From a virus: 64,000 nucleotides of DNA. The translations under genes were made by a program, and so were the position numbers. Location: positions 1 to 64,000 of IMG/VR virus record IMGVR_UViG_3300035070_002626. One strand, written 5' to 3'. The notes beneath the pieces are model-generated. The model ran no database searches. It worked only from the letters and a program-made list of their open reading frames with translations, and had not been told where the DNA came from. Below are positions 1-64,000 of this stretch, piece by piece. Numbering within the stretch: position 1 is the first letter of the stretch; every line of letters starts with the position of its first letter.

Positions 1-267
1 GATGTACCTTGTGTTTTTGATGTTACCCACGCTGTCCAAAAGCCAGGAGGCAATGGGGAATCTAGTGGCGGTAATCGCGATTACGTTCCAGGTCTTGCTC
101 GTGCTGCCGCTGCTATGGGTGTTAGCAACTTCTTCTTAGAAGTACACCCTGATCCAGACAACGCACCTAGTGACGGACCTAATATGCTTAAACTAGAAGA
201 CTTTGAGGATGTGGTTAAACAAATCAAAGTTGTAGGTGACGCAGCAAGAGGATACACCTGGTCATGA
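1..267 (+). CDS. kdsA: KDO-8-phosphate synthase, C-terminal part (cut by window start)
   Basis: The open frame from base 1 to the TGA at 265-267 encodes the last 88 residues of 3-deoxy-8-phosphooctulonate synthase. This enzyme condenses PEP and arabinose-5-phosphate to KDO-8-phosphate for LPS inner core. Visible family features are [12 protein letters not shown], then [14 protein letters not shown], and the [17 protein letters not shown] segment that carries the metal- and substrate-binding His and Asp region of KdsA. The frame is intact to its stop, and the stop overlaps the kdsB start (ATGA), so the two are translationally coupled. Only the N-terminal part is missing, because the window begins inside the gene. 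The identification is strong; that the product is active cannot be judged from a fragment. Confidence 0.93.
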
Positions 268-941
268 CAACAGCAATACTAATACCAGCTAGGTATAACA
301 GCACACGCTACCCTGGTAAACCATTAGCTATGTTAGATGGCGTTCCAATGATAAAGCGTGTGTATGACGCTTGTGTTGCGTCTAACCTACCAACATACGT
401 GCTCACTGATGACATGCGCATCTTTAACTTATTCAATGTTGATAACTGCTGGGTTGATCAAACAGATTATGCCAATGGCACAGAACGATGCGCAGGTGCA
501 GTTAAGAATGACTTCTTTGCAAAATATAATCAGTTCATTAACGTACAAGGTGATATGCCTGATGTGACTTTAGAAATGATTGAAAAAACTAAATGGCATT
601 TACAACACTATTCAGTAACTACCATGTGCGCTATGATGCCAGCAGAACAGCAGAACGATCCAAACTCAGTTAAACTAGTAAGAGCAGCTGATAAGTGTTT
701 GTGGTTTGGTAGAGGCATGACAGGATATGGCGATTGGCACTTAGGCATTTATGGATATAAGCGTAATGCACTAGAAATGTATCCTAATTTGACCAGCACA
801 CGTGAAGAGCGATTAGAAGGTCTAGAGCAACTACGTTGGCTAAAAAATGGATGGGATATAGGTGTATTCCCATGTGTGTTTAATGGTACCGAAATCAATA
901 CACCAGAGGATGCAGAAGCGTGGCACAAAAACTTAAATTAA
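264..941 (+). CDS. kdsB: CMP-KDO synthetase (3-deoxy-manno-octulosonate cytidylyltransferase)
   Basis: A 225-residue protein, slightly shorter than the usual ~250. It activates KDO with CTP to CMP-KDO, the donor for LPS inner-core transferases. The N-terminal nucleotidyltransferase signature [18 protein letters not shown] (residues 7-24) binds CTP, and NVQGDMP (about residue 94) is the metal-binding QGD motif. The ATG overlaps the kdsA stop by 4 bp, so kdsA-kdsB form an operon that continues into a carbamoyltransferase. Phage kdsA/kdsB presumably make KDO, or a KDO-like acid, for a surface glycan. The final substrate could be another 2-keto-3-deoxy sugar, since related enzymes differ in specificity. 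Confidence 0.92.
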
Positions 942-2458
942 AACGAATACTCGGAGTTAGTGCAGGATTTCATGATGCAGCATTAACTGTGTTGCATGAT
1001 GACGAAATTGTATTTGCTGGCCATAGTGAGCGTTACAGTAAACAGAAAAACGATAATAATATTTGCCTAGAACTTGAGATGGCAGCTCTTGCACACGGTC
1101 CATTTGATAAAATTGTATACTATGAAAAACCGTGGAAACGGCAGTTGCGTAAATTGCTCAGCGGTGAACCCTGGGGCGGTAACTGGCGACTAAGGTCGGA
1201 ACTTAAAAATACAATTCCAATAATAATGTCAGAACACAAAGGTGTTATAACCAGTGTTGGGCATCACATGAGTCACGCTGCTGGTGGATTTCAAACATCG
1301 CCTTACGAAGAAGCTGCTGTTGTTGTAATTGATGCAATCGGCGAAATAGATACTATCAGCATTTACAAAGCTAGATACGACGATGCTACCACTGGTTACT
1401 TGGGGTATAAGAAGCACAGACAGGCCCAGTACAAGCGTGTTTGGTGTCAGCAGTATCCTAACAGCATCGGCATGTACTATAGTGCTGTTACACAGCGTGT
1501 AGGCTTGCGCCCAATGGATGAAGAATACATCACAATGGGTATGGCAGCATATGGCGATGCATCAAAAGCATACCACACGTTGGTTGATAATTTAATAGAC
1601 AACACATCAACAGCAAAATTTAAAAGAAACCTGCACATTGGCATGCAAGACTTGGAGTTTTCTGCAGGCGTTGACGAAATGGATATTGCAGCCGCAGGAC
1701 AGCAACTTTGCGAAGAGCTGATTATGCAAGTGATGCACAAGGCCAAAGAATTAACAGGTTCAAACAATCTTGTTTACATGGGTGGTGTTGCACTTAATTG
1801 TGTAGCGAACAGCAAGCTGGGTGATATTTTTGACAACATATGGATCATGCCCAACCCGGGAGATGCAGGCAGTAGTTTAGGTGCCGCGGCACTAGCATAT
1901 GGTAAAAAGGTCAATTGGCGCACAGCATTACTGGGCACTGATATTCCTGGCAAGTATCCAGTAAAGAAATTAATCAAACAATTAAAGACTAAAAAGATAG
2001 TAGGAGTGGCAAGTGGTAAGGCCGAGTTTGGCCCACGTGCTCTTGGAAACAGAAGTTTACTTGCTGATCCACGTGGTGCCGAAATTAAAGACAAAGTAAA
2101 TGAAATAAAAAAGCGGCAAAAGTTTCGTCCTTTTGCTCCAGTGATACTTGAAGAACATGTACACGATTATTTCAACATGCCAAAAAATCAAAATACATCA
2201 CATTACATGCAGGTAGTAGCGCCAGTTAAACACCCGGACCAGTTTCCTGCTATTACACATGTAGACGGTACAGCAAGAGTGCAAACAGTGCCCAGCGACA
2301 GTAGTGGCATTAGACAATTATTAGAAGCTTGGTACGAAGAAACAGGGTGCCCGATGTTGTTAAACACATCATTGAATATCCGTGGCGAACCAATGGTTGA
2401 TGACAGAGCAGATGCAGATAGATTTGAAAAACAATATGGAGTAAAGGTGTGCAGCTAA
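920..2458 (+). CDS. NodU/CmcH-family carbamoyltransferase (copy 1)
   Basis: A 512-residue O-carbamoyltransferase of the NodU/TobZ/CmcH family. These enzymes make carbamoyl-adenylate from carbamoyl phosphate and ATP and transfer the carbamoyl group to a hydroxyl, usually on a sugar. The N-terminal Kae1-like domain opens with GVSAGFHDAAL and has the metal-binding GHHMSHAAGG motif (about residue 114). The C-terminal YrdC-like part contains FGPRALGNRSLLADPR and the HVDGTARVQTV and LLNTSLNIRGEP blocks. Translation starts at GTG 920, inside kdsB (22 bp overlap). A second, divergent copy lies at 31918-33444. The acceptor is unknown; the KDO genes and FkbM neighbour suggest a glycan. Confidence 0.92.
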   Translation: MAQKLKLKRILGVSAGFHDAALTVLHDDEIVFAGHSERYSKQKNDNNICLELEMAALAHGPFDKIVYYEKPWKRQLRKLLSGEPWGGNWRLRSELKNTIPIIMSEHKGVITSVGHHMSHAAGGFQTSPYEEAAVVVIDAIGEIDTISIYKARYDDATTGYLGYKKHRQAQYKRVWCQQYPNSIGMYYSAVTQRVGLRPMDEEYITMGMAAYGDASKAYHTLVDNLIDNTSTAKFKRNLHIGMQDLEFSAGVDEMDIAAAGQQLCEELIMQVMHKAKELTGSNNLVYMGGVALNCVANSKLGDIFDNIWIMPNPGDAGSSLGAAALAYGKKVNWRTALLGTDIPGKYPVKKLIKQLKTKKIVGVASGKAEFGPRALGNRSLLADPRGAEIKDKVNEIKKRQKFRPFAPVILEEHVHDYFNMPKNQNTSHYMQVVAPVKHPDQFPAITHVDGTARVQTVPSDSSGIRQLLEAWYEETGCPMLLNTSLNIRGEPMVDDRADADRFEKQYGVKVCS

Positions 2459-3294
2459 AACACATAAAAACACGTTACAGTGAAAATTTTGCATATCATG
2501 CAAACGATTCGGTTATTGGCATGCAGTTAACACAGTATGGTGAGTATCAGCAAAGAGAAATCAATCTGTTATCCAATCTAATAAGACACAATGACGTAGC
2601 ATCGGTTGTGTGGGAAGTGGGCGCAAACATTGGAACACATGCTATGGCATTTTCCAAAGTGGCAAAACAAGTTGTATGTTGGGAAGCAAATCCTCAACAC
2701 TTTGCAATATTGAAATTGAATACCAAAGGCAAACTGGCTCCCAATATTCACTGTATTAACAAAGCCATTGGTGCACCTGATGTTGAAACTATTACAGTTG
2801 AGCAGTTCGACGACACAGTGCCTGGCAATTATGGTGCAGCAAGAGTTGGCAGCAAAACTGGAACAGTTGTTGAATGTCGCACACTGGACAGTTATCTAAT
2901 GGAACTGCCGCCACCTAGCGTGGTCAAGATTGATGTCGAGGGACATGAAATTGATGTACTAAAAGGTGCAATTGGTTTGATGTTAATCACAAAGCCAATT
3001 ATCTATATGGAAGCTGGTGAGCAAACTGACACCAGCGAACACTACAACATGCTTGACAAGCACGGATACAAGATGTGGTGGTATGCTTGCCCAAATTACA
3101 ATCCAGAAAATTTCAACAACAACACTGAAAATACCTGGGGCGACACACATATCTTTAGTATACTGGCTATACATGAAAGTGTTACTGGACTTGAAAACAT
3201 TGACTTGCCGCCAGTGGAAGGTCCTGATGATTCGTGGACAAGATTTTGCAATACAATTTCACCGTTAGGGGCCGAAGATTTTGCTGATAGATGA
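2449..3294 (+). CDS. FkbM-family SAM-dependent methyltransferase
   Basis: A 281-residue class I methyltransferase. WEVGANIGTHAMAF (about residue 51) is the SAM-binding motif I with the FkbM-type GANxGxH, and VVKIDVEGHEIDVLKGA (about 163-179) is the diagnostic FkbM block with the catalytic-site IDVEGxE. FkbM enzymes O-methylate sugars or polyketides. The GTG start at 2449 overlaps the carbamoyltransferase end by 10 bp, and the gene ends in overlap with the next CDS, so it belongs to the plus-strand kdsA-kdsB operon. Likely role: methylating the same glycan that the neighbours build and carbamoylate. The substrate cannot be read from the sequence. Confidence 0.9.
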   Translation: MQLKHIKTRYSENFAYHANDSVIGMQLTQYGEYQQREINLLSNLIRHNDVASVVWEVGANIGTHAMAFSKVAKQVVCWEANPQHFAILKLNTKGKLAPNIHCINKAIGAPDVETITVEQFDDTVPGNYGAARVGSKTGTVVECRTLDSYLMELPPPSVVKIDVEGHEIDVLKGAIGLMLITKPIIYMEAGEQTDTSEHYNMLDKHGYKMWWYACPNYNPENFNNNTENTWGDTHIFSILAIHESVTGLENIDLPPVEGPDDSWTRFCNTISPLGAEDFADR

Positions 3295-3577
3295 TGTCAA
3301 AGAAGCACTACGTCAAGTGCACGATCCAGAAGTTCCAATTAATGTATTTGATTTGGGATTAATCTACAACATTGAAATAACCGGATCGCATTGCATGGTG
3401 GAACACACACTTACTAGCATGATGTGCCCGTTTGCAGATCAAATTTGCAATGACATCGACGTAGCAGTGCAAGGCGTTGAAGGTATTGAAACTGTAGATA
3501 GGCAACTAGTGTTTGATCCACCATTTAGCCTGGACATGGTGCCAGAAGATACTAAAATTATAATGGGCTGGGGTTAG
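3281..3577 (+). CDS. MIP18/DUF59 (SufT/PaaD-like) iron-sulfur assembly protein
   Basis: A 98-residue protein matching the MIP18/DUF59 fold: VKEALRQVHDPEVPINVFDLGLIY and a later TSMMCPFADQI segment with the family's Cys after the TLTSxxC pattern. Family members (SufT, PaaD, MIP18) help mature Fe-S proteins. The best start is TTG 3281, since no in-frame ATG lies upstream of the conserved block and the position overlaps the FkbM gene by 14 bp. Four radical SAM proteins in this window need 4Fe-4S clusters, so a phage Fe-S factor is plausible; that link is inference. The stop overlaps the convergent amidinotransferase by 4 bp. Confidence 0.8.
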   Translation: MLIDDVKEALRQVHDPEVPINVFDLGLIYNIEITGSHCMVEHTLTSMMCPFADQICNDIDVAVQGVEGIETVDRQLVFDPPFSLDMVPEDTKIIMGWG

Positions 3578-4599
3578 AGATAACTCTCTAATCCACCTTT
3601 GCGCCTAATGTCTTGTGTGCAACAACTAATACCACCATCCCAGAAATAACTGTGACGCAGTTCGCTAATAATAGGATTGATTTTGTGCTTGGCGCAATAA
3701 TCAAATACTTCTTTATTATACGCACTAAAGACAACATTTTCTTCGTCTAACACAAGGCAGTTAACATCGAACACTGTGTCGCTGACAAAGCCAACCCATT
3801 TACTGAGATACTGGTCTACAAAGTTGCTGAATTCTTGTGTTGGGGTTTGTCCTTGCACATACCAAGAGCCGTTGAAGTTTTCTTCTTTAAACTTACCAAC
3901 TTCCATTGCAGCCCAGATACTACTATCCCATATTTTACAAACGTCCCATCCCGGAAAGTCTTCGGCTAAGTTGAGTTGATCATCCCACTTGCTTGAAAGA
4001 ATAACACCTGGTTTGAGAATGGCAAATACAGCATCGCCGTGGCCGTCTGTAATTGCTTCGTGTACACGATATTCTGGGCCTAATGCATTTTCTACAATCC
4101 ATTTAGTTTGATGCGGTTGTAAATAATCGCTATTGTCAAAGAACACGTCACGACCAACACGCACGATGCAACTAGCACTAGCACCATTTAAAATGCAATC
4201 AGGATCAAATGTTTCACCGTGTGGGTTAATAACTTGATCTCCGTATTCGGCACAAATATCATTTAATTCGTCAACTGGCAATACTCGCAACAGCTTGTCA
4301 CCTAAACTAATCTGCCAATCACGTGGTGTAAGCGGAGGCAATGGTGCGCCACCGTCGGCGACTTGGCCTCCTTGGAAATTGTCTTTATCGGGTAAACTAG
4401 GGCGTTTTACAACAGCACCATATTCTTCACAAGTCTTTTGCAAGTTGTCCAAGTCTTCGTTTGTTTCTGCTAAAATTTGTTGTAGCTGGTTACGAACTTG
4501 TGCATCGTCGATAAAGTCAAAGTAGTCAGGTGTGTATGCACGACCAACAATAACTTCTTCCAATGGTTGCCAACTAGTATAGCTGCTTACTTTGCTCAT
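3574..4599 (-). CDS. Glycine/inosamine-type amidinotransferase (copy 1)
   Basis: A 341-residue member of the amidinotransferase family (GATM/AGAT, StrB). These enzymes move the amidino group of arginine to an amine. The N-terminal YTSWQPLEEVIVGRA matches the family opening. DGHGDAVFAILKPG (about residue 212) holds the catalytic His, and WDGGISCCTQDIRRKG near the C-terminus holds the nucleophile, C326 by alignment with the GATM HCWTCDVRR motif. The start is the ATG at 4599, overlapping the upstream TEK-family gene by 4 bp (ATGA). A second amidinotransferase is at 29559-30575. The acceptor is unknown: glycine (making guanidinoacetate) and an amino sugar are both possible. Confidence 0.88.
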   Translation of the reverse strand: MSKVSSYTSWQPLEEVIVGRAYTPDYFDFIDDAQVRNQLQQILAETNEDLDNLQKTCEEYGAVVKRPSLPDKDNFQGGQVADGGAPLPPLTPRDWQISLGDKLLRVLPVDELNDICAEYGDQVINPHGETFDPDCILNGASASCIVRVGRDVFFDNSDYLQPHQTKWIVENALGPEYRVHEAITDGHGDAVFAILKPGVILSSKWDDQLNLAEDFPGWDVCKIWDSSIWAAMEVGKFKEENFNGSWYVQGQTPTQEFSNFVDQYLSKWVGFVSDTVFDVNCLVLDEENVVFSAYNKEVFDYCAKHKINPIISELRHSYFWDGGISCCTQDIRRKGGLESYL

Positions 4600-5771
4600 T
4601 TTAATTTTCCTAATATTGTTTCTAATCTATTGGCTTTGCTAGCCAAGAATAACTGTTGATTGTGCAGCAAATCTTCTTTACAATCTATATACATTTGATG
4701 TATTTTTTTAGATTTTGCAATTCGTTCCATTTCGTTGCACACTGCATTCCAGCGCTCAGTGTTGTTAGCAATGTTGTCATAGCTGTGATCAACCACATGA
4801 TCGAATGTCTTGTATCCCATGTCACGTAACTGTTGTATACTACCAGCGGCACCAACAATTACAAATGGCTGTGCATGCTTAATAGGTTTAAATGTTTTTT
4901 CTGTTAAGAACACACCATTGCTTTGATCTACATCTAAATGTGTTTCAATTACAAAATTAAAGTATGCATCGTCGTGATGTGCTGCCACAGTGTGATGGTA
5001 CAAATTATGTTCGTTGCTGCTCAACAGGTCAGCATGGAACGGGCATAGCTTTAAAAAGAATTCGGTGTGATGTCTAAGGCTACCAAAGCTATCAACTTCG
5101 ACTGGATTATCTTCTGGTAAATCACCCACACTAATATCAGCATTGTAACTAAAGAATCCTTTTTCGTGCAACCCTTTCATCCACAGTCTGGTCATTGTAT
5201 TAGCCCGCCACCATTTGTGTGTGCGCACAAGTGCAGTAAAATTTTTACTGCGTGGACGGTCATGGAATTCAGTTGCTAAACCTTCATTACGGAGCCGGTA
5301 TAACAGCTCGTCGTCACATAAGTAGCTGAATTGTGCAAGATCATGGCTTTTAGTGTTTGCGGTGGTAAAATGCAGGTTTTCTGGCGAAATGCCTGCTGTA
5401 ACCATTTGTTTTTTAATATGTTTTTTTATGCGAAAAGGGTTATCTCCTTCGCTGTAGAAAAACCAAATTTTTAGTTGGTTGTCTACGAGACGTTTTACAA
5501 CGTTTTTTGGGATAATATCAAACCATTCCACAGTGAAATCAAAAAAGCTAAGACTAATTGGATATATGCTGCCATTGGGTGCATCATCAGTTTTGACCAC
5601 AGTGTAGTCAATGCCTTCTTGTTTTAGATATTCGTAAAAATGCACTGGTTCGCTAAACGGGCTGTTCAAACTAAATTTGCGCCATTCTGGTGTGTACGGA
5701 GCTGCATCCCAAGTAGCACAGTTAGGAAAAGGCACATCGCCTTTAAATTGATCTGCACAAAATGTTACCAT
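4596..5771 (-). CDS. TEK-motif glycosyltransferase-like protein (paralogue A)
   Basis: I do not recognise a named family for this ~391-residue protein. Its C-terminal third carries a block shared by four proteins in this window. It begins FLTEKTFKPI (about residue 288 from this start), followed by a QPFVIVG strand, a short helix ending MGYKTF, and VDHSYDN. TEK-x5-P-x-x-x-G resembles the donor-binding end of GT10 fucosyltransferases, so a glycosyltransferase is likely but unproven. Start chosen at ATG 5771 (7 bp overlap with the upstream paralogue); an ATG at 5801 would add ten residues. It lies directly upstream of the amidinotransferase with ATGA overlap. Confidence 0.7.
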   Translation of the reverse strand: MVTFCADQFKGDVPFPNCATWDAAPYTPEWRKFSLNSPFSEPVHFYEYLKQEGIDYTVVKTDDAPNGSIYPISLSFFDFTVEWFDIIPKNVVKRLVDNQLKIWFFYSEGDNPFRIKKHIKKQMVTAGISPENLHFTTANTKSHDLAQFSYLCDDELLYRLRNEGLATEFHDRPRSKNFTALVRTHKWWRANTMTRLWMKGLHEKGFFSYNADISVGDLPEDNPVEVDSFGSLRHHTEFFLKLCPFHADLLSSNEHNLYHHTVAAHHDDAYFNFVIETHLDVDQSNGVFLTEKTFKPIKHAQPFVIVGAAGSIQQLRDMGYKTFDHVVDHSYDNIANNTERWNAVCNEMERIAKSKKIHQMYIDCKEDLLHNQQLFLASKANRLETILGKLK

Positions 5772-6877
5772 TGATTTGTCATTTCGTTGAGTTCGTCCCA
5801 TAGTATGTTCTCAAACTTGTCACTATAAAACCAGTCGAAGTTGTGTTGTACAGTATTACTTACAGCCTTTTGCAGAGAGGCTTTTTCTTTTTGGCTCATA
5901 TTGTTAATATCGTATAATACTTTGCCGATTTCCTGAGTTCGTCTGTCGTCTTCGTGCTCGTCGTAACTTTCGTCCCAGAATTCGCTGAATGTTTTAAATC
6001 CGTAACGGCGCAAATATTCTAAACTGCCTTTGCAACTCTGTATTATAAACGGCTGTTGCATTACTATAGGCTTAAATGATTTTTCAGTTAAGTGTTGCTT
6101 GTTACCGTCGTACGCTGTTTCTGTTACAACTTGTATTAAACTATTGTTTGCTTGTTCCCATAAATCAATTCTATGACTTTGTGCAGCGTATCCACTACCA
6201 TTGTCAATGGTAAGAGGTAATCGAACATTTGGTACCTGTAAGTTATACTTTTTGCATATAGCATTAATCGACAACCCTTCATATGGGCATGTGTCTGGAA
6301 ATGATATAAGATTTCGGTCCAACATATTTCTGTTTGCAAACTGATTTAAAAGTTCAATTCGATGTCGACGTTCACCACCAATTATATTATTAGGACAAAG
6401 AAATGTATTATATGGCTTGCGCTCTGCAAAAGGTTGTGCTAAACTAGTTCTGTTATATCCCCGATACCAGTCAAGTGCAGCCCATCCATGAAAAAAATAA
6501 TAGTCGCTAGTGAGTCCATAAGTATCACAAGCCCACTGAGCATCTTCGCTATTGTATTCACTGGTAACAAGTCTTTTGATGTTGGACTCAAACATATCTA
6601 AAAATGGTGTGATAAAATTATGAAATCTAAATCTATTCAACACTTCTTGATCCCAGAATATAACTCTAGTGCTATCTTTGGGATTTCCAGTTTGTTCTGG
6701 CAGCATGCTCCAATTGGCAGGCGGTTGACTACGTATGTTTTGAAAATCCGTTGTACCAAAGGGGTCAAACCAGTGCAAACCAACTCGATAGTTGCAATTA
6801 TCTTTGCAGCCTTCGTTGGTCTGTGCCAATGCACGTGGCAGAAAAACATTATCGTAAACTTCGTCGATTCTAATCAT
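5765..6877 (-). CDS. TEK-motif glycosyltransferase-like protein (paralogue B)
   Basis: A 370-residue protein with the same C-terminal block as the downstream gene: LTEKSFKPIVMQQPFII (TEK at residue 264), a helix ending YGFKTF, then DESYDEHEDD. The N-terminal half differs between paralogues and probably recognises the acceptor. Function is inferred as glycosyl transfer from the GT10-like TEK pattern. No enzyme family is certain. Its ATG (6877-6875) shares two bases with the ATG of the divergent plus-strand gene at 6876, leaving no intergenic promoter, and neither start has an obvious Shine-Dalgarno. The gene ends inside the next paralogue. Confidence 0.7.
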   Translation of the reverse strand: MIRIDEVYDNVFLPRALAQTNEGCKDNCNYRVGLHWFDPFGTTDFQNIRSQPPANWSMLPEQTGNPKDSTRVIFWDQEVLNRFRFHNFITPFLDMFESNIKRLVTSEYNSEDAQWACDTYGLTSDYYFFHGWAALDWYRGYNRTSLAQPFAERKPYNTFLCPNNIIGGERRHRIELLNQFANRNMLDRNLISFPDTCPYEGLSINAICKKYNLQVPNVRLPLTIDNGSGYAAQSHRIDLWEQANNSLIQVVTETAYDGNKQHLTEKSFKPIVMQQPFIIQSCKGSLEYLRRYGFKTFSEFWDESYDEHEDDRRTQEIGKVLYDINNMSQKEKASLQKAVSNTVQHNFDWFYSDKFENILWDELNEMTNQW

Positions 6878-8450
6878 GTTTGATAAATTTTATTCCATAG
6901 ACATTAATGAAGCCTGCAAACTCAGCAGGACTAGGTACTTATGGGTATTAGATGACCGGTGTGATTATTCTAACTTTGACTTCTCCTGGGAGCCGGCACC
7001 TTGGGAAAGTGAACAAATACACGTGTGGCCCAGTCAGCACCAAGAAAACTCTGGCACTATGCTTGTCCCAAAACAAGGAGCTGTGGACAAAAACTATAAT
7101 CATGACATTATAAGACACACCGGGCAAGCACCTAGACTGCATATAAAACACAGCCCATCCAGTCCGGACTTGGGTGATATCAACACACGATATATCAGTG
7201 ATTACTTGGGCACAATGCGTCGAGTGTTAAAGAAAGTAGATTGGGAGTATTGTTGGGTTACAGCTGATGTTTGCAATTACGAAGATTTTGATTTCACTTG
7301 GCATCACAGTGAATACCAGCACGACATGCTGCACGTATTTCCTAGCAATGAACAAAAGTTTGGCGATACTTTTTATGTGCATGTGCCTAGTTTTTTAGCT
7401 AAAACAGAAAACTTAAAAATACTTGAATGGTTTGAAACACTGCATTTTGTTACAGATGTTTGGACAGTAAAACGTCAGCCTATGCCTTTTGTTGACTTCG
7501 ACGCAGACACTGTGGTTGATGCAGTATGGCAACACGAATTTGTTGAGCCTTATGCAGTATTTCGTCGTTATGACAATGCGCAGATTGATGTGCCAGCAAT
7601 TAGTTTGTGGCAAGAACAAACCAAGACAGTTGTCCCATTAGTAGCAGGTGCAAGTACTGTATTAATTCCGCGAGAAGTTAAGAATCATTTAAATGAGCAA
7701 ATTTATGACTATCCATGGTTGGATAAAAGCCGTCCTACACTTCCATCTCGGCCTCAGGATATTGTTTATATCAGTTATGATGAAATTGATGCTGAAAAGA
7801 ATTATAATACATTATTAGAAATAACAAAAGATTTGCCTAATACTGTGCATCGTGTGCACGGAGTCAACGGCATGCAACAAGCGTTGCAGGCAGCAAGCTC
7901 AAAAAGCAACACACCCTGGAGTTATCATGTGTTTGCAAAAACTGAACTAAATCCAGAGTTTAAGTTTGACTATGTACCCGATTATATGAAACAACCTAAT
8001 CACTATATTTTTAATTGCAAAAACATGAGCAACAATTTAGTATACGGGCACATGGGAGTTATATTATATAATAATCGCTTGGTAATTGAAAGTGCTGATT
8101 ACAGCGAGCTAGGACTAGACTTCACAATGAGCTTTCCAGTTGAAGTAGTTCCTGAGCTAAGTTGTTATGGAAACTTTGCTACTAGTCCGTATCAAGCTTG
8201 GCGTACTGCATTTAGAGAAGCTAGTAAATTGAGTTACTTCTTGGATGGAAATCCTAACATGGAAGCTCGTCATCGATTGCATGTATGGACCAGCGAAGCA
8301 TACGGCCCACACAGTGAATGGGTGTTAAATGGTGCCCGCGATGGTGTGGAGTTCTTTAAAGCAACTGGTCCAGATTTGCCTAAATTAAAGGCTGCATTTG
8401 ATTGGACCTGGCTGAGACAGTACTTTGATTCTAAGTACGGATCCCTTTAA
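6876..8450 (+). CDS. Large protein with duplicated Trp-rich repeat; function unknown
   Basis: A 524-residue soluble protein with no signal peptide or membrane segment. Two copies of a ~50-residue repeat are visible near residues 20-66 and 116-165. Each has W-V-x(2)-D, then NFDFSW or DFDFTWH, then an acidic/aromatic stretch and IHVWPSQ or LHVFPSN, ending in a VPK/HVP strand. A further region (about 300-440) reads like an alpha/beta domain. It is one of only three plus-strand genes outside the first operon, lies between TEK-family and sugar-modification genes, and overlaps the oxidoreductase convergently by 20 bp. A role in surface glycan chemistry is only suggested by context. Confidence 0.75.
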   Translation: MFDKFYSIDINEACKLSRTRYLWVLDDRCDYSNFDFSWEPAPWESEQIHVWPSQHQENSGTMLVPKQGAVDKNYNHDIIRHTGQAPRLHIKHSPSSPDLGDINTRYISDYLGTMRRVLKKVDWEYCWVTADVCNYEDFDFTWHHSEYQHDMLHVFPSNEQKFGDTFYVHVPSFLAKTENLKILEWFETLHFVTDVWTVKRQPMPFVDFDADTVVDAVWQHEFVEPYAVFRRYDNAQIDVPAISLWQEQTKTVVPLVAGASTVLIPREVKNHLNEQIYDYPWLDKSRPTLPSRPQDIVYISYDEIDAEKNYNTLLEITKDLPNTVHRVHGVNGMQQALQAASSKSNTPWSYHVFAKTELNPEFKFDYVPDYMKQPNHYIFNCKNMSNNLVYGHMGVILYNNRLVIESADYSELGLDFTMSFPVEVVPELSCYGNFATSPYQAWRTAFREASKLSYFLDGNPNMEARHRLHVWTSEAYGPHSEWVLNGARDGVEFFKATGPDLPKLKAAFDWTWLRQYFDSKYGSL

Positions 8451-9300
8451 GGGAATCAATAACATTAGCAACTTCTAATGCATTGCGTATGCCTGTGCTT
8501 GGTGTAGTACGATTAACAACACAATCTACCCAATGCTTTAATTCGTATTCCAAGGGCGAATATTCGTAATCGTATTCATATACTTTAGGGGAAGCATCGG
8601 TTATACTTCTGCGATCTTCTATACTGTGTTTGCTAACAGTAACAGTGTTAGCATCTTGGTCCCAAACAATTTGTCCTTTGGTTCCTAGCAACACAGTGCG
8701 ACGAATACGCACTGGACTATACCAGCTGACATCAATATCGTAACCGGGTGTGCCACTAAACCAAACTCTGTCAGGTACTACATTATTACTGTAGTTCCAA
8801 CTTTGTGCATTGGTTACAGTCATTGGGCCTTGGAAATAATTCACAATGCTGATATCATGTGTTGCTAAACTCAGCACTGGATCTGTTTTAGTCTGATAAA
8901 TTCCCCAATTTGATCTTTCACTGCGAATATAAGTCAAGTCGCCAATGTCGCCGTTATCCAGCATGCTTTTAATCAAATGTATTTGAGGATGGTGCAGGAA
9001 TATGTGACCTACCATTATCAATTGATCATCTTTAAGATGGCTGGCAATGTCTTCAATTTGTTCAGCAGTTTCGGCCATTGGCTTTTCGACATACACATCG
9101 TGCCCACGTTTAACCAGCTCAACTGTTTGCTCGTGGTGCTGCCACAATGGTGTTGCTAGTATAACTGGATCACTGTTGTTGATGTCATTGATGGTTTGGC
9201 CGTTGCGTATGTCAATTACTGTTGCATCAACATCGAACTGCTTCAAGCTTTCAAGGAGTTTACTTCCCCAGTAGCCCGCTCCGACCAAATTCATTTTCAT
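8431..9300 (-). CDS. Gfo/Idh/MocA-family NAD(P)-dependent sugar oxidoreductase
   Basis: A 289-residue oxidoreductase. The N-terminal Rossmann fold shows NLVGAGYWGSKLLESL (residues 3-18, G-x-G-x-x-G-like), then the family's ATPLWQHHEQTVELVKRG and the VEKPM signature (Lys of EKP is the catalytic-site residue). The C-terminal alpha/beta half has ATHDISIVNYF. Start at ATG 9300 overlaps the DegT aminotransferase stop by 4 bp. It is last in a three-gene set (SDR epimerase, DegT aminotransferase, oxidoreductase), a combination typical of making 3-amino or 2,3-diamino sugar nucleotides: oxidation at C3, then transamination. Exact sugar unknown. Confidence 0.9.
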   Translation of the reverse strand: MKMNLVGAGYWGSKLLESLKQFDVDATVIDIRNGQTINDINNSDPVILATPLWQHHEQTVELVKRGHDVYVEKPMAETAEQIEDIASHLKDDQLIMVGHIFLHHPQIHLIKSMLDNGDIGDLTYIRSERSNWGIYQTKTDPVLSLATHDISIVNYFQGPMTVTNAQSWNYSNNVVPDRVWFSGTPGYDIDVSWYSPVRIRRTVLLGTKGQIVWDQDANTVTVSKHSIEDRRSITDASPKVYEYDYEYSPLEYELKHWVDCVVNRTTPSTGIRNALEVANVIDSLKGIRT

Positions 9301-10382
9301 GATTTCCAACCTTTAACATTGTCTACTACATAATCAACTTCGCTGTCAGTCATGCTATACCAACACGGTATGCTGAGTATTTCGTCTACAGTGCGCTCAG
9401 TGACTGGCAAACTACGGCTCCACTGTGCAAATGCTGGTTGTTGGTGAGCAGCTCTCATATAATGAATGTTTGTTCCAATGCCAGCGTCATTGAGATGTGC
9501 TTTTAAACTTTCCCTATTGGCAGTTTGTATTACATACACATACCAGCTATGACTGTTACCTTCTACAGTAACAGGCGTTTTAATCACACTTGATAACTGT
9601 TCGGTATAATAGTTACAGATTTCTCTTTTGCGCTCAAGCCAGCCATCTAGCTTGGGCAATTTAGCCATAACAACATTGCTTTGTATGTTGTCAATTCTAG
9701 CATTGTATCCAACTTCTACAATGTTGTAACGACCAGTTCTACCATGATCTCTATACTTGCGAACTTCATTCATGTAATGCTTGCTGCCACTTACTGCGCC
9801 TGCATCACCTACTGCACCCAAATTTTTCACAGGATTAAAGCTCATACAAGTAATGTCACTGAGGCTTCCCACCGGACGACCGTTCCACCGGTTGCCCACA
9901 CTTTGTGCAGCATCCTCTACCATTGCAAGATTGTAATGATTGCATATGCTGCGCACTCGCTCAATGTCGGGGCATTGTCCGTAAATGTCTACAAATAGTA
10001 CAGCACGAGTGTTTTTATTAATCAGTGTTTCCAACTGATCAAGATCAACTAGCCAAGTGTCTGGATCAATGTCGCAGAACACCGGAGTAGCTCCACATAT
10101 AACAATACTTTCGGGCGTAGCAACAAACGTATGGCTCACTGTGATTACTTCATCACCTGGTCCGATGTTCAATGCCCGCATTGCACAATAAAGTCCTGTA
10201 GTGCCGCTACCGCAACTTGCTACATCATCGGCACCAAGGTATTCTGCAAACTTTAGTTCAAATTCTGTAACATCAGGTCCTGTAATAAAACTGTCGATAT
10301 CGAGGCAACGTTGTATTGCTGCATCGATATCTTGTTTACAATCCTGATATTGGGCTTGTAAGTTAGTAAATGGTATTTTCAT
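9297..10382 (-). CDS. DegT/DnrJ/EryC1/StrS sugar aminotransferase
   Basis: A 361-residue PLP enzyme that transaminates keto-sugar nucleotides. Family marks are the N-terminal IPFTNLQAQYQDCKQDI, CGSGTTGLYCAMRAL (phosphate-binding region), VEDAAQSVGNRW (the Asp that contacts the PLP nitrogen), and MSFNPVKNLGAVGDAGAV, where K is the PLP Schiff-base lysine. Length is normal for the family. It overlaps both neighbours by ATGA. With the adjacent oxidoreductase it could convert a 3-keto sugar nucleotide into a 3-amino sugar. This full-length enzyme contrasts with the shortened DegT-like protein at 48519-49115. Confidence 0.93.
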   Translation of the reverse strand: MKIPFTNLQAQYQDCKQDIDAAIQRCLDIDSFITGPDVTEFELKFAEYLGADDVASCGSGTTGLYCAMRALNIGPGDEVITVSHTFVATPESIVICGATPVFCDIDPDTWLVDLDQLETLINKNTRAVLFVDIYGQCPDIERVRSICNHYNLAMVEDAAQSVGNRWNGRPVGSLSDITCMSFNPVKNLGAVGDAGAVSGSKHYMNEVRKYRDHGRTGRYNIVEVGYNARIDNIQSNVVMAKLPKLDGWLERKREICNYYTEQLSSVIKTPVTVEGNSHSWYVYVIQTANRESLKAHLNDAGIGTNIHYMRAAHQQPAFAQWSRSLPVTERTVDEILSIPCWYSMTDSEVDYVVDNVKGWKS

Positions 10383-11428
10383 GCAACTTGTGCTTTGTTA
10401 ACGGCCCAATAACTACTGTTTGTAAGCCAATCATAATAGATTTGAAAGCCTTCATCAATATCAACTTTTGGATCAAATCCAAAGTCTTTTCTTGCTGCAT
10501 CAATGTTTAGTGCACCACGACTTGGGAAGTCGTCGTCTTTTGCATGCATGCTAACTGAGCCTTTACCAGCTAGTTTAACTGCAAGATTTGCAGCCTCTTC
10601 CAGTGTGCAGCTATGACTCTTGGTGAGATTGTATGTGCCAACGTGCTCGCTGAATGTAGCAGCAATCATGCCATCAGCTGCATCATCAACATATGTAAAG
10701 TCCAGTTTCTCTGTAGCACCATTAACTTGAAGTGTTCCACCGGACATTGCACTAATAAGGAATTTGCTGATAACTCTATCACCTACATCTAACGGACCGT
10801 ACACTGCACTAGGACGAACAATCACATAATCTAAGTTGTGTGCACGTTTGTACTGACGCATGATTTGCTCGCCAGCTGCTTTCCAAATTGCATATGCACC
10901 TTGAGGATTTAGTACTGCATCTTCGTTTACATCATCTTCGAAGTCGCCATACACCATGCTAGAACTAGCATACAATACTTTTTTAACACCATGTCGTGCA
11001 CAACATTCCATGATGTTAATCAAGCCCTCGCCCATTGTGTGTGCTGCATCAATTGGGTTGTGCTTTACTGCTTTTTCTCTTGGAAAGCTAGCCAAGTGAA
11101 TAACATAATCTGGATTAAAGCTTGCAAAGACTTCATCAACTTTGCCATCACAAATATCTAATTTATAAATGTGGGTGTCTGGAGAAATCTTTTTAATACG
11201 TTCGTTGTATAGGTACTCTAGTTCTTCTTTGTTGATGCTGTTGTAGGTTGTGAGTACATCGATGATTTGTACTTCATGTCCTACTGATTGCAGCTTTGCG
11301 ACAACATTGTGACCAATAAGCCCCAAGCCGCCTGTTACTAGTACTTTACTTCCTACAGGTAATGTAGCTTCGGTTGCTACTTTTTCTGTTTGTTTTTTCT
11401 TTTGATTTGGGTGCTTCTTTTTAGCCAT
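10379..11428 (-). CDS. NAD-dependent epimerase/dehydratase (extended SDR) for nucleotide sugars
   Basis: A 349-residue extended short-chain dehydrogenase. A lysine-rich tail (residues 1-20) precedes the nucleotide-binding VLVTGGLGLIGHNVV (G-x-x-G-x-x-G). YASSSMVYGD supplies the catalytic Ser region and YAIWKAAGEQ the YxxxK pair. The RPSAVYGPLDVGDR block is typical of UDP- and GDP-sugar epimerases. Shine-Dalgarno AGG sits about 9 nt before ATG 11428. It heads the oxidoreductase/aminotransferase set. It could be an epimerase or a 4,6-dehydratase; the sequence does not decide. The basic N-terminal extension is unusual for the family. Confidence 0.9.
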   Translation of the reverse strand: MAKKKHPNQKKKQTEKVATEATLPVGSKVLVTGGLGLIGHNVVAKLQSVGHEVQIIDVLTTYNSINKEELEYLYNERIKKISPDTHIYKLDICDGKVDEVFASFNPDYVIHLASFPREKAVKHNPIDAAHTMGEGLINIMECCARHGVKKVLYASSSMVYGDFEDDVNEDAVLNPQGAYAIWKAAGEQIMRQYKRAHNLDYVIVRPSAVYGPLDVGDRVISKFLISAMSGGTLQVNGATEKLDFTYVDDAADGMIAATFSEHVGTYNLTKSHSCTLEEAANLAVKLAGKGSVSMHAKDDDFPSRGALNIDAARKDFGFDPKVDIDEGFQIYYDWLTNSSYWAVNKAQVA

Positions 11429-11469
11429 GTTTGTTTACCTTTTATATTCTAGTAATTAGTTGCTTAATT

Positions 11470-12141
11470 CTAGGCTGTGTAGTTTTTAATGTTTGGAAAA
11501 ATATAGTTAATAACTTTTGCACAAGCATGAGCAATTTCCATATGCTCCTTTTGTGTGCCATTGGCACCACGCAAATCAATGTAATGAATCCAACTACGAA
11601 TAGTTCCGTTCATATACAGTCTTGTTTTTGTATTACCCTCGGGCAGCACTGCACGAGCTTGTTCTTTGGCAATGCCGTTTTTGATGGCCCAGTTGTAAGC
11701 TTCGCTGGCTGCATCAATTACTTTTTGCTGTTCAGTTGCCCAGGCATAGTGAATATCTTCTTCGCTGTCGACTTCTACACTGTTCTGCCTGTTCTTTGTA
11801 TCTTGCAAACGTGCTTCACGCAATACAAACATGTCTCCCATTTCTGCAGGATTAGCATAACGTTGACTGAACTCCTGGAATGAAAAACTTCTATGACGCA
11901 CAATTTGATGTGCAATATCACGTGTCGTTTCGATTTCCAAGCAAGCACTAACCATTTCAAATGGTGACCAATGCTGATGTTTAACAAGATAGTTAAGAAG
12001 ACGTTCGCTTGTTTCGTTGTTGATCTGTGCACTGGGATTTGATACCTTAGCGCAAAATGCAATCAAGTCTTGAAGGTCATCCAATCCTTCGGATACCAAG
12101 TCTTCTGTTGCCTTCGAATAGGAAATAAGTTTCACACTCAT
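11470..12141 (-). CDS. thyX: Flavin-dependent thymidylate synthase
   Basis: A 223-residue ThyX, which makes dTMP from dUMP with FAD, NADPH and methylene-tetrahydrofolate. The ThyX signature RHRSFSFQEFSQR lies at residues 82-94. HQHWSPFEM (about 55-63) and the late RSWIHYIDLR block, with the dUMP-activating Arg region, are also present. The ATG overlaps the upstream gene by 4 bp. Phages often carry thyX to sustain dTTP supply. Nothing is missing, and length is within the normal 200-250. Confidence 0.95.
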   Translation of the reverse strand: MSVKLISYSKATEDLVSEGLDDLQDLIAFCAKVSNPSAQINNETSERLLNYLVKHQHWSPFEMVSACLEIETTRDIAHQIVRHRSFSFQEFSQRYANPAEMGDMFVLREARLQDTKNRQNSVEVDSEEDIHYAWATEQQKVIDAASEAYNWAIKNGIAKEQARAVLPEGNTKTRLYMNGTIRSWIHYIDLRGANGTQKEHMEIAHACAKVINYIFPNIKNYTA

Positions 12142-12440
12142 AAATTTGCCAAATACTTTCTAGTTAGGGGTTGAATTTGCTCGGCTACGGCAGCTACATC
12201 TATAACAAACATTAAGTTAACAATGTCTTTACCGAAGTCACCAATATTGCGATTAACTACAACTTCGATGTCTTCTATTAGTAAACCTTGTTTTCTTAAT
12301 TTACTAAGATTAATTGTTCGTTGCTTGCCACCACGAAGTTTAAACACTACCTTTTTAACACAATCAATTGGAATCATGTCCTGATCGATACTGTTTATAA
12401 CTTCGTCCCATTTTTCTGTTTCAGTGACGCTTAGATTCAT
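12138..12440 (-). CDS. Conserved small phage protein, unknown
   Basis: A 100-residue protein that I cannot assign. It is soluble and mixed alpha/beta, with a basic patch FKLRGGKQRTINLSKLRKQG (residues 33-52) that could bind nucleic acid, and a hydrophobic strand VNLMFVIDVAAVAEQI near the C-terminus. The start is supported by a one-base overlap with the upstream gene end, and the stop overlaps thyX by 4 bp, so translation is coupled. No function is proposed. Confidence 0.7.
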   Translation of the reverse strand: MNLSVTETEKWDEVINSIDQDMIPIDCVKKVVFKLRGGKQRTINLSKLRKQGLLIEDIEVVVNRNIGDFGKDIVNLMFVIDVAAVAEQIQPLTRKYLANL

Positions 12441-13207
12441 TAAGCAACAGATGCTTTCTTAGACGGACGTCCACGTTTCTTGGGAGCATTGCCGTCAGCA
12501 GTGGTGTTAGTAGTAGTCTTGGTAGTTCTTTTTGCTTTGGCTTTAGGTGCTGGTTCACCTAGCATACTTGCTGCTTCTGCTTGCATGCGCTGTGATTCGG
12601 CAATCAAACTAGCTGCCTCAACTGCCATGCGGTCTGCTTGGGCTTTGAGGTTGTTTGCAATACTTGCATCATCAAGTGCACCTTGTGTTGGTGCAACCAT
12701 TGGAGAAGGGCGTGTACCCGGGTTAGATGTTTCATTCAACGAACCTTTGGCAATATCCTGCGGTGCACCAACTTCGCGACCGTAGTCATCTCTGCGACTT
12801 GCTTTACCAGTATAACCTGTGTTTGCATCAAGTTCGGCCATACGGCGCACTGCATCTTCGCCGGTTTTCATTTCATTGATAATCTTGTTCATTTCGTCTA
12901 AACGAACATGGCTCTGCGGAGTAGGCGTAACAATAACTTGTGCAGTTTGTACTTTCTTAATCATGCCTTCTTGGTGTAATCGCTGCAAGATAACTGTACC
13001 ATCACCGAACATTTTACTACCAAGCGCATCGCCTAGACTGTCAGCTTGTTGTGCTTCATTGCTTTCAATTGCTGCCATTAGTGTGTTATGCATGTTTTGC
13101 TGCAATGTGTCTGGGTATACCACTAGGCACATGTGCTCATCACCGGGCACTTCTCTAAAGATAATTGCTACTTTGCGATCACCTTGTTTACCAACATGTT
13201 TAATCAT
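12440..13207 (-). CDS. Conserved phage protein with AT-hook-like basic tail
   Basis: A 255-residue protein without a recognised family. The start is ATG 13207, because AGGAG lies 7 nt upstream; an ATG/TTG further up would have no Shine-Dalgarno. The N-terminal 90 residues form an alpha/beta region (KVAIIFREVPG, MCLVVYPD). The middle (about 170-220) is Ala/Gln/Glu-rich and probably coiled coil. The end reads KKRGRPSKK, a classic AT-hook GRP core with flanking lysines, so minor-groove DNA binding is likely. It overlaps the upstream 76-aa gene by 8 bp. A DNA-associated role is an inference from the tail. Confidence 0.72.
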   Translation of the reverse strand: MIKHVGKQGDRKVAIIFREVPGDEHMCLVVYPDTLQQNMHNTLMAAIESNEAQQADSLGDALGSKMFGDGTVILQRLHQEGMIKKVQTAQVIVTPTPQSHVRLDEMNKIINEMKTGEDAVRRMAELDANTGYTGKASRRDDYGREVGAPQDIAKGSLNETSNPGTRPSPMVAPTQGALDDASIANNLKAQADRMAVEAASLIAESQRMQAEAASMLGEPAPKAKAKRTTKTTTNTTADGNAPKKRGRPSKKASVA

Positions 13208-13430
13208 TTGTTTCTCCTTGCTCTGCAACATCTTCGTCGTCAGGCTTTGTTGTTTCAGTAACTGATGCTAACCAGCTTGATATTTTATCGTATGTTAATC
13301 CCACGACTTGCAATTCGTCTGCACGAAATGCACCTCTAGTGCTTGCTGTTTCAATTATTTGCTTACAGTATGCAATATCCTGTACTGATAAAGCAATTTC
13401 TTCTGCGGGTGTATCGTTTTCGTTTTCCAT
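13200..13430 (-). CDS. Small acidic protein, unknown
   Basis: A 76-residue acidic protein beginning MENENDTPAEEIALS and ending in DDEDVAEQGETND. The middle (QDIAYCKQIIETASTRGAF) is helical. It is first in the run 13430 to 11470 and overlaps the AT-hook gene by 8 bp. No domain is recognised. The upstream DNA (13431-13509) contains short inverted motifs (GTTAACTGCGCAG) but no clear promoter. Confidence 0.6.
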   Translation of the reverse strand: MENENDTPAEEIALSVQDIAYCKQIIETASTRGAFRADELQVVGLTYDKISSWLASVTETTKPDDEDVAEQGETND

Positions 13431-13509
13431 ACTAATACTTATCGTTGTTATCGTTAACTGCGCAGTTTATCTGCTGTTATAAAGTGTTTTGACCATGATT
13501 TCGGTAAAA

Positions 13510-13686
13510 TTACCTGTCCATGTAGTAAGGTGTTTCAAATGGTTCGCCCCACTCGTACTTGTTATCAATTACCCATGAACGCTCTGCACCCAACGACACC
13601 TCCCAATCCCAATCTACCAAGATTTCGTTGCCGTTTTGCTCGGGCTGTTGATATTCGTATTCACATCCCGGAGTATCAGCCTTCAT
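13510..13686 (-). CDS. Short protein coupled to the VWA gene, unknown
   Basis: A 58-residue frame, acidic and aromatic, with EYEYQQPEQNG, VDWDWEVSLG and EWGEPFETPYYMDR. The start ATG 13686 overlaps the end of the VWA/metallopeptidase gene by 11 bp. The same frame stays open upstream to 13860, but that part runs antisense-free inside the VWA gene and lacks a ribosome site, so the short form is preferred. No family recognised. Confidence 0.5.
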   Translation of the reverse strand: MKADTPGCEYEYQQPEQNGNEILVDWDWEVSLGAERSWVIDNKYEWGEPFETPYYMDR

Positions 13687-14923
13687 TGTATAGTGCCCAT
13701 GTTCCAAAGGGCGGGTCGGGATTAGGATCACCGTGAATAATCCAAACTGTGTCACAGTAATTAGAATCTCCCCAACTGTTCCATGGGTACCCATCTGTGA
13801 ACACCAACAAGCGTTTGGGTTCAATTTCTTCTTGTTTAAGATAGTTGAATATAGCATCAAAGTCAGTGCCGCCGCCGCCCATTAATTCATAGTCACCGAT
13901 GTCGTCTAAGTTGTCCGCAGTAAAGTCTTGTGGGTTGTAAACATTTGTGTCAAAGCAAAACAAGTGAATGTTGAAGTTACTAAACTCCTCCATAATACCT
14001 TTTACTTCGCTTAGAAAATCCATGCCCTGCTCTGCACTAATAGATCCACTCATGTCCATTGCAATTGCAACATCGATGCGCTCGTCGTAATCCATGCCCG
14101 GTAGAATAGCATCACAATCCCAACCTTTACGATTCAGTCGTGTAAATGTATAATCGCTTTTAATTGTGCTTTGCAATTGCATGCGCAACAATTCACGCCA
14201 GTCCATCTTGGGTTCTGTTAAATGCTGAACAAGTCGTTTCACACCACCTGGTATGTTTCCTGCATCTGATGTTTGTGCAGCACTCAGCATTGCTTCTTTG
14301 ATTTCTTGTTTAATCTGTTCACGTTCTTCCTTGCTGTACTGTGCTGGGCCTTTTTCATCACCGTCGCCTTCACCTTCACCGTCAAGATGTTGATCCAGCA
14401 TTTTATCTAACAAGTCTTGTAGATCAATTTTTTCTGCATTTTCGTACAAGTCATCGTATACTTCCTCTGCACTCCAGTCAGTGTACTTGGTGTCGTACAA
14501 ACACGGAACAGTGGTGATAAACTCGCCCACTCTGTGTTTTTTAAGATCAGCATTTACGCAATAATCAGCAGCAATGTTGAACAATTGCGGGTCACGCTCC
14601 CCCCGACGACCAAAATGGTCGTACACACAGTGCAATACTTCATGTCCAAACAAGAATTCAACTTCTTTGGGCTTGAGCATTTTGATAAATTTAGTGTTGT
14701 AATAAAAGTTTCTGCCGTCTGTTGCAGCGGTTGAACACCATTCGTCTGCGTTGACCAATTTTAAACGTGTAGCAAGGTTACCAAAAAAGCTGGCACGAAG
14801 CAACATGCCCACCCGGGCAGTTACTAGCAATTCACGCACTTCTCGATCTAGTTTGGGATCCATTGGGCCTAAGATGTCTTTGAACTGGTCAGATACATCT
14901 TTGTTTACTGTGGTAGTGCTCAT
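13676..14923 (-). CDS. VWA-like protein with N-terminal HEVLH metallopeptidase-like domain (DUF2201 type)
   Basis: A 415-residue two-domain protein. The N-terminal part (about 1-190) has FLFGHEVLHCVYDHFGRR, an HExxH zinc motif followed by the IAADYCVN segment typical of DUF2201_N putative metallopeptidases. A linker near 190-215 is Glu/Gly/Asp-rich. The C-terminal VWA-like domain shows AIAMDMSGSIS (DxSxS MIDAS motif, about residue 292) and GGGGTDFDAIF. A strong Shine-Dalgarno (GGAG, 7 nt) supports ATG 14923. Such proteins pair with MoxR-type AAA+ ATPases, and one lies at 17982-19073. The role is probably chaperone- or remodelling-like; protease activity is unproven. Confidence 0.87.
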   Translation of the reverse strand: MSTTTVNKDVSDQFKDILGPMDPKLDREVRELLVTARVGMLLRASFFGNLATRLKLVNADEWCSTAATDGRNFYYNTKFIKMLKPKEVEFLFGHEVLHCVYDHFGRRGERDPQLFNIAADYCVNADLKKHRVGEFITTVPCLYDTKYTDWSAEEVYDDLYENAEKIDLQDLLDKMLDQHLDGEGEGDGDEKGPAQYSKEEREQIKQEIKEAMLSAAQTSDAGNIPGGVKRLVQHLTEPKMDWRELLRMQLQSTIKSDYTFTRLNRKGWDCDAILPGMDYDERIDVAIAMDMSGSISAEQGMDFLSEVKGIMEEFSNFNIHLFCFDTNVYNPQDFTADNLDDIGDYELMGGGGTDFDAIFNYLKQEEIEPKRLLVFTDGYPWNSWGDSNYCDTVWIIHGDPNPDPPFGTWALYNEG

Positions 14924-14947
14924 GGCTTTCTCCTAAATGTTATATAC

Positions 14948-14975
14948 ATTGTAACACATGTGCATGCAAAGTCAA
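14948..14975 (-). promoter_or_regulatory. Sigma70-type promoter for the VWA gene
   Basis: Minus-strand TTGACT (14975-14970), 16-nt spacer, TACAAT (14953-14948). It lies 25-50 bp upstream of ATG 14923 and overlaps the last codons of the upstream gene. Confidence 0.75.
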
Positions 14976-16075
14976 CCTAATTCTTTCTCAGCTAATTCAA
15001 AATGTTGAGTTAAAAACAAGTCCATTGTGTATATTTGTCGCCCTTTGTATTCAAATACTGTGTTTTGATTGTGCTCTAGTATATCCGCGCATTCACTATA
15101 AAATGATTGTGTGCCATTTTTTATAATGTCCTGTAATTGTGCCAGCATTAATCTAACACGATCTTCGATACGTGGCTCGTTATCATAACTTTCGTCGATG
15201 ATACCGCTGAATGTCCGAAAGCCAAGTTGTTTCATATATTCTAATTGGTAACGAGTGGTTACTAATAAAAATGGAGTTTTTGTGATCAATGGTTTTATTG
15301 TTTTTTCAGTGATAAAATATCCACTATGATACAATGTCTCTGGAACAATTTCTAACCATGAGTCTGAATACAAATCCATTGACGGGTGAAAATCTGATGT
15401 TCCGGGGATAGTAGGTGGCAATTGATGCCCGGCCCAACTTGGTGTGTTGTATACTTGAGACTTGGTTGTATAGCTTGCATGCCCACAATCAAGTAATCCC
15501 GGAATATCATTAAGTTGTTTCCATAATACATTACGATGAGGACGTCTTCTTTTTTTGCTAGTAGTTAACAAGTAATCTTTTGAGCAATTGTGTTTATCTA
15601 CTGTAGACTTGTATATTCTTGCTGCAAATCCCAAACCTAATCCTAGGAAAAAATTAGTTGGCAATGTATGAATGTGTATGTTATTAAGATTATTTGCTGG
15701 ATGATTGTTAGTTAAACTTCCGTCAGGGAATAGAGTAACTGAGCCGGGTAATACATGCAAATCGAGATTAGATATCAATGAAAAATAAAGAATCATGTTA
15801 GGCAAATTATCTATGTCAGACCACACCCAAATTTTGTTGCCATTGTTACAAAATTTAATAAGTTGCGCCCTCAATGATTCCCATGTACATAGTTCATAAA
15901 AAATAGTATTACTAACAATTAGCAATGTAGAATCGTCTTGTGTTATACTTGGTTGCAAATTATATGTATTAGTATCACTGTCCCACAAATCATCTAGTGT
16001 GTAATCAATTTGATTAAAATCTAGGTAGCTGGTTAAGATATTCATTCCTTCGGCCCGAGAAACAACAATTTTCAT
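14972..16075 (-). CDS. TEK-motif glycosyltransferase-like protein (paralogue C)
   Basis: A 367-residue protein with the shared C-terminal block: FITEKTIKPLITKTPFLL (TEK at residue 256), a helix ending LGFRTF, then DESYDN, and a later EHNQNTVF matching HNQQLFL of paralogue A. The N-terminus (KIVVSRAEGMNILTSYL) looks like the first strand of a GT-B-like Rossmann domain, and IWVWSDIDNLPN (about 93) is another conserved strand-loop. No named family is certain. Its start overlaps the Smr gene end by 4 bp (ATGA). It stands apart from A and B, so the family was probably dispersed by duplication or separate acquisition. Confidence 0.7.
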   Translation of the reverse strand: MKIVVSRAEGMNILTSYLDFNQIDYTLDDLWDSDTNTYNLQPSITQDDSTLLIVSNTIFYELCTWESLRAQLIKFCNNGNKIWVWSDIDNLPNMILYFSLISNLDLHVLPGSVTLFPDGSLTNNHPANNLNNIHIHTLPTNFFLGLGLGFAARIYKSTVDKHNCSKDYLLTTSKKRRRPHRNVLWKQLNDIPGLLDCGHASYTTKSQVYNTPSWAGHQLPPTIPGTSDFHPSMDLYSDSWLEIVPETLYHSGYFITEKTIKPLITKTPFLLVTTRYQLEYMKQLGFRTFSGIIDESYDNEPRIEDRVRLMLAQLQDIIKNGTQSFYSECADILEHNQNTVFEYKGRQIYTMDLFLTQHFELAEKELG

Positions 16076-16308
16076 TTTTTTTCCTGTCTTAATTGTAATA
16101 TCCAGGCACCAGAATTAAATTTTACTTGTTCGTAGCTTCTGACATATCTATTAGACGATGCCCAATTCGGAAATTCTTTCATCATAGCACCTTGGCCAGT
16201 TATTACTCGTATTTGTTTTTTTCTTGCATGATAACTGTCCTGGACAAATACATTAAACTTCTTCCATGCATCATGTAGTACATAGCCGTGCAAGTCAATG
16301 GTCCTCAT
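16072..16308 (-). CDS. Small Smr-domain protein
   Basis: A 78-residue protein made almost only of an Smr (MutS2 C-terminal-related) domain. It opens with TIDLHGYVLHDAWKKFN, the LDxHG signature, followed by IRVITGQGAMMKEFP, the TGxG motif, and ends in a GAWILQLRQ strand. Smr domains nick or bind branched nucleic acid, and some cleave mRNA at collided ribosomes. ATG 16308 follows the TAA of the upstream gene by one base. A longer frame to 16365 has no better start. Target unknown; a role in mRNA or recombination processing is inferred from the family. Confidence 0.82.
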   Translation of the reverse strand: MRTIDLHGYVLHDAWKKFNVFVQDSYHARKKQIRVITGQGAMMKEFPNWASSNRYVRSYEQVKFNSGAWILQLRQEKK

Positions 16309-16309
16309 A

Positions 16310-16654
16310 TTATACTCTTGAGTTAATTGGCCATTTGAGTTTAAAGAATGCAAGTTCTTTGTCACTCTTAATGTATATGCGCCGTTCGTTGTAACTGTTG
16401 GCCCAACTCCAGCTGTAGTTTACCATGCTCGGTGTATCTTCGGCAGTTAAGTTCCAAAGTAACTGTTGTTTGTGTGATTCTAATATGTACTGCCAGTCAC
16501 GTATTTCGGCGGTGTAACCGTAGACATCCATCATCCATTTTGTTGCAATATGGAATTGCAACGGACCTTCATGTTCCTTTTTAAATTCCAAGAAATATTT
16601 GAAATACTTCTTATGACTGTATCTACCGTCTAATTTTTTGGTAATATATTGCAT
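16310..16654 (-). CDS. Conserved small protein, unknown
   Basis: A 114-residue basic and aromatic protein (KKLDGRYSHKKYFKYFLEF, then GYTAEIRDWQYILESH and SWSWANSYNERRIYI). The alternation of aromatic strands suggests an alpha/beta fold. It has no signal peptide or membrane segment. It overlaps the SGNH-like gene start by one base and is followed immediately by the Smr gene, so all three are one transcription unit. No family recognised. Confidence 0.68.
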   Translation of the reverse strand: MQYITKKLDGRYSHKKYFKYFLEFKKEHEGPLQFHIATKWMMDVYGYTAEIRDWQYILESHKQQLLWNLTAEDTPSMVNYSWSWANSYNERRIYIKSDKELAFFKLKWPINSRV

Positions 16655-17619
16655 TAGACTCCAAACCGCTTTACAACTGCGTTTTCCCAGACAAATTTGT
16701 CTTCAAATTGCAAGGTTTTTAGTTGGTTCTCCCAATGTGCAGCAAAGCTTCTTGCTTTATTGCTCACTGGAAATTTCACACAATCGAGGTATTCTAAATG
16801 CTCTATTGGAGTAGGATGATGATCGATCCGTCCACTTTTAATAAAATGCCGCCAGGTTAAAAAATCAAATTCTTCATCAATTTCTTTCATTACACTGGCA
16901 TCTACATTGTCGTCTTTTTCGTCAACAAAATCATTAAAAGCGGGCCAGCTGCTACCTGCTACTGCATTATATTGTTCAGCAAATCTTTCCAATTCTTCTG
17001 TTTCTTGTATTTTAGAATTACCTATAGCATGGTAATCCCGACTGTGCCAGTCGCCGTTGAAGATTGTTTCCCACACACTAGGTTTTACTTGCTGTATTAC
17101 ATGCGCATATAGTTCTAATATTTGTTTGGATATAACAGGAGATTGTTTTGTAAATATAGCAGGCACTATCTTTTCAACTGTTGACATCCATTTGTTTGAT
17201 TTAAAATCAAGATCAATTGGCATCATTGAAAAGAAATGTTGTTTGCACCCAATTTGAGTTAATAAATCATAACTACTTTGCATATAGGTAACAGTATCCA
17301 GTAGATACCCAGTTAAGTCCGTGAAGTTATCAACAAACTCTGCAGGATATGTACTATTGTATATACTACCTTGTGTAAACCATTTGCCGTTGAGGAATCT
17401 GTCTTCTCTTGCTTGACTACTCCACATTATAATAACAGTATCATCAGCAGTAATATTATTACGTTGGTTGCATTCAATTAAACTAGAATGGATATGTTTG
17501 TTTCCTGCTCCGTTTTCTCCCCAATTTTCGTAGTAATCATAGTCTTGGCCGACGATGTCAGCCCATGTAGGCCAAGCATAATTTGTAAAACTGCATCCAA
17601 ATGTAAAAAGACGTTTCAT
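16654..17619 (-). CDS. SGNH/GDSL-hydrolase-like protein (copy 1)
   Basis: A 321-residue protein whose N-terminus, LFTFGCSFTNYAWPTWADIVG, has the shape of an SGNH block I (G-[CD]-S at the nucleophile), followed by NWGENGAGNKHI, a plausible block II/III Gly-Asn, and VIIMWSSQARED. SGNH enzymes are esterases that act on acyl groups, often on glycans or lipids. The final His/Asp pair is probably in the SRDYHAIGNSKI or later WHSRDYH region. A second member is at 39548-40249. Deacylation or acyl transfer on surface sugars is an inference. Confidence 0.7.
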   Translation of the reverse strand: MKRLFTFGCSFTNYAWPTWADIVGQDYDYYENWGENGAGNKHIHSSLIECNQRNNITADDTVIIMWSSQAREDRFLNGKWFTQGSIYNSTYPAEFVDNFTDLTGYLLDTVTYMQSSYDLLTQIGCKQHFFSMMPIDLDFKSNKWMSTVEKIVPAIFTKQSPVISKQILELYAHVIQQVKPSVWETIFNGDWHSRDYHAIGNSKIQETEELERFAEQYNAVAGSSWPAFNDFVDEKDDNVDASVMKEIDEEFDFLTWRHFIKSGRIDHHPTPIEHLEYLDCVKFPVSNKARSFAAHWENQLKTLQFEDKFVWENAVVKRFGV

Positions 17620-17620
17620 G

Positions 17621-17923
17621 CTAGTATTTAAGTGAAAACATCACTGCATCTGATTCTTTTCGAAAATGAAATATTACATTAAGTGATTCAGGTTCGTCGC
17701 CTACGACATGATCAGGCCGCTGTATTAAGTCGAGTTCGTTGCTCCATTGCCAACGCTCACTGGGCCTGCCAAATGTACGGTGTACATCTTTTAACAAGTT
17801 CATCCAAGTTTCGTGATTATACGGGCTGATACAGTAACGCACCCGGTAATATCCTTCCAGGTGCCTGTCTAGTAATAAGTCTGTTTTGTCCAGTATTTCT
17901 TGTATATGGGTGAGACCCTGCAT
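17621..17923 (-). CDS. Small protein with start codon buried in a hairpin, unknown
   Basis: A 100-residue protein (THIQEILDKTDLLLDRHL helix, then YYRVRYCISPYNH and NVIFHFRKESDAVMFSLKY strands), reminiscent of an alpha/beta sandwich; no family recognised. The start ATG 17923 lies inside the nested inverted repeat 17905-17970 and has only a close AGGG as ribosome site. Translation may be controlled by that structure. If not, the true start could be a later non-ATG codon. The gene lies downstream of the MoxR ATPase. Confidence 0.6.
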   Translation of the reverse strand: MQGLTHIQEILDKTDLLLDRHLEGYYRVRYCISPYNHETWMNLLKDVHRTFGRPSERWQWSNELDLIQRPDHVVGDEPESLNVIFHFRKESDAVMFSLKY

Positions 17924-17970
17924 AGCCCTATGCTTTCTTGATTACAGTTAGAAGATGGATCTCACCCATA
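17905..17970 (-). promoter_or_regulatory. Nested hairpin enclosing a start codon
   Basis: An 11-bp perfect inverted repeat (TATGGGTGAGA, minus 17970-17960, with TCTCACCCATA, 17915-17905) is extended inward by about three more pairs. Inside it, GCATAG-GG-CTATGC is a second perfect hairpin holding the ATG of the 17923 gene. As RNA this would hide both the start codon and any ribosome site. It could act as a translation switch, or as a barrier after the MoxR gene. Confidence 0.6.
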
Positions 17971-17981
17971 ACTTGTTCTAC

Positions 17982-19073
17982 CTAGCGCTCTTGGCTAGCT
18001 AGAATGTATTTGCCATACCGCTGATGGAACTCGTCGAAGTTCTTTAGCTTGGTTGGCTGGAACGGCAGATTGTATGTAGTAAGTGCAATTCGAGCACCCA
18101 TAACGACCAATTCAGTTTCAAAATTGTCCATGGCGTAGCGGAAGAAGTTGTCGCTCATCTTGTGAAACTCTGCATCTTTAACTTCGCCTAATGCTTGCTT
18201 GAGTTCGTAGCACATGGAGATAACCAGGCTATACATAGCCGATACTTCTTTAACTTCGAGTGTTTTAACTTTGCCACTCAACACATCTTCTGGATTGGGG
18301 AGCTTGCCTGCGATGCGTCGATGCGCCATAAACTTAACAGCGAGACCTTCACCAATGGAACCAGCAATCAAATCGGTCATTGTTACATCATCTACATCTT
18401 CGCTTAACAGCTCACTAACAAAGCTCCAGCTGCGGGGCGTAGCAAAACTACGGCTCACACTTTTAGCATCAAAGTCATACAAGTCTTGTTTAGCAAAGCT
18501 CAAATAACCAACTACATCTTCGTGGATGTCATTGTTAACAGCCCAATCCATCCAAGCTTCAAAGTCTGCCCGCATTTCGATGTGGATAAAGCGGTTAGCA
18601 AGCGGAGTAGGCATACGATACGTAACACCTTTGTCGCTTTCTCTATTGCCTGCTGCAATAATAACAACATTGTCGGGTAATTTATACTTGCCAATGCGCC
18701 GATTGAGAATCAACTGGTATGCTGCGGCTTGTACGCTAGGCGCTGCTGAGTTCATTTCGTCTAAGAACAATCCAACAACAGGATATTGTGCAGCAACTTC
18801 TTCGGTGGGAAGATCAATCGGTGGAGCCCAATCCATCAATCCCAAATCTTTGTTGAAAAATGGCATACCACGCAAATCAGTTGGGTCCATTTGTCCCAAA
18901 CGTAGATCGTACACAACACCATCCATATTTTCAACAATGTTGGTAACCACGTCCGATTTACCGATGCCTGGAGGTCCCCAAAGGAACACTGGGCGTTTTA
19001 CTTTAAATGCAACTTTGATTGCGCTAGCAGCGCCTTTAGCAGTTACGGTGCGATATTCAATTGCGTTTGACAT
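17982..19073 (-). CDS. MoxR-type AAA+ ATPase
   Basis: A 363-residue AAA+ protein. Walker A is LWGPPGIGKSDVV (residues 31-43), and Walker B is VGLFLDEMNSAAP (about 100-112), followed by the NRRIGKYKLPDNVVIIAAGNRE sensor 1 strand with its Asn and the YRMPTPLANRFIH arginine-finger region. MoxR ATPases act with VWA partners as chaperones that assemble or remodel complexes. The VWA/HEVLH protein at 13676-14923 is the obvious partner, separated by four genes. AGGA lies about 10 nt before ATG 19073, and its own promoter is at 19111-19139. Confidence 0.9.
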   Translation of the reverse strand: MSNAIEYRTVTAKGAASAIKVAFKVKRPVFLWGPPGIGKSDVVTNIVENMDGVVYDLRLGQMDPTDLRGMPFFNKDLGLMDWAPPIDLPTEEVAAQYPVVGLFLDEMNSAAPSVQAAAYQLILNRRIGKYKLPDNVVIIAAGNRESDKGVTYRMPTPLANRFIHIEMRADFEAWMDWAVNNDIHEDVVGYLSFAKQDLYDFDAKSVSRSFATPRSWSFVSELLSEDVDDVTMTDLIAGSIGEGLAVKFMAHRRIAGKLPNPEDVLSGKVKTLEVKEVSAMYSLVISMCYELKQALGEVKDAEFHKMSDNFFRYAMDNFETELVVMGARIALTTYNLPFQPTKLKNFDEFHQRYGKYILASQER

Positions 19074-19110
19074 GGGCTATTGTCCTTTGTTGTTTTCTAA
19101 CTGTATTACT

Positions 19111-19139
19111 ATATTACTACAAATGATATACACTGTCAA
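19111..19139 (-). promoter_or_regulatory. Sigma70-type promoter for the MoxR ATPase
   Basis: TTGACA (19139-19134), 17-nt spacer, TAATAT (19116-19111), about 40 bp before ATG 19073. The -35 carries the GG-TTGACA form common in this genome. Confidence 0.78.
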
Positions 19140-19145
19140 CCTTTT

Positions 19146-19571
19146 TTATGCTGCCTCTAAAACTGTAGCTGTGCAAACATATGGCTTGTTCCACTTGCCT
19201 ACATTGATGTCGGTGTAGTGGCTACGGCTAAAGTAGTCTGACTGAGAATCATCGTTGTTAAAATATTTGGGACCTTTCATAGCATCTACTAGCTCTACTA
19301 GAAAGTCACTTGCAGCACCGTATGTTTCTGGGTAGCAATCGTTTACTTGAAGGTAACCAGTGCACTCGTAATATGAGCGACCTGTGCGCTCAGCAAATTC
19401 CATGTTCTTTTTATTGGCTTCGCTGATAAAATCAATTGGGCCACTTTTAATATTAACGCAAATTGTGGAATGGTTGTAAACACTAATACTGGCTTTTACG
19501 TTGTATTTTTTCAATACCGCTTTAATAGCTGGAGCAAGTTCTTTTTTCATTTCTTGTGAAACATATGCCAT
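19146..19571 (-). CDS. Small phage protein resembling LPD29-type domains
   Basis: A 141-residue protein. ATG 19571 is chosen for its AGGAG eight bases upstream; the longer frame to 19634 would run through the promoter. The N-terminal half, with MKKELAPAIKAVLKKY then ASISVYNHSTICVNI, recalls the phage LPD29-like domain (a charged helix then a strand pair), but I hold this weakly. The second half has YFNNDDSQSDYFSRSHY and a WNKPYV strand. Function unknown. It is a single-gene unit with its own strong promoter at 19606-19634. Confidence 0.72.
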   Translation of the reverse strand: MAYVSQEMKKELAPAIKAVLKKYNVKASISVYNHSTICVNIKSGPIDFISEANKKNMEFAERTGRSYYECTGYLQVNDCYPETYGAASDFLVELVDAMKGPKYFNNDDSQSDYFSRSHYTDINVGKWNKPYVCTATVLEAA

Positions 19572-19605
19572 CTTGTAGTCTCCTGTTTGCCTAACTGTTA
19601 CATAC

Positions 19606-19634
19606 AGTATAGCCGAAACTAAAGAAAAGGTCAA
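19606..19634 (-). promoter_or_regulatory. Sigma70-type promoter
   Basis: TTGACC (19634-19629), 17-nt spacer, TATACT (19611-19606), 35 bp upstream of ATG 19571. Confidence 0.78.
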
Positions 19635-19650
19635 CCTCTAAATGCCATTT

Positions 19651-20844
19651 TTAGAAAATTAATTTTGCAAATTCAGGAAAAGTTTTTTGAAAGTTTTCTT
19701 TGCGAATTTGATCCAACGCCCCGTTTACTTCTAGAAATTTGTCCCATTCGGCAGGATCCCTAGGTTGTTGGATAACATTAGTCAAGTCTTGGAATTCTTC
19801 GTCTTGACTGAGTTTTTCTATCACGGCTGTCTTTACCGATTCAGGCATGTTTTTAATAAACAAGTATGCCGGCTCGACCAGCAAATTCCAGTACGGTGGC
19901 AATGGCAGAATATTCATGATAGCTGCTTTAATTTCGGGTAGATAGAAAATGTTTAATACACCTACAGTGCAGATACAATCAATGTAGTATTTTACATTAT
20001 GCTCTTCAAAATATTTTTTCCAATCTGCGATATTGTTCTTAACAACTTCGTATTTTAACCCATGACGTATGTATTCAAAATGATCAGCAATACCGTCGAT
20101 GCTTACACCAATTTCAACTTCTTGGAAATGTTTAATATTTGGTATTTTGTGCACAATGTTAACACTGCCATTGGTATTGATGTATAATACAATATGAGAT
20201 GAGTGTCCAGTCTTTACTAATTGTTCAAGAAGTTTGATTACTTTTTTATTATACATAGGCTCGCCGCCGAATAATTCAAGACGCTTTAACCCAGGAGCCA
20301 TGTTGAGTATTTCTTCGAGTTGATCATCTGACCAATTTGTTGCAGCCTGATTGGTTACATAGTATTCTTTCCCGGTAAGTTTTTTTAGTTTTACGCTATC
20401 GGCTATCCAGCGATTGCTATCACCTGGATGACACACTCTACATTTAGCATTGCATATGTTTCCATTCTTGATAGTCAACACCTCTGGGCCACTGAGATAG
20501 TCACCGCTGTTAACTCGGTTAATTAATTCGTCAGCATATGTCTCGGAATCAATAAAAGAGTATTCACTTGTTGAATTAACTGGATCAAACAATCGCTGCC
20601 GCAAGCTTTTTTTATTGTTTTCTTCTTCGTGCCAGCAGCGGTTGCACACAGGGCTTTTTTTATTGTTAATAAAGTCCTGGCGCAGTTGTTCAATTTCGCT
20701 GCTACGCCATTGCTCTAGTATGCTGTTGCCTGATGCTTTCCATGTTGTGCCACCAAGATACGGGCAAGGGGAAAAGCTAGTTGACGGATGTGTAGTGCAT
20801 TGTATAAACGGGGCTACACAAAAATTCTCCGTCAACTTTTTCAT
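19651..20844 (-). CDS. Twitch/SPASM-type radical SAM protein
   Basis: A 397-residue radical SAM protein. An N-terminal Cys-rich part (ENFCVAPFIQCTTHPS, CPYLGG, then SPVCNRCWHEE, residues about 8-90) resembles a twitch/SPASM auxiliary Fe-S domain. It lies before the core, which has CNAKCRVC (CxxxCxxC, about 145), ELFGGEPMYN (SAM-binding GGE) and EIGVSIDG. Start ATG 20844 has AAGG 9 nt upstream; the ATG at 20868 lies in the tRNA-Glu end and is rejected. Members often modify peptides or complex metabolites. The gene follows the tRNA cluster on the same strand. Substrate unknown. Confidence 0.87.
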   Translation of the reverse strand: MKKLTENFCVAPFIQCTTHPSTSFSPCPYLGGTTWKASGNSILEQWRSSEIEQLRQDFINNKKSPVCNRCWHEEENNKKSLRQRLFDPVNSTSEYSFIDSETYADELINRVNSGDYLSGPEVLTIKNGNICNAKCRVCHPGDSNRWIADSVKLKKLTGKEYYVTNQAATNWSDDQLEEILNMAPGLKRLELFGGEPMYNKKVIKLLEQLVKTGHSSHIVLYINTNGSVNIVHKIPNIKHFQEVEIGVSIDGIADHFEYIRHGLKYEVVKNNIADWKKYFEEHNVKYYIDCICTVGVLNIFYLPEIKAAIMNILPLPPYWNLLVEPAYLFIKNMPESVKTAVIEKLSQDEEFQDLTNVIQQPRDPAEWDKFLEVNGALDQIRKENFQKTFPEFAKLIF

Positions 20845-20862
20845 TATATCAACCTTGTATTT

Positions 20863-20937
20863 TGGCATCCCGTAGGGGAATCGAACCCCTCTTGACGGCT
20901 TGAAAAGCCGTAGTCCTAACCGATAGACGAACGGGAC
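20863..20937 (-). tRNA. tRNA-Glu (TTC)
   Basis: A full cloverleaf: acceptor GTCCCGT with ACGGGAT, anticodon stem ACGGC/GCCGT around TTTTCAA (anticodon TTC), T-arm AGGGGTTCGATTCCCCT, discriminator G and encoded CCA (20865-20863). First in sequence after the structured spacer. Confidence 0.95.
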
Positions 20938-20939
20938 AA

Positions 20940-21112
20940 ATTAGGGGTGTATGTGAGTACCGCTTCAAAATAATCCTCTAGAGGTTACTCCACGCTTCCC
21001 ACTAACGACATACACTTGCCGGCATACTTGCATCGACCCTTTTTTTGTGACTGCGACATCACTTCAATCATATGGGATTTGGTAACCCATACTAGTTAGG
21101 AGCAACCTAACG
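20940..21112 (-). ncRNA. Structured spacer inside the tRNA cluster (possible small RNA)
   Basis: The 173 bases between tRNA-Ser and tRNA-Glu hold no reading frame but several hairpins. GTGTATGT (21015-21008) pairs perfectly with ACATACAC (20954-20947), enclosing a CCTCTAGAGG palindrome. Near 21070-21112, TGGG...CCCA and GTTAGG...CCTAAC form two short hairpins, and a T7 run (A7 in the RNA) separates the two halves. I recognise no known RNA family. It may be a processed phage RNA or simply a folded tRNA spacer. Confidence 0.4.
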
Positions 21113-21116
21113 TGTC

Positions 21117-21204
21117 TGGCAGACAGTGTGGGATTCGAACCCACGGAACCTTTCGGTTCGGCGGATTAGTAATCCGCTGCCTTCGACCACTCGGCCAACT
21201 GTCC
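21117..21204 (-). tRNA. tRNA-Ser with rare anticodon ACT
   Basis: A class II tRNA: acceptor GGACAGT/ACTGTCT, D-stem GCC/GGC, anticodon stem GCGGA/TCCGC, long variable arm GAACC-GAAA-GGTTC, T-arm GTGGGTTCGAATCCCAC, discriminator G and encoded CCA. The anticodon loop TTACTAA gives ACT (codon AGU) where a normal tRNA-Ser for AGC/AGU has GCT. Identity as Ser is secure from the variable arm; A34 is unusual. Confidence 0.9.
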
Positions 21205-21212
21205 ATTTATTC

Positions 21213-21287
21213 TGGCTCCGACGGTAGGGGTCGAACCTACGACCAATTGATTAACAGTCAACTGCTCTACCACTGAGCTACGTCGGA
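21213..21287 (-). tRNA. tRNA-Asn (GTT)
   Basis: Acceptor TCCGACG/CGTCGGA, anticodon stem TTGA/TCAA around CTGTTAA (GTT), T-arm GTAGGTTCGACCCCTAC, discriminator G and encoded CCA (21215-21213). First tRNA after the promoter at 21301-21329. Confidence 0.95.
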
Positions 21288-21300
21288 ATAACTTAATACT

Positions 21301-21329
21301 AATATAGTGGCTCACGTACCAAATGTCAA
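21301..21329 (-). promoter_or_regulatory. Sigma70-type promoter for the tRNA-Asn/Ser/Glu cluster
   Basis: TTGACA (21329-21324), 17-nt spacer, TATATT (21306-21301), about 14 bp before the 5' end of tRNA-Asn. Confidence 0.8.
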
Positions 21330-21347
21330 CCTCTATATTGCTTTTTT

Positions 21348-21938
21348 TTACTCTAATTCTAACTTTTTTATAGTCGCCAGCGGCAAACTAACTGGATGCT
21401 CGAAGCAACGTTTGGGAAATTCTTCTGGCAACGTTTCGATTAAGAAAGGAGTTTCTGCTGGTGACTGTCCCATTGGGCAACTACACTTTGCTAAGCCGTT
21501 CTTACCAATTTCGCAGTTCCAGCTAAAGCAATTGCTTGCATTGTAACCTTGCTTTAACTCACTTGGGCATTCTTGAATACTGGCTCGCATGTCTTTTTTG
21601 TTGTGAGAAAAATCATTTTGTTGGCGAGGATATTCGAAACGTGGCCAAAATGTGCTCCACACATGATTTTCATCTGTGGGTTCACATGAACCTTGCATGT
21701 TGCCTGCATTAACATCTGCTATGTTATTGCCTTTGAGAATTGGGCACGAGCATTCAACTTCCGGATATTCAACACCTTGACTGTTGGTAATTGTGCCGCC
21801 AGTTGGCACACATGCGCTAGCAGCACACAATGCAAACTGTCCATTACAAATAGTTAATCCGTCTGTGTCCTGTGCAAATGCAGGACTGGTTACAAATACA
21901 ATTGCAACAACTTGCAATAGCTTTTTAAAGAAATTCAT
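21348..21938 (-). CDS. Secreted Cys-rich protein, unknown
   Basis: A 196-residue exported protein. Residues 1-22 form a signal peptide (FFKKLLQVVAIVFVTSPAFA, cleaved before QD). The mature part has 12 cysteines in pairs (ECSCP, CSCP, CFSWNC), suggesting six disulfides formed in the periplasm. No enzyme motif is visible. An exported disulfide-rich protein is unusual for a phage and might act on the envelope or exclude other phages. The gene is between rpoZ and the tRNA cluster promoter. Confidence 0.75.
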   Translation of the reverse strand: MNFFKKLLQVVAIVFVTSPAFAQDTDGLTICNGQFALCAASACVPTGGTITNSQGVEYPEVECSCPILKGNNIADVNAGNMQGSCEPTDENHVWSTFWPRFEYPRQQNDFSHNKKDMRASIQECPSELKQGYNASNCFSWNCEIGKNGLAKCSCPMGQSPAETPFLIETLPEEFPKRCFEHPVSLPLATIKKLELE

Positions 21939-21961
21939 TGTCAGTCTCCATGTTCTAATTA

Positions 21962-22219
21962 TTACACATAATTAGCCAGGTTATCTTCTTCTTCGTCTTT
22001 TTCTTCTTGATGCCTAGTGATGATTTCTTCCATTAGTTCACGACCAACCAACCCTTGTTCAATTTCGCGAAGTGCTGTCATAGCTTTGTTGCCCGGCTTG
22101 GTAATAAGTGGAGGGTCGCCGCGACCAATTTGCCGTGCACGTTCTACTGCAATCACAATGAGATCATATGGCGATCCACCAACGTTTTTGCGGCCTTTAT
22201 TGTTACTGATTCGAGCCAT
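21962..22219 (-). CDS. rpoZ: RNA polymerase omega subunit homologue
   Basis: An 85-residue RpoZ-like protein. It begins MARIS, continues with GGSPYDLIVIAVERARQI (matching the omega FDLVLVAARRARQ helix) and has KAMTALREIEQGLV, the omega TVIALREIEEGLI block. Omega binds the beta-prime subunit and stabilises RNA polymerase. A phage copy could replace or alter host omega. Shine-Dalgarno AGGAG lies 7 nt before ATG 22219. The gene has an excellent sigma70 promoter (22301-22329) and a 9-bp leader hairpin, so host polymerase should read it strongly. Confidence 0.88.
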   Translation of the reverse strand: MARISNNKGRKNVGGSPYDLIVIAVERARQIGRGDPPLITKPGNKAMTALREIEQGLVGRELMEEIITRHQEEKDEEEDNLANYV

Positions 22220-22251
22220 GGTATTCTCCTAATTATATGTCGTTACTAACT

Positions 22252-22286
22252 GCATACACAATCTAGAATCTCCAGACTGTGTATGC
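22252..22286 (-). promoter_or_regulatory. Leader hairpin upstream of rpoZ
   Basis: GCATACACA (22286-22278) pairs perfectly with TGTGTATGC (22260-22252) across a 17-nt loop. It lies in the transcribed leader between the promoter at 22301-22329 and the ribosome site. Possible mRNA stability or feedback element. Confidence 0.55.
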
Positions 22287-22300
22287 TTGTTTATAGTATT

Positions 22301-22329
22301 AGTATATAGGTTAGTAAATAATATGTCAA
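22301..22329 (-). promoter_or_regulatory. Consensus sigma70 promoter for rpoZ
   Basis: TTGACA (22329-22324), exact 17-nt spacer, TATACT (22306-22301). Among the best promoter matches in the window. Confidence 0.85.
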
Positions 22330-22357
22330 CCATTATTGTTGACATTAGCGCAAATAA

Positions 22358-22627
22358 TTAGGCTGCGTCTTTGCCTTTTCCGCCAGATACAGTGCGTAGA
22401 TTGCTGCTTACAAAGCTGTACAGCTCGTTGGCTTTTTCAACAATCTCTTCTGGCTGATACATTTTAGGTGTGAAATCAGCCCAAAATTCGGCAATATCTT
22501 TGCCTTGCTCTTTCCATACGTCAAGTGCTTGTTTTGTAAAAGACTCTTGCATTTCAACTTGTTTGTCCAGCATGTCTTTTGCCATCTTTAGTGTTTCAAG
22601 GCGGATTTCAAATGGGTTCTTATTCAT
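22358..22627 (-). CDS. Helical small protein, phasin-like appearance
   Basis: An 89-residue, mostly alpha-helical protein (NPFEIRLETLKMAKDML, QESFTKQALDVWKEQGKDI, then EEIVEKANELYSFVSSNL). Heptad-like spacing suggests a coiled coil or helical hairpin, which is superficially phasin-like. No motif gives a function. The start overlaps the upstream hydrolase stop by 4 bp (ATGA), so the two are co-translated. Confidence 0.7.
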   Translation of the reverse strand: MNKNPFEIRLETLKMAKDMLDKQVEMQESFTKQALDVWKEQGKDIAEFWADFTPKMYQPEEIVEKANELYSFVSSNLRTVSGGKGKDAA

Positions 22628-23214
22628 GATATTTTTTCCTTTGTGTGTGTCATGTGTGTTTTAATATAGTCTACTACTCGTTGTGATTGCACAATTTCGT
22701 AGTGATTGCGGTCCACTGTTGCGTATTCTACATCATCCCTGCATGTCATACTGGAACGAGTAACCACACCGTCATTTTCCCCAACCAACCATGGTACATC
22801 TCCTACAGTGGTAACAATCTGCATCCATGGTATGTCGATATTTATCCCCTTGCTTGTTGAGATAAATTTACTTCTTGATGTTATATCTTTGAACAACTGA
22901 TAATGCGGAACAAACAATGTGCTCCATGCAGCTATTTCACTGCCATTAAATGGTGTTGCCAAACTTATAGCACCTACACTGTTTGGTATACAATTTTGCA
23001 AATGCACTCCGTATATACCTCCCAAACTGTGTGTTATATAATACACTGGTTTGTTAATGTTTGTCAACCTATTAATCATACGATCTAGATTATTTTCTGC
23101 ACTATCTTCCTTGTCATAATCAAGATATATTGGATCCATTGCTTGAATGCTTTGCTGTATATAAGCAAAACTTCGATTGCTTGCAGTTGCGCCGTGTATG
23201 TAAACTATTTGCAT
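22624..23214 (-). CDS. Alpha/beta-hydrolase (lipase-like)
   Basis: A 196-residue alpha/beta hydrolase. The oxyanion strand IVYIHGATASNRSF opens the protein. THSLGGIYGV (about 62-71) holds the nucleophile Ser in the G/T-H-S-x-G elbow. The acid is probably in VGENDGVVTRSS, and VDRNHYEIVQ carries the catalytic His. It resembles PGAP1- or triacylglycerol-lipase-like short hydrolases. Possible substrates are lipids or acylated surface molecules. No signal peptide, so it acts in the cytoplasm or is released on lysis. Coupled to the helical 89-aa gene. Confidence 0.83.
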   Translation of the reverse strand: MQIVYIHGATASNRSFAYIQQSIQAMDPIYLDYDKEDSAENNLDRMINRLTNINKPVYYITHSLGGIYGVHLQNCIPNSVGAISLATPFNGSEIAAWSTLFVPHYQLFKDITSRSKFISTSKGINIDIPWMQIVTTVGDVPWLVGENDGVVTRSSMTCRDDVEYATVDRNHYEIVQSQRVVDYIKTHMTHTKEKIS

Positions 23215-23234
23215 CTAATATTTAGCCAGTAATA

Positions 23235-23256
23235 AAGGGGCGCCGAAACGCCCCTT
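23235..23256. terminator. Intrinsic terminator-like hairpin after the porin gene
   Basis: AAGGGGCG-loop CCGAAA-CGCCCCTT (plus strand), a perfect 8-bp GC-rich stem 30 bp past the porin stop. The minus transcript continues UAUUACU, a weak U tract, so it may mainly stabilise the mRNA 3' end. Confidence 0.7.
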
Positions 23257-23285
23257 GGTGCCGTTGTTTTTATATTTTTAAATTC

Positions 23286-24089
23286 TTAGAATTTAAAGGA
23301 TAGGCTTACTTTTGGTGTTAGGTCTTCAGTGTTAAGGTCATAGTTGATGCCCGATGTTAATTCAGCACCTGCGAAACCCATTACATGCTCGCCGCCAATG
23401 TTTTGACTCATGTCATCTTCGTCACCGTTGATGTATGCTGTGAGACCATTATCAGCATTTACCGTACCCTCGTATGCCCAATGATTTGCATCATTGTCAT
23501 ATGTGAGTAGACTACCCAATTCTAGTGATCCTGCATTAATTCCGGAAAGTTCACCGCCCCATACATAGTTTTTACTTGTACGGTTATAATCTACACTTGC
23601 TGTTACGTCTGCAATACCTGCATCCATTGTGTATGCACCTTGTAGGTTGCTTACTTCTGCAATGTCTGTTGTGTAGCTGGAAAGACCAATTGCTACACTT
23701 GCTGCACCTGATGTTACCATTAGTGACTCGGTCATTGCTGGTTTTGTTAGTGTACCAGTAGCACCTGCAGCCGCTGTTGTTTCTGGCATTAGGTTGTTGT
23801 TGTCACCAAATGCTAGGTCGAGACCGTTTACTGTAGTTCCTACAGTCCATGTGTCTAATGTCAATGAATTGCCGTCTGTTGCTTTAAAGTCTAGGTCAAC
23901 AGTTGCAACATCGCCTGCATCAATGTCTAGTTCAACACCCATTGTGCCTTTGTATTTGTTGCTTCCGTTTTCAGCAAAGTCAAGATTTATTGCACCTGAC
24001 AATACTGGAGCAACCGGAGTTGCTGTGTCTTCTGCTAGTGCAGATGTAGCAATCATTGCAGCTACCGTTGCTAGTACGAATGTACGCAT
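23286..24089 (-). CDS. Outer-membrane beta-barrel (porin-like) protein
   Basis: A 267-residue protein with a signal peptide (RTFVLATVAAMIATSALA, cut before ED). It has alternating amphipathic strands and Gly/Asp/Asn-rich turns throughout, and ends VSLSFKF with a terminal Phe, the BAM recognition signal of outer-membrane barrels. No cysteines. ATG 24089 is chosen for its GAGGAAA site; the ATG at 24104 would lengthen the signal peptide. It resembles small alphaproteobacterial porins and is likely inserted in the host outer membrane. A phage-encoded porin could change nutrient uptake or block receptors. A leader hairpin and a 3' hairpin flank it. Confidence 0.82.
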   Translation of the reverse strand: MRTFVLATVAAMIATSALAEDTATPVAPVLSGAINLDFAENGSNKYKGTMGVELDIDAGDVATVDLDFKATDGNSLTLDTWTVGTTVNGLDLAFGDNNNLMPETTAAAGATGTLTKPAMTESLMVTSGAASVAIGLSSYTTDIAEVSNLQGAYTMDAGIADVTASVDYNRTSKNYVWGGELSGINAGSLELGSLLTYDNDANHWAYEGTVNADNGLTAYINGDEDDMSQNIGGEHVMGFAGAELTSGINYDLNTEDLTPKVSLSFKF

Positions 24090-24101
24090 TTTAAATTTCC
24101 T

Positions 24102-24158
24102 CATAATTAATGATTTTCTCGTGAGCAGGATTCTCTTTTGCTCAACGTATTAATTATG
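24102..24158 (-). promoter_or_regulatory. Long leader stem-loop abutting the porin ribosome site
   Basis: CATAATTAAT (24158-24149) pairs perfectly with ATTAATTATG (24111-24102), with an inner GAGCA/TGCTC stem. The 3' strand touches the GAGG ribosome site, so folding could affect porin translation. Confidence 0.5.
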
Positions 24159-24172
24159 TAGACCTAACCTGT

Positions 24173-24197
24173 AAAAATGCAAAATCCAGCGATTTTG
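24173..24197 (-). terminator. Probable terminator of the tmRNA transcript
   Basis: CAAAATC-GCTG-GATTTTG (24197-24180) forms a perfect 7-bp stem with a tetraloop, followed by CATTTTT. The stem is AT-rich, so strength is uncertain. Confidence 0.55.
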
Positions 24198-24521
24198 TAA
24201 TAAGATAAAATGAGAATGTCACATTGCTGCAACACTCTCTTGATCGTTCTGTTGCTAGGTGATCCACCCCGGGAGCCTAACTAGGCTGCCATTGCCATTT
24301 CTGGCGCTCTATTTGCGTTTGCATTTAGAAAGTTTGTTCGCGGTAACGGCGCTTACATCCCGGTAACTCCACTCTGCTATCTCGTCAGTCGATCCTAGTT
24401 CTGCCCCATCATAATTACTCTACGCCGTAAATTTGTAGTTTTTACGCTACAAAGTAATTATGGTGGAGCAGCGCGGTACTGCCCCGCGGTCCTGTCCGTA
24501 TTCACATCACTTCAACGTTAC
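24198..24521 (-). ncRNA. ssrA: Circularly permuted two-piece tmRNA
   Basis: Reading the minus strand, the acceptor piece comes first: T-arm CGCGG-GGCAGTA-CCGCG, then CTGCTCC-A-CCA (CCA at 24463-24461). A 53-nt intervening segment follows (24460-24408) with a TAATTACT/AGTAATTA stem. The coding piece then starts GGGGCAG (24407), which pairs with CTGCTCC (one G-U), and continues AACTAGGATCGAC, the tmRNA D-loop hallmark. The tag frame is 24322-24281: A-N-A-N-R-A-P-E-M-A-M-A-A-stop, ending in a ClpXP-type degron. This is the alphaproteobacterial permuted layout. It would rescue stalled ribosomes and tag products. Outer ends are estimated from the promoter and terminator. Confidence 0.9.
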
Positions 24522-24527
24522 AATCTA

Positions 24528-24556
24528 TTTATACACTAGTATTAGTTGTTTGTCAA
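24528..24556 (-). promoter_or_regulatory. Sigma70-type promoter for the tmRNA
   Basis: TTGACA (24556-24551), 17-nt spacer, TATAAA (24533-24528). It predicts a start near 24521. The -10 also reads TATAAATAG, close to the T4-type late promoter, so it may serve both phases. Confidence 0.78.
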
Positions 24557-24703
24557 CCTATTTTTTAAAGGTTCAATTGCTGCCGTTGCTTGACTGCGAT
24601 TCCAATTAAACTTCTTCATAGCATCAGCATATAGTTGTTCGTTGTCCTTGGATGCAACAATAAGTCCACGCAAGAAGTTATCTATATCAATCCAATTGTT
24701 CAT
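24542..24703 (-). CDS. Small protein, unknown
   Basis: A 53-residue frame (NNWIDIDNFLRGLIVASKD, then KKFNWNRSQATAAIEPLKN), helical and soluble. ATG 24703 overlaps the upstream gene's stop by 4 bp (ATGA), which supports translation. The last codons overlap the -35 of the tmRNA promoter. No family recognised. Confidence 0.6.
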   Translation of the reverse strand: MNNWIDIDNFLRGLIVASKDNEQLYADAMKKFNWNRSQATAAIEPLKNRLTNN

Positions 24704-25140
24704 GCTGGACCACACAATTCAAACCCATCGAGATATTGTTTATAACTAGCAGCATCACCAAGGTACAAATGTTTGAATCCTTCTTGTTTGTAATAAGCAC
24801 AAATATAGTGCAGACTGCGAATACCCAGTCGTATTTTAGGTTTATGATATGTCCAAGCAAATTGATTTGCAGCTACATTTTTTGTATTATACCGAAACAT
24901 CAATGTAAACCCTACCATTACTTCGTTATCGTAGTATGCAAATACATCTGACTGTGGGTACAAGTATTCGTCACTGAACAGTGGCATAACACTGGGAAAT
25001 TTCTTGTACTGACAGTATGAGATATAAATTTTGTCAAGTTCGTCTGTGTTAAATGCTCGTATTAATCGAACTTTTAAGTCTATTTGCTGTATAGCATCCG
25101 GGCTGTAATTAGTTTTGTCTAAATCAATTCTGGCATGCAT
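24700..25140 (-). CDS. GNAT-like protein, probable acyltransferase fold
   Basis: A 146-residue protein. VFAYYDNEVMVGFTLMFRY is a strand-turn-strand like GNAT motif C/D, and HYICAYYKQEGFKHLYLGDA resembles motif A/B with a final YKQYLDGFELCG, as in the ATE/GNAT C-terminal pattern. The acetyl-CoA pyrophosphate loop (Q/RxxGxG/A) is not clearly visible, so activity is doubtful. It is followed in overlap by the 53-aa gene. The assignment is by fold impression only. Confidence 0.6.
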   Translation of the reverse strand: MHARIDLDKTNYSPDAIQQIDLKVRLIRAFNTDELDKIYISYCQYKKFPSVMPLFSDEYLYPQSDVFAYYDNEVMVGFTLMFRYNTKNVAANQFAWTYHKPKIRLGIRSLHYICAYYKQEGFKHLYLGDAASYKQYLDGFELCGPA

Positions 25141-25149
25141 GTTATACGA

Positions 25150-25566
25150 TTACTTGGAGGTTATAAACTCTCCATCCTGTATTTTAAATACTTCTACTTC
25201 GTGCGCACCACTACGGATATAAGCACGACCACCGTCAATCATCTTGTCTTCAATTACTTTGTAATCATGTCGATGCTGACTGTAATGATATTTACCATCA
25301 GCTTCAATCATGCCAAATGCCAATGCTTCAATGGTGTCGGCATTAGCAATTATTACATTTCCAGTAGCGTGAGGGTTTTTGTATAACCCGAAATAGTGAT
25401 TACCATATTCAGGATGCGGAGTGGCACGATAATAAACATCAGCTGCATATGTAGCATTTTTGTTGGTTGCACTTGTGCAAACATATTTTACTGTTACATT
25501 GTCTTTTTCAGAGTAGAGCTTTTCTATTTTTGCTGTATCGAAGATTGGTTGATGTTGGATATCCAC
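25150..25566 (-). CDS. Conserved small protein, unknown
   Basis: A 138-residue protein. Start GTG 25566 has GGAG 7 nt upstream. The frame stays open to 25716, but that part is the wrong-frame shadow of the Lys-rich gene. The body has several beta-rich stretches (DVYYRATPHPEYGNHYFGLY, GNVIIANADTIEALAFG, GRAYIRSGAHEVEVFKI). No signal peptide or catalytic motif. No family recognised. Confidence 0.65.
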   Translation of the reverse strand: MDIQHQPIFDTAKIEKLYSEKDNVTVKYVCTSATNKNATYAADVYYRATPHPEYGNHYFGLYKNPHATGNVIIANADTIEALAFGMIEADGKYHYSQHRHDYKVIEDKMIDGGRAYIRSGAHEVEVFKIQDGEFITSK

Positions 25567-25582
25567 CGTGCCACTCCGGCTG

Positions 25583-25747
25583 TTATTTTTTAGTCTTCTT
25601 AGCAGGTGCTTTTTTAGCTGCTGGCTTCTTGGCCACTGGCTTCTTAGCAGGTGCTTTTTTAGCTGCTGGCTTCTTTTTAGCAGGTGCAGGTGCTTTTTTT
25701 CCAAAAACACTGGCAATTTTGCTTGATAGTTTTTTAATCATACTCAT
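25583..25747 (-). CDS. Lysine/alanine/proline-rich histone-H1-like protein
   Basis: A 54-residue protein. The head is SMIKKLSSKIASVFGKK, a short amphipathic helix; the rest is repeats of PAAKKAPAKK and PVAKK. This composition is that of bacterial H1-like/AlgP tails, which bind DNA through charge. ATG 25747 is preceded by GGAAAT about 8 nt away. A 36-bp perfect direct repeat in the DNA encodes the repeats. It may condense or mask phage or host DNA. Confidence 0.72.
   Translation of the reverse strand: MSMIKKLSSKIASVFGKKAPAPAKKKPAAKKAPAKKPVAKKPAAKKAPAKKTKK
25595..25675. repeat. 36-bp direct repeat within the Lys-rich gene
   Basis: Bases 25595-25630 and 25640-25675 are identical over 36 bp, separated by 9 bp. 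They encode the two AAKKAPAKK units; repeat number can change by slippage. Confidence 0.9.
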
Positions 25748-25789
25748 TTTTATTTCCTTGTATAGTATTACTATATTTAGTGCTGATTA

Positions 25790-25927
25790 TTATTCATCGT
25801 CATTAACTAAAAAGCATACTTTTACTACATTGCCTTTTTGTTTTTTAATAAGATACTCTAATCCATTGTCTTTGAATATTTTACGCAGATCTGCTGTACT
25901 GACTTCATTGAACGTTTGGGTACTCAT
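25790..25927 (-). CDS. Small protein, unknown
   Basis: A 45-residue frame (STQTFNEVSTADLRKIFKD, then KKQKGNVVKVCFLVNDDE). ATG 25927 overlaps the SWIM-finger gene's stop by 4 bp, a strong sign of translation. The helix-strand layout suggests a small nucleic-acid-related fold, but no family is recognised. Confidence 0.6.
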   Translation of the reverse strand: MSTQTFNEVSTADLRKIFKDNGLEYLIKKQKGNVVKVCFLVNDDE

Positions 25928-26127
25928 GCTGATAACTTTTCTTCTACAGATTTTATATGCTTGCATTTTTTAAAAGCTGGACAATCGCAAGTAAAGCCTT
26001 TGTCCAACATTTCTATATTATAGATGTTACCTTTGCTGCCAACAGCATTCCACACTGTGTTAACCAACCAATGCTTTTTAGTATTGATGATCTCACTGGT
26101 GTAAACTTTTGGACCAAACTTTGACAT
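25924..26127 (-). CDS. SWIM-type zinc-finger protein
   Basis: A 67-residue protein dominated by a SWIM finger: GFTCDCPAFKKCKHI (CxC-x5-CxH), preceded by the usual YTVSxx-like strand (WNAVGSKGNIYNIEML). SWIM domains bind DNA or proteins and occur in MuDR transposases, MEK kinases and SNF2 partners. Here the domain stands alone. A good sigma70 promoter (26151-26179) precedes it. It is followed by the 45-aa gene (ATGA). Confidence 0.83.
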   Translation of the reverse strand: MSKFGPKVYTSEIINTKKHWLVNTVWNAVGSKGNIYNIEMLDKGFTCDCPAFKKCKHIKSVEEKLSA

Positions 26128-26150
26128 ATTGCACCTCTATGTTATACGTT

Positions 26151-26179
26151 AATATAGCATATTAAAGACATGTTGTCAA
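26151..26179 (-). promoter_or_regulatory. Sigma70-type promoter for the SWIM gene
   Basis: TTGACA (26179-26174), 17-nt spacer, TATATT (26156-26151), about 24 bp before ATG 26127. Confidence 0.78.
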
Positions 26180-26181
26180 CC

Positions 26182-26424
26182 TTAATCGTAGCCTAGCACT
26201 GCAACTTTTTCACGTTCTTCTTCGTGTATTTCATTTAGCCTAAATTTGTAAGCTCGTTCAAACCCGTCCTCGTGCACAACATTTTCGTGATTACCCCAAA
26301 TTCTTTTGAAATATGAATCGTATAATTTTTTGATGGTTGTGTCTGATTCGGACTTGTCAATTAATTGGCCTTTGATGATCCAATTAAAACGGTTGGCTTC
26401 TTTACGTACATATGGACTGCACAT
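26182..26424 (-). CDS. Small charged protein, unknown
   Basis: An 80-residue protein, rich in charged and aromatic residues (KEANRFNWIIKGQLIDKSE, YDSYFKRIWGNHEN, AYKFRLNEIHEEEREK). Mostly helical. Its ATG has AGG in GGAAAGGTCCCACC about 8 nt upstream. No family recognised. It is divergent from the oxygenase at 26543. Confidence 0.6.
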   Translation of the reverse strand: MCSPYVRKEANRFNWIIKGQLIDKSESDTTIKKLYDSYFKRIWGNHENVVHEDGFERAYKFRLNEIHEEEREKVAVLGYD

Positions 26425-26542
26425 GGTGGGACCTTTCCTTGTTGTATTTGTATTTACAACGGTTCCGCAATGTTAGCGTAAACTTGCACAAGTTATACCT
26501 GTTTAATACTGAATAATAAATACAGCACAAAGGATTTTTACT

Positions 26543-27037
26543 GTGAAACTATACACCCCATTCCAACTGTTTACACCCGAAGAATGTGAGCAAATTATTA
26601 AAGATACAGAAGAACTTGCTGAAAGTGATGGTATTGCCGGGGGGAAATATAATACTAGTATAAGAAATAATAAAATATTTTGGATAGATTATAAAGATAT
26701 TGAAAAGTTACGCAATCTTATGATGGATATCGAGGATTACAATATATCCTGGATACAAGAACCTATCCAAATTTCTAAATATGAAAAAGAGCAGTACTAT
26801 CACTGGCACACAGACCAATCAGTGGATAAAAGAACTAGCTCTCGAATACTTACACTAACATGCACACTTCAAACAGCGCCAGGCGCACATTTTGAAACAA
26901 GAGATCATACATTCGATCTACAGCAAGGCGAAGCAGTTATTATTCCGTCAACTGCCGAACACAGGGCGCTACCGCCAACCAGTGGCACACGCTGGGCGGT
27001 AACTGTTTGGGGTATGGGTGATAATCCTAATTTATAA
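26543..27037 (+). CDS. 2-oxoglutarate/Fe(II)-dependent oxygenase (prolyl-4-hydroxylase-like)
   Basis: A 164-residue double-stranded beta-helix oxygenase. YYHWHTDQS supplies the HxD iron ligands (about residues 94-96), SSRILTLTCTL the next strand, and AEHRALPPTSGTRWAVTVW the distal His and the Arg that binds 2-oxoglutarate. FELRDH-like ETRDHTFDLQQGEAVIIPS matches the PKHD pattern. GTG 26543 is preceded by AAAGGA. One of few plus-strand genes, with TAATAAATAC about 20-30 bp upstream resembling a T4 late promoter. The substrate may be a protein or a small molecule. Confidence 0.88.
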   Translation: MKLYTPFQLFTPEECEQIIKDTEELAESDGIAGGKYNTSIRNNKIFWIDYKDIEKLRNLMMDIEDYNISWIQEPIQISKYEKEQYYHWHTDQSVDKRTSSRILTLTCTLQTAPGAHFETRDHTFDLQQGEAVIIPSTAEHRALPPTSGTRWAVTVWGMGDNPNL

Positions 27038-27041
27038 ATTT

Positions 27042-27128
27042 TGGAGTCAAGCCAGGGAATCGAACCCTGCCACAGCGGCGACTCGTGACGCCTAGTCGTG
27101 TCTATGCTGCTAGCAAACCTGCACTGAC
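27042..27128 (-). tRNA. tRNA-like element with normal T-arm and CCA but aberrant body
   Basis: The 3' half is a proper tRNA end: T-arm CAGGG-TTCGATT-CCCTG, acceptor strand GCTTGAC, T discriminator, encoded CCA. The 5' half is odd: GTCAG pairs only over five bases, a TGC...GCA D-like stem is out of place, and CGACT/AGTCG closes a 10-nt loop with no certain anticodon. A CC-GCTGT-GG variable arm follows. It is either a decayed tRNA or a deliberate tRNA mimic. Confidence 0.4.
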
Positions 27129-27308
27129 TTATTTTATTCTTTTCCAATGTAATTCGCCATCCAACGGTAAACGCCCTCTGTATTCTACACCCGTTTCGTC
27201 GTCAATTAGTCGCCACTTACTTGGGCACTTGGTAATTACGTTAAGTTCAACAGCTACATCAATAGCGGGTACTTCTGTACCGTCTTGTAAAGTTCTAGTC
27301 AAGCTCAT
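27129..27308 (-). CDS. Small beta-rich protein, unknown
   Basis: A 59-residue frame (SLTRTLQDGTEVPAIDVAVEL, then CPSKWRLIDDETGVEYRGRL). ATG 27308 has GGAGG 8 nt upstream, the strongest ribosome site nearby, and overlaps the kinase-like gene by 14 bp. The alternation suggests a small beta barrel. The stop abuts the tRNA-like element. No family recognised. Confidence 0.65.
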   Translation of the reverse strand: MSLTRTLQDGTEVPAIDVAVELNVITKCPSKWRLIDDETGVEYRGRLPLDGELHWKRIK

Positions 27309-27723
27309 TCTTTATCCTCCATCGTGCAATAACGTTAGTTAACACTGTTGGAGTGTCAGTGAACCATTTACTTACATGATAGTCACATTCCAGTGGTTCT
27401 TCGAACATTTTATTTGTATCGTCAAATCGACTCTCTTTGATGGTATCCATCCAAACTGTAAAGTCTGCATCAAACTCTAATCGAAACCTGCGAGTAGGAC
27501 AAACAAAGTCTGCCACAGCAATTTTGCCTGCCATAACAACACCATCTGCCAAGTGTCGCATACGTACTGCTTGACGCATACGCCCTATTGGTGTAAAATC
27601 CCAATCGTTGTAATGTTTACGCACTGCATCTGCATTGATATGCACACCACCAATTAAATCTGCAAATGGTTTTGCTAATGTAGTCTTGCCACTACCTGGC
27701 AATCCAAAAATTAAAATTTTCAT
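27295..27723 (-). CDS. APS-kinase-like P-loop kinase
   Basis: A 142-residue P-loop protein. Walker A is IFGLPGSGKTTLAKP (residues 4-18). HINADAVRKHYNDWDF matches the APS-kinase DGDxxR loop, and GRMRQAVRMRHLADGVV plus VADFVCPTRRFR follow the CysC order. Family members phosphorylate adenosine phosphosulfate, but this version is short and the DGDN signature is changed, so the target may be another small molecule. It lies in a cassette with an Asp/Asn-hydroxylase-like protein. Confidence 0.8.
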   Translation of the reverse strand: MKILIFGLPGSGKTTLAKPFADLIGGVHINADAVRKHYNDWDFTPIGRMRQAVRMRHLADGVVMAGKIAVADFVCPTRRFRLEFDADFTVWMDTIKESRFDDTNKMFEEPLECDYHVSKWFTDTPTVLTNVIARWRIKNELD

Positions 27724-27733
27724 ATTAAATAAA

Positions 27734-28456
27734 TTATGCCTGTTTAAAACTGTCCTCGATTAGATCTTTAATAGTGTGCAAGTTAGCACCAATATCTAAT
27801 ACCACTCTAGGCTCGTTGCTTCTGTTTAATACCCAATGGGCATATCTATAGTTATTAATCAAGTATGCATTGCGTTCAACAATTGGAAGATTTCCCCATT
27901 TATAAAAACCAAATTCATTGCCTTCACTCCATTTTAGAGGAATGTAAATTTTATTTAATGCACGGGCACCCTGGGTAGGATCAACGTGAGGGAAAAGATA
28001 TCCGCCTGGCGGCAACACATAAAAGTTAACAATGTTGATATCCTGGGGGTTTGGAAAAAGCTTCTCAACAAACTGTCTAATAGGGTGATCAACATTTAGT
28101 CGCCATTCAAATTTAAAGTCATTGCGGTGTAACATACACAGCCGGTCTTCGTCATTTGCTTTCTGTTTGTCTGCTGCAAATTTTACCCATGCATCCCAGT
28201 CTGCCGGGCCAAACAAAACTTGACCGTTCCATTCTTTGATTTGATAGTCAACCTCAATGTGTTCGTTGTCATTGGTAAACAGCCATTGCTGTCTCCAGTT
28301 GGTGCTTTGTTCTACTGCTTGGTCAAATACATTTTGATCAAACTCCGGGACATCAATGTTTAACTTGGTCCAAGGTACTCCGCTGTCTAGATAATGGTCA
28401 AGATCAAACTGGTTATTATTGCTTAGTTCTTCGATTAGTTTAGGGAATTTATGCAT
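27734..28456 (-). CDS. Aspartyl/asparaginyl beta-hydroxylase-like oxygenase
   Basis: A 240-residue 2OG/Fe(II) oxygenase. VNFYVLPPGGYLFPHVDPTQGARALNK holds the first His and the basic region that binds 2-oxoglutarate. YLINNYRYAHWVLNRSNEPRVVLDIG has the distal His and the Arg typical of Asp/Asn beta-hydroxylases and of RimK-side oxygenases. Substrates in this family are protein side chains or lipids and sugars. The start overlaps the upstream beta-sandwich gene by 8 bp, so the two are coupled and possibly enzyme and target. Confidence 0.83.
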   Translation of the reverse strand: MHKFPKLIEELSNNNQFDLDHYLDSGVPWTKLNIDVPEFDQNVFDQAVEQSTNWRQQWLFTNDNEHIEVDYQIKEWNGQVLFGPADWDAWVKFAADKQKANDEDRLCMLHRNDFKFEWRLNVDHPIRQFVEKLFPNPQDINIVNFYVLPPGGYLFPHVDPTQGARALNKIYIPLKWSEGNEFGFYKWGNLPIVERNAYLINNYRYAHWVLNRSNEPRVVLDIGANLHTIKDLIEDSFKQA

Positions 28457-28871
28457 CGTAACCGTCCATTAAAAACTTCCAAATTGGTGTTTTGATATCT
28501 AATTCAAATGTACCATTGTGATAAAACACGCTGCAAGGCTGATAGTAATCAGGTGGCAAAAATTCTCTATAAAAATTTTCATCATAGCAAGGAAAGTACT
28601 TTCCTTTGTAAAAATGATGTTGTAGATTTATGTCGTCTATTACTACTTTTACAAGTTCCACAAATGTGTCTTTTTCAGAATCGGGTATGTGTACTTTGTC
28701 AAAAAATTGTATTCTCAATTGATCAATTGGCGAAAAATCAATCTCAGTTGTTACTGTAAACTTTCCGTCTTGTACTGAATCATATTCTGTAGTGTTGTTG
28801 TGTCTATTAGAAACGCTGATTTTAGGATCGCCGCCAGCAACTGATCCTATAAATTCTAATTCAACCTTCAT
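28449..28871 (-). CDS. Beta-sandwich-like protein (family member 1)
   Basis: A 140-residue protein, start ATG 28871 (GGGAG 8 nt upstream). The longer frame to 28958 begins TTG without a ribosome site. It opens KVELEFIGSVAGGDPKISVSN, shows strands FTVTTEIDF, LRIQFFDKV, VELVKVVIDD, and ends with aromatic IWKFLMDGYD. Three other proteins here have the same plan (30572, 33488, 63316), probably a jelly-roll/CBM-like fold. It may be a carbohydrate-binding or virion decoration protein. Coupled to the Asp/Asn-hydroxylase-like gene. Confidence 0.62.
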   Translation of the reverse strand: MKVELEFIGSVAGGDPKISVSNRHNNTTEYDSVQDGKFTVTTEIDFSPIDQLRIQFFDKVHIPDSEKDTFVELVKVVIDDINLQHHFYKGKYFPCYDENFYREFLPPDYYQPCSVFYHNGTFELDIKTPIWKFLMDGYDA

Positions 28872-29037
28872 AATTAACTCCCGCTGTGCATTAATCCTAT
28901 TAGTAAAGGATAGCAGTTTTGTGTCTTGCTCAGGACACTCTGGGCACCATTTGCTCAATTGTTTTACAAGAGGAACAAAACCCTATATGTGTAAGCTAAC
29001 CGTGGGCTTATACGAGCGTATTAAGTCGCTACACTAT

Positions 29038-29121
<84 letters not shown>

Positions 29122-29130
29122 ATGTATTAC

Positions 29131-29158
29131 ATTATATACTATCTACTTATAGTGTCAA
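29131..29158 (-). promoter_or_regulatory. Sigma70-type promoter for tRNA-Leu
   Basis: TTGACA (29158-29153), 16-nt spacer, TATAAT (29136-29131), 10 bp before the tRNA 5' end. Confidence 0.8.
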
Positions 29159-29193
29159 TCCTGCTCGGTTAAAAAAACTCTACAATACATAAC

Positions 29194-29424
29194 TTATTCC
29201 GGAATTGTTTTATATGTTCCTTCGGTGCTACTATATGCAAGTATTAATTTTTCCCACTGCCTGTCCGACATTTCAATCACTGATACCCACACATCATCGT
29301 CATTAATGGCTTGTGTAATTAACACTGATTCCTCTCCAAAATACATTTTTACATCTTGAAACTCACCTTGTGAGTCCAGTACTGTAACAACGGTTTCGTC
29401 AAACTCTTCTTCGACTGTGAACAT
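29194..29424 (-). CDS. Small acidic protein, unknown
   Basis: A 76-residue acidic beta-rich protein (MFTVEEEFDETVVTVLD, VKMYFGEESVLITQAIND, WVSVIEMSDRQWEKLILAY). No family recognised. It sits alone between tRNA-Leu and tRNA-Arg and is probably co-transcribed with tRNA-Arg from the promoter at 29534-29562. Confidence 0.65.
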   Translation of the reverse strand: MFTVEEEFDETVVTVLDSQGEFQDVKMYFGEESVLITQAINDDDVWVSVIEMSDRQWEKLILAYSSTEGTYKTIPE

Positions 29425-29443
29425 TTTTACTTGCGTCCTAAAT

Positions 29444-29520
29444 TGGCGATCTCTGCAGGATTCGAACCTGCGACCTAGTGCTTAGAAGGCACTTGCTCTA
29501 TCCAGCTGAGCTAAGAGACC
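29444..29520 (-). tRNA. tRNA-Arg (TCT)
   Basis: Acceptor GGTCTCT/AGAGATC, D-arm AGCTCAGCTGGATAGAGC, anticodon stem AGTGC/GCACT around CTTCTAA (TCT), T-arm GCAGGTTCGAATCCTGC, discriminator G, encoded CCA (29446-29444). Reads AGA/AGG codons. Confidence 0.95.
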
Positions 29521-29533
29521 ATGTTATAATAAT

Positions 29534-29562
29534 AGTATATGATATAGTGTTACTGTTGTCAA
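29534..29562 (-). promoter_or_regulatory. Sigma70-type promoter for tRNA-Arg
   Basis: TTGACA (29562-29557), 17-nt spacer, TATACT (29539-29534), 14 bp before the tRNA. The -35 overlaps the stop codon of amidinotransferase 2. Confidence 0.82.
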
Positions 29563-30575
29563 CCTAAATAATCGATACACCCATCAGTGTCTCTATTCAA
29601 CTCATTTGTTAGGCAGGTCATGCCTTGGTTGAAAAAATGAGAATATGTAAAATCAACAAAAATTACTTCAATTTGATACTTGTTAAACTGATCTAGTAGG
29701 TATTGATTGTTTTTGTAATGGCTGTACATCATAACAGTGTTAGTGTCAAGACTTAATGTATTAACTGCTAGAACCGTGTTAGCAAAGTCATCGTCTTGAA
29801 TTTTATCGTCTACTAAAGTCTGAGGTAGACTCAACGATTTATCATGATCGGGATTAACATGAATGATATCCCAATTTCTAAAGTATTCTGGCAAGCTTTC
29901 TTTGCTATGATAAGTGAGCAACAGCCCTGGTCTCAGTATAGACAAATGACTATCCAAATGCCCACTAAAAACATTTTTATCCAACTGATGATATCGATAG
30001 TCTGGGTACATTGCTTGTAGCCATTGGCGCCCTAGTTCATTATGGCTTCCGCACCCGCTAACAAATATGTCTTTTCCGTACCTTAAAATTGCAGCACCGT
30101 CTAATATCGGATCTTGTTCTACTACAATGTCGTCATAGTCAACTTCTATGTTTTTGTAATCATGTCTGGGCAACGGCATGTTAAGCCAACGTGCGCCGCT
30201 TTGGAGTTTTTCAATTAGCAAATCTCTCCAGTAGTAAGTTTCAAACGTTCTTTCTTTTTGCCAACTAGCTGACTCAATAATGTCGTTGCCCATAACTAAA
30301 AACACATCTCTCGGGGTTAATGGTATTTTTGTTCCCATGCTATCCCAATAAGGAGTGCAAACTTGTGTGTTGTTAATACTAACCGGGCGATGAACTTTAA
30401 TATTCCTTGATTCAAGGATTTTTTGTATCTGATTGAGTTCTTTTTTTGTTTTGTTAAAAATATGAGTAAGTCTTGGGCGTTGTGCAGCATCGCAAAAATC
30501 TATCACATTGTGATCAACATCACCTAACATTATTTCTTTAACTGTGTCAAATGTATTAAACGAGTTTATTGTCAT
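29559..30575 (-). CDS. Amidinotransferase (copy 2, divergent)
   Basis: A 338-residue GATM/StrB-type protein. It begins INSFNTFDTVKEIMLGD, has GHLDSHLSILRPG (catalytic His region) and NQGMTCLTNELNRD, where the Cys aligns with the amidinotransferase nucleophile. It is only distantly related to copy 1 and ends in an acidic DGCIDYLG. ATG 30575 overlaps the upstream beta-sandwich gene by 4 bp; an upstream TTG start is rejected. The two copies probably act on different acceptors. Arginine is the likely amidino donor, by family knowledge. Confidence 0.83.
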   Translation of the reverse strand: MTINSFNTFDTVKEIMLGDVDHNVIDFCDAAQRPRLTHIFNKTKKELNQIQKILESRNIKVHRPVSINNTQVCTPYWDSMGTKIPLTPRDVFLVMGNDIIESASWQKERTFETYYWRDLLIEKLQSGARWLNMPLPRHDYKNIEVDYDDIVVEQDPILDGAAILRYGKDIFVSGCGSHNELGRQWLQAMYPDYRYHQLDKNVFSGHLDSHLSILRPGLLLTYHSKESLPEYFRNWDIIHVNPDHDKSLSLPQTLVDDKIQDDDFANTVLAVNTLSLDTNTVMMYSHYKNNQYLLDQFNKYQIEVIFVDFTYSHFFNQGMTCLTNELNRDTDGCIDYLG

Positions 30576-31111
30576 CTTTTTTCCCAAGGGTTGTTTGCAT
30601 TCTCGTCAAGGAATACCCAGTCTTCTTTGCTGCTAAGTATTTTTGATATAGGTGATTCTTTGTCAAATTTACTTTTCCAATCGTATCCTGCTGCAAATTT
30701 AAAAATTATTTGACCAAACCATCCAAACGTATTTCCATTGATGCCATATATAATATCTAAATAATGTTCCTGCTCGTCTTCGGTTAACTCATTCCACCAT
30801 TCTTGGTTTAGTATAGGTCTATAATCTGCATTATAAAAATTCAACCAAGCATTGTTGATCAAAATTGAATTTATTTTTAAATATTTGTGCTGTGCTTCTA
30901 CATTTCCTGAAAATTCAAAACAGATTGTGTTTTGCTCAGACTCAACATACTCGTTGTAAAATCTTATTGTTTCGCTGTGCACCACGCCTGGCGAGTATAC
31001 TTTTTCAAACATCACTGAATCATTAATGCTTACTTTGATTAAAACATCTGTGTTCTCATGATATACTTCGATTGGTATGCTATGTGAAAAAATCAATGAT
31101 CGGTTATTCAT
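30572..31111 (-). CDS. Beta-sandwich-like protein (family member 2)
   Basis: A 179-residue protein: strands SLIFSHSIPIEVYHEN, VLIKVSINDSVMFEK, ETIRFYNEYV, NTICFEFSG, then KYLKINSILINNAWLNFYN, NGNTFGWFGQIIFKF. The order matches members at 28449 and 33488, with a shared FG-x-NG-like turn. No signal peptide. It overlaps the amidinotransferase start (ATGA), so the pair is made in equal amounts. A binding or scaffold protein for the modifying enzyme is my inference. Confidence 0.6.
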   Translation of the reverse strand: MNNRSLIFSHSIPIEVYHENTDVLIKVSINDSVMFEKVYSPGVVHSETIRFYNEYVESEQNTICFEFSGNVEAQHKYLKINSILINNAWLNFYNADYRPILNQEWWNELTEDEQEHYLDIIYGINGNTFGWFGQIIFKFAAGYDWKSKFDKESPISKILSSKEDWVFLDENANNPWEKR

Positions 31112-31136
31112 ATCGTTCTTCGTCCTGCACATGTGT

Positions 31137-31211
31137 TGGAGCGGGTGATGAGATTCGAACTCACGACAACTTCGTTGGCAACGAAGAGCTCTACCACTGA
31201 GCTACACCCGC
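31137..31211 (-). tRNA. tRNA-Gly (GCC)
   Basis: Acceptor GCGGGTG/CACCCGC, D-arm AGCTCAGTGGTAGAGC, anticodon stem CTTCG/CGAAG around TTGCCAA (GCC), T-arm GTGAGTTCGAATCTCAT, discriminator T, encoded CCA (31139-31137). Confidence 0.95.
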
Positions 31212-31223
31212 TTGTAGTATTAG

Positions 31224-31940
31224 TTATACTGTATCTACTTGTTCGGTTAAAATTCTAAAAGTGTCGTTCCAGTCAGCAACTTTGTATGATTTGCCTCTGT
31301 TTTGTTCAGCTATTGCATCTGCTAAAGGGGCGTCATTGCCGCCGGGGAAAATCGCATCACCAAAAAAATGTAGTTCGTCAGTGTCGGCAAAATCAACTAA
31401 TATCTGACTTTTGTTATTGCCTTTTGGTGCAATATCTAATCCTGTTTCCCCACCTGATGTAGCAAGTAACTCTGGAAACATTAAGTTAAATGATTTAACA
31501 ATCCTAGCACGTTCACGTTGTGCTTTATCCCATGTAACGTATAATGCACGTTCGGTTAAACTAGCGTTACGACCTACTACACTAAAGTTTACCATACCAG
31601 ATCGTTCTTCGATGTGATTGCCAGTGCGTACTGGAAATTTACTTTCGTACTCACAACTGTCTAAGAAATACCTGGCAAGATCGGGTAACCTCCAATTACT
31701 AGTACGAACATTTTTATCGCCTTGCCACACATCACTACCAGAACATTGGTAAACACGCTGACATTTGTGGTAAATGTACTCGCCAATTTGTTCGACAGTT
31801 TTAGGTTTGTCGCTCCCAGTGACAAGATACACAAGATTGTTTTCACAAAACTTGCTAAACCACACAGCAAATTGTTTGTCCATGTGCTGCCTGCTATCAG
31901 TAAGTGTACCGTCTACATCAAATATGTACTTTTTTGCCAT
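31224..31940 (-). CDS. Eukaryotic-type phosphomannomutase (HAD superfamily)
   Basis: A 238-residue HAD protein of the PMM2 type, which converts mannose-6-phosphate and mannose-1-phosphate for GDP-mannose. KKYIFDVDGTLTDSR (residues 3-17) is HAD motif I, with the nucleophile and acid Asp pair. The PMM2-specific blocks are RTGNHIEERSGMVNFSVVGR, then SGGETGLDIAPKGNNKSQIL and HFFGDAIFPGGNDAPL. Bacteria normally use the unrelated ManB/AlgC type, so this is probably a transferred gene. It lies between tRNA-Gly and carbamoyltransferase 2 (23 bp overlap). GDP-mannose supply to a glycan is the likely role. Confidence 0.88.
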   Translation of the reverse strand: MAKKYIFDVDGTLTDSRQHMDKQFAVWFSKFCENNLVYLVTGSDKPKTVEQIGEYIYHKCQRVYQCSGSDVWQGDKNVRTSNWRLPDLARYFLDSCEYESKFPVRTGNHIEERSGMVNFSVVGRNASLTERALYVTWDKAQRERARIVKSFNLMFPELLATSGGETGLDIAPKGNNKSQILVDFADTDELHFFGDAIFPGGNDAPLADAIAEQNRGKSYKVADWNDTFRILTEQVDTV

Positions 31941-33444
31941 CTTCTTTCCTGATTACATAATTGTTAATTATTAATACATCAAGACCGCATTTCTTAAATG
32001 TGGCAACTGCATCCTCGGGTGTTTCTACAATAGGCTCCTGGCAGTTGAAGCTGGTGTTGAGCAACATAGGAACGCCTGTTAGGGTATAGAATGCATTTAT
32101 TAAGTCGTAGTAGCAAGAATTAAACTCGCGCTGTACAGTCTGTATACGTGCTGTGCCGTCTACATGTGTTACACCAGGAATAGTATTACTTGTAACTGGC
32201 ATGATACGGCTCATGTACGGACTAGGCTGGTTGGTATCAAAATAATCTTGATAATGTTCATACAATACACTTGGCGCAAATGGTCTGAAGTCTTCACGCA
32301 GTTTAATTTTACTGTTGATAATATCTTTAATATCTGGCTTGCGTGGATCTGCAAGTATACTCCGATTGCCTAACGCTCTGTGCCCGCTTTCGCTAGCACC
32401 CTGATACCATCCAACTATTGCACCATCGGCAATAGCAGCGGCAACTTCAGTGTATACTTCTTCCATTGATTTTTGTTGATAGTACAATCCGTTGAATATA
32501 GCAGTGTCTACAATGTAGTCTTCTCCTGCATACACTGTAGGAATATGTGTGTTACCATTTAAAATGTAATCAGCATGCATGTAAACGCCTAATGCCTGGC
32601 CTTCGTCACCAGGAGCCGGCGGCACATGTACATTTGTGTAATGCTTTGTAAACTCTTCATTCATATAACCGTTGTATGCAACTCCGCCTGCAATGCATAA
32701 ATTGTCTGATGTTTTAAGAGGATATACGTGTTTTGTAACAAGTTCAAATGTAACTTGTTGTAGCGTAAATGCTACATCCTCTTTAGCAACACGCTGTATA
32801 ATATCATGTGCACCGTCAGGGAGTCGTTGATTGGGATTTTCTAAATAACGATGAATCATTGTGTAAACTTCATCGTTATATTTTCCAAATCCTACCAAGC
32901 CCATAACCTTGCCGGCTTGGAGGAATTCAAATCCAAGATTCTGTGCTAATGTGTTCCAACACCCGCCAATTGACAGTTCCTTGGTCAAGTCAGTGATTGT
33001 ACCGTGTTTATTAATAAAGATACAATTAAAATTATAACCCTTGTCGTCAATCGCTAGTACATCACTTTCTTTAAAGCCTGAATTTAGAAATGCATAAGCA
33101 GCATGACTTTGGTGATGGTCGATATAGTAATAACTATCTGTGTGTAATCTATCCCATAGATTGTTTGGCTTAAACTTTAAAAAATCTGTGTCCGGTAAGG
33201 TCTCTTCTACTAAGTCTTCAACATATTCATGTCCTAAATTAGAAATAGTAAATGCAAATACTTGCTCTTTATTATAGTTAGGCAAGAAATGGTCGTCGAA
33301 AAAATCCCTACAGGGCACAGGGTCACGCAAGAAATCCGGATTAAGATTATGCTTTACTCTGGTGTGCCGTTCTATTTGGTTATGAACCAGACCGTTGTAT
33401 GTATTGTGATCGTGGTGATTTACTGCTATAGAAAATATTTTCAT
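31918..33444 (-). CDS. NodU/CmcH-family carbamoyltransferase (copy 2)
   Basis: A 508-residue carbamoyltransferase, divergent from copy 1. DHHQSHAAYAFL (metal-binding His set), then SGHRALGNRSILADPRKP, THVDGTARIQTV and LLNTSFNCQEP follow the family order; the usual EFGPR is ESGHR here. Start ATG 33444 has GAGAG 7 nt upstream; the longer frame to 33498 runs through the promoter. It overlaps the phosphomannomutase start, and a beta-sandwich-like gene lies just upstream. The acceptor is likely a mannose-derived sugar, by association only. Confidence 0.9.
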   Translation of the reverse strand: MKIFSIAVNHHDHNTYNGLVHNQIERHTRVKHNLNPDFLRDPVPCRDFFDDHFLPNYNKEQVFAFTISNLGHEYVEDLVEETLPDTDFLKFKPNNLWDRLHTDSYYYIDHHQSHAAYAFLNSGFKESDVLAIDDKGYNFNCIFINKHGTITDLTKELSIGGCWNTLAQNLGFEFLQAGKVMGLVGFGKYNDEVYTMIHRYLENPNQRLPDGAHDIIQRVAKEDVAFTLQQVTFELVTKHVYPLKTSDNLCIAGGVAYNGYMNEEFTKHYTNVHVPPAPGDEGQALGVYMHADYILNGNTHIPTVYAGEDYIVDTAIFNGLYYQQKSMEEVYTEVAAAIADGAIVGWYQGASESGHRALGNRSILADPRKPDIKDIINSKIKLREDFRPFAPSVLYEHYQDYFDTNQPSPYMSRIMPVTSNTIPGVTHVDGTARIQTVQREFNSCYYDLINAFYTLTGVPMLLNTSFNCQEPIVETPEDAVATFKKCGLDVLIINNYVIRKEDGKKVHI

Positions 33445-33468
33445 CAGACTCTCTGTTTTGTTAAACAT

Positions 33469-33498
33469 ATAATAACACTGATAGTTGCTATACGTCAA
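33469..33498 (-). promoter_or_regulatory. Sigma70-like promoter for carbamoyltransferase 2
   Basis: TTGACG (33498-33493), 18-nt spacer, TATTAT (33474-33469). One base off consensus in the -35 and slightly long spacing. Confidence 0.6.
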
Positions 33499-34081
33499 CC
33501 ATTCTTTTTAAATCGTGAATAGTAAAATCACTATCTTTGGCGATAGTCACTATTTCGCCCATTCGTTCAAACACTTCTTCGCCATCTGCGGTCTCTGTTT
33601 GATTAACATGTGCCTGAGCTTCATCTAACCAAAACGTGGTAAAATAATCAATATCGCTATTGTCTGTAAAATTAAACTTGTATATACCATTGAATCCAAA
33701 ATAAAGGTTGTTAATAATGAACTCAGGCGGGGTTTCATTTTTTTCGTGGTAGTCACTAACAATATTCTCAGGCCAGTTAACATAAAACGGCATTGTGTGC
33801 AGCACTGTGTGCAGTATTGAATTATTATCTATTGTTATATCTAGTAGTTCAACGCTTAAATCAGCTACAATATTATTACTATCGTCAACAATGGTATCGT
33901 CGTTGGTTTTGTTATAGTGTTCAATGGACAATACATTTTGCAACAATGGTTGAATGTTTAACGTGTGTTCATTAATCTCAGAAATTTCAGTATCAACATA
34001 TACTGTATCGTTAACAGATAGTCTCACCTTAGGTGATTTTCCATTGGCACAGTTGCCACGGAGCTTAATCTTTATTTCCAT
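33488..34081 (-). CDS. Beta-sandwich-like protein (family member 3)
   Basis: A 197-residue protein with the clearest fold of the group: EIKIKLRGNCANGKSPKVRL, SVNDTVYVDTEISE, HTLNIQPLLQNVLSIEHYN, DTIVDDSNNIVADLSVELL, then FIINNLYFGFNGIYKF. DTIVDDxNNIVAD and NLYFGFNG look like Ca/carbohydrate-binding module strands (inference). It ends in a helical tail. Start ATG 34081. It lies between B12 radical SAM and carbamoyltransferase 2. No signal peptide, so it may be a virion or cytoplasmic protein. Confidence 0.65.
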   Translation of the reverse strand: MEIKIKLRGNCANGKSPKVRLSVNDTVYVDTEISEINEHTLNIQPLLQNVLSIEHYNKTNDDTIVDDSNNIVADLSVELLDITIDNNSILHTVLHTMPFYVNWPENIVSDYHEKNETPPEFIINNLYFGFNGIYKFNFTDNSDIDYFTTFWLDEAQAHVNQTETADGEEVFERMGEIVTIAKDSDFTIHDLKRMVDV

Positions 34082-34099
34082 TATGTGCTAGCCTGTTTT

Positions 34100-35653
34100 T
34101 TAAAAATTTTGCTTTGAATGTGCCCATGGTTCAATGATATCAGCTGATAAACTGTTCTGTTCTCGATCAAACTTTACATTGTTAATCATAGTTCCAGTAT
34201 TATCTGTTAGTAGCTGAACTTCGTTCCAGCTACTCAGCAATTGCTTTGTATAGTTTGCTGCTTCGAAAACTGGATACCCCAATTCTTCAACATGTGATTG
34301 TAGGATAATCCTTCTCTTCAATCGTTCCTTGTATGTTAATGTCGGATTATCAACACAAACCCAATCATTAACATGATCATTGTCCTGCACTAGGTTATAT
34401 TTTTCTCTATCATCATATAATGGAGTGCGTTTTAATAGATTCAGTGTAAGTCCTAAATTTACTTCTTCGATTGTGCCGTTATCTAGATATGGCTTGTATC
34501 GAGTAAACATCTCTTTTGTTAAATCAAAATCTTCTATGGTCTCTGTAGGATACCCTACAATCATTAACATACGTACTTTGATCCCTACTCTATCTAGTTG
34601 GGAAATGCTGTAGTTAAGATCTTCTTCGCTATATCCCTTTTTCATGTGTTCTCTCACTGCCGGAGAACCGCTTTCGATTCCAACTAACATTGTACCTGCA
34701 CCAGCTGCCTTCATGACATCAAAGTCTTCGGGTGGCATCTGTTTTGGCCCACGTACAATAAAATGGGTGTCCCATATAAACTTTTTTTCTTCTGGTAGTG
34801 TTTTTCTGTATTCAGCTAACTCTAGAGTCATTTCCCTAAATGCTTTCATACTACCATTAATTAGACTATCTGTAAATCTAAATGCAGTTGCACCATATGC
34901 TTCAACTTGTTGACGCATTTCGTCAGCAATATTTTTGCCACTGCGATAGTAAAACTTTGGCCACATACTTGCAACATCACAAAATGTGCATTTTCTTACA
35001 CATCCTCTACTGCCAGTAATCGGCAATGCTTCCAACCCTTTGGAATTAGTGTAGGTTTTTAGTTCGTAGTCGTCATAATTGGGAAAAGCTAAACTATCAA
35101 CATCTACGATTTGCTGAGGAGGCTTGCCATTAATTCCAGGATAATCAATGTTTCCTTTAAGTAACTCGACTAATGCAAGTTCTCCTTCGCCCCGTATATA
35201 TGCGTCAATGATACGATTTTCGTGCAGAGACTCTGCAAATTTAAAATCTGTAGCAATTCCGCCGCCTCCGATTACAATTTTAATAGCAGGGTTGAGCTTT
35301 TTAATTGCAACAGATAGTAAGCGAGTTGCTCGTTGACTATTATAACTAAACACACTCATACCAACCCATGTTGGATTTTGATTAACAATTTTTTCGGCCC
35401 ACGATTCGATAACAGGAGCTAATAATTTCCATGTTTTATTATTATAGAATGTGTGATAAAAAAAGAAGTTGTCAATGGCGTTATGTAGTTCGTGATTATG
35501 AAACTGCTGATCAATTTCGGCATTAAGGTCAAAGATAATACTACTAAATCCGTGTGCAGATAAACTTCCCTTTAGCAATGCTGCTCCTGCTGGAGTATAC
35601 CCAAAATCGTCAACGATTCTCGGCGGTATTACTAACACAATATCTTTATTCAT
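34100..35653 (-). CDS. B12-binding radical SAM protein
   Basis: A 517-residue class B radical SAM enzyme. The N-terminal half is a cobalamin-binding Rossmann-like domain (DIVLVIPPRIVDDFGYTPAG, VIGGGGIATDF). The core has SRGCVRKCTFCDVAS (CxxxCxxC, about residue 205), FTDSLINGSM and GIESGSPAVREHMKKG, typical of the methyltransferase/oxidase group. Such enzymes methylate unactivated carbons or cut and join complex metabolites. ATG 35653 is preferred; ATG 35677 is an alternative, with no better ribosome site. It lies downstream of tRNA-Thr on the minus strand. The substrate is unknown. Confidence 0.87.
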   Translation of the reverse strand: MNKDIVLVIPPRIVDDFGYTPAGAALLKGSLSAHGFSSIIFDLNAEIDQQFHNHELHNAIDNFFFYHTFYNNKTWKLLAPVIESWAEKIVNQNPTWVGMSVFSYNSQRATRLLSVAIKKLNPAIKIVIGGGGIATDFKFAESLHENRIIDAYIRGEGELALVELLKGNIDYPGINGKPPQQIVDVDSLAFPNYDDYELKTYTNSKGLEALPITGSRGCVRKCTFCDVASMWPKFYYRSGKNIADEMRQQVEAYGATAFRFTDSLINGSMKAFREMTLELAEYRKTLPEEKKFIWDTHFIVRGPKQMPPEDFDVMKAAGAGTMLVGIESGSPAVREHMKKGYSEEDLNYSISQLDRVGIKVRMLMIVGYPTETIEDFDLTKEMFTRYKPYLDNGTIEEVNLGLTLNLLKRTPLYDDREKYNLVQDNDHVNDWVCVDNPTLTYKERLKRRIILQSHVEELGYPVFEAANYTKQLLSSWNEVQLLTDNTGTMINNVKFDREQNSLSADIIEPWAHSKQNF

Positions 35654-35687
35654 ATTTCTATTTACCGCTAATCGCATATTTGTGTTA

Positions 35688-35763
35688 TGGTGCCCCAAGA
35701 GAGACTCGAACTCCCGACCTACTGATTACAAATCAGTTGCTCTACCAGCTGAGCTATTGGGGC
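35688..35763 (-). tRNA. tRNA-Thr (TGT)
   Basis: Acceptor GCCCCAA/TTGGGGC, D-arm AGCTCAGCTGGTAGAGC, anticodon stem ACTGA/TCAGT around TTTGTAA (TGT), T-arm GGGAGTTCGAGTCTCTC, discriminator A, encoded CCA (35690-35688). Confidence 0.95.
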
Positions 35764-35768
35764 ATTAG

Positions 35769-35849
35769 TTATCTTCTTACTCTACATTCCGGACAAAAGT
35801 CGTTAGTGTCTAGTTCTGATCTACATTCTGGACATGTTGTTTGCTGCAT
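35769..35849 (-). CDS. 26-residue double-CPEC zinc-ribbon peptide
   Basis: A very short frame (QQTTCPECRSELDTNDFCPEC-RVRR, two CPEC knuckles 13 residues apart). This spacing matches a treble-clef/zinc-ribbon knuckle pair, so it would bind one zinc. ATG 35849 is preceded by GGATAAATATTTTC, which includes a late-promoter-like ATAAATA. It ends 5 bp before tRNA-Thr. Short, but the Cys spacing argues for a real product. Confidence 0.55.
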   Translation of the reverse strand: MQQTTCPECRSELDTNDFCPECRVRR

Positions 35850-35913
35850 GAAAATATTTATCCAATGTGTAATACACCTTATTTTTTCTACTTTTGTTAC
35901 AAGCAATAACTAT

Positions 35914-35942
35914 AGTATAACACAGGTAAAAGCACATGTCAA
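35914..35942 (-). promoter_or_regulatory. Sigma70-type promoter for the zinc peptide and tRNA-Thr
   Basis: TTGACA (35942-35937), 17-nt spacer, TATACT (35919-35914). It overlaps the start codon of the divergent plus-strand gene at 35936. Confidence 0.8.
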
Positions 35943-36946
35943 TGAGTACATATATTCCAGATTCGTTCGCTGGACCAAATTTTAACAAGAAACTGCTAAC
36001 ACTACTTCGCGGTGCTGGAATTGATCCTATAATTGCATATTCAATACTTCAGCGGCCAATCGTTGGAGGTATGTGGACTGTGCAACTACCCGAAGTGCCA
36101 GAAGAGAAATGGAAGCAACCAAATTTTCGTTTGATATTGCATGCACAGGACTTTGTAAACTGGCACAATAACACATCTTGCCCCGAGTTGCTGTGGATTG
36201 AAAAACATTACACATACGAGCAACAGCGTAAAATTATAGTCGTACATTGGGATCACAGCCTAACTGACTACTATGAAGGAAATATACAATTTGTTGAATT
36301 TCCAAGTCATAGTTATGAACTAGTCAATCAGCTCAAAGAAAGATGGAACGAATGGAAGGATGTACACAATAAAGACTTCAAGTATAATTTTATTTGTTTA
36401 AACGGGCAACCAAAGCCGCATAGAAATAAACTGTTTGACCTATTGCGGAATGAACCAACTGTATACGCCACACACGGGCATAAGTGCCCGGCGCCGTTTG
36501 CTTTGTATGTGAAATACGACTGGAACAACACCAACAACTTTATTAACCTAATGCCATTGTATCAACAAGCCAAAGCTAGTATTGTGAGTGAAACAATATA
36601 TTCGGACGGCCCTGGCATTATCACCGAAAAAACATTATTAGCCATTGCTGCTAAACATCCGTTTATGTGCATAGGACACATGAACATACATCGAGAAATC
36701 GCTGAACGAGGGTTTGAAAATTTTGATGATCTATTAGATTTAAGTTACGACACACTGGATGCAACACATAGATTGGATGCGGCTATAGAGTTAAACTTGC
36801 CAATGCTGCAAGATCCAGACTGGGATACTAGTGTAGCAATTGAAAAAACTGAACGCAATTTTGATTTTTTAATGAATGATTATACAAAAAGCATCGAGCA
36901 ACGTGCACAAAAACAGATATACAAAATTATGGACCAAAACTATTAG
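35936..36946 (+). CDS. TEK-motif glycosyltransferase-like protein (paralogue D)
   Basis: A 336-residue protein, the most diverged member: IITEKTLLAIAAKHPFMCIG (TEK at residue 230), then ERGFENF and LSYDTLD. The alternative motif TLLAIAAKHPFM-x-x-G is even closer to GT10 (TEKL-x-x-A-L). Middle strands (FICLNGQPKPHRNKLFDLL) resemble a nucleotide-sugar-binding half; HRNKLFDLLR is like the GT10 K-x-R region (inference). It is on the plus strand, unlike A-C, and overlaps the next minus gene convergently by 20 bp. Confidence 0.7.
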   Translation: MSMSTYIPDSFAGPNFNKKLLTLLRGAGIDPIIAYSILQRPIVGGMWTVQLPEVPEEKWKQPNFRLILHAQDFVNWHNNTSCPELLWIEKHYTYEQQRKIIVVHWDHSLTDYYEGNIQFVEFPSHSYELVNQLKERWNEWKDVHNKDFKYNFICLNGQPKPHRNKLFDLLRNEPTVYATHGHKCPAPFALYVKYDWNNTNNFINLMPLYQQAKASIVSETIYSDGPGIITEKTLLAIAAKHPFMCIGHMNIHREIAERGFENFDDLLDLSYDTLDATHRLDAAIELNLPMLQDPDWDTSVAIEKTERNFDFLMNDYTKSIEQRAQKQIYKIMDQNY

Positions 36947-37307
36947 TAAGCCATTTTTCAATATCACCGGTTAAGTTAACCATCATAGCATCTTGGCTAT
37001 TAAAAAAACTTATACGATGTTTACCGTAGTAGTAAGGCCATTTTATTTTGCGATCTAGTCCTAATATGACTCGCTTGTTATGTCGGTTCCAGTCTTCGGG
37101 CAACTCAAAATCCCAGTGCTGAAATTTTAATTTTTTCATTATGTGAAAGCCAGTAGCAGTTAATCTAAGTCCGCCCGAGTCTCGAGTGTTGTACCACCAG
37201 CTATTAAAAGCTGACTTGTATTCATACCCGCTAGCAGAATCTCCGTGCAAGTCCAAAAGAAGATGTGTTAATTCTTCTTTATTTCTCTTCACTGTAAACA
37301 ACTTCAC
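36927..37307 (-). CDS. Conserved phage protein, unknown
   Basis: A 126-residue protein (FTVKRNKEELTHLLLDLHGD, FNSWWYNTRDSGGLRLTATG, WDFELPEDWNRHNKRVI). It looks helical at the start, with an aromatic middle; GLRLTATGFHIMKKLKF has a winged-helix feel. No assignment. It overlaps the upstream 98-aa gene by 29 bp. Confidence 0.65.
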   Translation of the reverse strand: MKLFTVKRNKEELTHLLLDLHGDSASGYEYKSAFNSWWYNTRDSGGLRLTATGFHIMKKLKFQHWDFELPEDWNRHNKRVILGLDRKIKWPYYYGKHRISFFNSQDAMMVNLTGDIEKWLTNSFGP

Positions 37308-37575
37308 CCTTAGTGAGCATTACCACACTAAATTTATCTGTTTTAAATTGTATGTTTAATTTTTTAGCTAGGCTAATAGCATGCCCTGGGTTAGCAAAGC
37401 TGACTTTCTTGTACTTAGGACCAGGGTATTGTACTAACATGTTTGATGTTTTCAAATTGATCGGTGACTTGTTGTAGTATACTGCCCAAATACCTTCACT
37501 ACCAAGAACTTGTTCAGTCTTGTAGGTAGCTTTATCGGTGATCTCAGCTAATATAGTAGGTTTAGGTCTGCTCAT
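37279..37575 (-). CDS. Conserved small protein, unknown
   Basis: A 98-residue basic protein (KPTILAEITDKATYKTEQVL, IWAVYYNKSPINLKTSN, KVSFANPGHAISLAKKLN). The strand-strand-helix layout resembles a small phage regulator, but no family is recognised. Its start has AGA/GGAGATAAC about 6-10 nt upstream. It overlaps the downstream gene. Confidence 0.65.
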   Translation of the reverse strand: MSRPKPTILAEITDKATYKTEQVLGSEGIWAVYYNKSPINLKTSNMLVQYPGPKYKKVSFANPGHAISLAKKLNIQFKTDKFSVVMLTKGEVVYSEEK

Positions 37576-37641
37576 GATTTGTTATCTCCACAGTTATATT
37601 TATGATAACTGCGTAGATAACTAGGTTAACGGCTTAGTTAA

Positions 37642-37845
37642 CTACCAATCTCCGCCGCTTACTTCAACTTGCACTACTTCTTGATTGTTAGCATTTTGCT
37701 GTAATAATTCAATATCTAACAATAGTTTAGTAATGTCTCCGTGTAAGTTTTTTGCATCACTAAGTGGCCAGACAAAGTCATTGACTCCTTTAGCATCGCA
37801 TGTTTGCACACGATCAATAAATTTTCGTATGTAAAGTCCACTCAC
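37642..37845 (-). CDS. Small protein, unknown
   Basis: A 67-residue frame with a GTG start overlapping the upstream stop (GTGA), a strong translational sign. SGLYIRKFIDRVQTCDAKG, then a helix DAKNLHGDITKLLLDIELLQQN and a beta end VVQVEVSGGDW. No family recognised. Confidence 0.62.
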   Translation of the reverse strand: MSGLYIRKFIDRVQTCDAKGVNDFVWPLSDAKNLHGDITKLLLDIELLQQNANNQEVVQVEVSGGDW

Positions 37846-38288
37846 TTGTAAGTAAATCCGTCTTCATCTGTTGCAGGACCGCGATAAGGATAACGTTCAA
37901 GCAAAATAAGTTTAGGACAAAACTCGATAGTAGCTTTGCCGTTGACAATAATTTCGTACCAGCCAGCAGCATACCAGCTTTTTGATTTAGGTTCTTTGGT
38001 ATAGATAGGCAAACGAGTGTTTACATTATAAACAGCATTGTATGGTTTTGCATCAGTTTCGTATCCGTTGATTTGGTTTTCGGGATTAACAACTTTCTCT
38101 TGCTCATCCTCAAACGAAATCTTTGTAATATCACGAAGTGATTTGATGGTTTTATAGTTTGTAACACCACTGTTTGTGCGCAGTATATAACCACCTTGGG
38201 CTTTTTCTACACTTCCAACTTTGTGATCTTGATCTTTAACAATCCAAAATTTACCAGCAACAACTGGTCTAGCAATAGTTTTATTCAT
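37842..38288 (-). CDS. Conserved phage protein, unknown
   Basis: A 148-residue protein, mostly beta: ARPVVAGKFWIVKDQDHKVG, GGYILRTNSGVTNYKTI, then AGWYEIIVNGKATIEFCPKL and RYPYRG. Positively charged strands might bind nucleic acid. It lies just downstream of the RNase H gene, as similar proteins do in other T4-like phages (my recollection, not tested). The ATG has AAAGGAAAATTAAA upstream. Confidence 0.65.
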   Translation of the reverse strand: MNKTIARPVVAGKFWIVKDQDHKVGSVEKAQGGYILRTNSGVTNYKTIKSLRDITKISFEDEQEKVVNPENQINGYETDAKPYNAVYNVNTRLPIYTKEPKSKSWYAAGWYEIIVNGKATIEFCPKLILLERYPYRGPATDEDGFTYK

Positions 38289-38303
38289 TTTAATTTTCCT
38301 TTG

Positions 38304-39305
38304 TCATTGTTGCAATACTCCTTGATATCGTTGATTAAGCCAACGACCGTATTGCTCAGCTTGATCACTAAGTCGACTGAGTTCGTATTTACCACAAAAT
38401 TTCAAGAACTTTGAACCAACCTGTCCAATGTCTTTGTTAGTAACTTGGGTAATGATTGCTTGATCAACTCTGTTCTTAACATCATCAGGTTGTGCACAAA
38501 GATCAATTAGCTGCCGATTGCGATTGTAATCATCCAACACACGATGCTCGTCGCCGTTGTGATCAGTCCAACGCTGCAACATCATGTTGTTCCATGCATA
38601 ACCTTGTTTAACACGATCTTCAAATGCTTCAATAAGACCAACTTTGTTCTTAGTGCCTTTCTTGCGTACACCTGGATATGCCGAAAATACATTGTCGCTG
38701 CTATCGCCACGCATGCACTTTTCAAACAACAACCACTCTGGGTCAGGTATAGCTTTTGGTTCTTTAGTTTTTTTATCTAGCACTTTTTTACCTTTACTAT
38801 CGAAGATACCCTCTATAGTAATCAAATGGTCAGTGATACCGTTGAACTGTTTTACTTTATCTGATAGCAGCTGGTAAAAGTCACTGTCACTGCTGATAAT
38901 AACGTGTTCATCATCAGGGTGTAAATGTATCCAACGTGCTATAAGATCGTCTGCTTCTGCGTTAGGTTCTCTTAGTACACTGCAATTTGTCTTATCTTGC
39001 AAGTACTTATTGAAGTCATCAAAGGTGCTCCAAAAAAGTTGTTCTTCTTCTTGTTGTGCTTCTGTAAGAGCGTCACGAGCTGCCTTGCGGTTTGCTTTGT
39101 AAGGTGTGTAGTGATCCTTGCGCCAGCTGCGCCCTTCCAAACAAAACACAACATGGTCTGCATCAAACTTCTTGGCTACTTTGTTAATAGCTGCCATGCT
39201 AATGTGTAATGCGTATCCTACTTTTTCCCAAGGATCATTTGCACGAAATGCAACGTGTCTTGCACGGAAAAACATATTAGCAGTGTCAATAAGTAGATAT
39301 TTCAT
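38304..39305 (-). CDS. T4-type RNase H / 5'-3' exonuclease (FEN-like)
   Basis: A 333-residue PIN-type nuclease that removes RNA primers from Okazaki fragments. KYLLIDTANMFFRARHVAF holds the first metal-binding Asp; YTPYKANRKAARDAL is the helical clamp with the Lys/Arg track; NAEADDLIARWIH, VIISSDSDFYQLL and MRGDSSDNVF carry the acidic metal sites. The HhH-like helix near GVRKKGTKNKVGLIE binds duplex DNA. Own promoter at 39332-39360. It is a normal T4-like replication component. Confidence 0.9.
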   Translation of the reverse strand: MKYLLIDTANMFFRARHVAFRANDPWEKVGYALHISMAAINKVAKKFDADHVVFCLEGRSWRKDHYTPYKANRKAARDALTEAQQEEEQLFWSTFDDFNKYLQDKTNCSVLREPNAEADDLIARWIHLHPDDEHVIISSDSDFYQLLSDKVKQFNGITDHLITIEGIFDSKGKKVLDKKTKEPKAIPDPEWLLFEKCMRGDSSDNVFSAYPGVRKKGTKNKVGLIEAFEDRVKQGYAWNNMMLQRWTDHNGDEHRVLDDYNRNRQLIDLCAQPDDVKNRVDQAIITQVTNKDIGQVGSKFLKFCGKYELSRLSDQAEQYGRWLNQRYQGVLQQ

Positions 39306-39331
39306 ACTAAGCCCTTTGTTGTTATAGTACT

Positions 39332-39360
39332 ATACTAACACTATAACACGGTGTTGTCAA
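39332..39360 (-). promoter_or_regulatory. Sigma70-type promoter for the RNase H gene
   Basis: TTGACA (39360-39355), 17-nt spacer, TAGTAT (39337-39332), about 27 bp before ATG 39305. Confidence 0.75.
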
Positions 39361-39539
39361 CGGTTATATTCAACTACTTTAACTTTACATCCATGACTTT
39401 GTCCCCAATCTTTGGCTGCATTACGAGCTTGGTTGATGTTGGTGTATAAAACAGGAACCAGTAAATCACAACGTCCTGTATCTTCTGTAAGGTATATCCA
39501 ATCATCTTTTGCTAGCATTGCTTTAATTGCATACTTCAT
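39357..39539 (-). CDS. Small protein, unknown
   Basis: A 60-residue protein (KYAIKAMLAKDDWIYLTED, LVPVLYTNINQARNAAKDWG, KVKVVEYNR) with an alternating strand/helix pattern, common in short phage proteins. ATG 39539 is preceded by AGGAGAATAA. Its stop overlaps the RNase H promoter. No family recognised. Confidence 0.68.
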   Translation of the reverse strand: MKYAIKAMLAKDDWIYLTEDTGRCDLLVPVLYTNINQARNAAKDWGQSHGCKVKVVEYNR

Positions 39540-39547
39540 TTATTCTC

Positions 39548-40249
39548 CTATACAAGATTGTTAGCAGCTATATACTTGGTTAGATATTGTGCCCATACCC
39601 TGTGCCCATCTGGCCCGTAATGCCAGCTTGTTGGACTAACAGTGTTGCATGTATTACTTATCACTGCGTTGTATGTGGATTCTGGGTCATATGGCTCAAT
39701 ATAACTACTTCCCCATTCTTTGCGTGGCGAAGCCTTTTCAAAATGGTTGTTTCCATTGAAGAACACATGCTTGATTCCTAGAGACTCGAGTTCCAAATGA
39801 AACTGCCAGATTTTTTCATGCCATTCTTGTGTTATAGTGTTCCAATCTATGTCTGCAATAAACTCTTTGTATTGTTGTTGATGCGACTCGGGTACATCGT
39901 CGATTCCGGAAGCATTTAATTGATAGTACTCGCCATCAATTAACCATTCTTGGCGTTCCCATGTACTCCATTGTATAATCATTAATGTTTTATACAAATT
40001 GTGTGGATTTTCTTCTATCCATTTGCGTGTAGTCCTGATAATACGATCGTTACTACTAGCACTTTCTGCATCACACTTGAATCCGCAACTGAGCCGCTGG
40101 CTTAGTAATTTACCCCAACTTTGTGCAATATTATCTGGATGCGGTAGTCTCTGCATCATCCAGTACTTTGTATCATCGGCTGCAAACGCATGTGGATTTA
40201 CGCATTCTGCGGCTGCGGTATGACTGTCGCCGTTAACGTATAATATCAT
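39548..40249 (-). CDS. SGNH/GDSL-hydrolase-like protein (copy 2)
   Basis: A 233-residue protein. YVNGDSHTAAAECV is a GDSxT block I with the probable nucleophile Ser at position 9. SSNDRIIRTTRKWIEENPH contains an Asn and Arg, MIIQWSTWERQEWL matches block III-like strands, and SPTSWHYGPDGHRVWAQYL carries the D-x-x-H (block V). It is closer to a true SGNH enzyme than copy 1. Possible O-acyl esterase on surface glycans. ATGA overlap with the gene at 40246. Confidence 0.75.
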   Translation of the reverse strand: MILYVNGDSHTAAAECVNPHAFAADDTKYWMMQRLPHPDNIAQSWGKLLSQRLSCGFKCDAESASSNDRIIRTTRKWIEENPHNLYKTLMIIQWSTWERQEWLIDGEYYQLNASGIDDVPESHQQQYKEFIADIDWNTITQEWHEKIWQFHLELESLGIKHVFFNGNNHFEKASPRKEWGSSYIEPYDPESTYNAVISNTCNTVSPTSWHYGPDGHRVWAQYLTKYIAANNLV

Positions 40250-40632
40250 TTTACTTCTGTGTATCCGTCTCCGAGATCACGCTCTCTTGTAAAGCGTACT
40301 TCAGGATCTGCTTGGAATTGTTCGTATGTTTCCATAACAACATTACGGCATACATTTTGAAACCAGCGATCAACAATTTCGTGGTCAGGTTCATTTGGTT
40401 GTCCTTGGTAACCAGCCCTTACAAGATTTGCTATAAACTTTTCATTCCAGTCAAGTTCAAATGCGCCCTGGTCGATGTCACCTTCGGCAAGTTCCATGCT
40501 TAGTATAGCAACATAAGGCTCGCCCTTTTCAGTGGCAATCTCTTTGTCAGTTTTAGTTACTTTCTTGGGTTTAACAGCAGGCTTAACTTCTGGTTTTGTT
40601 AAGCCTAGTGTCTTTTTAAATTTATCAAACAT
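40246..40632 (-). CDS. Conserved phage protein, unknown
   Basis: A 128-residue protein. Start ATG 40632 has AAGGAAC 8 nt upstream; the longer frame to 40695 has none. A Lys/Pro-rich head (KPEVKPAVKPKKVTKTDKE) leads to an acidic domain (PYVAILSMELAEGDIDQGAF) and a helical end. No family recognised. It overlaps the upstream nadE by 8 bp. Confidence 0.68.
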   Translation of the reverse strand: MFDKFKKTLGLTKPEVKPAVKPKKVTKTDKEIATEKGEPYVAILSMELAEGDIDQGAFELDWNEKFIANLVRAGYQGQPNEPDHEIVDRWFQNVCRNVVMETYEQFQADPEVRFTRERDLGDGYTEVK

Positions 40633-41395
40633 GCGTGTTCCTTTTAAATACTGGGATAGGCTGCATCTTATGCAAATTGCGTTTGCGAATCTCAAGATAT
40701 TGTTTTACTTGAGTTTTGTCCTCTTCGCCAAGCGACTCAACATCAATACCTTGCTCGTCAATGTCCATGCATTTTTCTAAATCACTGTAGCTCATGCCAT
40801 GCAATTGATCCTCATCAACACGCCCATCATCCCACAATCCATCTGTGGGTTTGGCATCGATAATTTCTTGGCTAACTCCAAGTTGTTTACCTAATGCCCA
40901 TACTTCAGTTTTTGTTAAGTCTGCAATTGGAGAGATATCAACTCCCCCGTCTCCGTACTTAGTGTAAAAACCTACTCCAAAGTCTTCTACTTTGTTGCCT
41001 GTTCCGACTACAATACCGCCATGCGTTTGCGCTTTTTGATACAATGTCATCATGCGTAATCTGGCACGACTGTTTGCTAGTGCTAGTGGGGAATAAGCAT
41101 GTTGAAACAAGTCTTCAAACTTCTCGAATACATCTGTAAGATCGATTGTTTCAAAGCTGGCGTTCATGTACTGTGTGTTTAGGCGCAAGCAATGATCAAC
41201 ACCCAAGTCTGTTTGCTCTGCTTTTTGTCGAATTGGCATAACCAAGCACAACGTGGGCACACCGGATAACGCACACAGTGTACTGACAACAGCACTGTCA
41301 ATTCCGCCACTAACACCAACTACTAATTGATCAATCCCGTTTTTAAGTGCATATTCTCTAATCCATTGCGGAATATCTTTTGTTAAATCACTCAT
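40625..41395 (-). CDS. nadE: Ammonia-dependent NAD synthetase
   Basis: A 256-residue N-type ATP pyrophosphatase. VVGVSGGIDSAVVSTLC (residues 22-38) is the PP-loop, and the NadE blocks are RLRMMTLYQKAQ, GTGNKVEDFGVGFYTKYGDGGVDISPIADLTK and QEIIDAKPTDGLWDD. NadE converts deamido-NAD to NAD with ammonia. No glutaminase domain, so it depends on free ammonia. Overlaps both neighbours. Phage NAD supply could sustain DNA replication enzymes and the NAD-using sugar enzymes here. Confidence 0.93.
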   Translation of the reverse strand: MSDLTKDIPQWIREYALKNGIDQLVVGVSGGIDSAVVSTLCALSGVPTLCLVMPIRQKAEQTDLGVDHCLRLNTQYMNASFETIDLTDVFEKFEDLFQHAYSPLALANSRARLRMMTLYQKAQTHGGIVVGTGNKVEDFGVGFYTKYGDGGVDISPIADLTKTEVWALGKQLGVSQEIIDAKPTDGLWDDGRVDEDQLHGMSYSDLEKCMDIDEQGIDVESLGEEDKTQVKQYLEIRKRNLHKMQPIPVFKRNTHV

Positions 41396-41484
41396 AATTG
41401 CTTTCTTACTTTTTCGTATTGCTCTTCGGTAATCTTTTTGCCTTTAATATAATTCATGTCTTCTTTGCTAAGTCCCCCAGGCAT
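41392..41484 (-). CDS. 30-residue peptide between queE and nadE (tentative)
   Basis: A short frame PGGLSKEDMNYIKGKKITEEQYEKVRKQL, whose second half is a charged helix. ATG 41484 overlaps the queE end by 17 bp, and its stop overlaps nadE by 4 bp (ATGA), so it would couple the two. The frame is open further into queE to 41886, but that part is a shadow. Confidence 0.4.
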   Translation of the reverse strand: MPGGLSKEDMNYIKGKKITEEQYEKVRKQL

Positions 41485-42364
41485 TTCCGAATAAACTAAT
41501 GTGGAGTCGGGGAGTGAATCTCCATCCTTCGTCCATACACGCTTGGGCAACGTCATTAACATTGAGGGAATATTCTTCACTGCGACCGCCCATTGGCATA
41601 AGATATACTGGACATTGTACCCCGGCACTTTGATAAGCACTGACAGCTTTTTTGACTTCAACAAAATCGTCTTGATCAGCGACAACAAACTTAAAATAAA
41701 TGTCACTACCGTCAACAAGGCTGTACTCATGAGCAACATTAGGTTTAATAGCATCTTCCCAAGATTCTCCCGAAACACTAAGTTTTGGGGAACAACTCCA
41801 AGTGACTGTAAAGTCGTCATTGTTGTTGAGATAGTTGAAGAAATCATCGTGTAGGTGTTGTGTAGTGTTTGTTTCAAATGTAACATTTTTCAAGTCCTGC
41901 ATACGTGGGTGTTCAAATAGTTCAACATACAATCGTTGCCAAGCAAGCAATGGTTCACCACCAGTTAAGATAAGATGAACGTCTTGTCCATTGTCTTGCA
42001 CCCACTTACCATTGGGAGTAAGCGATAATAGATGTTCAACTACTTCGTCAATTGTTGCTTCTTTGTTAAAGTGCTTAAACTCGGGATAGATACTTGCATA
42101 TGTATCACAACCTGTGTGAATAATAGGCAAGTCATTAAACTCCTTAGTTGTTTTATCAACGCCGGCGTCCAATAATGCTTTTACTTCTGCATTGTAACGC
42201 TGCCCGTTTGCATGTTTTTCTGCACGACTGGGCTCATCTTTGCCGAGGCCAAAGTTCATACAACGCAAGTTACAACCAAAGGTGCGTAGGAATACACTGG
42301 GTACTCCTACAAACTTGCCTTCGCCTTGCACACTATAAAATGCTTCACTATATCTTAGTTTCAT
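41468..42364 (-). CDS. queE: 7-carboxy-7-deazaguanine synthase, radical SAM (split cluster motif)
   Basis: A 298-residue QueE, which converts 6-carboxy-tetrahydropterin to 7-carboxy-7-deazaguanine. YSVQGEGKFVGVPSVFLRTFGC opens the protein; VHLILTGGEPLLAWQRL is the GGEP SAM-binding strand. Cluster cysteines read C31, C35, then C86 in GCDTYASIYPEFKHF, so about 50 residues are inserted between the second and third Cys. ATG 42364 has GAGG 9 nt upstream; the longer frame to 42427 lacks a site. It works with FolE, QueD and a DpdA-like enzyme elsewhere in the window. Confidence 0.9.
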   Translation of the reverse strand: MKLRYSEAFYSVQGEGKFVGVPSVFLRTFGCNLRCMNFGLGKDEPSRAEKHANGQRYNAEVKALLDAGVDKTTKEFNDLPIIHTGCDTYASIYPEFKHFNKEATIDEVVEHLLSLTPNGKWVQDNGQDVHLILTGGEPLLAWQRLYVELFEHPRMQDLKNVTFETNTTQHLHDDFFNYLNNNDDFTVTWSCSPKLSVSGESWEDAIKPNVAHEYSLVDGSDIYFKFVVADQDDFVEVKKAVSAYQSAGVQCPVYLMPMGGRSEEYSLNVNDVAQACMDEGWRFTPRLHISLFGNAWGT

Positions 42365-42957
42365 TTCGATACCTCTTCGTTTGGATCCCAACGTTTCCAC
42401 CATTCTTCCCACGGAAATACTATCCAAGACGGGTCGTCGATTTTATTAATTTCTTCAGCGCAATATCTAATAGGTAATTTGCTTTCACTTGCAGTATTAT
42501 CATACAGCACAGCAACTCGTACTGTGTTCTCCCACACAAGATTCCACAACTGTTCGCTGTTGTCTCGACTAGGAGAACAATTGGCTTCCCAATCTTGCTT
42601 GATCCAGTTCAGCGTAGCACCACTGTCGTTAATATCGTCGACAATAAGGATTTTCTTTTTAAGAGATGGATCCCATCGTGCGCCAGACATACCAGTTTTA
42701 GTTTCATCATTGTAACCAAACGCTTCTTCGGCCATCCAGCAGTTACTTTCGCAATCTTCTGGTTTACCATCCCGCAACCGTACATCCAATGTGTGCATCT
42801 TAACATCGAGATACTGACTTATTAAGTTTGCAACTGTTAAGCCACCACGTGTAATACCGACAACATAATCTGGTTGCCAATTGTCAATTTGCATTTGTCG
42901 CAATATGTCTTGAGTTTGCCGTTGCACATCATGCCATGTTACAAATACTTTTTTCAC
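42361..42957 (-). CDS. Phosphoribosyltransferase (xanthine/hypoxanthine-type)
   Basis: A 198-residue type I PRTase. YVVGITRGGLTVANLIS is the PPi-binding strand and loop; KKILIVDDINDSGATLNWI (about 123-141) is the PRPP-binding motif. A 40-residue insert between them (WMAEEAFGYNDETK) is specific to phage versions. It salvages a purine base onto PRPP. Start GTG 42957 overlaps the methyltransferase stop by GTGA; ATG 42987 would add ten residues and overlap by 34 bp. In a 7-deazaguanine context it might also salvage modified bases (inference). Confidence 0.85.
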   Translation of the reverse strand: MKKVFVTWHDVQRQTQDILRQMQIDNWQPDYVVGITRGGLTVANLISQYLDVKMHTLDVRLRDGKPEDCESNCWMAEEAFGYNDETKTGMSGARWDPSLKKKILIVDDINDSGATLNWIKQDWEANCSPSRDNSEQLWNLVWENTVRVAVLYDNTASESKLPIRYCAEEINKIDDPSWIVFPWEEWWKRWDPNEEVSK

Positions 42958-43730
42958 ACTTTTCTCGCTTTTACCATCATATGCCAACCCAGGTATTCGT
43001 TAACTGCTTCACGCATTTCCTCGCTCATAGCAGCAAACCAGGGTTCTAACACATAGTTTCCCTTCTTGTACTCTTCTATATTATACATGAAACAGTGGCT
43101 TTGGCGCAACCTTTCAATTGTCCATTTTGTAGTAGGCAACAACTCATATATCTCGTCTTTGCTATATGCTTGTGCATAAGGACACGCATCTTGTGCTTCG
43201 TATTGATCCAGACCTTTTTGTATCATTGCCATTTTCCAAGAGTTTTTAGCATATACCAAAAGACGCAGTTCGCCGCCGTCAACTAGTGCATTGTGCATGT
43301 TGTTCAAGCTCAATTCAATGTCTGGAAAATGGTGTATTACTCCCATGCTGTATACAAAGTCAAATTTACCAAGATCGCTAAGGTCATCCTGTACATTACG
43401 CACATGAAACTCTCCGGGTAATCCTAGTACATCAAATCTCTGTTTACAAAGATCGATGCTTACACTAGAAAGATCAATGCCTACATATTCAGCTCCGTGT
43501 TTAGCAAATTCTTCAGCTTCGGTTCCAATGCCTGATCCTACTTCAAGTACTCGTTTTCCTTGCCATTGGTGATATCCAGCAAATTCACGTAGGTGCGGCT
43601 CGACTTTAAATCGTCGCTTGCTAACTTCGGCAAAAAACTCTTTAGTACCAACAGGGCTTGTGCCATGATTGATATTACACGGCTGAGCATTCCAGTAATC
43701 TGCAATGCGTTGTTTTAAATCACTGCTCAT
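42954..43730 (-). CDS. Class I SAM-dependent methyltransferase
   Basis: A 258-residue methyltransferase. KRVLEVGSGIGTEAEEFAKHG is motif I, YVGIDLSSVSIDLCKQRF motif II with the acidic ribose-binding residue, and FDFVYSMGVIHHFPD motif IV/post-I. It resembles UbiE/COQ5- and Methyltransf_11-type enzymes that methylate small molecules or lipids. It overlaps the glycosyltransferase upstream by 11 bp and the PRTase downstream. Target unknown. Confidence 0.88.
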   Translation of the reverse strand: MSSDLKQRIADYWNAQPCNINHGTSPVGTKEFFAEVSKRRFKVEPHLREFAGYHQWQGKRVLEVGSGIGTEAEEFAKHGAEYVGIDLSSVSIDLCKQRFDVLGLPGEFHVRNVQDDLSDLGKFDFVYSMGVIHHFPDIELSLNNMHNALVDGGELRLLVYAKNSWKMAMIQKGLDQYEAQDACPYAQAYSKDEIYELLPTTKWTIERLRQSHCFMYNIEEYKKGNYVLEPWFAAMSEEMREAVNEYLGWHMMVKARKV

Positions 43731-44556
43731 ATTTCCAAGTTCCTAAAAATCCTTGAGGGTCGTTTTCTCTCATGCGTGTCCAGACGTCATACCCGCCTTT
43801 ACGTGCACCATCTAAATATCCATTGTCTTGACCAAGTCGTTTGCGGAACCATTCCATTTTGTAACCCCATAGAATCCTTGTTTGCGCAGTCGGGGGATAA
43901 AGAAAATCCTTGGGGTTAGACATGTCGCCTTCGAGTCGTTCTGGCTGTCGCTCTGCATATGTTTCGTCGTCGTTGTTGCCAGTTAAGTCAGCTCTGTCGT
44001 GGATGCACTCGCTTTTGAGTTGAATCATTGCATCACATATATATGCTACTTGACTAATCCATCCGTCGGTAATAACATGCGGAGATACACAGCCAAAAAG
44101 TATCAACCAATCTCGGGGAATAACCGGAAAGATAGCATATGGATGACCGTGATTATCTGAGAATCTTTGTACTGCAAATTGCCCTGAATGGCTGAGAATT
44201 TCAGTGTCCCATCCCTTGCTCACCATTATAGCATCATCATTCCAAACACACAGCCATTCGCCTTTACTATGCTGGGCTAATATATTAGTGTATTCGTTTA
44301 GTCGATGATATCCCATGCGAGGTTGTGTAAACACATACAGATCTAAATCTGCTTCTTCAAAATATGGAATCATGTCACTTTCAACATAGTCAATAGTTTT
44401 TTGATCATCGTCATCAATTGCAATCATGAATTCAATATCATGCGGGTTATCAGCAGTATCAATCATGCTCTGCATACTGCTCAATGCTTGTACTGGTCTC
44501 CCGCGAGTTGGGAACATTACAGATATTTTCTTACTTGGATTAATTTGAAATGTCAT
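43720..44556 (-). CDS. Family 2-like glycosyltransferase (GT-A fold)
   Basis: A 278-residue GT-A-like protein. ISVMFPTRGRPVQALSSMQSM is the first strand and sugar-nucleotide loop; FMIAIDDDDQKTIDYV holds the DxD-like DDDD; WLCVWNDDAIMVSKGWD is the second acidic motif (NDD). HDRADLTGNNDDETYAER is a later His/Asp-rich stretch. It would transfer a sugar in the cytoplasm; no membrane segment. It lies between ClpP and a methyltransferase with tight overlaps. Confidence 0.8.
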   Translation of the reverse strand: MTFQINPSKKISVMFPTRGRPVQALSSMQSMIDTADNPHDIEFMIAIDDDDQKTIDYVESDMIPYFEEADLDLYVFTQPRMGYHRLNEYTNILAQHSKGEWLCVWNDDAIMVSKGWDTEILSHSGQFAVQRFSDNHGHPYAIFPVIPRDWLILFGCVSPHVITDGWISQVAYICDAMIQLKSECIHDRADLTGNNDDETYAERQPERLEGDMSNPKDFLYPPTAQTRILWGYKMEWFRKRLGQDNGYLDGARKGGYDVWTRMRENDPQGFLGTWKYEQ

Positions 44557-45173
44557 TATCGTTTCTCTATAATTTTATCAGCCAAGCCCCATTCAACTGC
44601 TTCTGCCGCAGTAAGGAATGTATCAAACTTCATAGTCTCTGACATTTCGTCATATGTCTTGCCGGCTGTGTTGTGCTTAACGTAAAGCTCTGTAAGGCGT
44701 CGATTTACTTTTTTGCTCTCTTCCATGCTGCGTACTGCATCTTCAAACTGTAGCTCTTGGACATACACACTACCGCTTGTTCCACGTGTACCTGAGCTCA
44801 CACGGTGAATCATTGTTCGTGATTCTGGCAATACAATACGCTTGCCTGCTGCACCTGCTTGTGCAAGGAATGAGCCCATGCTGCATGCTTGTCCGATAAC
44901 TACTGTGGATACATCGCACTTGATAAATTGCATGGTATCGTAAATACCAAGTCCTGCACTTACCTGCCCTCCTGGGCTGTTAATATAAAGCAAGATGTCC
45001 TTGTCTGGGTCTTCGCTTTCTAAAAACAACAGTTGTGCAATAATTGCATTAGCCATATTGTCCTCAACTGGACCATTCAGCATGATAATACGATCTTTCA
45101 GTAATCGACTGTAAATGTCGTATGCACGTTCGCCTTTTGAAGTAGTTTCAACTACCATTGGAATTAAGGACAT
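44556..45173 (-). CDS. clpP: ClpP-type serine protease subunit
   Basis: A 205-residue ClpP. The catalytic triad is visible: Ser98 in [15 protein letters not shown], His123 in [10 protein letters not shown], and an Asp in the QFEDAVRS region or later. [19 protein letters not shown] (about 63-81) is the oxyanion block. There is no ClpX/ClpA in the window, so the protein must use a host unfoldase. Phage ClpP could mature virion proteins or reshape host proteolysis. A tmRNA with a ClpXP-type tag is encoded in the same genome (24198-24521). Confidence 0.93.
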
Positions 45174-45649
45174 TATTCAGAAAACCTTTCTTTGCGTACA
45201 ATAAATGGTGTGTAAATTGCGCTGTTAGCACCGTGCTCCATGCACTCTGCAGATTCGCACCAACAACGATTGTCTGTTGCTTCTCTAATAAGTTTATCAG
45301 CAAACTTCCATGCGTGTTCTGCAAACTTTTCTGCACCCACTCCGTCTAGTACTGTAACTTCTGCTAGACCCATGTTTTCAAGTTCTGCAAACTTGTACAA
45401 GAACGGATCTTCTCTATCAATTACTGTCTTATGATCAAATGTATCTTCTAGCCATGCTTTAAGAGGTTTAAGTCCTCCAAAGTCAACGGCCCAGTTTTTA
45501 TTGTCTAGCTCGCTACATCCAAATGTAAACTTGAAACCCAAACTATATCCGTGTAAGAATTTACAATGTGAATGGTCTGCATGTGGTTGACGGAACACCG
45601 CTGAAAGTCCGATGTTGTGTCCGTAAGTTTTTGTTGAATAATGTGGCAT
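45173..45649 (-). CDS. queD: 6-carboxy-tetrahydropterin synthase (QueD/PTPS family)
   Basis: A 158-residue PTPS-family protein. It acts after GTP cyclohydrolase I in preQ0 synthesis. [24 protein letters not shown] carries the zinc His set and the HGYSL strand; [22 protein letters not shown] (about 56-77) matches the family's FD(F/Y)xxLK-xxx-xxx-DH. The Cys nucleophile is at CKFLHG. ATGA-type overlap with clpP downstream. It complements folE (47747) and queE (41468). Confidence 0.9.
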
Positions 45650-45718
45650 TCTATTTTCCTTAATGTAACAGGTCAGAATGTTTTAAGACGGATGATCCTT
45701 CGACGTCTATAATAGTTA

Positions 45719-46444
45719 TCAGTTCTTCCAGACGTGTGCAGAATAACCTTTACCATTGGTATCCCCGCCCTGATTGTCTAGTTCTTCTCCATTGTAAGAC
45801 ACACCGTCGATGATGTCTTCCCCGTTTGGATATTCATTGCAGTGGAACATCAGTTTCTTAGGATCAAATTCGCCTACTGTTTTGATGATAGCATCAAAAA
45901 AACTGCCTTTTTCACTGCTATACATTTGTAGTACGTATTCGCCTTGTTCTTCATACTCTTCACCTTCGCCCCAATCGGTGCCTTCAACCTCGTAATTGGT
46001 TTCCTCTTGCAACTTGTCAACTAGGTCGCTTACTTTGTCGTCAATTACATCAGCAACATGCTTGCTCATGTATTCATCACTGTCAACTTCGTTGATAATA
46101 AGATAAGCACTACTGTATTCAACTCCCATTTGGTGACAAAACTCATTAGGTGCTTCGTACCAAGGTGATTTAAATGCGGATTCGCCATATTCAGTTAGAA
46201 AGTCTGCTTCTTTCGGAATAGTTCCTAGTTCATCGTAATCACAATCGTCTGGATCATCATTGATCAGATACTCTACCAAGTCGCTGTCGTGATGCTCTTT
46301 TAAGTGTGCGTTCCAAAATTCATATGCTTCTTTGGTGATATTTATGTATGCTGCTTCACCACCATAACCTCCAATGCTAAGACGATAATATCGTGGGCCC
46401 TTGATAGTGTCAATTAGTTCTTCTTTTTGTTCAATACTAGCCAT
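45719..46444 (-). CDS. Conserved T4-like phage protein, unknown
   Basis: A 241-residue acidic protein. ATG 46444 has GGGAG 9 nt upstream, overlapping the HIT gene's stop; the frame extends to 46513 without a better start. The N-terminus (ELIDTIKGPRYYRLSIGGYGG) is alpha/beta, YLINDDPDDCDYDELG is very acidic, and the last third ends GYSAHVWKN. It has no catalytic motif. I do not recognise a family. Confidence 0.68.
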   Translation of the reverse strand: MASIEQKEELIDTIKGPRYYRLSIGGYGGEAAYINITKEAYEFWNAHLKEHHDSDLVEYLINDDPDDCDYDELGTIPKEADFLTEYGESAFKSPWYEAPNEFCHQMGVEYSSAYLIINEVDSDEYMSKHVADVIDDKVSDLVDKLQEETNYEVEGTDWGEGEEYEEQGEYVLQMYSSEKGSFFDAIIKTVGEFDPKKLMFHCNEYPNGEDIIDGVSYNGEELDNQGGDTNGKGYSAHVWKN

Positions 46445-46823
46445 TTGTATAACTCCCTGCGCCCGGAATAACATTGCGAACACCGCCAGTTGGGTCAGCG
46501 CAATCCCCTTCACGACGGAAAATTAAATGTACATGAGGATACATACAAGTTTGCCCGGCGCTCTCGCCTATGTTAATGCCAACATTGTATCCAGTGATTT
46601 CATTATTTTGTACTTGAACATTTTCGTGTCCCATGGTGCATGCATATTTGAAACACTTCATAATGCTATCCAGTGTAGCATCACGAGGTACAACAAGAGT
46701 ATGCCCAGGAGTAACCGGAAAACCATCGTTGAAAATTACAAAATCTCTAGTTTCAAACTGCACATTAGTCCAAGGTGCTCGACCTTCGGCTTGTGCTACG
46801 GCTAACGTATCTAGTCTATCCAT
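46437..46823 (-). CDS. HIT-family nucleotide hydrolase/transferase
   Basis: A 128-residue histidine-triad protein. TPGHTLVVPRDATLDSI has the HIT strand, and YPHVHLIFRREGDCADPTGG carries the HxHxx-triad (HVHLI) and the following RRxGD. HIT enzymes hydrolyse nucleotide phosphoramidates or dinucleoside polyphosphates. ATG 46823 has GGAG 8 nt upstream; its promoter is at 46849-46877. It overlaps the 45719 gene by 8 bp. Confidence 0.85.
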   Translation of the reverse strand: MDRLDTLAVAQAEGRAPWTNVQFETRDFVIFNDGFPVTPGHTLVVPRDATLDSIMKCFKYACTMGHENVQVQNNEITGYNVGINIGESAGQTCMYPHVHLIFRREGDCADPTGGVRNVIPGAGSYTNG

Positions 46824-46848
46824 TGTATTCTCCGTTGTGTATAGATTT

Positions 46849-46877
46849 ATTGTACTATGTTTAATAGTATATGTCAA
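46849..46877 (-). promoter_or_regulatory. Sigma70-type promoter for the HIT gene
   Basis: TTGACA (46877-46872), 17-nt spacer, TACAAT (46854-46849), about 26 bp before ATG 46823. Confidence 0.8.
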
Positions 46878-47746
46878 CCTTTTTCGAGTAATCTGTGCAG
46901 TGACTTAGAATCAGTAGGAAAAATATTTAGGCCATCACATCGTATTTCGTAACCCAAAGATCGCAATCGTTGTTGTACAATTGAAGCAGCAACTATGTTT
47001 AGTTCTTTCCAACTAAACGCAACATCGTTAATAGTATTATCAACGACAACATCTAACAAATTAAACTCGTCTATTATATATTGTTGTTTTTTTATCCACT
47101 CTTCGACGAACAAATCTATGTCGACCATTGCTTGTGCATTGCAAAAACTAAAAATACGGGTGATAGCATCTTTGGTCTGAAATAACATCTCAGTAGTGGA
47201 TATTTTTAAAAAACTATCTGGTACTTCGTATTTTGAATTAATCCATTGTTGCACGTATGTAACATAAAACAAACTCATCCACTCTCGCCATTCCCAGGGT
47301 TGCATTTGACTCCAGTGTGTATACTCGCTGTTCCATTTTACAATATCACATTCATTTCCAATGGCAAATGTTTCGAGACCTAGCTGACGCCTTTTCCCTA
47401 CTGCAATTTTATGATACTGGAACAATAAGTTGAGTTCGGCTGCCCGTAATGATTCTGCATATATTAATATATTTTTACTAGAGGGGGTAAGCGGATACGT
47501 TTCTAAAATTTTAGAAAGGGTCCCGTCTCTGGTTGGATATATAGGAGTGGCTATTTCTGCGTCTATGGTTTGATTATAAGCCGACATACTAAGTGGATGC
47601 CAAGATTTTGCAAACCCGTGAACAGAACCGTCGGGTTGTAAACCACGATCCAACAGTTCCGGATTTGTAAAATTATTACTAAACTCTCTCAGTATATACT
47701 CAACTGTTGAGCCAAACATACCTGGCACAAAAAATATCGAGATCAT
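46874..47746 (-). CDS. Sulfotransferase-like P-loop protein (tentative)
   Basis: A 290-residue protein. ISIFFVPGMFGSTVEYILREF, with a strand-loop-helix (GMFGST), resembles the PAPS-binding 5' loop of sulfotransferases or other P-loop folds. WEWREWMSLFYVTYVQQWIN and LKISTTEMLFQTKDAITRIF are later helices, as in phage sulfotransferase-like proteins. No Walker motif is exact, so I only suggest a nucleotide-binding role. It overlaps folE by adjacency (stop 47747). Confidence 0.55.
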   Translation of the reverse strand: MISIFFVPGMFGSTVEYILREFSNNFTNPELLDRGLQPDGSVHGFAKSWHPLSMSAYNQTIDAEIATPIYPTRDGTLSKILETYPLTPSSKNILIYAESLRAAELNLLFQYHKIAVGKRRQLGLETFAIGNECDIVKWNSEYTHWSQMQPWEWREWMSLFYVTYVQQWINSKYEVPDSFLKISTTEMLFQTKDAITRIFSFCNAQAMVDIDLFVEEWIKKQQYIIDEFNLLDVVVDNTINDVAFSWKELNIVAASIVQQRLRSLGYEIRCDGLNIFPTDSKSLHRLLEKG

Positions 47747-48445
47747 TTACTTTCCACAGGAAAACTCTTGTTGCAATTTGATGTTGTCAAAGAATTCTTT
47801 CTTTGTACCAGAGTCTTCCCTGAAACTACCTTTAAGCACAGTTGTTTGGGTAAGACTACTACTCGCCATAATGCCGCGATTCTCACAACAACCGTGTGTT
47901 GCTTGGATATACACACCCAGGTTTTCTGCACCGGTGGCGCTGGAAATCTCCCGTGCAATATCATTTGCAAGTTCTTCTTGTAGAGTTCCACGCCGAGCGC
48001 ACCATTGTGCAATACGTGTGTACTTGCTGAGTCCAATAAGTTTATCAGCAGCAATAATACCAATGTATGCTACACCGCTTACTGGCTGGTGGTGATGACT
48101 ACACATGCTCTTTAGCTCACTGCGCACTACTAGCATACCTTCATAGCGATCGTCGCTGTCATTGGGAAATGCAGTTGCACTTGGCATAGGATCATAACGT
48201 CCTGCCATGATCTCGTTAAAGTACATCTTAGCCAGTCGACGTGCAGTGCCGTGTGAGTTAGGGTCGTTCTCTCGATCAATCAACAGTGTGTCGAGCACAC
48301 CTTCAAACGCTGTAGTAGCCTCGTTAATCAAATCTTCTTTAATGTTAGGTGTAATATAATCTGAAATATTATCGCCGGCCCAGTATCGTTTGCCTTCTGC
48401 TGTCATATTATCACGCAGAATTTGCGATGTTGTTTTGTTTGTCAT
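47747..48445 (-). CDS. folE: GTP cyclohydrolase I
   Basis: A 232-residue FolE, which makes dihydroneopterin triphosphate from GTP, the first step to both folate and preQ0. CSHHHQPVSGVAYIGIIAADKLIGLSK holds the zinc Cys/His pair; ATHGCCENRG is the second zinc Cys and catalytic region; DPNSHGTARRLAKMY is the N-terminal GTP-binding block. ATG 48445 has GGAG 8 nt upstream; its own promoter is at 48489-48517. It supplies QueD at 45173. Confidence 0.93.
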   Translation of the reverse strand: MTNKTTSQILRDNMTAEGKRYWAGDNISDYITPNIKEDLINEATTAFEGVLDTLLIDRENDPNSHGTARRLAKMYFNEIMAGRYDPMPSATAFPNDSDDRYEGMLVVRSELKSMCSHHHQPVSGVAYIGIIAADKLIGLSKYTRIAQWCARRGTLQEELANDIAREISSATGAENLGVYIQATHGCCENRGIMASSSLTQTTVLKGSFREDSGTKKEFFDNIKLQQEFSCGK

Positions 48446-48488
48446 TTGTTTCTCCGAGTTAGGGTCGTGGATGACCACAATTGTTTAT

Positions 48489-48517
48489 ATTGTAATGTAT
48501 ATTTAGACAGATGTCAA
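48489..48517 (-). promoter_or_regulatory. Sigma70-type promoter for folE
   Basis: TTGACA (48517-48512), 17-nt spacer, TACAAT (48494-48489), about 44 bp before ATG 48445. Confidence 0.8.
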
Positions 48518-48518
48518 C

Positions 48519-49115
48519 TTAGTCGGTAATTTTTATTTTAGTGAGATCTGGATAAGTTACTTTTTGTGTATCTGGGTCTTTGAGTTGATTTGCGGCAAGC
48601 ATTTCTAATCCTTTAACACAATCTTCAATGGTAGGACGATAATGGTATCCAACTTGAAAGTTAATTTGGTCTTGCCAAGGACTTATACTTAAATCTCTGC
48701 CATCGTAACTAGCACGTTTCAGCCAATGATATTCTTCTTCGTTGTCCAACAAGATTGCGCCACCATGTCCTATTTCCAGTGTTTTGCTGTAACCAAAGCT
48801 CAAACACTGTTGTTGTCCTGGACGGTACATATCACGCTCAAAGCGTCTTGCACTGTCCCAAATATTTGTTGGAGAAATTTTATATTCCCCTTCCCAATCA
48901 TATTCGTCCATTGAGTATGGTATTGCAAGTTTATGAAATATCATTGGCACACTGAGATAAGTTCTTGTAGGAATTCTACATCTTAGTAGGAACCTTTGTT
49001 GCCGTCTCAAACACAATTCAATTGCATGTGTGCAGCAATCTGTTAATACAACATAAGGAGCGCCAGTGAATTTGCTTAGTGCTTGTTCGAATTCAGTAAA
49101 CTTAGTGAAGCTCAC
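48519..49115 (-). CDS. Shortened DegT/StrS-like aminotransferase
   Basis: A 198-residue DegT-family protein, about half the usual length. FEQALSKFTGAPYVVLTDCC is the N-terminal PLP-pocket region; SPTNIWDSARRFERDMY has the DxA-like Asp motif; and CLSFGYSKTLEIGHGGAILLD carries the Schiff-base Lys. The C-terminal domain, which closes the active site, is largely absent and the protein stops after a helical KGLEMLAANQL. Start GTG 49115 overlaps galE by 14 bp. It is a compact enzyme or a decaying copy; the intact PLP Lys favours function. Confidence 0.75.
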   Translation of the reverse strand: MSFTKFTEFEQALSKFTGAPYVVLTDCCTHAIELCLRRQQRFLLRCRIPTRTYLSVPMIFHKLAIPYSMDEYDWEGEYKISPTNIWDSARRFERDMYRPGQQQCLSFGYSKTLEIGHGGAILLDNEEEYHWLKRASYDGRDLSISPWQDQINFQVGYHYRPTIEDCVKGLEMLAANQLKDPDTQKVTYPDLTKIKITD

Positions 49116-50067
49116 GTGTATACCACTTCCATGCATGTTCAACAATATCATCAGTATGATATTCATTTTGCCAATTTGCTACTTCAAAAAACTTTTTGTT
49201 GTCAGCAACTAATATGTTAGGATCACCGTCACGCATAGGTCCTTCGATTATCTCACGGGGCTTGCTGTTAGATACTACACAACATTTGTTGATAATTTCT
49301 AGATTGCTAGCACCAAGTCCGGTTGATAGATTGTAAAATCCAGCTGTTACTCGATGTTCTGTTGCATAATAGTGCGCTTTGGCAATGTCTGCAACATGTA
49401 CATAATCACGCACACAAGTTCCGTCATCTGTTGGCAATCCTACACCATTGAGTGTAAACACCTGATTATCTCTAATAGCTTCCATTACTCGTGCAATGAT
49501 GTGTGTAGCTGACTTTTCTTGCCCGTGCCGCCCAAGTGGGTCTGCACCAGCAGCATTAAAGTAACGAAATCCAACATAGTTAATGCCATATGCATGACTA
49601 TATGTTTCCAACAGTTGCTCTACCATGTATTTGCTCATGCCATAAGGAGAGATTGGAAACTTGGGGTCGTCTTCATGTATAGGTGTTGCAATTGGATTTC
49701 CATACACCGCAGCACTACTTGAAAAAATAAACTTGCTGTGAATTTTGCGTTCTACCATATAATCCAACAACGTTTTAGTAGCAATAAAGTTGTTGTCATA
49801 GTATGTCTTTGGATCCATAAGACTGGGCCCAACTAAACTTGATCCTGCACAATGCACAATAGCATCTGGGCAATGGAAACTAAAACATTCTAAACCAGAA
49901 GGCGTTGCATATGATTCTTCGTAGTATGAGTCATACCATTGTACAAGGTGCGAACTCAACGGCCGGCGATCTATGCCAACAACTGTCCACCCTTGTTCTT
50001 TGAAATAGATTGCTGTTTGCCCACCGATGTATCCAGCAGCTCCAGTAATAATTACTGTTTTACTCAT
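49102..50067 (-). CDS. galE: UDP-glucose 4-epimerase-like enzyme
   Basis: A 321-residue extended SDR. VIITGAAGYIGGQTAIYF (residues 5-22) is the NAD-binding G-x-x-G-x-x-G; FIFSSSAAVYGN and YGMSKYMVEQLL carry the catalytic Ser and the YxxxK pair; YFNAAGADPLGRHGQ and GTCVRDYVHVADIA are the GalE substrate blocks. It interconverts UDP-glucose and UDP-galactose (or the GlcNAc pair). ATGA overlap with the glycosyltransferase upstream. It feeds the adjacent glycosyltransferase and the short DegT-like enzyme. Confidence 0.92.
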   Translation of the reverse strand: MSKTVIITGAAGYIGGQTAIYFKEQGWTVVGIDRRPLSSHLVQWYDSYYEESYATPSGLECFSFHCPDAIVHCAGSSLVGPSLMDPKTYYDNNFIATKTLLDYMVERKIHSKFIFSSSAAVYGNPIATPIHEDDPKFPISPYGMSKYMVEQLLETYSHAYGINYVGFRYFNAAGADPLGRHGQEKSATHIIARVMEAIRDNQVFTLNGVGLPTDDGTCVRDYVHVADIAKAHYYATEHRVTAGFYNLSTGLGASNLEIINKCCVVSNSKPREIIEGPMRDGDPNILVADNKKFFEVANWQNEYHTDDIVEHAWKWYTRELH

Positions 50068-51257
50068 GACTCGATCTTTTTTACTGCATACTTTGCACTA
50101 GCTACATGGTCTCTATAACGATTGCCGGTACGTAGCCATTCTTCGCCATTGCCTTCCATAATATCCACAATTCGGTCAATTGTGCCATCAGTCCAGTCGC
50201 TAATTAATCCCATGTTGTGATGCGGCTCACGCAATAGGTTAGTTAGTTTGTTTTCAGCATCATCAATACTCCACGGAACATACAGTCTATCAGGATCGTT
50301 TGCAAATGTTTCCGGAAAGCTTCTATATGCTGGAAACAACACATTACATCCTAGTGTGTCTGCTTCGCTTACTGTGTTGGATACCCAGTCTTGTAACGCA
50401 CAGTTAAACAGCACACGACTGTCGTTAACAATCTTATAATACTCATCCTTTTTAAGATTTTCGTGAATCTCTAAGATGCCTTGGTCTTGTAATTTTCTAG
50501 CACGGGTTATATAATCTGGATTGTTCGATCGCAATGGACCGCCTTGCAGAATAGCAAATGTTTGCTTACCTGGATAAATCTCGCTATATCGTTCTACTAG
50601 ATCCATAAAGAAGTCAGGTTGCTTTTCTTGATCAAATCGTGCTGTAAATACAATTCGATTAGCACGTTCATAGAAAGGTTTTATTGCTTCTCCTACACGT
50701 TCTTGCACCTCTTGTTTGCCAAATGCAAGCCCAGATACATTGTAGATAGGTGCTTCCCAGCCTGCAATTTTCATGTGTGCTACCATTTCTTCATTGGTAG
50801 CCAGCACTGTTGCAAACTCGCAAACCATCTTTTCGTACAATCCCATCCACTTTGCCATGCCCCAAACATGAACAAAATCATCAGGGTCAATTGCTTGTGC
50901 TAGGCATCGAACAAACACTTTTGGACGTTGATCCGCTGGAATCTGGTCCATGATGTATGGAAGACTTTCGATGCCTGGTTGAAACATGTCTTCAAAATAA
51001 ACTGCATCTTCGCCGGTGCATTCTCCGTTGCGCATCATTTGCACTAGGTTCATAATCTGACTCATACCAAAATAACTGCGTCCGTGTGCATCAAGCACTT
51101 GCCCTACGCTAATACTTTGTGTATCATCAATTGTTTCACCTGGAACATAAACAACATCAAGTCCTCTACGGTCGAAGACACGTTTGTTCCAGTCAGTTAA
51201 TTGAAGGGTGTAACGTGCCTCGTAGCTTTCGAGGCCCATGTAGAAGAGTTTACGCAT
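50064..51257 (-). CDS. GT-B glycosyltransferase (family 4-like)
   Basis: A 397-residue GT-B protein. FYMGLESYEARYTLQLTDW opens it; RIVFTARFDQEKQPDFFMDLVERY is the second-domain start (R-x-x-x-E-K-Q pattern of GT4). NCALQDWVSNTVSEADTLGCNVLFP has the E-x7-E-like donor-binding region. Cytoplasmic, no membrane segment. It is upstream of galE (4 bp overlap), which may supply its UDP-sugar donor. Confidence 0.87.
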   Translation of the reverse strand: MRKLFYMGLESYEARYTLQLTDWNKRVFDRRGLDVVYVPGETIDDTQSISVGQVLDAHGRSYFGMSQIMNLVQMMRNGECTGEDAVYFEDMFQPGIESLPYIMDQIPADQRPKVFVRCLAQAIDPDDFVHVWGMAKWMGLYEKMVCEFATVLATNEEMVAHMKIAGWEAPIYNVSGLAFGKQEVQERVGEAIKPFYERANRIVFTARFDQEKQPDFFMDLVERYSEIYPGKQTFAILQGGPLRSNNPDYITRARKLQDQGILEIHENLKKDEYYKIVNDSRVLFNCALQDWVSNTVSEADTLGCNVLFPAYRSFPETFANDPDRLYVPWSIDDAENKLTNLLREPHHNMGLISDWTDGTIDRIVDIMEGNGEEWLRTGNRYRDHVASAKYAVKKIES

Positions 51258-51260
51258 AGT

Positions 51261-51539
51261 TTATCTCCGGCCGTTATAAGGAGTACGGCTTTGATTAGAG
51301 TTGCTTCGATTGTCATTTGAACGGCGAGGACTATGCCCTGCAAAACGCTTGGCATCTTCTTCCCACATATTTTTACAGTTTTTTCCAGCTTGGAATTTAC
51401 GGTATTGCTGATATGGATATTTTTTATTATTATAAAGATCTTCGGGATTATATCGATATCCATAATCGCGACAGAATGAAATGTATGACTCGAGGTCGTT
51501 CCACACTTGGGTTGTTCGAGAATTTTTATAGGTAGCCAT
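51261..51539 (-). CDS. Small basic protein, unknown
   Basis: A 92-residue basic protein with many Asn/Arg/Tyr residues (NPEDLYNNKKYPYQQYRKF, AGKNCKNMWEEDAKRFAGH) and a disordered Arg/Ser/Asn-rich tail, RRSNDNRSNSNQSRTPYNG. Likely RNA- or DNA-binding by charge. No domain recognised. A TATAAATA late-promoter-like box lies 58 bp upstream. Confidence 0.65.
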   Translation of the reverse strand: MATYKNSRTTQVWNDLESYISFCRDYGYRYNPEDLYNNKKYPYQQYRKFQAGKNCKNMWEEDAKRFAGHSPRRSNDNRSNSNQSRTPYNGRR

Positions 51540-51596
51540 TGTATATTCCTTGATGACTAGTTAAAATAAGTGTAGTCAATTTTTTGCCTACAAATA

Positions 51597-51604
51597 TATT
51601 TATA
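51597..51604 (-). promoter_or_regulatory. T4-type late-promoter-like box
   Basis: TATAAATA on the minus strand, an exact match to the T4 late -10 consensus, 58 bp before ATG 51539. No -35 is expected for this class. Confidence 0.5.
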
Positions 51605-51619
51605 CACTGTTTTTTTGTG

Positions 51620-52039
51620 TTATGAATTATTATAATTTATAGTACATCCGTTTTCGCCATCCTCGCTAACTTCAATGACAACATTTCGCCCTGGGTATTT
51701 GCCAGCTACATTAAGATAGATATCGTCTGCAATCATTTCGCAACTTTTGTAATCCAGTGACAAAATTCCATCGCCAAACAGTTTTTGCAACCAACGTGAA
51801 AACTGAATAAACTCGATGTCTCTGTCATTGTGGAATACATCAATTCCCACACGAAAATGAAACATATGCCTGTGCGGATGTCCTAGAAACGATACATCGT
51901 CCCAATCGCCTGTTGCTAATTTAGGATCAGTTAATGCTGCTGGATACTTGTGTATGCCTTCCTTTTGAAAGGTTACCCAAATTTGCCGACGTGCAGATTG
52001 CATCGTTGCATCAATCACGGTGCGTTCATCTTGATTCAT
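51620..52039 (-). CDS. PTPS/QueD-like protein (second copy)
   Basis: A 139-residue protein of the 6-pyruvoyl-tetrahydropterin synthase fold. LGHPHRHMFHFRVGIDVFHN has the three-His zinc strand; DIEFIQFSRWLQKLF, and DYKSCEMIADDIYLNVAGKY with the SCE (Cys/Glu) region, match the family; NVVIEVSEDGENG is the final strand. The N-terminal Cys of true QueD is absent, so chemistry may differ. It lies with a protein of unknown function between DpdA-like and sugar genes. It could act on a 7-deazaguanine intermediate or be a diverged duplicate. Confidence 0.75.
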   Translation of the reverse strand: MNQDERTVIDATMQSARRQIWVTFQKEGIHKYPAALTDPKLATGDWDDVSFLGHPHRHMFHFRVGIDVFHNDRDIEFIQFSRWLQKLFGDGILSLDYKSCEMIADDIYLNVAGKYPGRNVVIEVSEDGENGCTINYNNS

Positions 52040-52545
52040 TATACTACCTTATCTTGTGTGTAAGCACTCCAGGGAGTGAATTTTTCTCTATCCATTAAGT
52101 TGTGCAAACTATGGCACCACACTCCTGGATTTGATTCATTGAAATCAATGTCATCAACTTTGACCATTGCGTTATATCCCCATTGTGATACATATGGAAT
52201 AGATACACGTATTTGTGGAATGAAGTTATCGTATTCGACCATACCGCCTTCTAAACACCATTCTAAGTTAATGTTACTTGGAATATCTAAACTACATATT
52301 ACATCCTTTTTTAGCAAAGGCACTAGCATTTGTTCCCACGCTTCAAACTCATCTGCTGTTTGAGGATTATAACTATGATTAGCTCCAAAGAAGATATGCT
52401 GGCAGTTGTTAGCTTTATATTTGGCTAGTATGCTATCAACCGGCTGGACACCTACTACAAACAAGGTTTTTAATCCATAGGCCGGTGTACGTTCTACTTC
52501 GGTTCCAACAAAGTAGTTAACACCGTCATGTCCTTCACGATCCAT
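52039..52545 (-). CDS. Conserved phage protein next to PTPS-like gene, unknown
   Basis: A 168-residue alpha/beta protein (LKTLFVVGVQPVDSILAKYK, QHIFFGANHSYNPQTADEF, VICSLDIPSNINLEWCLEGG). The layout looks like a radical-free TIM-barrel fragment or a Rossmann-type fold, and VICSLDIPSNI and WCHSLHNLMDREKFTPW hold conserved Cys and His. No family recognised. It is immediately upstream of the PTPS-like gene (stop/start overlap), so it may serve the same pathway. Confidence 0.65.
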   Translation of the reverse strand: MDREGHDGVNYFVGTEVERTPAYGLKTLFVVGVQPVDSILAKYKANNCQHIFFGANHSYNPQTADEFEAWEQMLVPLLKKDVICSLDIPSNINLEWCLEGGMVEYDNFIPQIRVSIPYVSQWGYNAMVKVDDIDFNESNPGVWCHSLHNLMDREKFTPWSAYTQDKVV

Positions 52546-52723
52546 CTTCGATTCCTAACTGTGTTTTTAGTTTTGTCATTTCGTCTTTTACTGCAAGTTT
52601 TTTCTTCTTGATACTGGTAATAGTTTCAACAGAGGTGCTATCACTCTCAAGGTACGAGATCATGTCGTGTAATCGTTTGTGTTCTTTGACTAAGAATTCG
52701 TAGCGTGTTTCTGGAGTTGCCAT
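52535..52723 (-). CDS. YdcH-like (DUF465) small helical protein
   Basis: A 62-residue helical hairpin. RYEFLVKEHKRLHDMISYLE and TITSIKKKKLAVKDEMTKLK match the DUF465/YdcH pattern (L-x-x-E-H-x-x-L-d...KKxKLxxKDE). Its role is unknown even in bacteria. ATG 52723 has AAGGAA about 12 nt upstream. An excellent promoter lies at 52754-52782. Confidence 0.78.
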   Translation of the reverse strand: MATPETRYEFLVKEHKRLHDMISYLESDSTSVETITSIKKKKLAVKDEMTKLKTQLGIEDGS

Positions 52724-52753
52724 TACTAAATAATTCCTTCCTACATTAAACTT

Positions 52754-52782
52754 ATTATACACTAACTATACCATGCTGTCAA
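52754..52782 (-). promoter_or_regulatory. Consensus sigma70 promoter
   Basis: TTGACA (52782-52777), 17-nt spacer, TATAAT (52759-52754): exact consensus in both boxes. It overlaps the last codons of the DpdA-like gene and drives the YdcH-like and PTPS-like genes. Confidence 0.85.
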
Positions 52783-54289
52783 GTAAATCTAGAGCATTTT
52801 GATCTAAATCTATTTCTTGTTCTGGCTCTTCTACTTCAAACAAACTATTAAACTGTGTTGCTGCATTAACAATACGCTTTCCGGTAAATCCTCTCGTACC
52901 TTTGACACTATCCCAAAATTTGCTGTATTCATTGATGATGCTCATACTTTTATTAAAGTCTTTTGCTGCAAATACACGTTCGACTACATCGCGGAACAAT
53001 ATTCTATCAAATGTTTCTTGTACTAACATGGCAGGAATAACTCCAGCATCGTATTCTCTGTTGGCACGTTGCACCGATTCGATGTGCATCCATACATTGT
53101 GCCCCATAAGCAATGCATACGAAAAACTATCCCATGAAGTTTTTCCTTCTTTGCCAATTTTGTTTAGCATACCTGGGGCATAATGGCATATATCCCCGAT
53201 GGTCATACGTTCTGTAATAGGACTGTTTTCAAAAAGTTTGTGCACACCGTCCTTGAGTACTGCATCTCGGAATGGTGTTGTGTCGCCTGCATATTTTTTG
53301 TTATCAATTGTGGGTTCCATTTGGTAACTCCACTTGCCACGATCTTCAATTCGAATACTATTGTATACTTGCCCGTTTGCTGTAGCAAGAAATGGGCTTG
53401 CACAGTCAAAGCTGATAGTGAAGTTTGCATTTGCATGACGTCTTACGCTGCGTTGAATATCAGTAAGCAAACACGCCCACTCTAGCTTGCTTGTTCCCAG
53501 GAAGTGCATCCAGTCATGCTGCCCTTTTTCAAGCAAACCTTCGTGTATAAGTGTAACCAAACGTTTTAGAACTAGATGCACATCACACATGTTTTGCCCG
53601 CCCATTGCCCAGCCGTTGAATGGTCGATCCATCTTGTCACTGCAAAAGCCTTTCATTTTGTCATACCAATGATCTGCTTCCTGGTGATTTGATCCTTGCA
53701 GCACGTTTAACACCTTTAGGTCGCCACCGCGATTTGCCATCCAAAATTCGTTGTTAAAGTGTGTAGCTGTTACTGCATCATCATAACTATGAATCCCGCA
53801 CAGTGCACTTGCTTTTTTATCCAAGTAAGTCCATGTTGGAATATCCATAGTCATGCCATGTGTAGCAATTCCGTGTTGCCATGCAATAACTTGCTCACGT
53901 TTCTTTTCTGCATTTTTGTCTTTGGGATTAGCCCATTCACCGGGCCACACACCTTTGGCAATCTGGAACCCGCCGCTGTCGGCTAGCATGATAGTGTCTG
54001 CTTCTCTATTACGAACCATGTCTTCTTTTGGCACATGCTTTGATAGATCCATGTCAGCATGCCCAGCACTATACAAACTATATTTGTATGGAAACAACCC
54101 TTCTTTGCTGTTAAGCCAGTTTAAGCTTTCCATATTAGGGATACCTTTAGGCAATCGATCACCGATTATGCTTTTTGATTCATCTGGGTATCGTTCTTTG
54201 CCAATATATCCAGCATAAAAACTGCTAATAGCAGGCAAAAATATTGCATAATCATTTTGTTTTTGTGTTAGGTTATCTTGTTTTAGCAT
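52766..54289 (-). CDS. dpdA: DpdA-like DNA 7-deazaguanine transglycosylase (TGT superfamily)
   Basis: A 507-residue TGT-superfamily protein. IMLADSGGFQIAKGVWPG (Asp104 of DSGGFQ) and ISFDCASPFLATANGQ (second acidic residue, near 295) match the catalytic pair of tRNA-guanine transglycosylases and phage DpdA. NVLQGSN and GWAMGGQNMCD line the base pocket, and HFLGTSKLEWACLLTDIQ is the family's barrel end. The size and context (folE, queD, queE in the same genome, next to DNA polymerase) fit DpdA, which swaps guanine in DNA for preQ0 or derivatives, rather than a tRNA enzyme. Confidence 0.85.
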   Translation of the reverse strand: MLKQDNLTQKQNDYAIFLPAISSFYAGYIGKERYPDESKSIIGDRLPKGIPNMESLNWLNSKEGLFPYKYSLYSAGHADMDLSKHVPKEDMVRNREADTIMLADSGGFQIAKGVWPGEWANPKDKNAEKKREQVIAWQHGIATHGMTMDIPTWTYLDKKASALCGIHSYDDAVTATHFNNEFWMANRGGDLKVLNVLQGSNHQEADHWYDKMKGFCSDKMDRPFNGWAMGGQNMCDVHLVLKRLVTLIHEGLLEKGQHDWMHFLGTSKLEWACLLTDIQRSVRRHANANFTISFDCASPFLATANGQVYNSIRIEDRGKWSYQMEPTIDNKKYAGDTTPFRDAVLKDGVHKLFENSPITERMTIGDICHYAPGMLNKIGKEGKTSWDSFSYALLMGHNVWMHIESVQRANREYDAGVIPAMLVQETFDRILFRDVVERVFAAKDFNKSMSIINEYSKFWDSVKGTRGFTGKRIVNAATQFNSLFEVEEPEQEIDLDQNALDLLDSMV

Positions 54290-54291
54290 TT

Positions 54292-54762
54292 TTAGCCTTC
54301 AAGTTTATAGCATCCAGGACTGATTAGTGCCCATTGACAATGATCGTTTATTATAGCATCCACAGTAACATACTGTTGATCCTCAGTGACTATTCCCCAT
54401 TCGGGAAAAATATAAAAATTATGATCTTCAAGGTGCTTTAATTTAGTAACACCCATTGGACCATAATGTATACAGATGTTCCATGCCGCACCAACTATAA
54501 TCCAATTGTTTGTTTTATGTTGGTGCGACAAGAACTCGCTGGTACTATTTAGATAGATAGTATCATTGTCAAACGTTTCTTCAATTATTGCATCTATAGG
54601 ATCAGATTCAGTCTTTCCGCAGCAGATTTTACTCACAATAGTTAAATTGTTTAATTGTTCAACAACCCGTGTATAAAACTGCCTTGTTGCAGTTTCGTTA
54701 CGCATTCCGTCTACTTTAGAATTCGCTGCCCAGCAATCAATGAATACTACTCCCCAATTCAT
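54292..54762 (-). CDS. Isochorismatase-like cysteine hydrolase fold (tentative)
   Basis: A 156-residue alpha/beta protein. GVVFIDCWAANS starts like the isochorismatase strand with its Asp; NNWIIVGAAWNICIHYGPMGV has the G-x3-x-x-C-V-like Cys strand; and DHNFYIFPEWGIVTEDQQYV follows as in the family's later strands. The Lys of the triad is not obvious, so this is a fold impression. It lies between DpdA and the sliding clamp with one-base overlaps. Confidence 0.5.
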   Translation of the reverse strand: MNWGVVFIDCWAANSKVDGMRNETATRQFYTRVVEQLNNLTIVSKICCGKTESDPIDAIIEETFDNDTIYLNSTSEFLSHQHKTNNWIIVGAAWNICIHYGPMGVTKLKHLEDHNFYIFPEWGIVTEDQQYVTVDAIINDHCQWALISPGCYKLEG

Positions 54763-55493
54763 TACTTGCTTTGTGCTGGCAGAATGTAGTTGTAAACTGC
54801 CAACCCACTATCAACTGTAATTTTAGCAGCGCCGCCATCTGAAATGCGTACAGTTTTATCGCCAGTTAGATTCATAATTGCAATAAACTGCGCAACTGGC
54901 CAACTCCATGATCGTGTTAAGTTGCCTTCTACATCATGATGAAATACAAAATCACCAGCGTGTGTGCTATGATCGCCAAACAAGAACTTCAAGTGCCCAT
55001 CTTCAGTTTTAGTCTGAAAAGTCAATTCTTCAGCATTTGCTTGTGCCATCATTTTTAAACGCATAATACTAGCAGATGTAGGTTCAAACTCAACATTCCA
55101 TGGAATGTCTTTCATCTTAGCATTTTTAAGTTTTTCGTTAACAATTTCACTTACCATGAAGCGATAATCGTTTTTAAAGTCGCCTGCGGCATTTTTAAAA
55201 TGCATACCAACTGGTGCTGATTCGCCGTTACGATCTTGCCGAGTTACGGTAATTTCAGCATTTTCCTTGTATTCAGCAATGTTTAACAGTATCTTTAGTT
55301 TACCCAAGTTGGGCATACCAAATGTACCTATAAATTCAGCAACAGGTGTGTGATACTTTGCATCTAAGACAACACTCTTGTCTTCTGCTAAGCCAGTAAT
55401 AGTTGTTTCAGTATCGCTGCCTGTAATTTTAATAAGTTGGATACAGCCCAAATCATGACTGTGTTCAACCAAGTCTAGTAGATAATCTCTCAT
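54762..55493 (-). CDS. DNA polymerase sliding clamp (T4 gp45 type)
   Basis: A 243-residue protein matching gp45-type processivity clamps in length and order: LLDLVEHSHDLGCIQLIKI, LAEDKSVVLDAKYH, GMPNLGKLKILLNI (clamp beta strand), then MRLKMMAQANAEELTFQTKTEDG and LFGDHSTHAGDFVFHHDV with the terminal WPVAQFIAIMNL and YNYILPAQSK. It tethers the polymerase to DNA and, in T4, activates late transcription. It is encoded one gene from the DNA polymerase, as expected in a T4-like replication set. Confidence 0.85.
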   Translation of the reverse strand: MRDYLLDLVEHSHDLGCIQLIKITGSDTETTITGLAEDKSVVLDAKYHTPVAEFIGTFGMPNLGKLKILLNIAEYKENAEITVTRQDRNGESAPVGMHFKNAAGDFKNDYRFMVSEIVNEKLKNAKMKDIPWNVEFEPTSASIMRLKMMAQANAEELTFQTKTEDGHLKFLFGDHSTHAGDFVFHHDVEGNLTRSWSWPVAQFIAIMNLTGDKTVRISDGGAAKITVDSGLAVYNYILPAQSK

Positions 55494-56461
55494 TTATTTT
55501 CTCCGGTGTGTTGTATTAAGTGTTTAATTTTGCCCAGGCTTTGCCCGCCTTTGATGCTAGTTCTAATTCCTGGTTTTTGTATTTCTAACCAACTTACGTT
55601 CTTCTTCATATCAAAGCTTGCTACTACATTAAATCCATATCGGGTACACGCTGCTTTTACCAAGTGGCCCGGAGTATAAGTGTAATACGAATTTCTAAAA
55701 TTGTCAATACCAATTGGATAATCACAATTATTATAGGTAAAAATGGCTGTACCTCCTGGCTGTAAAACAGAAAAAATATCGGATAGATACTGTTCAATGA
55801 GCCTCAGAGGGCGAAAATTAAAGTAATCAATTGCAACAACTAACCCAATTTGCCCAGTTGGTAAGTCATGTAACACACTATCTTTTGTTTCATCGACAGT
55901 GTAGTATCGTACTCGGCGCTGATAATCAGTCTTCCATAATTTTTTAACTTCCTTAAACATATCTTGATGATCATCAACTAGGTACAACGGATCACAACTT
56001 ACTAGATGATCAGTTACATCACCTAGTCTAGGGCCGAGTTGCAATGCAGAATGTTTCCAGTTAACATGCTTTGTAATTCGTCCTACAAGAAAATCTCGAA
56101 TTTCGGGATCACCTAGTAGATTTTTAAATCTATCTCGATCAAGTTTATAGTCAGCATCGTCCCTTAACCCTTCTTGGTAAATCTCTTCACTTTTCTCATT
56201 CAAACACGGACCTTCTATTTCACCGAGCTCTTGGCCTAGACACACCCTAAACTTAGAAATATCCTGGTATACTGCGTCTAATTCTCTAATTATATTTTTA
56301 TGTCGGTCCAGTATATTGCTCTTAAGATTATTAACATCAATATCGTATGTATTTAGATCGTTGTTAAACTTCTGCAATAATTTTTCAATTGCTTGCCTTG
56401 ATTCCGTTAAATCTAACTCGTCTAACAGATGTTTATAGTTAACAAGGTTGACTAAATCCAT
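55490..56461 (-). CDS. SAM-methyltransferase-like protein with N-terminal coiled coil
   Basis: A 323-residue protein. Residues 1-100 are charged helices (TESRQAIEKLLQKFNNDLN, likely coiled coil). The second half has an atypical methyltransferase core: ALQLGPRLGDVTDHLVSCDPLYLVDDHQDMF (motif I-like) and LVVAIDYFNFRPLRLIEQYL, GGTAIFTYNNCDYP (motif post-I). It sits between clamp and polymerase, overlapping both by 1-4 bp. A DNA- or protein-modifying role in replication is possible but unproven. Confidence 0.65.
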   Translation of the reverse strand: MDLVNLVNYKHLLDELDLTESRQAIEKLLQKFNNDLNTYDIDVNNLKSNILDRHKNIIRELDAVYQDISKFRVCLGQELGEIEGPCLNEKSEEIYQEGLRDDADYKLDRDRFKNLLGDPEIRDFLVGRITKHVNWKHSALQLGPRLGDVTDHLVSCDPLYLVDDHQDMFKEVKKLWKTDYQRRVRYYTVDETKDSVLHDLPTGQIGLVVAIDYFNFRPLRLIEQYLSDIFSVLQPGGTAIFTYNNCDYPIGIDNFRNSYYTYTPGHLVKAACTRYGFNVVASFDMKKNVSWLEIQKPGIRTSIKGGQSLGKIKHLIQHTGENK

Positions 56462-59121
56462 TATTCAAACTCAAATAAACTGTTAAATGTGTTGCTAGTG
56501 TCGGTGTCTTGCTTTAGATTCCAATCTAGCACACTAAGCAAATTATCAATTTTCTTATCAACAACAGCCGCTTCCATTTCAGCATCGTCAAACGGCAGCT
56601 CTTTGAACCAAGATGGGATGTGCAGCTCATCTGTTGGATACCCAATGCTAGTCCAATTAAGCGGATTTGCCTTTAGCTTACAAACAATAGTTTTCATACC
56701 GTCGATGATACTTTGTGAATAGTTGTCGCCATTCATTTTTTTCATCTGGTTCCAGTTCATTGCTGCTCTAACATGCCCGGGCATGTTTGCACGACCTAAA
56801 CGTTTTTCTTCTGCTGCGTACTTGGTTAAATTGTTAACACGTTTGGGCGCACCCTTTTCCCATGCAGGGCGTTCTTTAAAGTCATACTTAAAGCTCTTGA
56901 TCATCTCAACAATTTCAGTGCGCTCAGCACCCCCGAGTACGCTGGTTAACAATGTTAGCAAGAACTTTTGAATTACAACTGGCGTGTCGCTGCGTTTCAA
57001 GTCTAATCCCATTGCTTTGATTTTGCCTTGTTTGCCTTCTACATCAAGTCGCTTGCCTTCGTCATCATAGATGTTGATTGCATAACGTTTCTTTGTAATA
57101 AACAATCCACGATCAGCAACACTCTCACGACCGCCTTTGATAATTGCACCATTTTCTCGTGGCACATGAAATGCTTGTTCCATAAATCCTGGCCAGCTTT
57201 CATTTAGCTGATCACTAATAGCATCATAGAGCTGGATACAAGTTTCTTTGTTCCATTCCATTCTGCCGTCTTCGACGTCTTTCTTGATCACTGGCCAGGC
57301 GCTAAAGTATACACTGTCAGTATCACCATAGATAACACTTTGTCCAGTGTGATCGTATTTGCCTGTGATACATTCGTTTACAAAACTGTCCATATGATGT
57401 GCAATAGCCCTACCAGTTAGTGTAGTGCTTTGTCCAATACGTTTGTCAAAGAATCGACATCCAGGATTGAGAATAGCACCATACAAACTATTTAGATTAA
57501 TCTTCTTCACCAGCTGACGTTTATCTAAAAATTCACGCTCCTCGGGATCAGTTGATGCACGAAGTTTTGCTTGAATCTCCTGGCGTTCTCTATACCAACG
57601 TGCTAACAGCCCGGGCACAACGCCTTCTTTTTCATATGAAAAGATAGTACCGTTTGCACTTAATATCCAAGGTTGATTGCTGTCAAATATGATCTTCCAA
57701 ATCTCGGCTGCACTGTGCACACTTTCTTCGCCATTCTCCCAGTCGATTGTAATCTCGCTGCCGATCTCTTTGTTCATAACCGAAGTGTATTCCAACGATC
57801 CGAACAGTCCTTCCCATGCCATAGCAAAACTGCTTTTTTTGTCAATTTTGTTTTGGATATAGCGTTCAGTCATAGTTGGACGCAACTGCCCAATGATTGT
57901 TTCATTGCCCATGTTTAGTGCACGAATAGCACTAGGATACAAACTATTAATGTCAATGGCACCAATCCATTCGTGTATACCCTTCTTAGGATAAGCAACA
58001 TATGCACCTGCTGCCGCAGTATCCTCACTTGAGTCTCGTTCACGACGATTGGGAACAACCAAGCCTTGCTCGTGCGCTTCGTTGATAATTGCTTGCTCAG
58101 TAACAGCAACCGCACCCATTGTAGTTTGTAGTAGCACTGTGTTTGCGTGTGCTAGTTCGTTTGCAAGTGCAAGAAAGCGTAGTTTCTTATCCAACTTGTC
58201 CAACAGCAATGTATCCTGCCTGTTGTATTCGATAAAAGTTTTAAAGTTTTGGTTGTACAAGTGATCCAGTGTGCCTTCGTATGCAGTTTTACGTTCACCT
58301 AGCTCGTGTTCACCAATTGCATCCAAACTGTAGCTGTGACGCTCTTCGTATGTGTACTTTCGATACAATTGCATATAGTCCATGTGTACTCTGCCAATGA
58401 GATCAAACGTAACATTCTCTGCACCAAACCGTTCAAACATGCGTTTCTTAGGAAGTTGTCCCCACAAACAAAAACGTCTTGTGTCATCCTTGCTGAGTAT
58501 GCGATTTACTCGATTGACAGTGTACGGAATATCATAACCTTCGCTGTTCCATCCACTAAGCACATCTGCATCTTCAATAAGATCAAGAAACACCTTCAGC
58601 ATTTCTTCTTCTCGTTCAAACAACATAGTGTTTTCAAACTCGTTGCATATTTCCTGTGCGGTTTCCCAGCTCATGCCTTTTGGTGGAATAACCAGCGTAA
58701 CTAGTTGTTCCATCCATTGTAAGTACACAGAGATAGCAGTAATTGCATTAAACGGATCATTTGTTGGACTATAACCACGCTCTGGGTCAAAGTCAACTTC
58801 GATATCGAAAAATGCAGCTTGCAGTGTAGGCGCAGCTTGATCTTTGTAGTTCTCTTCAAAACAGCGAAACACTGGATTGATATCACTTTCAAAGATGTTT
58901 TTACCCGAATGCATGCGTAGTTCCTTGCGGAACTCTTTGTTGTTACGGGTACCTACTCTACTCACAGGACTGCCGTAAATGCTTTTGTGTTTACCTCGTG
59001 GATCCTCATAATAGAACACATAGTTAGCCGGATACTCTTTGTATATCCGTTGTCCCTCTACACGTTCTACCACATGAATGCGATCTTTTTCTCTGTCAAA
59101 CAGAGCGTCAACATAACTCAT
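56461..59121 (-). CDS. Family B DNA polymerase (T4 gp43-type)
   Basis: An 886-residue replicative polymerase. Exo I is AAFFDIEVDFDP (D106/E108), with further exonuclease motifs at LSGWNSEGYDIPY and YNRQDTLLLDKL. Motif A is GAIDINSLYPSAIRALNM (about 395); motif B is KKINLNSLYGAILNPG; motif C is IYGDTDSVYFS (about 605); KKRYAINIYDDEG completes the palm. The C-terminus ends NTFNSLFEFE, a PIP-like clamp-binding tail. All catalytic residues are present. It duplicates phage DNA with 3'-5' proofreading. Confidence 0.95.
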   Translation of the reverse strand: MSYVDALFDREKDRIHVVERVEGQRIYKEYPANYVFYYEDPRGKHKSIYGSPVSRVGTRNNKEFRKELRMHSGKNIFESDINPVFRCFEENYKDQAAPTLQAAFFDIEVDFDPERGYSPTNDPFNAITAISVYLQWMEQLVTLVIPPKGMSWETAQEICNEFENTMLFEREEEMLKVFLDLIEDADVLSGWNSEGYDIPYTVNRVNRILSKDDTRRFCLWGQLPKKRMFERFGAENVTFDLIGRVHMDYMQLYRKYTYEERHSYSLDAIGEHELGERKTAYEGTLDHLYNQNFKTFIEYNRQDTLLLDKLDKKLRFLALANELAHANTVLLQTTMGAVAVTEQAIINEAHEQGLVVPNRRERDSSEDTAAAGAYVAYPKKGIHEWIGAIDINSLYPSAIRALNMGNETIIGQLRPTMTERYIQNKIDKKSSFAMAWEGLFGSLEYTSVMNKEIGSEITIDWENGEESVHSAAEIWKIIFDSNQPWILSANGTIFSYEKEGVVPGLLARWYRERQEIQAKLRASTDPEEREFLDKRQLVKKINLNSLYGAILNPGCRFFDKRIGQSTTLTGRAIAHHMDSFVNECITGKYDHTGQSVIYGDTDSVYFSAWPVIKKDVEDGRMEWNKETCIQLYDAISDQLNESWPGFMEQAFHVPRENGAIIKGGRESVADRGLFITKKRYAINIYDDEGKRLDVEGKQGKIKAMGLDLKRSDTPVVIQKFLLTLLTSVLGGAERTEIVEMIKSFKYDFKERPAWEKGAPKRVNNLTKYAAEEKRLGRANMPGHVRAAMNWNQMKKMNGDNYSQSIIDGMKTIVCKLKANPLNWTSIGYPTDELHIPSWFKELPFDDAEMEAAVVDKKIDNLLSVLDWNLKQDTDTSNTFNSLFEFE

Positions 59122-59148
59122 GATGATTCCATTATACTATAAGTTAAG

Positions 59149-59400
59149 TTAAAGTGTGCGGCCTGCTGTTGTTAGGATTTCTTCAAGAAGTTCTTGATCT
59201 TCTTTTTCAGCAGCATAGCTGGCTTTGTGTGCAATGCGAATTGCTTTTTTCAAGACACTGGGCTTGATTTGCAGTTCCTCACCAATGGCTTTGATTGTGT
59301 CTGACAGTCCTGCATTGAGTGCTTCGACTTCACTCATAACTTGCATGCCTTCATTGATAATCTGTGTTAGTTTAGTTTTAGAATTGCTGTCAAAATTCAT
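59149..59400 (-). CDS. Small helical DNA-binding-like protein
   Basis: An 83-residue helical protein (TKLTQIINEGMQVMSEVEAL, LSDTIKAIGEELQIKPSVLK, RIAHKASYAAEKEDQELLEE). The two helices with LQIKPSVLKKAI recall phage DsbA-like late-transcription/dsDNA-binding proteins, but sequence support is weak. A consensus promoter lies at 59427-59455. It is directly upstream of the polymerase gene and may be an early regulator. Confidence 0.6.
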   Translation of the reverse strand: MNFDSNSKTKLTQIINEGMQVMSEVEALNAGLSDTIKAIGEELQIKPSVLKKAIRIAHKASYAAEKEDQELLEEILTTAGRTL

Positions 59401-59426
59401 AGTATGATCCTTATGTTTGTTTGTTT

Positions 59427-59455
59427 ATTGTAGTACAGTTGTTGCAGATTGTCAA
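59427..59455 (-). promoter_or_regulatory. Sigma70-type promoter before the polymerase operon
   Basis: TTGACA (59455-59450), 17-nt spacer, TACAAT (59432-59427), about 27 bp before ATG 59400. It probably also reads the DNA polymerase gene. The 59456-59611 spacer also holds an 8-bp bulged hairpin (about 59495-59522). Confidence 0.8.
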
Positions 59456-59611
59456 TAGAATAGTTTGCCTACTCGTAAATTAGATTATGGCACTTCAAAC
59501 ATTAAGGGTAGCGATATCTTAAATGTTCAGGGCAGGTCCCGCCAGCAGCCATTAGACATCGGTCCTAAGGCTACACAACTACTTATATAGGAGTTTTAAG
59601 GATGAATTATT

Positions 59612-60340
59612 TTAGTTAAGTTCCACACCAGTCATGTCTGCGGCCATGTCGCCCATTGCAAGACTAATTCTTCCATTGCGATTGTATAGAAAGAACTTCC
59701 CGTTTCCTTCATCAGGGCGCATTGTAATTTTACCAACCTTGGCTTTGCCAACAATGTTCTTAGCAACAACAGTAAATGTACGCTTGTTGTCTTTGCTAAT
59801 AGCTGAGTCATAACTAATTGTAAGTTTGTCGCCACGGTTAACACTATCCCACATGTCTTGTGACATAGCGCCTTCGTTGACGCCTTTCTTGTTAGCAAAG
59901 TCTTTCTTGGCAGATTTTGCTAAAGACTTGGCAAGATTTTTAGTCTTAATAATATTGCCAAATTGGTCTTTCTTTTCGCCTTTGTAATCTTGCCATCCAG
60001 AGTCGTACTCTACATCGCCTTCTGCTTCGCTAACGCCCTCTTTTTCCAGCATTTTCTTGCCGTAGTCCATCATCTTCATGATACTAGTACGACTAACGCC
60101 CGTTCTCTTTTCTAGTTCTTGAATGCTGCTAGCACCAAATGATGCACCGTAAGAAGTTAGTTCATTGCCCACTCGGCTAAGTGCAGTTGATAATGCATCG
60201 TCCTTGGTTGTTGCCGCTTTATCCATTAGCTTGCGACCAATGTTTGCAAGCTTTCTTTGTGCCGGGTTAATTTCAAACTTAGCCGGGATATCTGATTCAG
60301 AGACTGGTGTATTATCTTCAAATAAATCTAAAAAACGCAT
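59612..60340 (-). CDS. Phage protein with RFLDLFED head, unknown
   Basis: A 242-residue protein. It begins RFLDLFEDNTPVSE, a motif like the heads of two other small proteins here. Residues 30-95 are helical (KLANIGRKLMDKAATTKDDAL) with a SSIQELEKRTGVSRTSIMKM helix-turn-helix-like stretch. A Lys-rich linker precedes a beta C-terminal domain (KRTFTVVAKNIVGKAKVGKIT). It may be a transcription- or virion-associated protein. No family recognised. It overlaps nothing and is followed by the promoter-bearing spacer 59401-59611. Confidence 0.65.
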   Translation of the reverse strand: MRFLDLFEDNTPVSESDIPAKFEINPAQRKLANIGRKLMDKAATTKDDALSTALSRVGNELTSYGASFGASSIQELEKRTGVSRTSIMKMMDYGKKMLEKEGVSEAEGDVEYDSGWQDYKGEKKDQFGNIIKTKNLAKSLAKSAKKDFANKKGVNEGAMSQDMWDSVNRGDKLTISYDSAISKDNKRTFTVVAKNIVGKAKVGKITMRPDEGNGKFFLYNRNGRISLAMGDMAADMTGVELN

Positions 60341-60342
60341 TA

Positions 60343-61443
60343 TTATTCATCCATATAATCTAAATTGTGTGGCGTAGTCTTTTGTATAAAGGACTCGCAT
60401 GCTTGTACGGCATCCGCAAGTTTACCGAATGAACTTTTAGATTCTTTTCCGTTAATCTTTACTCTATATCCGTCATCTTCGTTGCCGAAGATTTTGAGTG
60501 ATTTACCGTTAGCAGCTTTATAGCTCTTAACTGGTTCTTTGATTACTTCTTGTACTGCACTTGTGTCAACATCTCTAAGGTAGTCCATAATACTACGCTT
60601 TTTGCTAACTTGATCTTCTTTGGTCATTTTTGATAATTGTGTAGGATCAACTGACCCCTCAGGGGCAACTGGGCCTTTATATCCACTGTTGCCTCCCCCG
60701 GCAACTTGGCTAGTACCCGGGCTTACACCGTCCCATGACTCTTCGTCGCCTGGGTTGGAACCTTCTTTCATATCACTGTAATCGTTATCCAATGCTTGAA
60801 AATCATCATAGCTAATGTACATATCAGTGTCCGGATCGTAGTACATGCCTTCTTTTGGATCGTAATAAACAACTTTGCCACTCAGTGTAGTGAATGGACC
60901 TTCAAGTCCTTTACGTGCTTGATACTTGTCATCCATTGGAGGCATAACTTTATAGCCTTCGTCCAATTCGTTTTTCATGTAATCACGAGCTGTGTCAAGA
61001 TAGTCGAGTGCTTTGGTAATCTTTGCTTGTACCCATTCAGGCAAGTTGTCACCATCGGACAAGATACTTTCGAGCTCTAGTGCAGCATCCGCAGCTCTAT
61101 TAAGATCGCCTTTGGCCATATCGCCTTCTTGATCGTATTCACCTACATCTTCAGGATCGATATTTTCGCCAACAAAGTAATCGCCATAAACATTCTTTTC
61201 TTCGTCGCTGCCCAGTACTGGACTTTGATTTGGCATGTCGTACTCTGCTGGTAGAGCTTTGGCACTTTCAAAAGGTGTCTCACGATACATATTCTCAAGG
61301 ATTGCACTCATGTCGTTTGCTGCCAAACCTTCTTCAAGATGATGTGGCTTAGACGAAGAAACACTTTCTCCGCTTTCTAGCTGATTCATCTTGGCGACTA
61401 GGTCTGCAAAACTTGAAACTTCTTTTGGGTCTACATTACTCAT
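60343..61443 (-). CDS. Large acidic phage protein, unknown
   Basis: A 366-residue, very acidic, low-complexity protein. The head (NVDPKEVSSFADLVAKMNQLE) is helical. Tracts such as GENIDPEDVGEYDQEGDMA, and repeated YYDPKEGMYYDPDTDMYIS (a Tyr/Asp-rich pseudo-repeat), follow. The last 60 residues (AANGKSLKIFGNEDDGYRVKINGK) form a small beta domain. It could be a scaffold or capsid-core protein by composition, but nothing proves it. It overlaps the Dps-like gene by one base. Confidence 0.6.
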   Translation of the reverse strand: MSNVDPKEVSSFADLVAKMNQLESGESVSSSKPHHLEEGLAANDMSAILENMYRETPFESAKALPAEYDMPNQSPVLGSDEEKNVYGDYFVGENIDPEDVGEYDQEGDMAKGDLNRAADAALELESILSDGDNLPEWVQAKITKALDYLDTARDYMKNELDEGYKVMPPMDDKYQARKGLEGPFTTLSGKVVYYDPKEGMYYDPDTDMYISYDDFQALDNDYSDMKEGSNPGDEESWDGVSPGTSQVAGGGNSGYKGPVAPEGSVDPTQLSKMTKEDQVSKKRSIMDYLRDVDTSAVQEVIKEPVKSYKAANGKSLKIFGNEDDGYRVKINGKESKSSFGKLADAVQACESFIQKTTPHNLDYMDE

Positions 61444-61886
61444 TATGCTCTACTTCCTTTGAGAAAACTGCGTAACATCCATCCGTGTTTGTTATGTGCA
61501 TCTAGCCTTTCAGCAATAAAGTTAGCAATGCCTTCGTTGTTTTCATCCACGGCTGATTTGAAAGTTTGTGTTAGTATTTGCAACATTGCATTGTTGTCGT
61601 CGGCTAATTCTTGTATCATTAGCATAGCCCGTGGAATTTTTGTCTGGCCACTGATAACACTAAGCTCTCCAAATCTTTCAAATGATCCCGGAGTGTATAC
61701 GTCGAGGGTTCTAATATATTCAGCTGTCTGATCAATTGTGTTTTCGTACACTTCGCTGTACAAGTCTCCAAAGAACTGATGGTACTGTGCAAAGTCTGGA
61801 CCTTCAACATTCCAGTGAAAGTTCTGTGCTTTAATTACAAATGCGTATTCTGTTGCCAATAGCGTTTTTAGATCATCTGCTAACAT
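61443..61886 (-). CDS. Dps/ferritin-like protein
   Basis: A 147-residue four-helix protein of the Dps family. IKAQNFHWNVEGPDFAQYHQFF (about 18-39) has the ferroxidase His and Asp positions, EVYENTIDQTAEYIRTLD supplies the Glu pair, and the final helix ends GWMLRSFLKG. Dps dodecamers bind iron and protect DNA from oxidants. It lacks a long Lys-rich N-terminal tail, so DNA binding may be weak. It may protect phage DNA or manage iron for the Fe/2OG enzymes here (inference). ATAAATAC, like a late promoter, lies 30 bp upstream. Confidence 0.85.
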   Translation of the reverse strand: MLADDLKTLLATEYAFVIKAQNFHWNVEGPDFAQYHQFFGDLYSEVYENTIDQTAEYIRTLDVYTPGSFERFGELSVISGQTKIPRAMLMIQELADDNNAMLQILTQTFKSAVDENNEGIANFIAERLDAHNKHGWMLRSFLKGSRA

Positions 61887-61945
61887 TATGTTTCCTGTTT
61901 GGTTATTATAAGAGTATTTATCTTGTGCTTGTATTTATTAAATGA

Positions 61946-62110
61946 TTATCCAAAAAGTGCTATTAACAATACAATAAGTATGAACCATCCTGTTATCCCA
62001 ATGCCATTGTTGCCGACAAGCCCTTTGCGTTTAGCACAGTTATAACAGTATCTATACTTTGAATTAGTTCGATTACTGCAAAAAAACGCAGCACAAGTTT
62101 TTTGACTCAT
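61946..62110 (-). CDS. Cys-knuckle protein with C-terminal membrane helix
   Basis: A 54-residue frame. Cys residues at CAAFFCSN and CYNC (residues 6, 11, 22, 25) look like a zinc knuckle; the C-terminus GWFILIVLLIALFG is a single membrane-spanning helix. ATG 62110 has GGAG 10-14 nt upstream (AGGAGTTTTTAATG). It may anchor a zinc module to the membrane. No family recognised. Confidence 0.58.
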   Translation of the reverse strand: MSQKTCAAFFCSNRTNSKYRYCYNCAKRKGLVGNNGIGITGWFILIVLLIALFG

Positions 62111-62124
62111 TAAAAACTCCTATT

Positions 62125-63159
62125 TTATAATCCGGCAAACCATGTATCAGAAAAGTCTCTAACTTTAGCAAGTTCGATTTGTGCTGGTTCGTATTCAGGG
62201 TGCACAGGACTAAACACATGATGGAAGTTGTATTCCTCAAGCGACCAAGAGCCCCACATTTGCAATTTAGAATATTCCACTATGTCTACATCAAATTCCT
62301 TGCAAAAATAGTAAAATGGTTCTATTTCTTGATAATTTTGCTGTTGTAAAATCATCCTGGTATGTAATTTAAAACCTAATTCATGTTTCTTGTTTTGTAA
62401 AAAATGCATTGCTTGTAGTAACTTTGGCCATTTCCCACCGCGGCGTATTTTTTCGTATGTGTCGGCTTGTGATGCATCAATACTTACAGTTATTTTGTTA
62501 ATGTTATTAACTTTGTTTCCGAATCGATGCCAGTTTTGTTCGCACAGCAACCCATTTGTACCAAAGTCAAATTCTACATTGGGAAATTTATCAATATCAA
62601 TTGAGTTTACAAAATCCATTAACATAGGACTAGCAAACACTTCACCTGCCCCGCCAAGTTCTATTTTTATTTTTTTATCTGTTGCGTCAGCAAACAAGTT
62701 GTTAGAAAGAGTTTCGCCTAGCTTGCGCTGTTCTTCTTGTTTTGATAATGGAGTTTTTATAATATGACGTCGGCAGCTAGGACAACTTAGATTACAAGTT
62801 TGGTCCCCATTGAAACTAATATGATGAGGCATTTCAAATTTTGATGGATCGTCGAATAGTTCTCTTATGTTCGGCGGCACTGACTTGATCTTGTTTAGCC
62901 CGTTGTTAGCAATTACAGCACACCAATCTGCATCACAATAAACATAAGATCCATCAATGATACTTTGTCTAATTTTTTGTGCCAGTTCAGACGACAACAA
63001 TTCCTTTAGTGTGTTTTCTTTTAAATTTCCAATGGTAGTTGGCATCCATCGGTTACATCCACACATTCGAACATCGCCCTCTAGGGTAACCTCGATCATA
63101 ACAAATGGTGACAAACAGTACTTCCCTTGGTACTGTTTAGCCGGAAACATTTCAATCAT
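62125..63159 (-). CDS. Radical SAM protein with N-terminal SPASM/twitch-like domain
   Basis: A ~344-residue radical SAM protein. The Cys-rich N-terminus (YCLSPFVMIEVTLEGDVRMCGC, later SYVYCDADWCAV) resembles a SPASM/twitch auxiliary-cluster domain placed before the core. NGDQTCNLSCPSCRRHIIKT is the CxxxCxxC motif (about residue 126), with ELGGAGEVFAS, and ITVSIDASQADTYEKIRRGGKW. Start ATG 63159 is chosen to limit the overlap with the small gene downstream of 63319; ATG 63186 is possible. Likely modifies a peptide or complex molecule. Substrate unknown. Confidence 0.8.
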   Translation of the reverse strand: MIEMFPAKQYQGKYCLSPFVMIEVTLEGDVRMCGCNRWMPTTIGNLKENTLKELLSSELAQKIRQSIIDGSYVYCDADWCAVIANNGLNKIKSVPPNIRELFDDPSKFEMPHHISFNGDQTCNLSCPSCRRHIIKTPLSKQEEQRKLGETLSNNLFADATDKKIKIELGGAGEVFASPMLMDFVNSIDIDKFPNVEFDFGTNGLLCEQNWHRFGNKVNNINKITVSIDASQADTYEKIRRGGKWPKLLQAMHFLQNKKHELGFKLHTRMILQQQNYQEIEPFYYFCKEFDVDIVEYSKLQMWGSWSLEEYNFHHVFSPVHPEYEPAQIELAKVRDFSDTWFAGL

Positions 63160-63319
63160 ACTTAACAGCCCGTACTGTGTTGGCATATTTTCGTTTAATC
63201 TTTTTCACAGTGGGCTTGCTGCGAGAAATAACTGAACCTAATGGTGCCGAAACTGTGGCAATACTACCACTTGCTGTTCCGCCTGTACTTACATCTTCTA
63301 GTAACTCTCGAATCTTCAT
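63152..63319 (-). CDS. Small basic protein with KIRELLEDV head, unknown
   Basis: A 55-residue frame (KIRELLEDVSTGGTASGSIA, then a basic tail VKKIKRKYANTVRAVKYD). ATG 63319 overlaps the upstream gene's stop by 4 bp (ATGA). Its acidic N-terminal pattern resembles RFLDLFED (60340) and KMFEVINED (63952). The short Ser/Gly/Ala linker looks disordered. No family recognised. Confidence 0.58.
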   Translation of the reverse strand: MKIRELLEDVSTGGTASGSIATVSAPLGSVISRSKPTVKKIKRKYANTVRAVKYD

Positions 63320-63603
63320 GATGCTAATATCTCAAATGTTTCATTATCTATTATAGATACCAGTCCTTCGGTGCACTTTAATCCACGTATTTTAAATTTG
63401 CCTTTGTCAAGTTTTTTTATGCGTATCTTGTAAATACCAGCAGGGGCATCAAGTTGCAACATCTCTGTTAAGTATTGCGGCCCACTCCATATATAATTGC
63501 GCTCGGTAAACATCTCGTCATTGACATATACTCTATATGCAGGCGGATTGGTTTGCCAATCACAATATAAATCAAATTCAATTTTAGTAAAATCTGTTGT
63601 CAT
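63316..63603 (-). CDS. Beta-sandwich-like protein (family member 4)
   Basis: A 95-residue beta protein: TKIEFDLYCDWQTNPPAYRVYV, MFTERNYIWSG, EMLQLDAPAGIYKIRIKKLD, FKIRGLKCTEG. The order and the N-terminal EFDL-x-P-x-x-x-V strand pattern match the N-terminal half of members at 28449, 30572 and 33488. ATG 63603 follows the preceding TAA by one base. The upstream extension to 63756 is rejected as it lies in another gene. Possibly a small binding domain. Confidence 0.58.
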   Translation of the reverse strand: MTTDFTKIEFDLYCDWQTNPPAYRVYVNDEMFTERNYIWSGPQYLTEMLQLDAPAGIYKIRIKKLDKGKFKIRGLKCTEGLVSIIDNETFEILAS

Positions 63604-63604
63604 A

Positions 63605-63952
63605 TTAGTAACGTGATTTTCTAGGGTATTTGTCTGCAAGTTTATCACGTTTGAGATTGGCAGAACTAAATGGATCATCCCAAGACGGAGGAAAAAAAGT
63701 ATCAACAAAATTATCAAATACATCTTGTGCACTTGCTGGTCTAGTCCGAGTATCAAATTGTTTGATAAGCAATCCAGCTGCTTTGCCTACACCTGCTTGT
63801 CCCTCACGAGACAGTTTTGCAGCTTGGGCAATAACTTCATCAGATACTTCGCCTTGTGGATCAATCTTTTTAAGATCTTTAATAGCTCTTGCAATAGCAG
63901 GCATTATATCTTCGGGGCCTCGATCTTCGTTGATTACTTCAAACATTTTCAT
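63605..63952 (-). CDS. Conserved phage protein with KMFEVINED head, unknown
   Basis: A 115-residue protein (KMFEVINEDRGPEDIMPAIARA, QAAKLSREGQAGVGKAAGLL, SAQDVFDNFVDTFFPPSWDD), helical and ending with a basic tail DKLADKYPRKSRY. The head resembles two other small proteins here (59612, 63152). It starts at ATG 63952, with AAAGGAATACAGT upstream. No family recognised. The window ends 48 bases beyond; I see no further gene start there. Confidence 0.6.
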   Translation of the reverse strand: MKMFEVINEDRGPEDIMPAIARAIKDLKKIDPQGEVSDEVIAQAAKLSREGQAGVGKAAGLLIKQFDTRTRPASAQDVFDNFVDTFFPPSWDDPFSSANLKRDKLADKYPRKSRY

Positions 63953-64000
63953 ACTGTATTCCTTTATCTGCCTTGTGCGTAACTGTAACAGCCTTCGGTA

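Follow-up and report, generated by a model that had tools for sequence, protein, structure and literature searches.

An alpha-type two-piece tmRNA gene with a composite promoter in a T4-like jumbo phage, and probable protein genes nested in the intervening segments of its relatives

The window analysed here (64,000 nt) is the start of a 299,910-bp IMG/VR record that belongs to a T4-like jumbo phage, with a T4-type DNA polymerase, a gp23 capsid protein and a gp55-type late sigma factor (phrog_234 match, E 2.7e-25, record positions 261695-262039). An alpha-type circularly permuted tmRNA is encoded on its minus strand at approximately 24521-24240, between a promoter and a terminator-like hairpin. 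The parts of the locus and two nearby genes are as follows.

24526..24556, minus strand: composite promoter, TTGACA, a 17-nt spacer and TATAAATA, matching exactly at 14/14 bases
24556-24551, minus strand: TTGACA, -35 box of sigma-70 type
24533-24526, minus strand: TATAAATA, -10 box of T4-late type, with TG just before it
24461..24521, minus strand: acceptor piece (5' part, T-arm, acceptor strand and ACCA), from the RF04321 and RF01849 alignments, pairing and covariation
24488-24472, minus strand: T-arm CGCGG-GGCAGTA-CCGCG, the T-stem CGCGG/CCGCG being perfect
24471-24465, minus strand: acceptor strand CTGCTCC
24464-24461, minus strand: ACCA, the CCA being encoded in the gene
24408..24460, minus strand: intervening segment of 53 nt, self-pairing (sequence and fold)
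24240..24407, minus strand: coding piece (GGGGCAG, GGATCGAC, tag region and 3' end), from sequence, Rfam and pairing, with an approximate mature 3' end
24407-24401, minus strand: GGGGCAG, pairing 7/7 with the acceptor strand
24395-24388, minus strand: GGATCGAC
24281..24322, minus strand: tag frame, GCA...GCA GCC TAG, directly translated as ANANRAPEMAMAA-stop
24212..24239, minus strand: terminator-like hairpin of 12 pairs, then ATTTTATCTT (hairpin search)
23286..24104, minus strand: next gene downstream, a 272-aa predicted exported protein with a signal-like N terminus and a C-terminal Phe
26182..26424, minus strand: 80-aa ORF, a free-standing homologue of a protein nested in the tmRNA genes of relatives (L826, L806, L813, L834; blastp 46% over 54 aa to L826, E 2e-11)

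A preliminary description, drawn from the letters alone, had proposed a two-piece permuted tmRNA of alphaproteobacterial type at 24198-24556 and suggested Rfam covariance models as the check. Two of these match at full length, RF04321 (tmRNA_permuted) over 24521-24281 (104.6 bits, gathering 47, E 2.5e-19) and RF01849 (alpha_tmRNA) over 24573-24238 (101.3 bits, gathering 50, E 1.7e-26). Both matches are in permuted order and above the curated cut-off, which confirms the identification; by sequence and Rfam alignment alike, the acceptor/T-arm piece precedes the coding piece. The T-arm, the self-pairing spacer, the GGGGCAG pairing and GGATCGAC all lie on the minus strand where they had been placed, and the readable proteolysis-type tag is there, ANANRAPEMAMAA-stop at 24322-24281. 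The location thus stands, and the extent narrows: the RNA proper covers only about 24521-24240, the rest of the span being the promoter (24556-24526) and the terminator-like hairpin (24239-24212).

The acceptor helix GGGGCAG/CUGCUCC is paired 7/7, including a G3:U pair, which is an alanine identity determinant. As in a tmRNA, the tag frame has a GCN resume codon at its start and AA-stop at its end. The 272-nt precursor folds into a long hairpin in which the acceptor helix continues into the intervening segment (z -3.5, more stable than 200/200 shuffles), and the tmRNA region holds two terminator-like hairpins versus 0.3 expected from shuffles. The exact mature 5' end of the acceptor piece is probable rather than fixed, and the 53-nt segment would be expected to be removed in maturation.

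The RNA itself belongs to a known kind. The preliminary description had named alphaproteobacteria and some picocyanobacteria as known carriers of permuted ssrA, and novelty for a phage copy would be too strong a claim: two-piece tmRNAs are published for phages Melnitz, Mosig and others, a survey of 18,146 phage genomes having yielded 133 unique tmRNA structures, 53 of them two-piece (PMC9004378), and permuted tmRNAs are common in IMG/VR, where a simple short pattern matches at least 120 loci. The role of these RNAs had been guessed. A DNA search with the window tmRNA against 50,697 phage records returned no match and no named phage; searches seeded with relatives reached Melnitz, HTVC008M, Mosig, Phosso, MD18, DSS3_MAL1 and RcRudolph. 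Melnitz (Methylophilales) and Mosig (Pelagibacter) resemble the window in being T4-like phages with gp55 that carry an alpha-type permuted tmRNA and a proteolysis-type tag. Melnitz shares exactly the same composite promoter, but its tag is ANDNYVPVDYALAA and its intervening segment has 142 nt with an ORF, in contrast to 53 nt without one. Melnitz also has an ssrA-linked glutamine riboswitch (PMC9004378); no Rfam riboswitch was found in the window at the gathering threshold. Contig G002:C57 has the exact composite promoter and a permuted tmRNA whose tag reads ANDNYAPEMAMAA from the sequence; it differs at two tag residues, Ala and Arg of the window tag being replaced by Asp and Tyr, and in a shorter intervening segment. 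Phosso, another T4-like jumbo phage, has a full-length permuted tmRNA (113 bits), but with a 410-nt intervening segment lacking an ORF, the tag ANDNVSTKVALAA and a degenerate promoter, TTGACT...TGTAAATA. The ssrA genes of alphaproteobacteria (RF01849) share permuted order, helices, G3:U and AA-ending tags with the window gene; they differ in lacking TTGACA-N17-TATAAATA (0/138) and in tags that start ANDN (72/79 parsed unique tags). What we did not find reported, in papers outside subscription, is the phage-specific promoter and the nested protein genes.

TTGACA, 17 nt and TATAAATA are conserved just upstream of the RNA in an alignment of relatives. Among the matches listed, all 14 bases agree at 61/120 phage loci, with few exceptions at a fixed distance, in a sample picked irrespective of promoter (tmRNA pattern, IMG/VR). 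For comparison with hosts the criterion was TTGAC-N16..19-TATAAATA; this occurs at 74/119 phage permuted tmRNA genes among the matches listed and at 0/138 alphaproteobacterial ssrA genes (p 3e-33, which overstates independence because the genes are related). A looser check for TATAAATA alone in the 140 nt upstream gave 2/125 host genes, and the 'bacterial' loci with the motif are two MAG contigs caught by the phage pattern, one of them equal in length (29,883 bp) to an IMG/VR viral record, plus an extra copy in a third genome. The signature cleanly separates phage from host ssrA and can thus mark ssrA genes of phages.

In TATAAATA one recognises the late box of T4; the -35 element is of the sigma-70 type. 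The same viral contigs have early promoters of the form TTGACA-N17-TATANT (TATAAT 38, TATAGT 23, TATATT 21), and in these contigs TTGACA-N17-TATAAATA occurs only three times outside matched tmRNAs: at a tRNA-Leu, at a second permuted tmRNA and at one unexplained site. Regardless of the -35 box, TATAAATA lies within 60 nt upstream of ORFs 48 times versus 5.4 expected, a strand-specific enrichment of about nine-fold in these phages, as would be expected of a late promoter box. We consider it about an even chance that the composite promoter is read both early, by sigma-70, and late, by the phage late sigma.

Somewhat short of an even chance is the alternative that TTGACA-N17-TATAAATA is only a strong sigma-70 promoter, passed down by common ancestry and never read late. 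The perfect -35 box, the 17-nt spacing and the extended TGn element all suit sigma-70. The sixth base of the -10 hexamer does not: sigma-70 prefers T there, and 63/74 distinct promoters have A, against the TATANT of early promoters in the same contigs; the identity of TATAAATA with the T4 late box and its enrichment upstream of ORFs likewise speak for late use. The named phages divide. The box is absent from the three without gp55; of those with gp55, Melnitz and a jumbo relative have the exact motif and Phosso a near one, whereas HTVC008M and Mosig have no motif at the tmRNA, which favours the sigma-70 reading (the Mosig tmRNA overlaps an upstream gene). The authors of the Melnitz work termed its ssrA promoter early (PMC9004378). 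Our literature search, which covered papers outside subscription, turned up no report of a composite promoter for a phage tmRNA, and the signature makes the early-versus-late question testable for these genes.

Copies elsewhere give some side observations. L114 (8154 onward) has two permuted tmRNA genes, L062 (6406 onward) a tRNA-Leu with the same composite promoter, and L125 (5437 onward) a composite promoter before a possibly structured RNA. The exact composite promoter has only two copies in the 300-kb genome of the window. The other, at record position 144452 on the minus strand (in L006), precedes a hairpin-like repeat and an ORF that may encode an Hsp20-type small heat-shock protein, so that two proteostasis genes, the tmRNA and the Hsp20-like ORF, may have the promoter in common. 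We also considered TATAAATA as the common late promoter of this genome. Its 16 copies in 299,910 bp weaken the idea, though the position of TATAAATA upstream of ORFs is strongly non-random; because the copies are so few, a general late-promoter role is not established here.

The intervening segment is shorter than 80 nt in 123/125 host genes and has 53 nt in the window; in phages it reaches about 275 nt, and in Phosso 410. The screen for nested ORFs took in, among the matches listed, 329 unique phage segments with a length of 105 nt or more. An ORF covers at least 60% of the segment in 58.7% of these, versus 10.2% of dinucleotide shuffles. At a coverage of 55% or more there are 198 ORF-bearing segments, grouped in 53 clusters; where segment length played no part in the sampling, such an ORF was present in 13/49 and 13/46 unique segments. 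Examples of the nested ORFs are the following.

L219, L248 and L258, permuted tmRNA segment of related phages: nested ORFs of 75 aa
L149, L178, L232 and L237, permuted tmRNA segment of related phages: nested ORFs of 62-64 aa
L283 and L299: nested ORFs of 52 aa
L852-L854: nested ORFs of 77-78 aa
L385 (Melnitz): also with a nested ORF

In-frame pN/pS is below 0.5 in 14/14 testable clusters, and the cluster average is 0.19 in frame versus 1.08 and 1.43 in the other frames. That the nested ORFs are protein-coding and under purifying selection is thus well supported by their patterns of substitution. They do not break the tmRNA, because a terminal stem of at least 7 bp is retained in 175/198 ORF-bearing segments (versus 5 after shuffling) and a readable tag in at least 160/198 loci; the acceptor helix is intact. 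In 114/198 the segment ends with the stop codon, one base ahead of GGGG. In the cultured phage Melnitz (L385) the 142-nt segment after 1586 contains GGAG and then the ORF, MFKWLSKTRLVVITRDYFRERNRKADAKIPKYLSG..., reading MFKWLSKTRLVVITRDYF...; the ORF has no stop inside the segment, its frame continuing into the tmRNA coding piece. Cleavage by RNase P would therefore leave the ORF without a stop, and the excised piece could possibly be a nonstop message, a substrate for the tmRNA itself, closing a feedback loop.

Several nested-ORF clusters have homologues outside any detected tmRNA. In the phage studied here these include the 80-aa ORF listed above and another copy near 65.5 kb of the record. 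Its own 53-nt segment contains no ORF, so the window gene is the cassette-free form. Putting promoter and segment together, we tentatively suggest, at slightly less than even odds, that phage permuted tmRNAs form a distinct bifunctional class. One precursor, from a hybrid early/late promoter found almost only on the tmRNA gene, would yield both a rescue RNA and a small-protein mRNA out of the segment that is normally discarded; the segment would be a recurrent landing site (53 ORF clusters, some with free-standing relatives), and the window gene a cassette-free member with one of the families present as a separate gene. If the nested genes are expressed, the arrangement would be an unusual one, with a protein encoded in the spacer that is cut out of a two-piece RNA; the literature search, again of papers outside subscription, returned no report of ORFs nested in tmRNA. 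Annotation can miss both the nested small proteins and the RNA, since ARAGORN, which found seven tRNAs in the window, missed the tmRNA gene there and the Phosso copy is unannotated in its record (L137, 349596-350198).

In the most likely mode of action, processing, charging, rescue and timing are inferences. A single precursor would be transcribed from TTGACA-N17-TATAAATA, initially by the host RNA polymerase bearing sigma-70, then by polymerase with the phage late sigma. Host tRNA-processing enzymes would excise the intervening hairpin, RNase P acting at the GGGG end and RNase Z or exonucleases at the CCA end. The two pieces would stay paired through the acceptor helix, be charged with alanine (G3:U) and, together with SmpB and EF-Tu of the host, release ribosomes that have stalled on broken messages; such messages would be plentiful during destruction of host mRNA. 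ANANRAPEMAMAA would be appended, directing products to host ClpXP-type proteases, and the phage would gain a supply of free ribosomes throughout infection. The preliminary description went further and spoke of phage control of ribosome rescue. This is overstated: there is no SmpB gene in the 299,910-bp record, so rescue would need host SmpB. Its suggestion of host-like tagging holds for the AA end of the tag; the tag is not identical to those of hosts, having ANAN where most have ANDN. Departures from ANDN are seen in 18/75 unique phage tags versus 7/79 host tags (p 0.015, ignoring relatedness; parsed unique tags, some tags being unparsed). The replacement may hint at altered adaptor use. A phage-specific tag chemistry was considered, and with so modest a difference from hosts it is a hint only.

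That missing SmpB and the altered tag, at a position that is mostly Asp in hosts, would also fit a decoy, an RNA that competes with host tmRNA for SmpB or ribosomes and so stops or diverts rescue by the host; phage DS6A has a tagless tmRNA that is reported to inhibit the endogenous one (PMC11915505). For a decoy, a complete tag frame with AA at its end would be superfluous, and one is retained here and in nearly all related phages, which counts against this explanation and leaves it improbable.

Conservation was examined in 66 distinct phage sets of acceptor and T-arm. Acceptor pair 5 takes the forms G-C, C-G, A-U and U-A without ever losing pairing (66/66); at pair 6, paired in 65/66, C-G or U-A predominates, and G3:U is present in all 66. 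Compensatory changes with pairing retained are thus seen at the variable positions of the acceptor (pairs 5-6) and of the T-stem (pairs 1-3), which excludes chance or decay. The relatives L038, L034, L046, L111, L036, L119 and L117 have 76-87% DNA identity over 140-295 nt, and close ones have in-frame tags (ANANRAPEMALAA in L117, ANDNYAPEMAMAA in L038). Sequence conservation of this kind marks the phage tmRNA as a maintained gene, and we put the probability that the feature is an intact, functional phage tmRNA at roughly 0.9. A host ssrA picked up by chance, without a role or decaying, is very unlikely by comparison. Phages can gain genes in this way, and permuted tmRNAs are common rather than universal among related phages (17/47 Melnitz-cluster contigs; PMC9004378), but all helices are intact with compensatory change, tags are conserved across many divergent phages, a terminator-like hairpin is present, and the promoter is of a phage type absent from host genes. 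Some bacterial sequence is possible in IMG/VR, yet a host fragment assembled into the viral record can be practically dismissed, as the gene is embedded in a single 299,910-bp contig that has T4-type genes, the gene downstream of it is again next to the tmRNA at 19 other viral loci, and the closest relatives found are viral and have the phage-type promoter in common.

The tmRNA does not by itself name the host clade, as the preliminary description had supposed: Melnitz has an alpha-type gene and infects a gammaproteobacterium (PMC9004378). We rejected host assignment from tmRNA type because type and host disagree in that phage. With the kind of RNA already known and the host claim too strong, the earlier interpretation is partly supported. 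The DNA polymerase is closest, among annotated phages, to those of Sinorhizobium phage Phosso (52%) and Agrobacterium phage Atu_ph07 (46%), an affinity that makes an alphaproteobacterial host likely, no more. Nearer still is a 335-kb contig, G002:C57 (L247, PBPT01000016.1), at 64% identity. It is filed in a Neomarinimicrobiota MAG, also carries the permuted tmRNA type, and is probably a misfiled jumbo phage. L248 (PALK01000009.1, 29,883 bp, in a Rickettsiales MAG) looks like a misbinned phage as well, and equals an IMG/VR viral record in bp.

The 272-aa protein encoded downstream of the tmRNA has no Pfam or PHROG match and may be outer-membrane-protein-like. Its homologues occur at 38 viral loci, and in 19/38 the start lies no more than 700 nt downstream of the tmRNA core. 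An 85-aa ORF at 21962-22219, some 2 kb away from the tmRNA, contains an RNA_pol_Rpb6/omega domain (E 5e-9) and can be read as a phage-encoded omega-like subunit of RNA polymerase. A carbamoyltransferase and a B12-binding radical SAM protein lie in one cluster (31918-33498 and 34100-35698), which suggests that DNA, a small molecule or surface sugars are modified.
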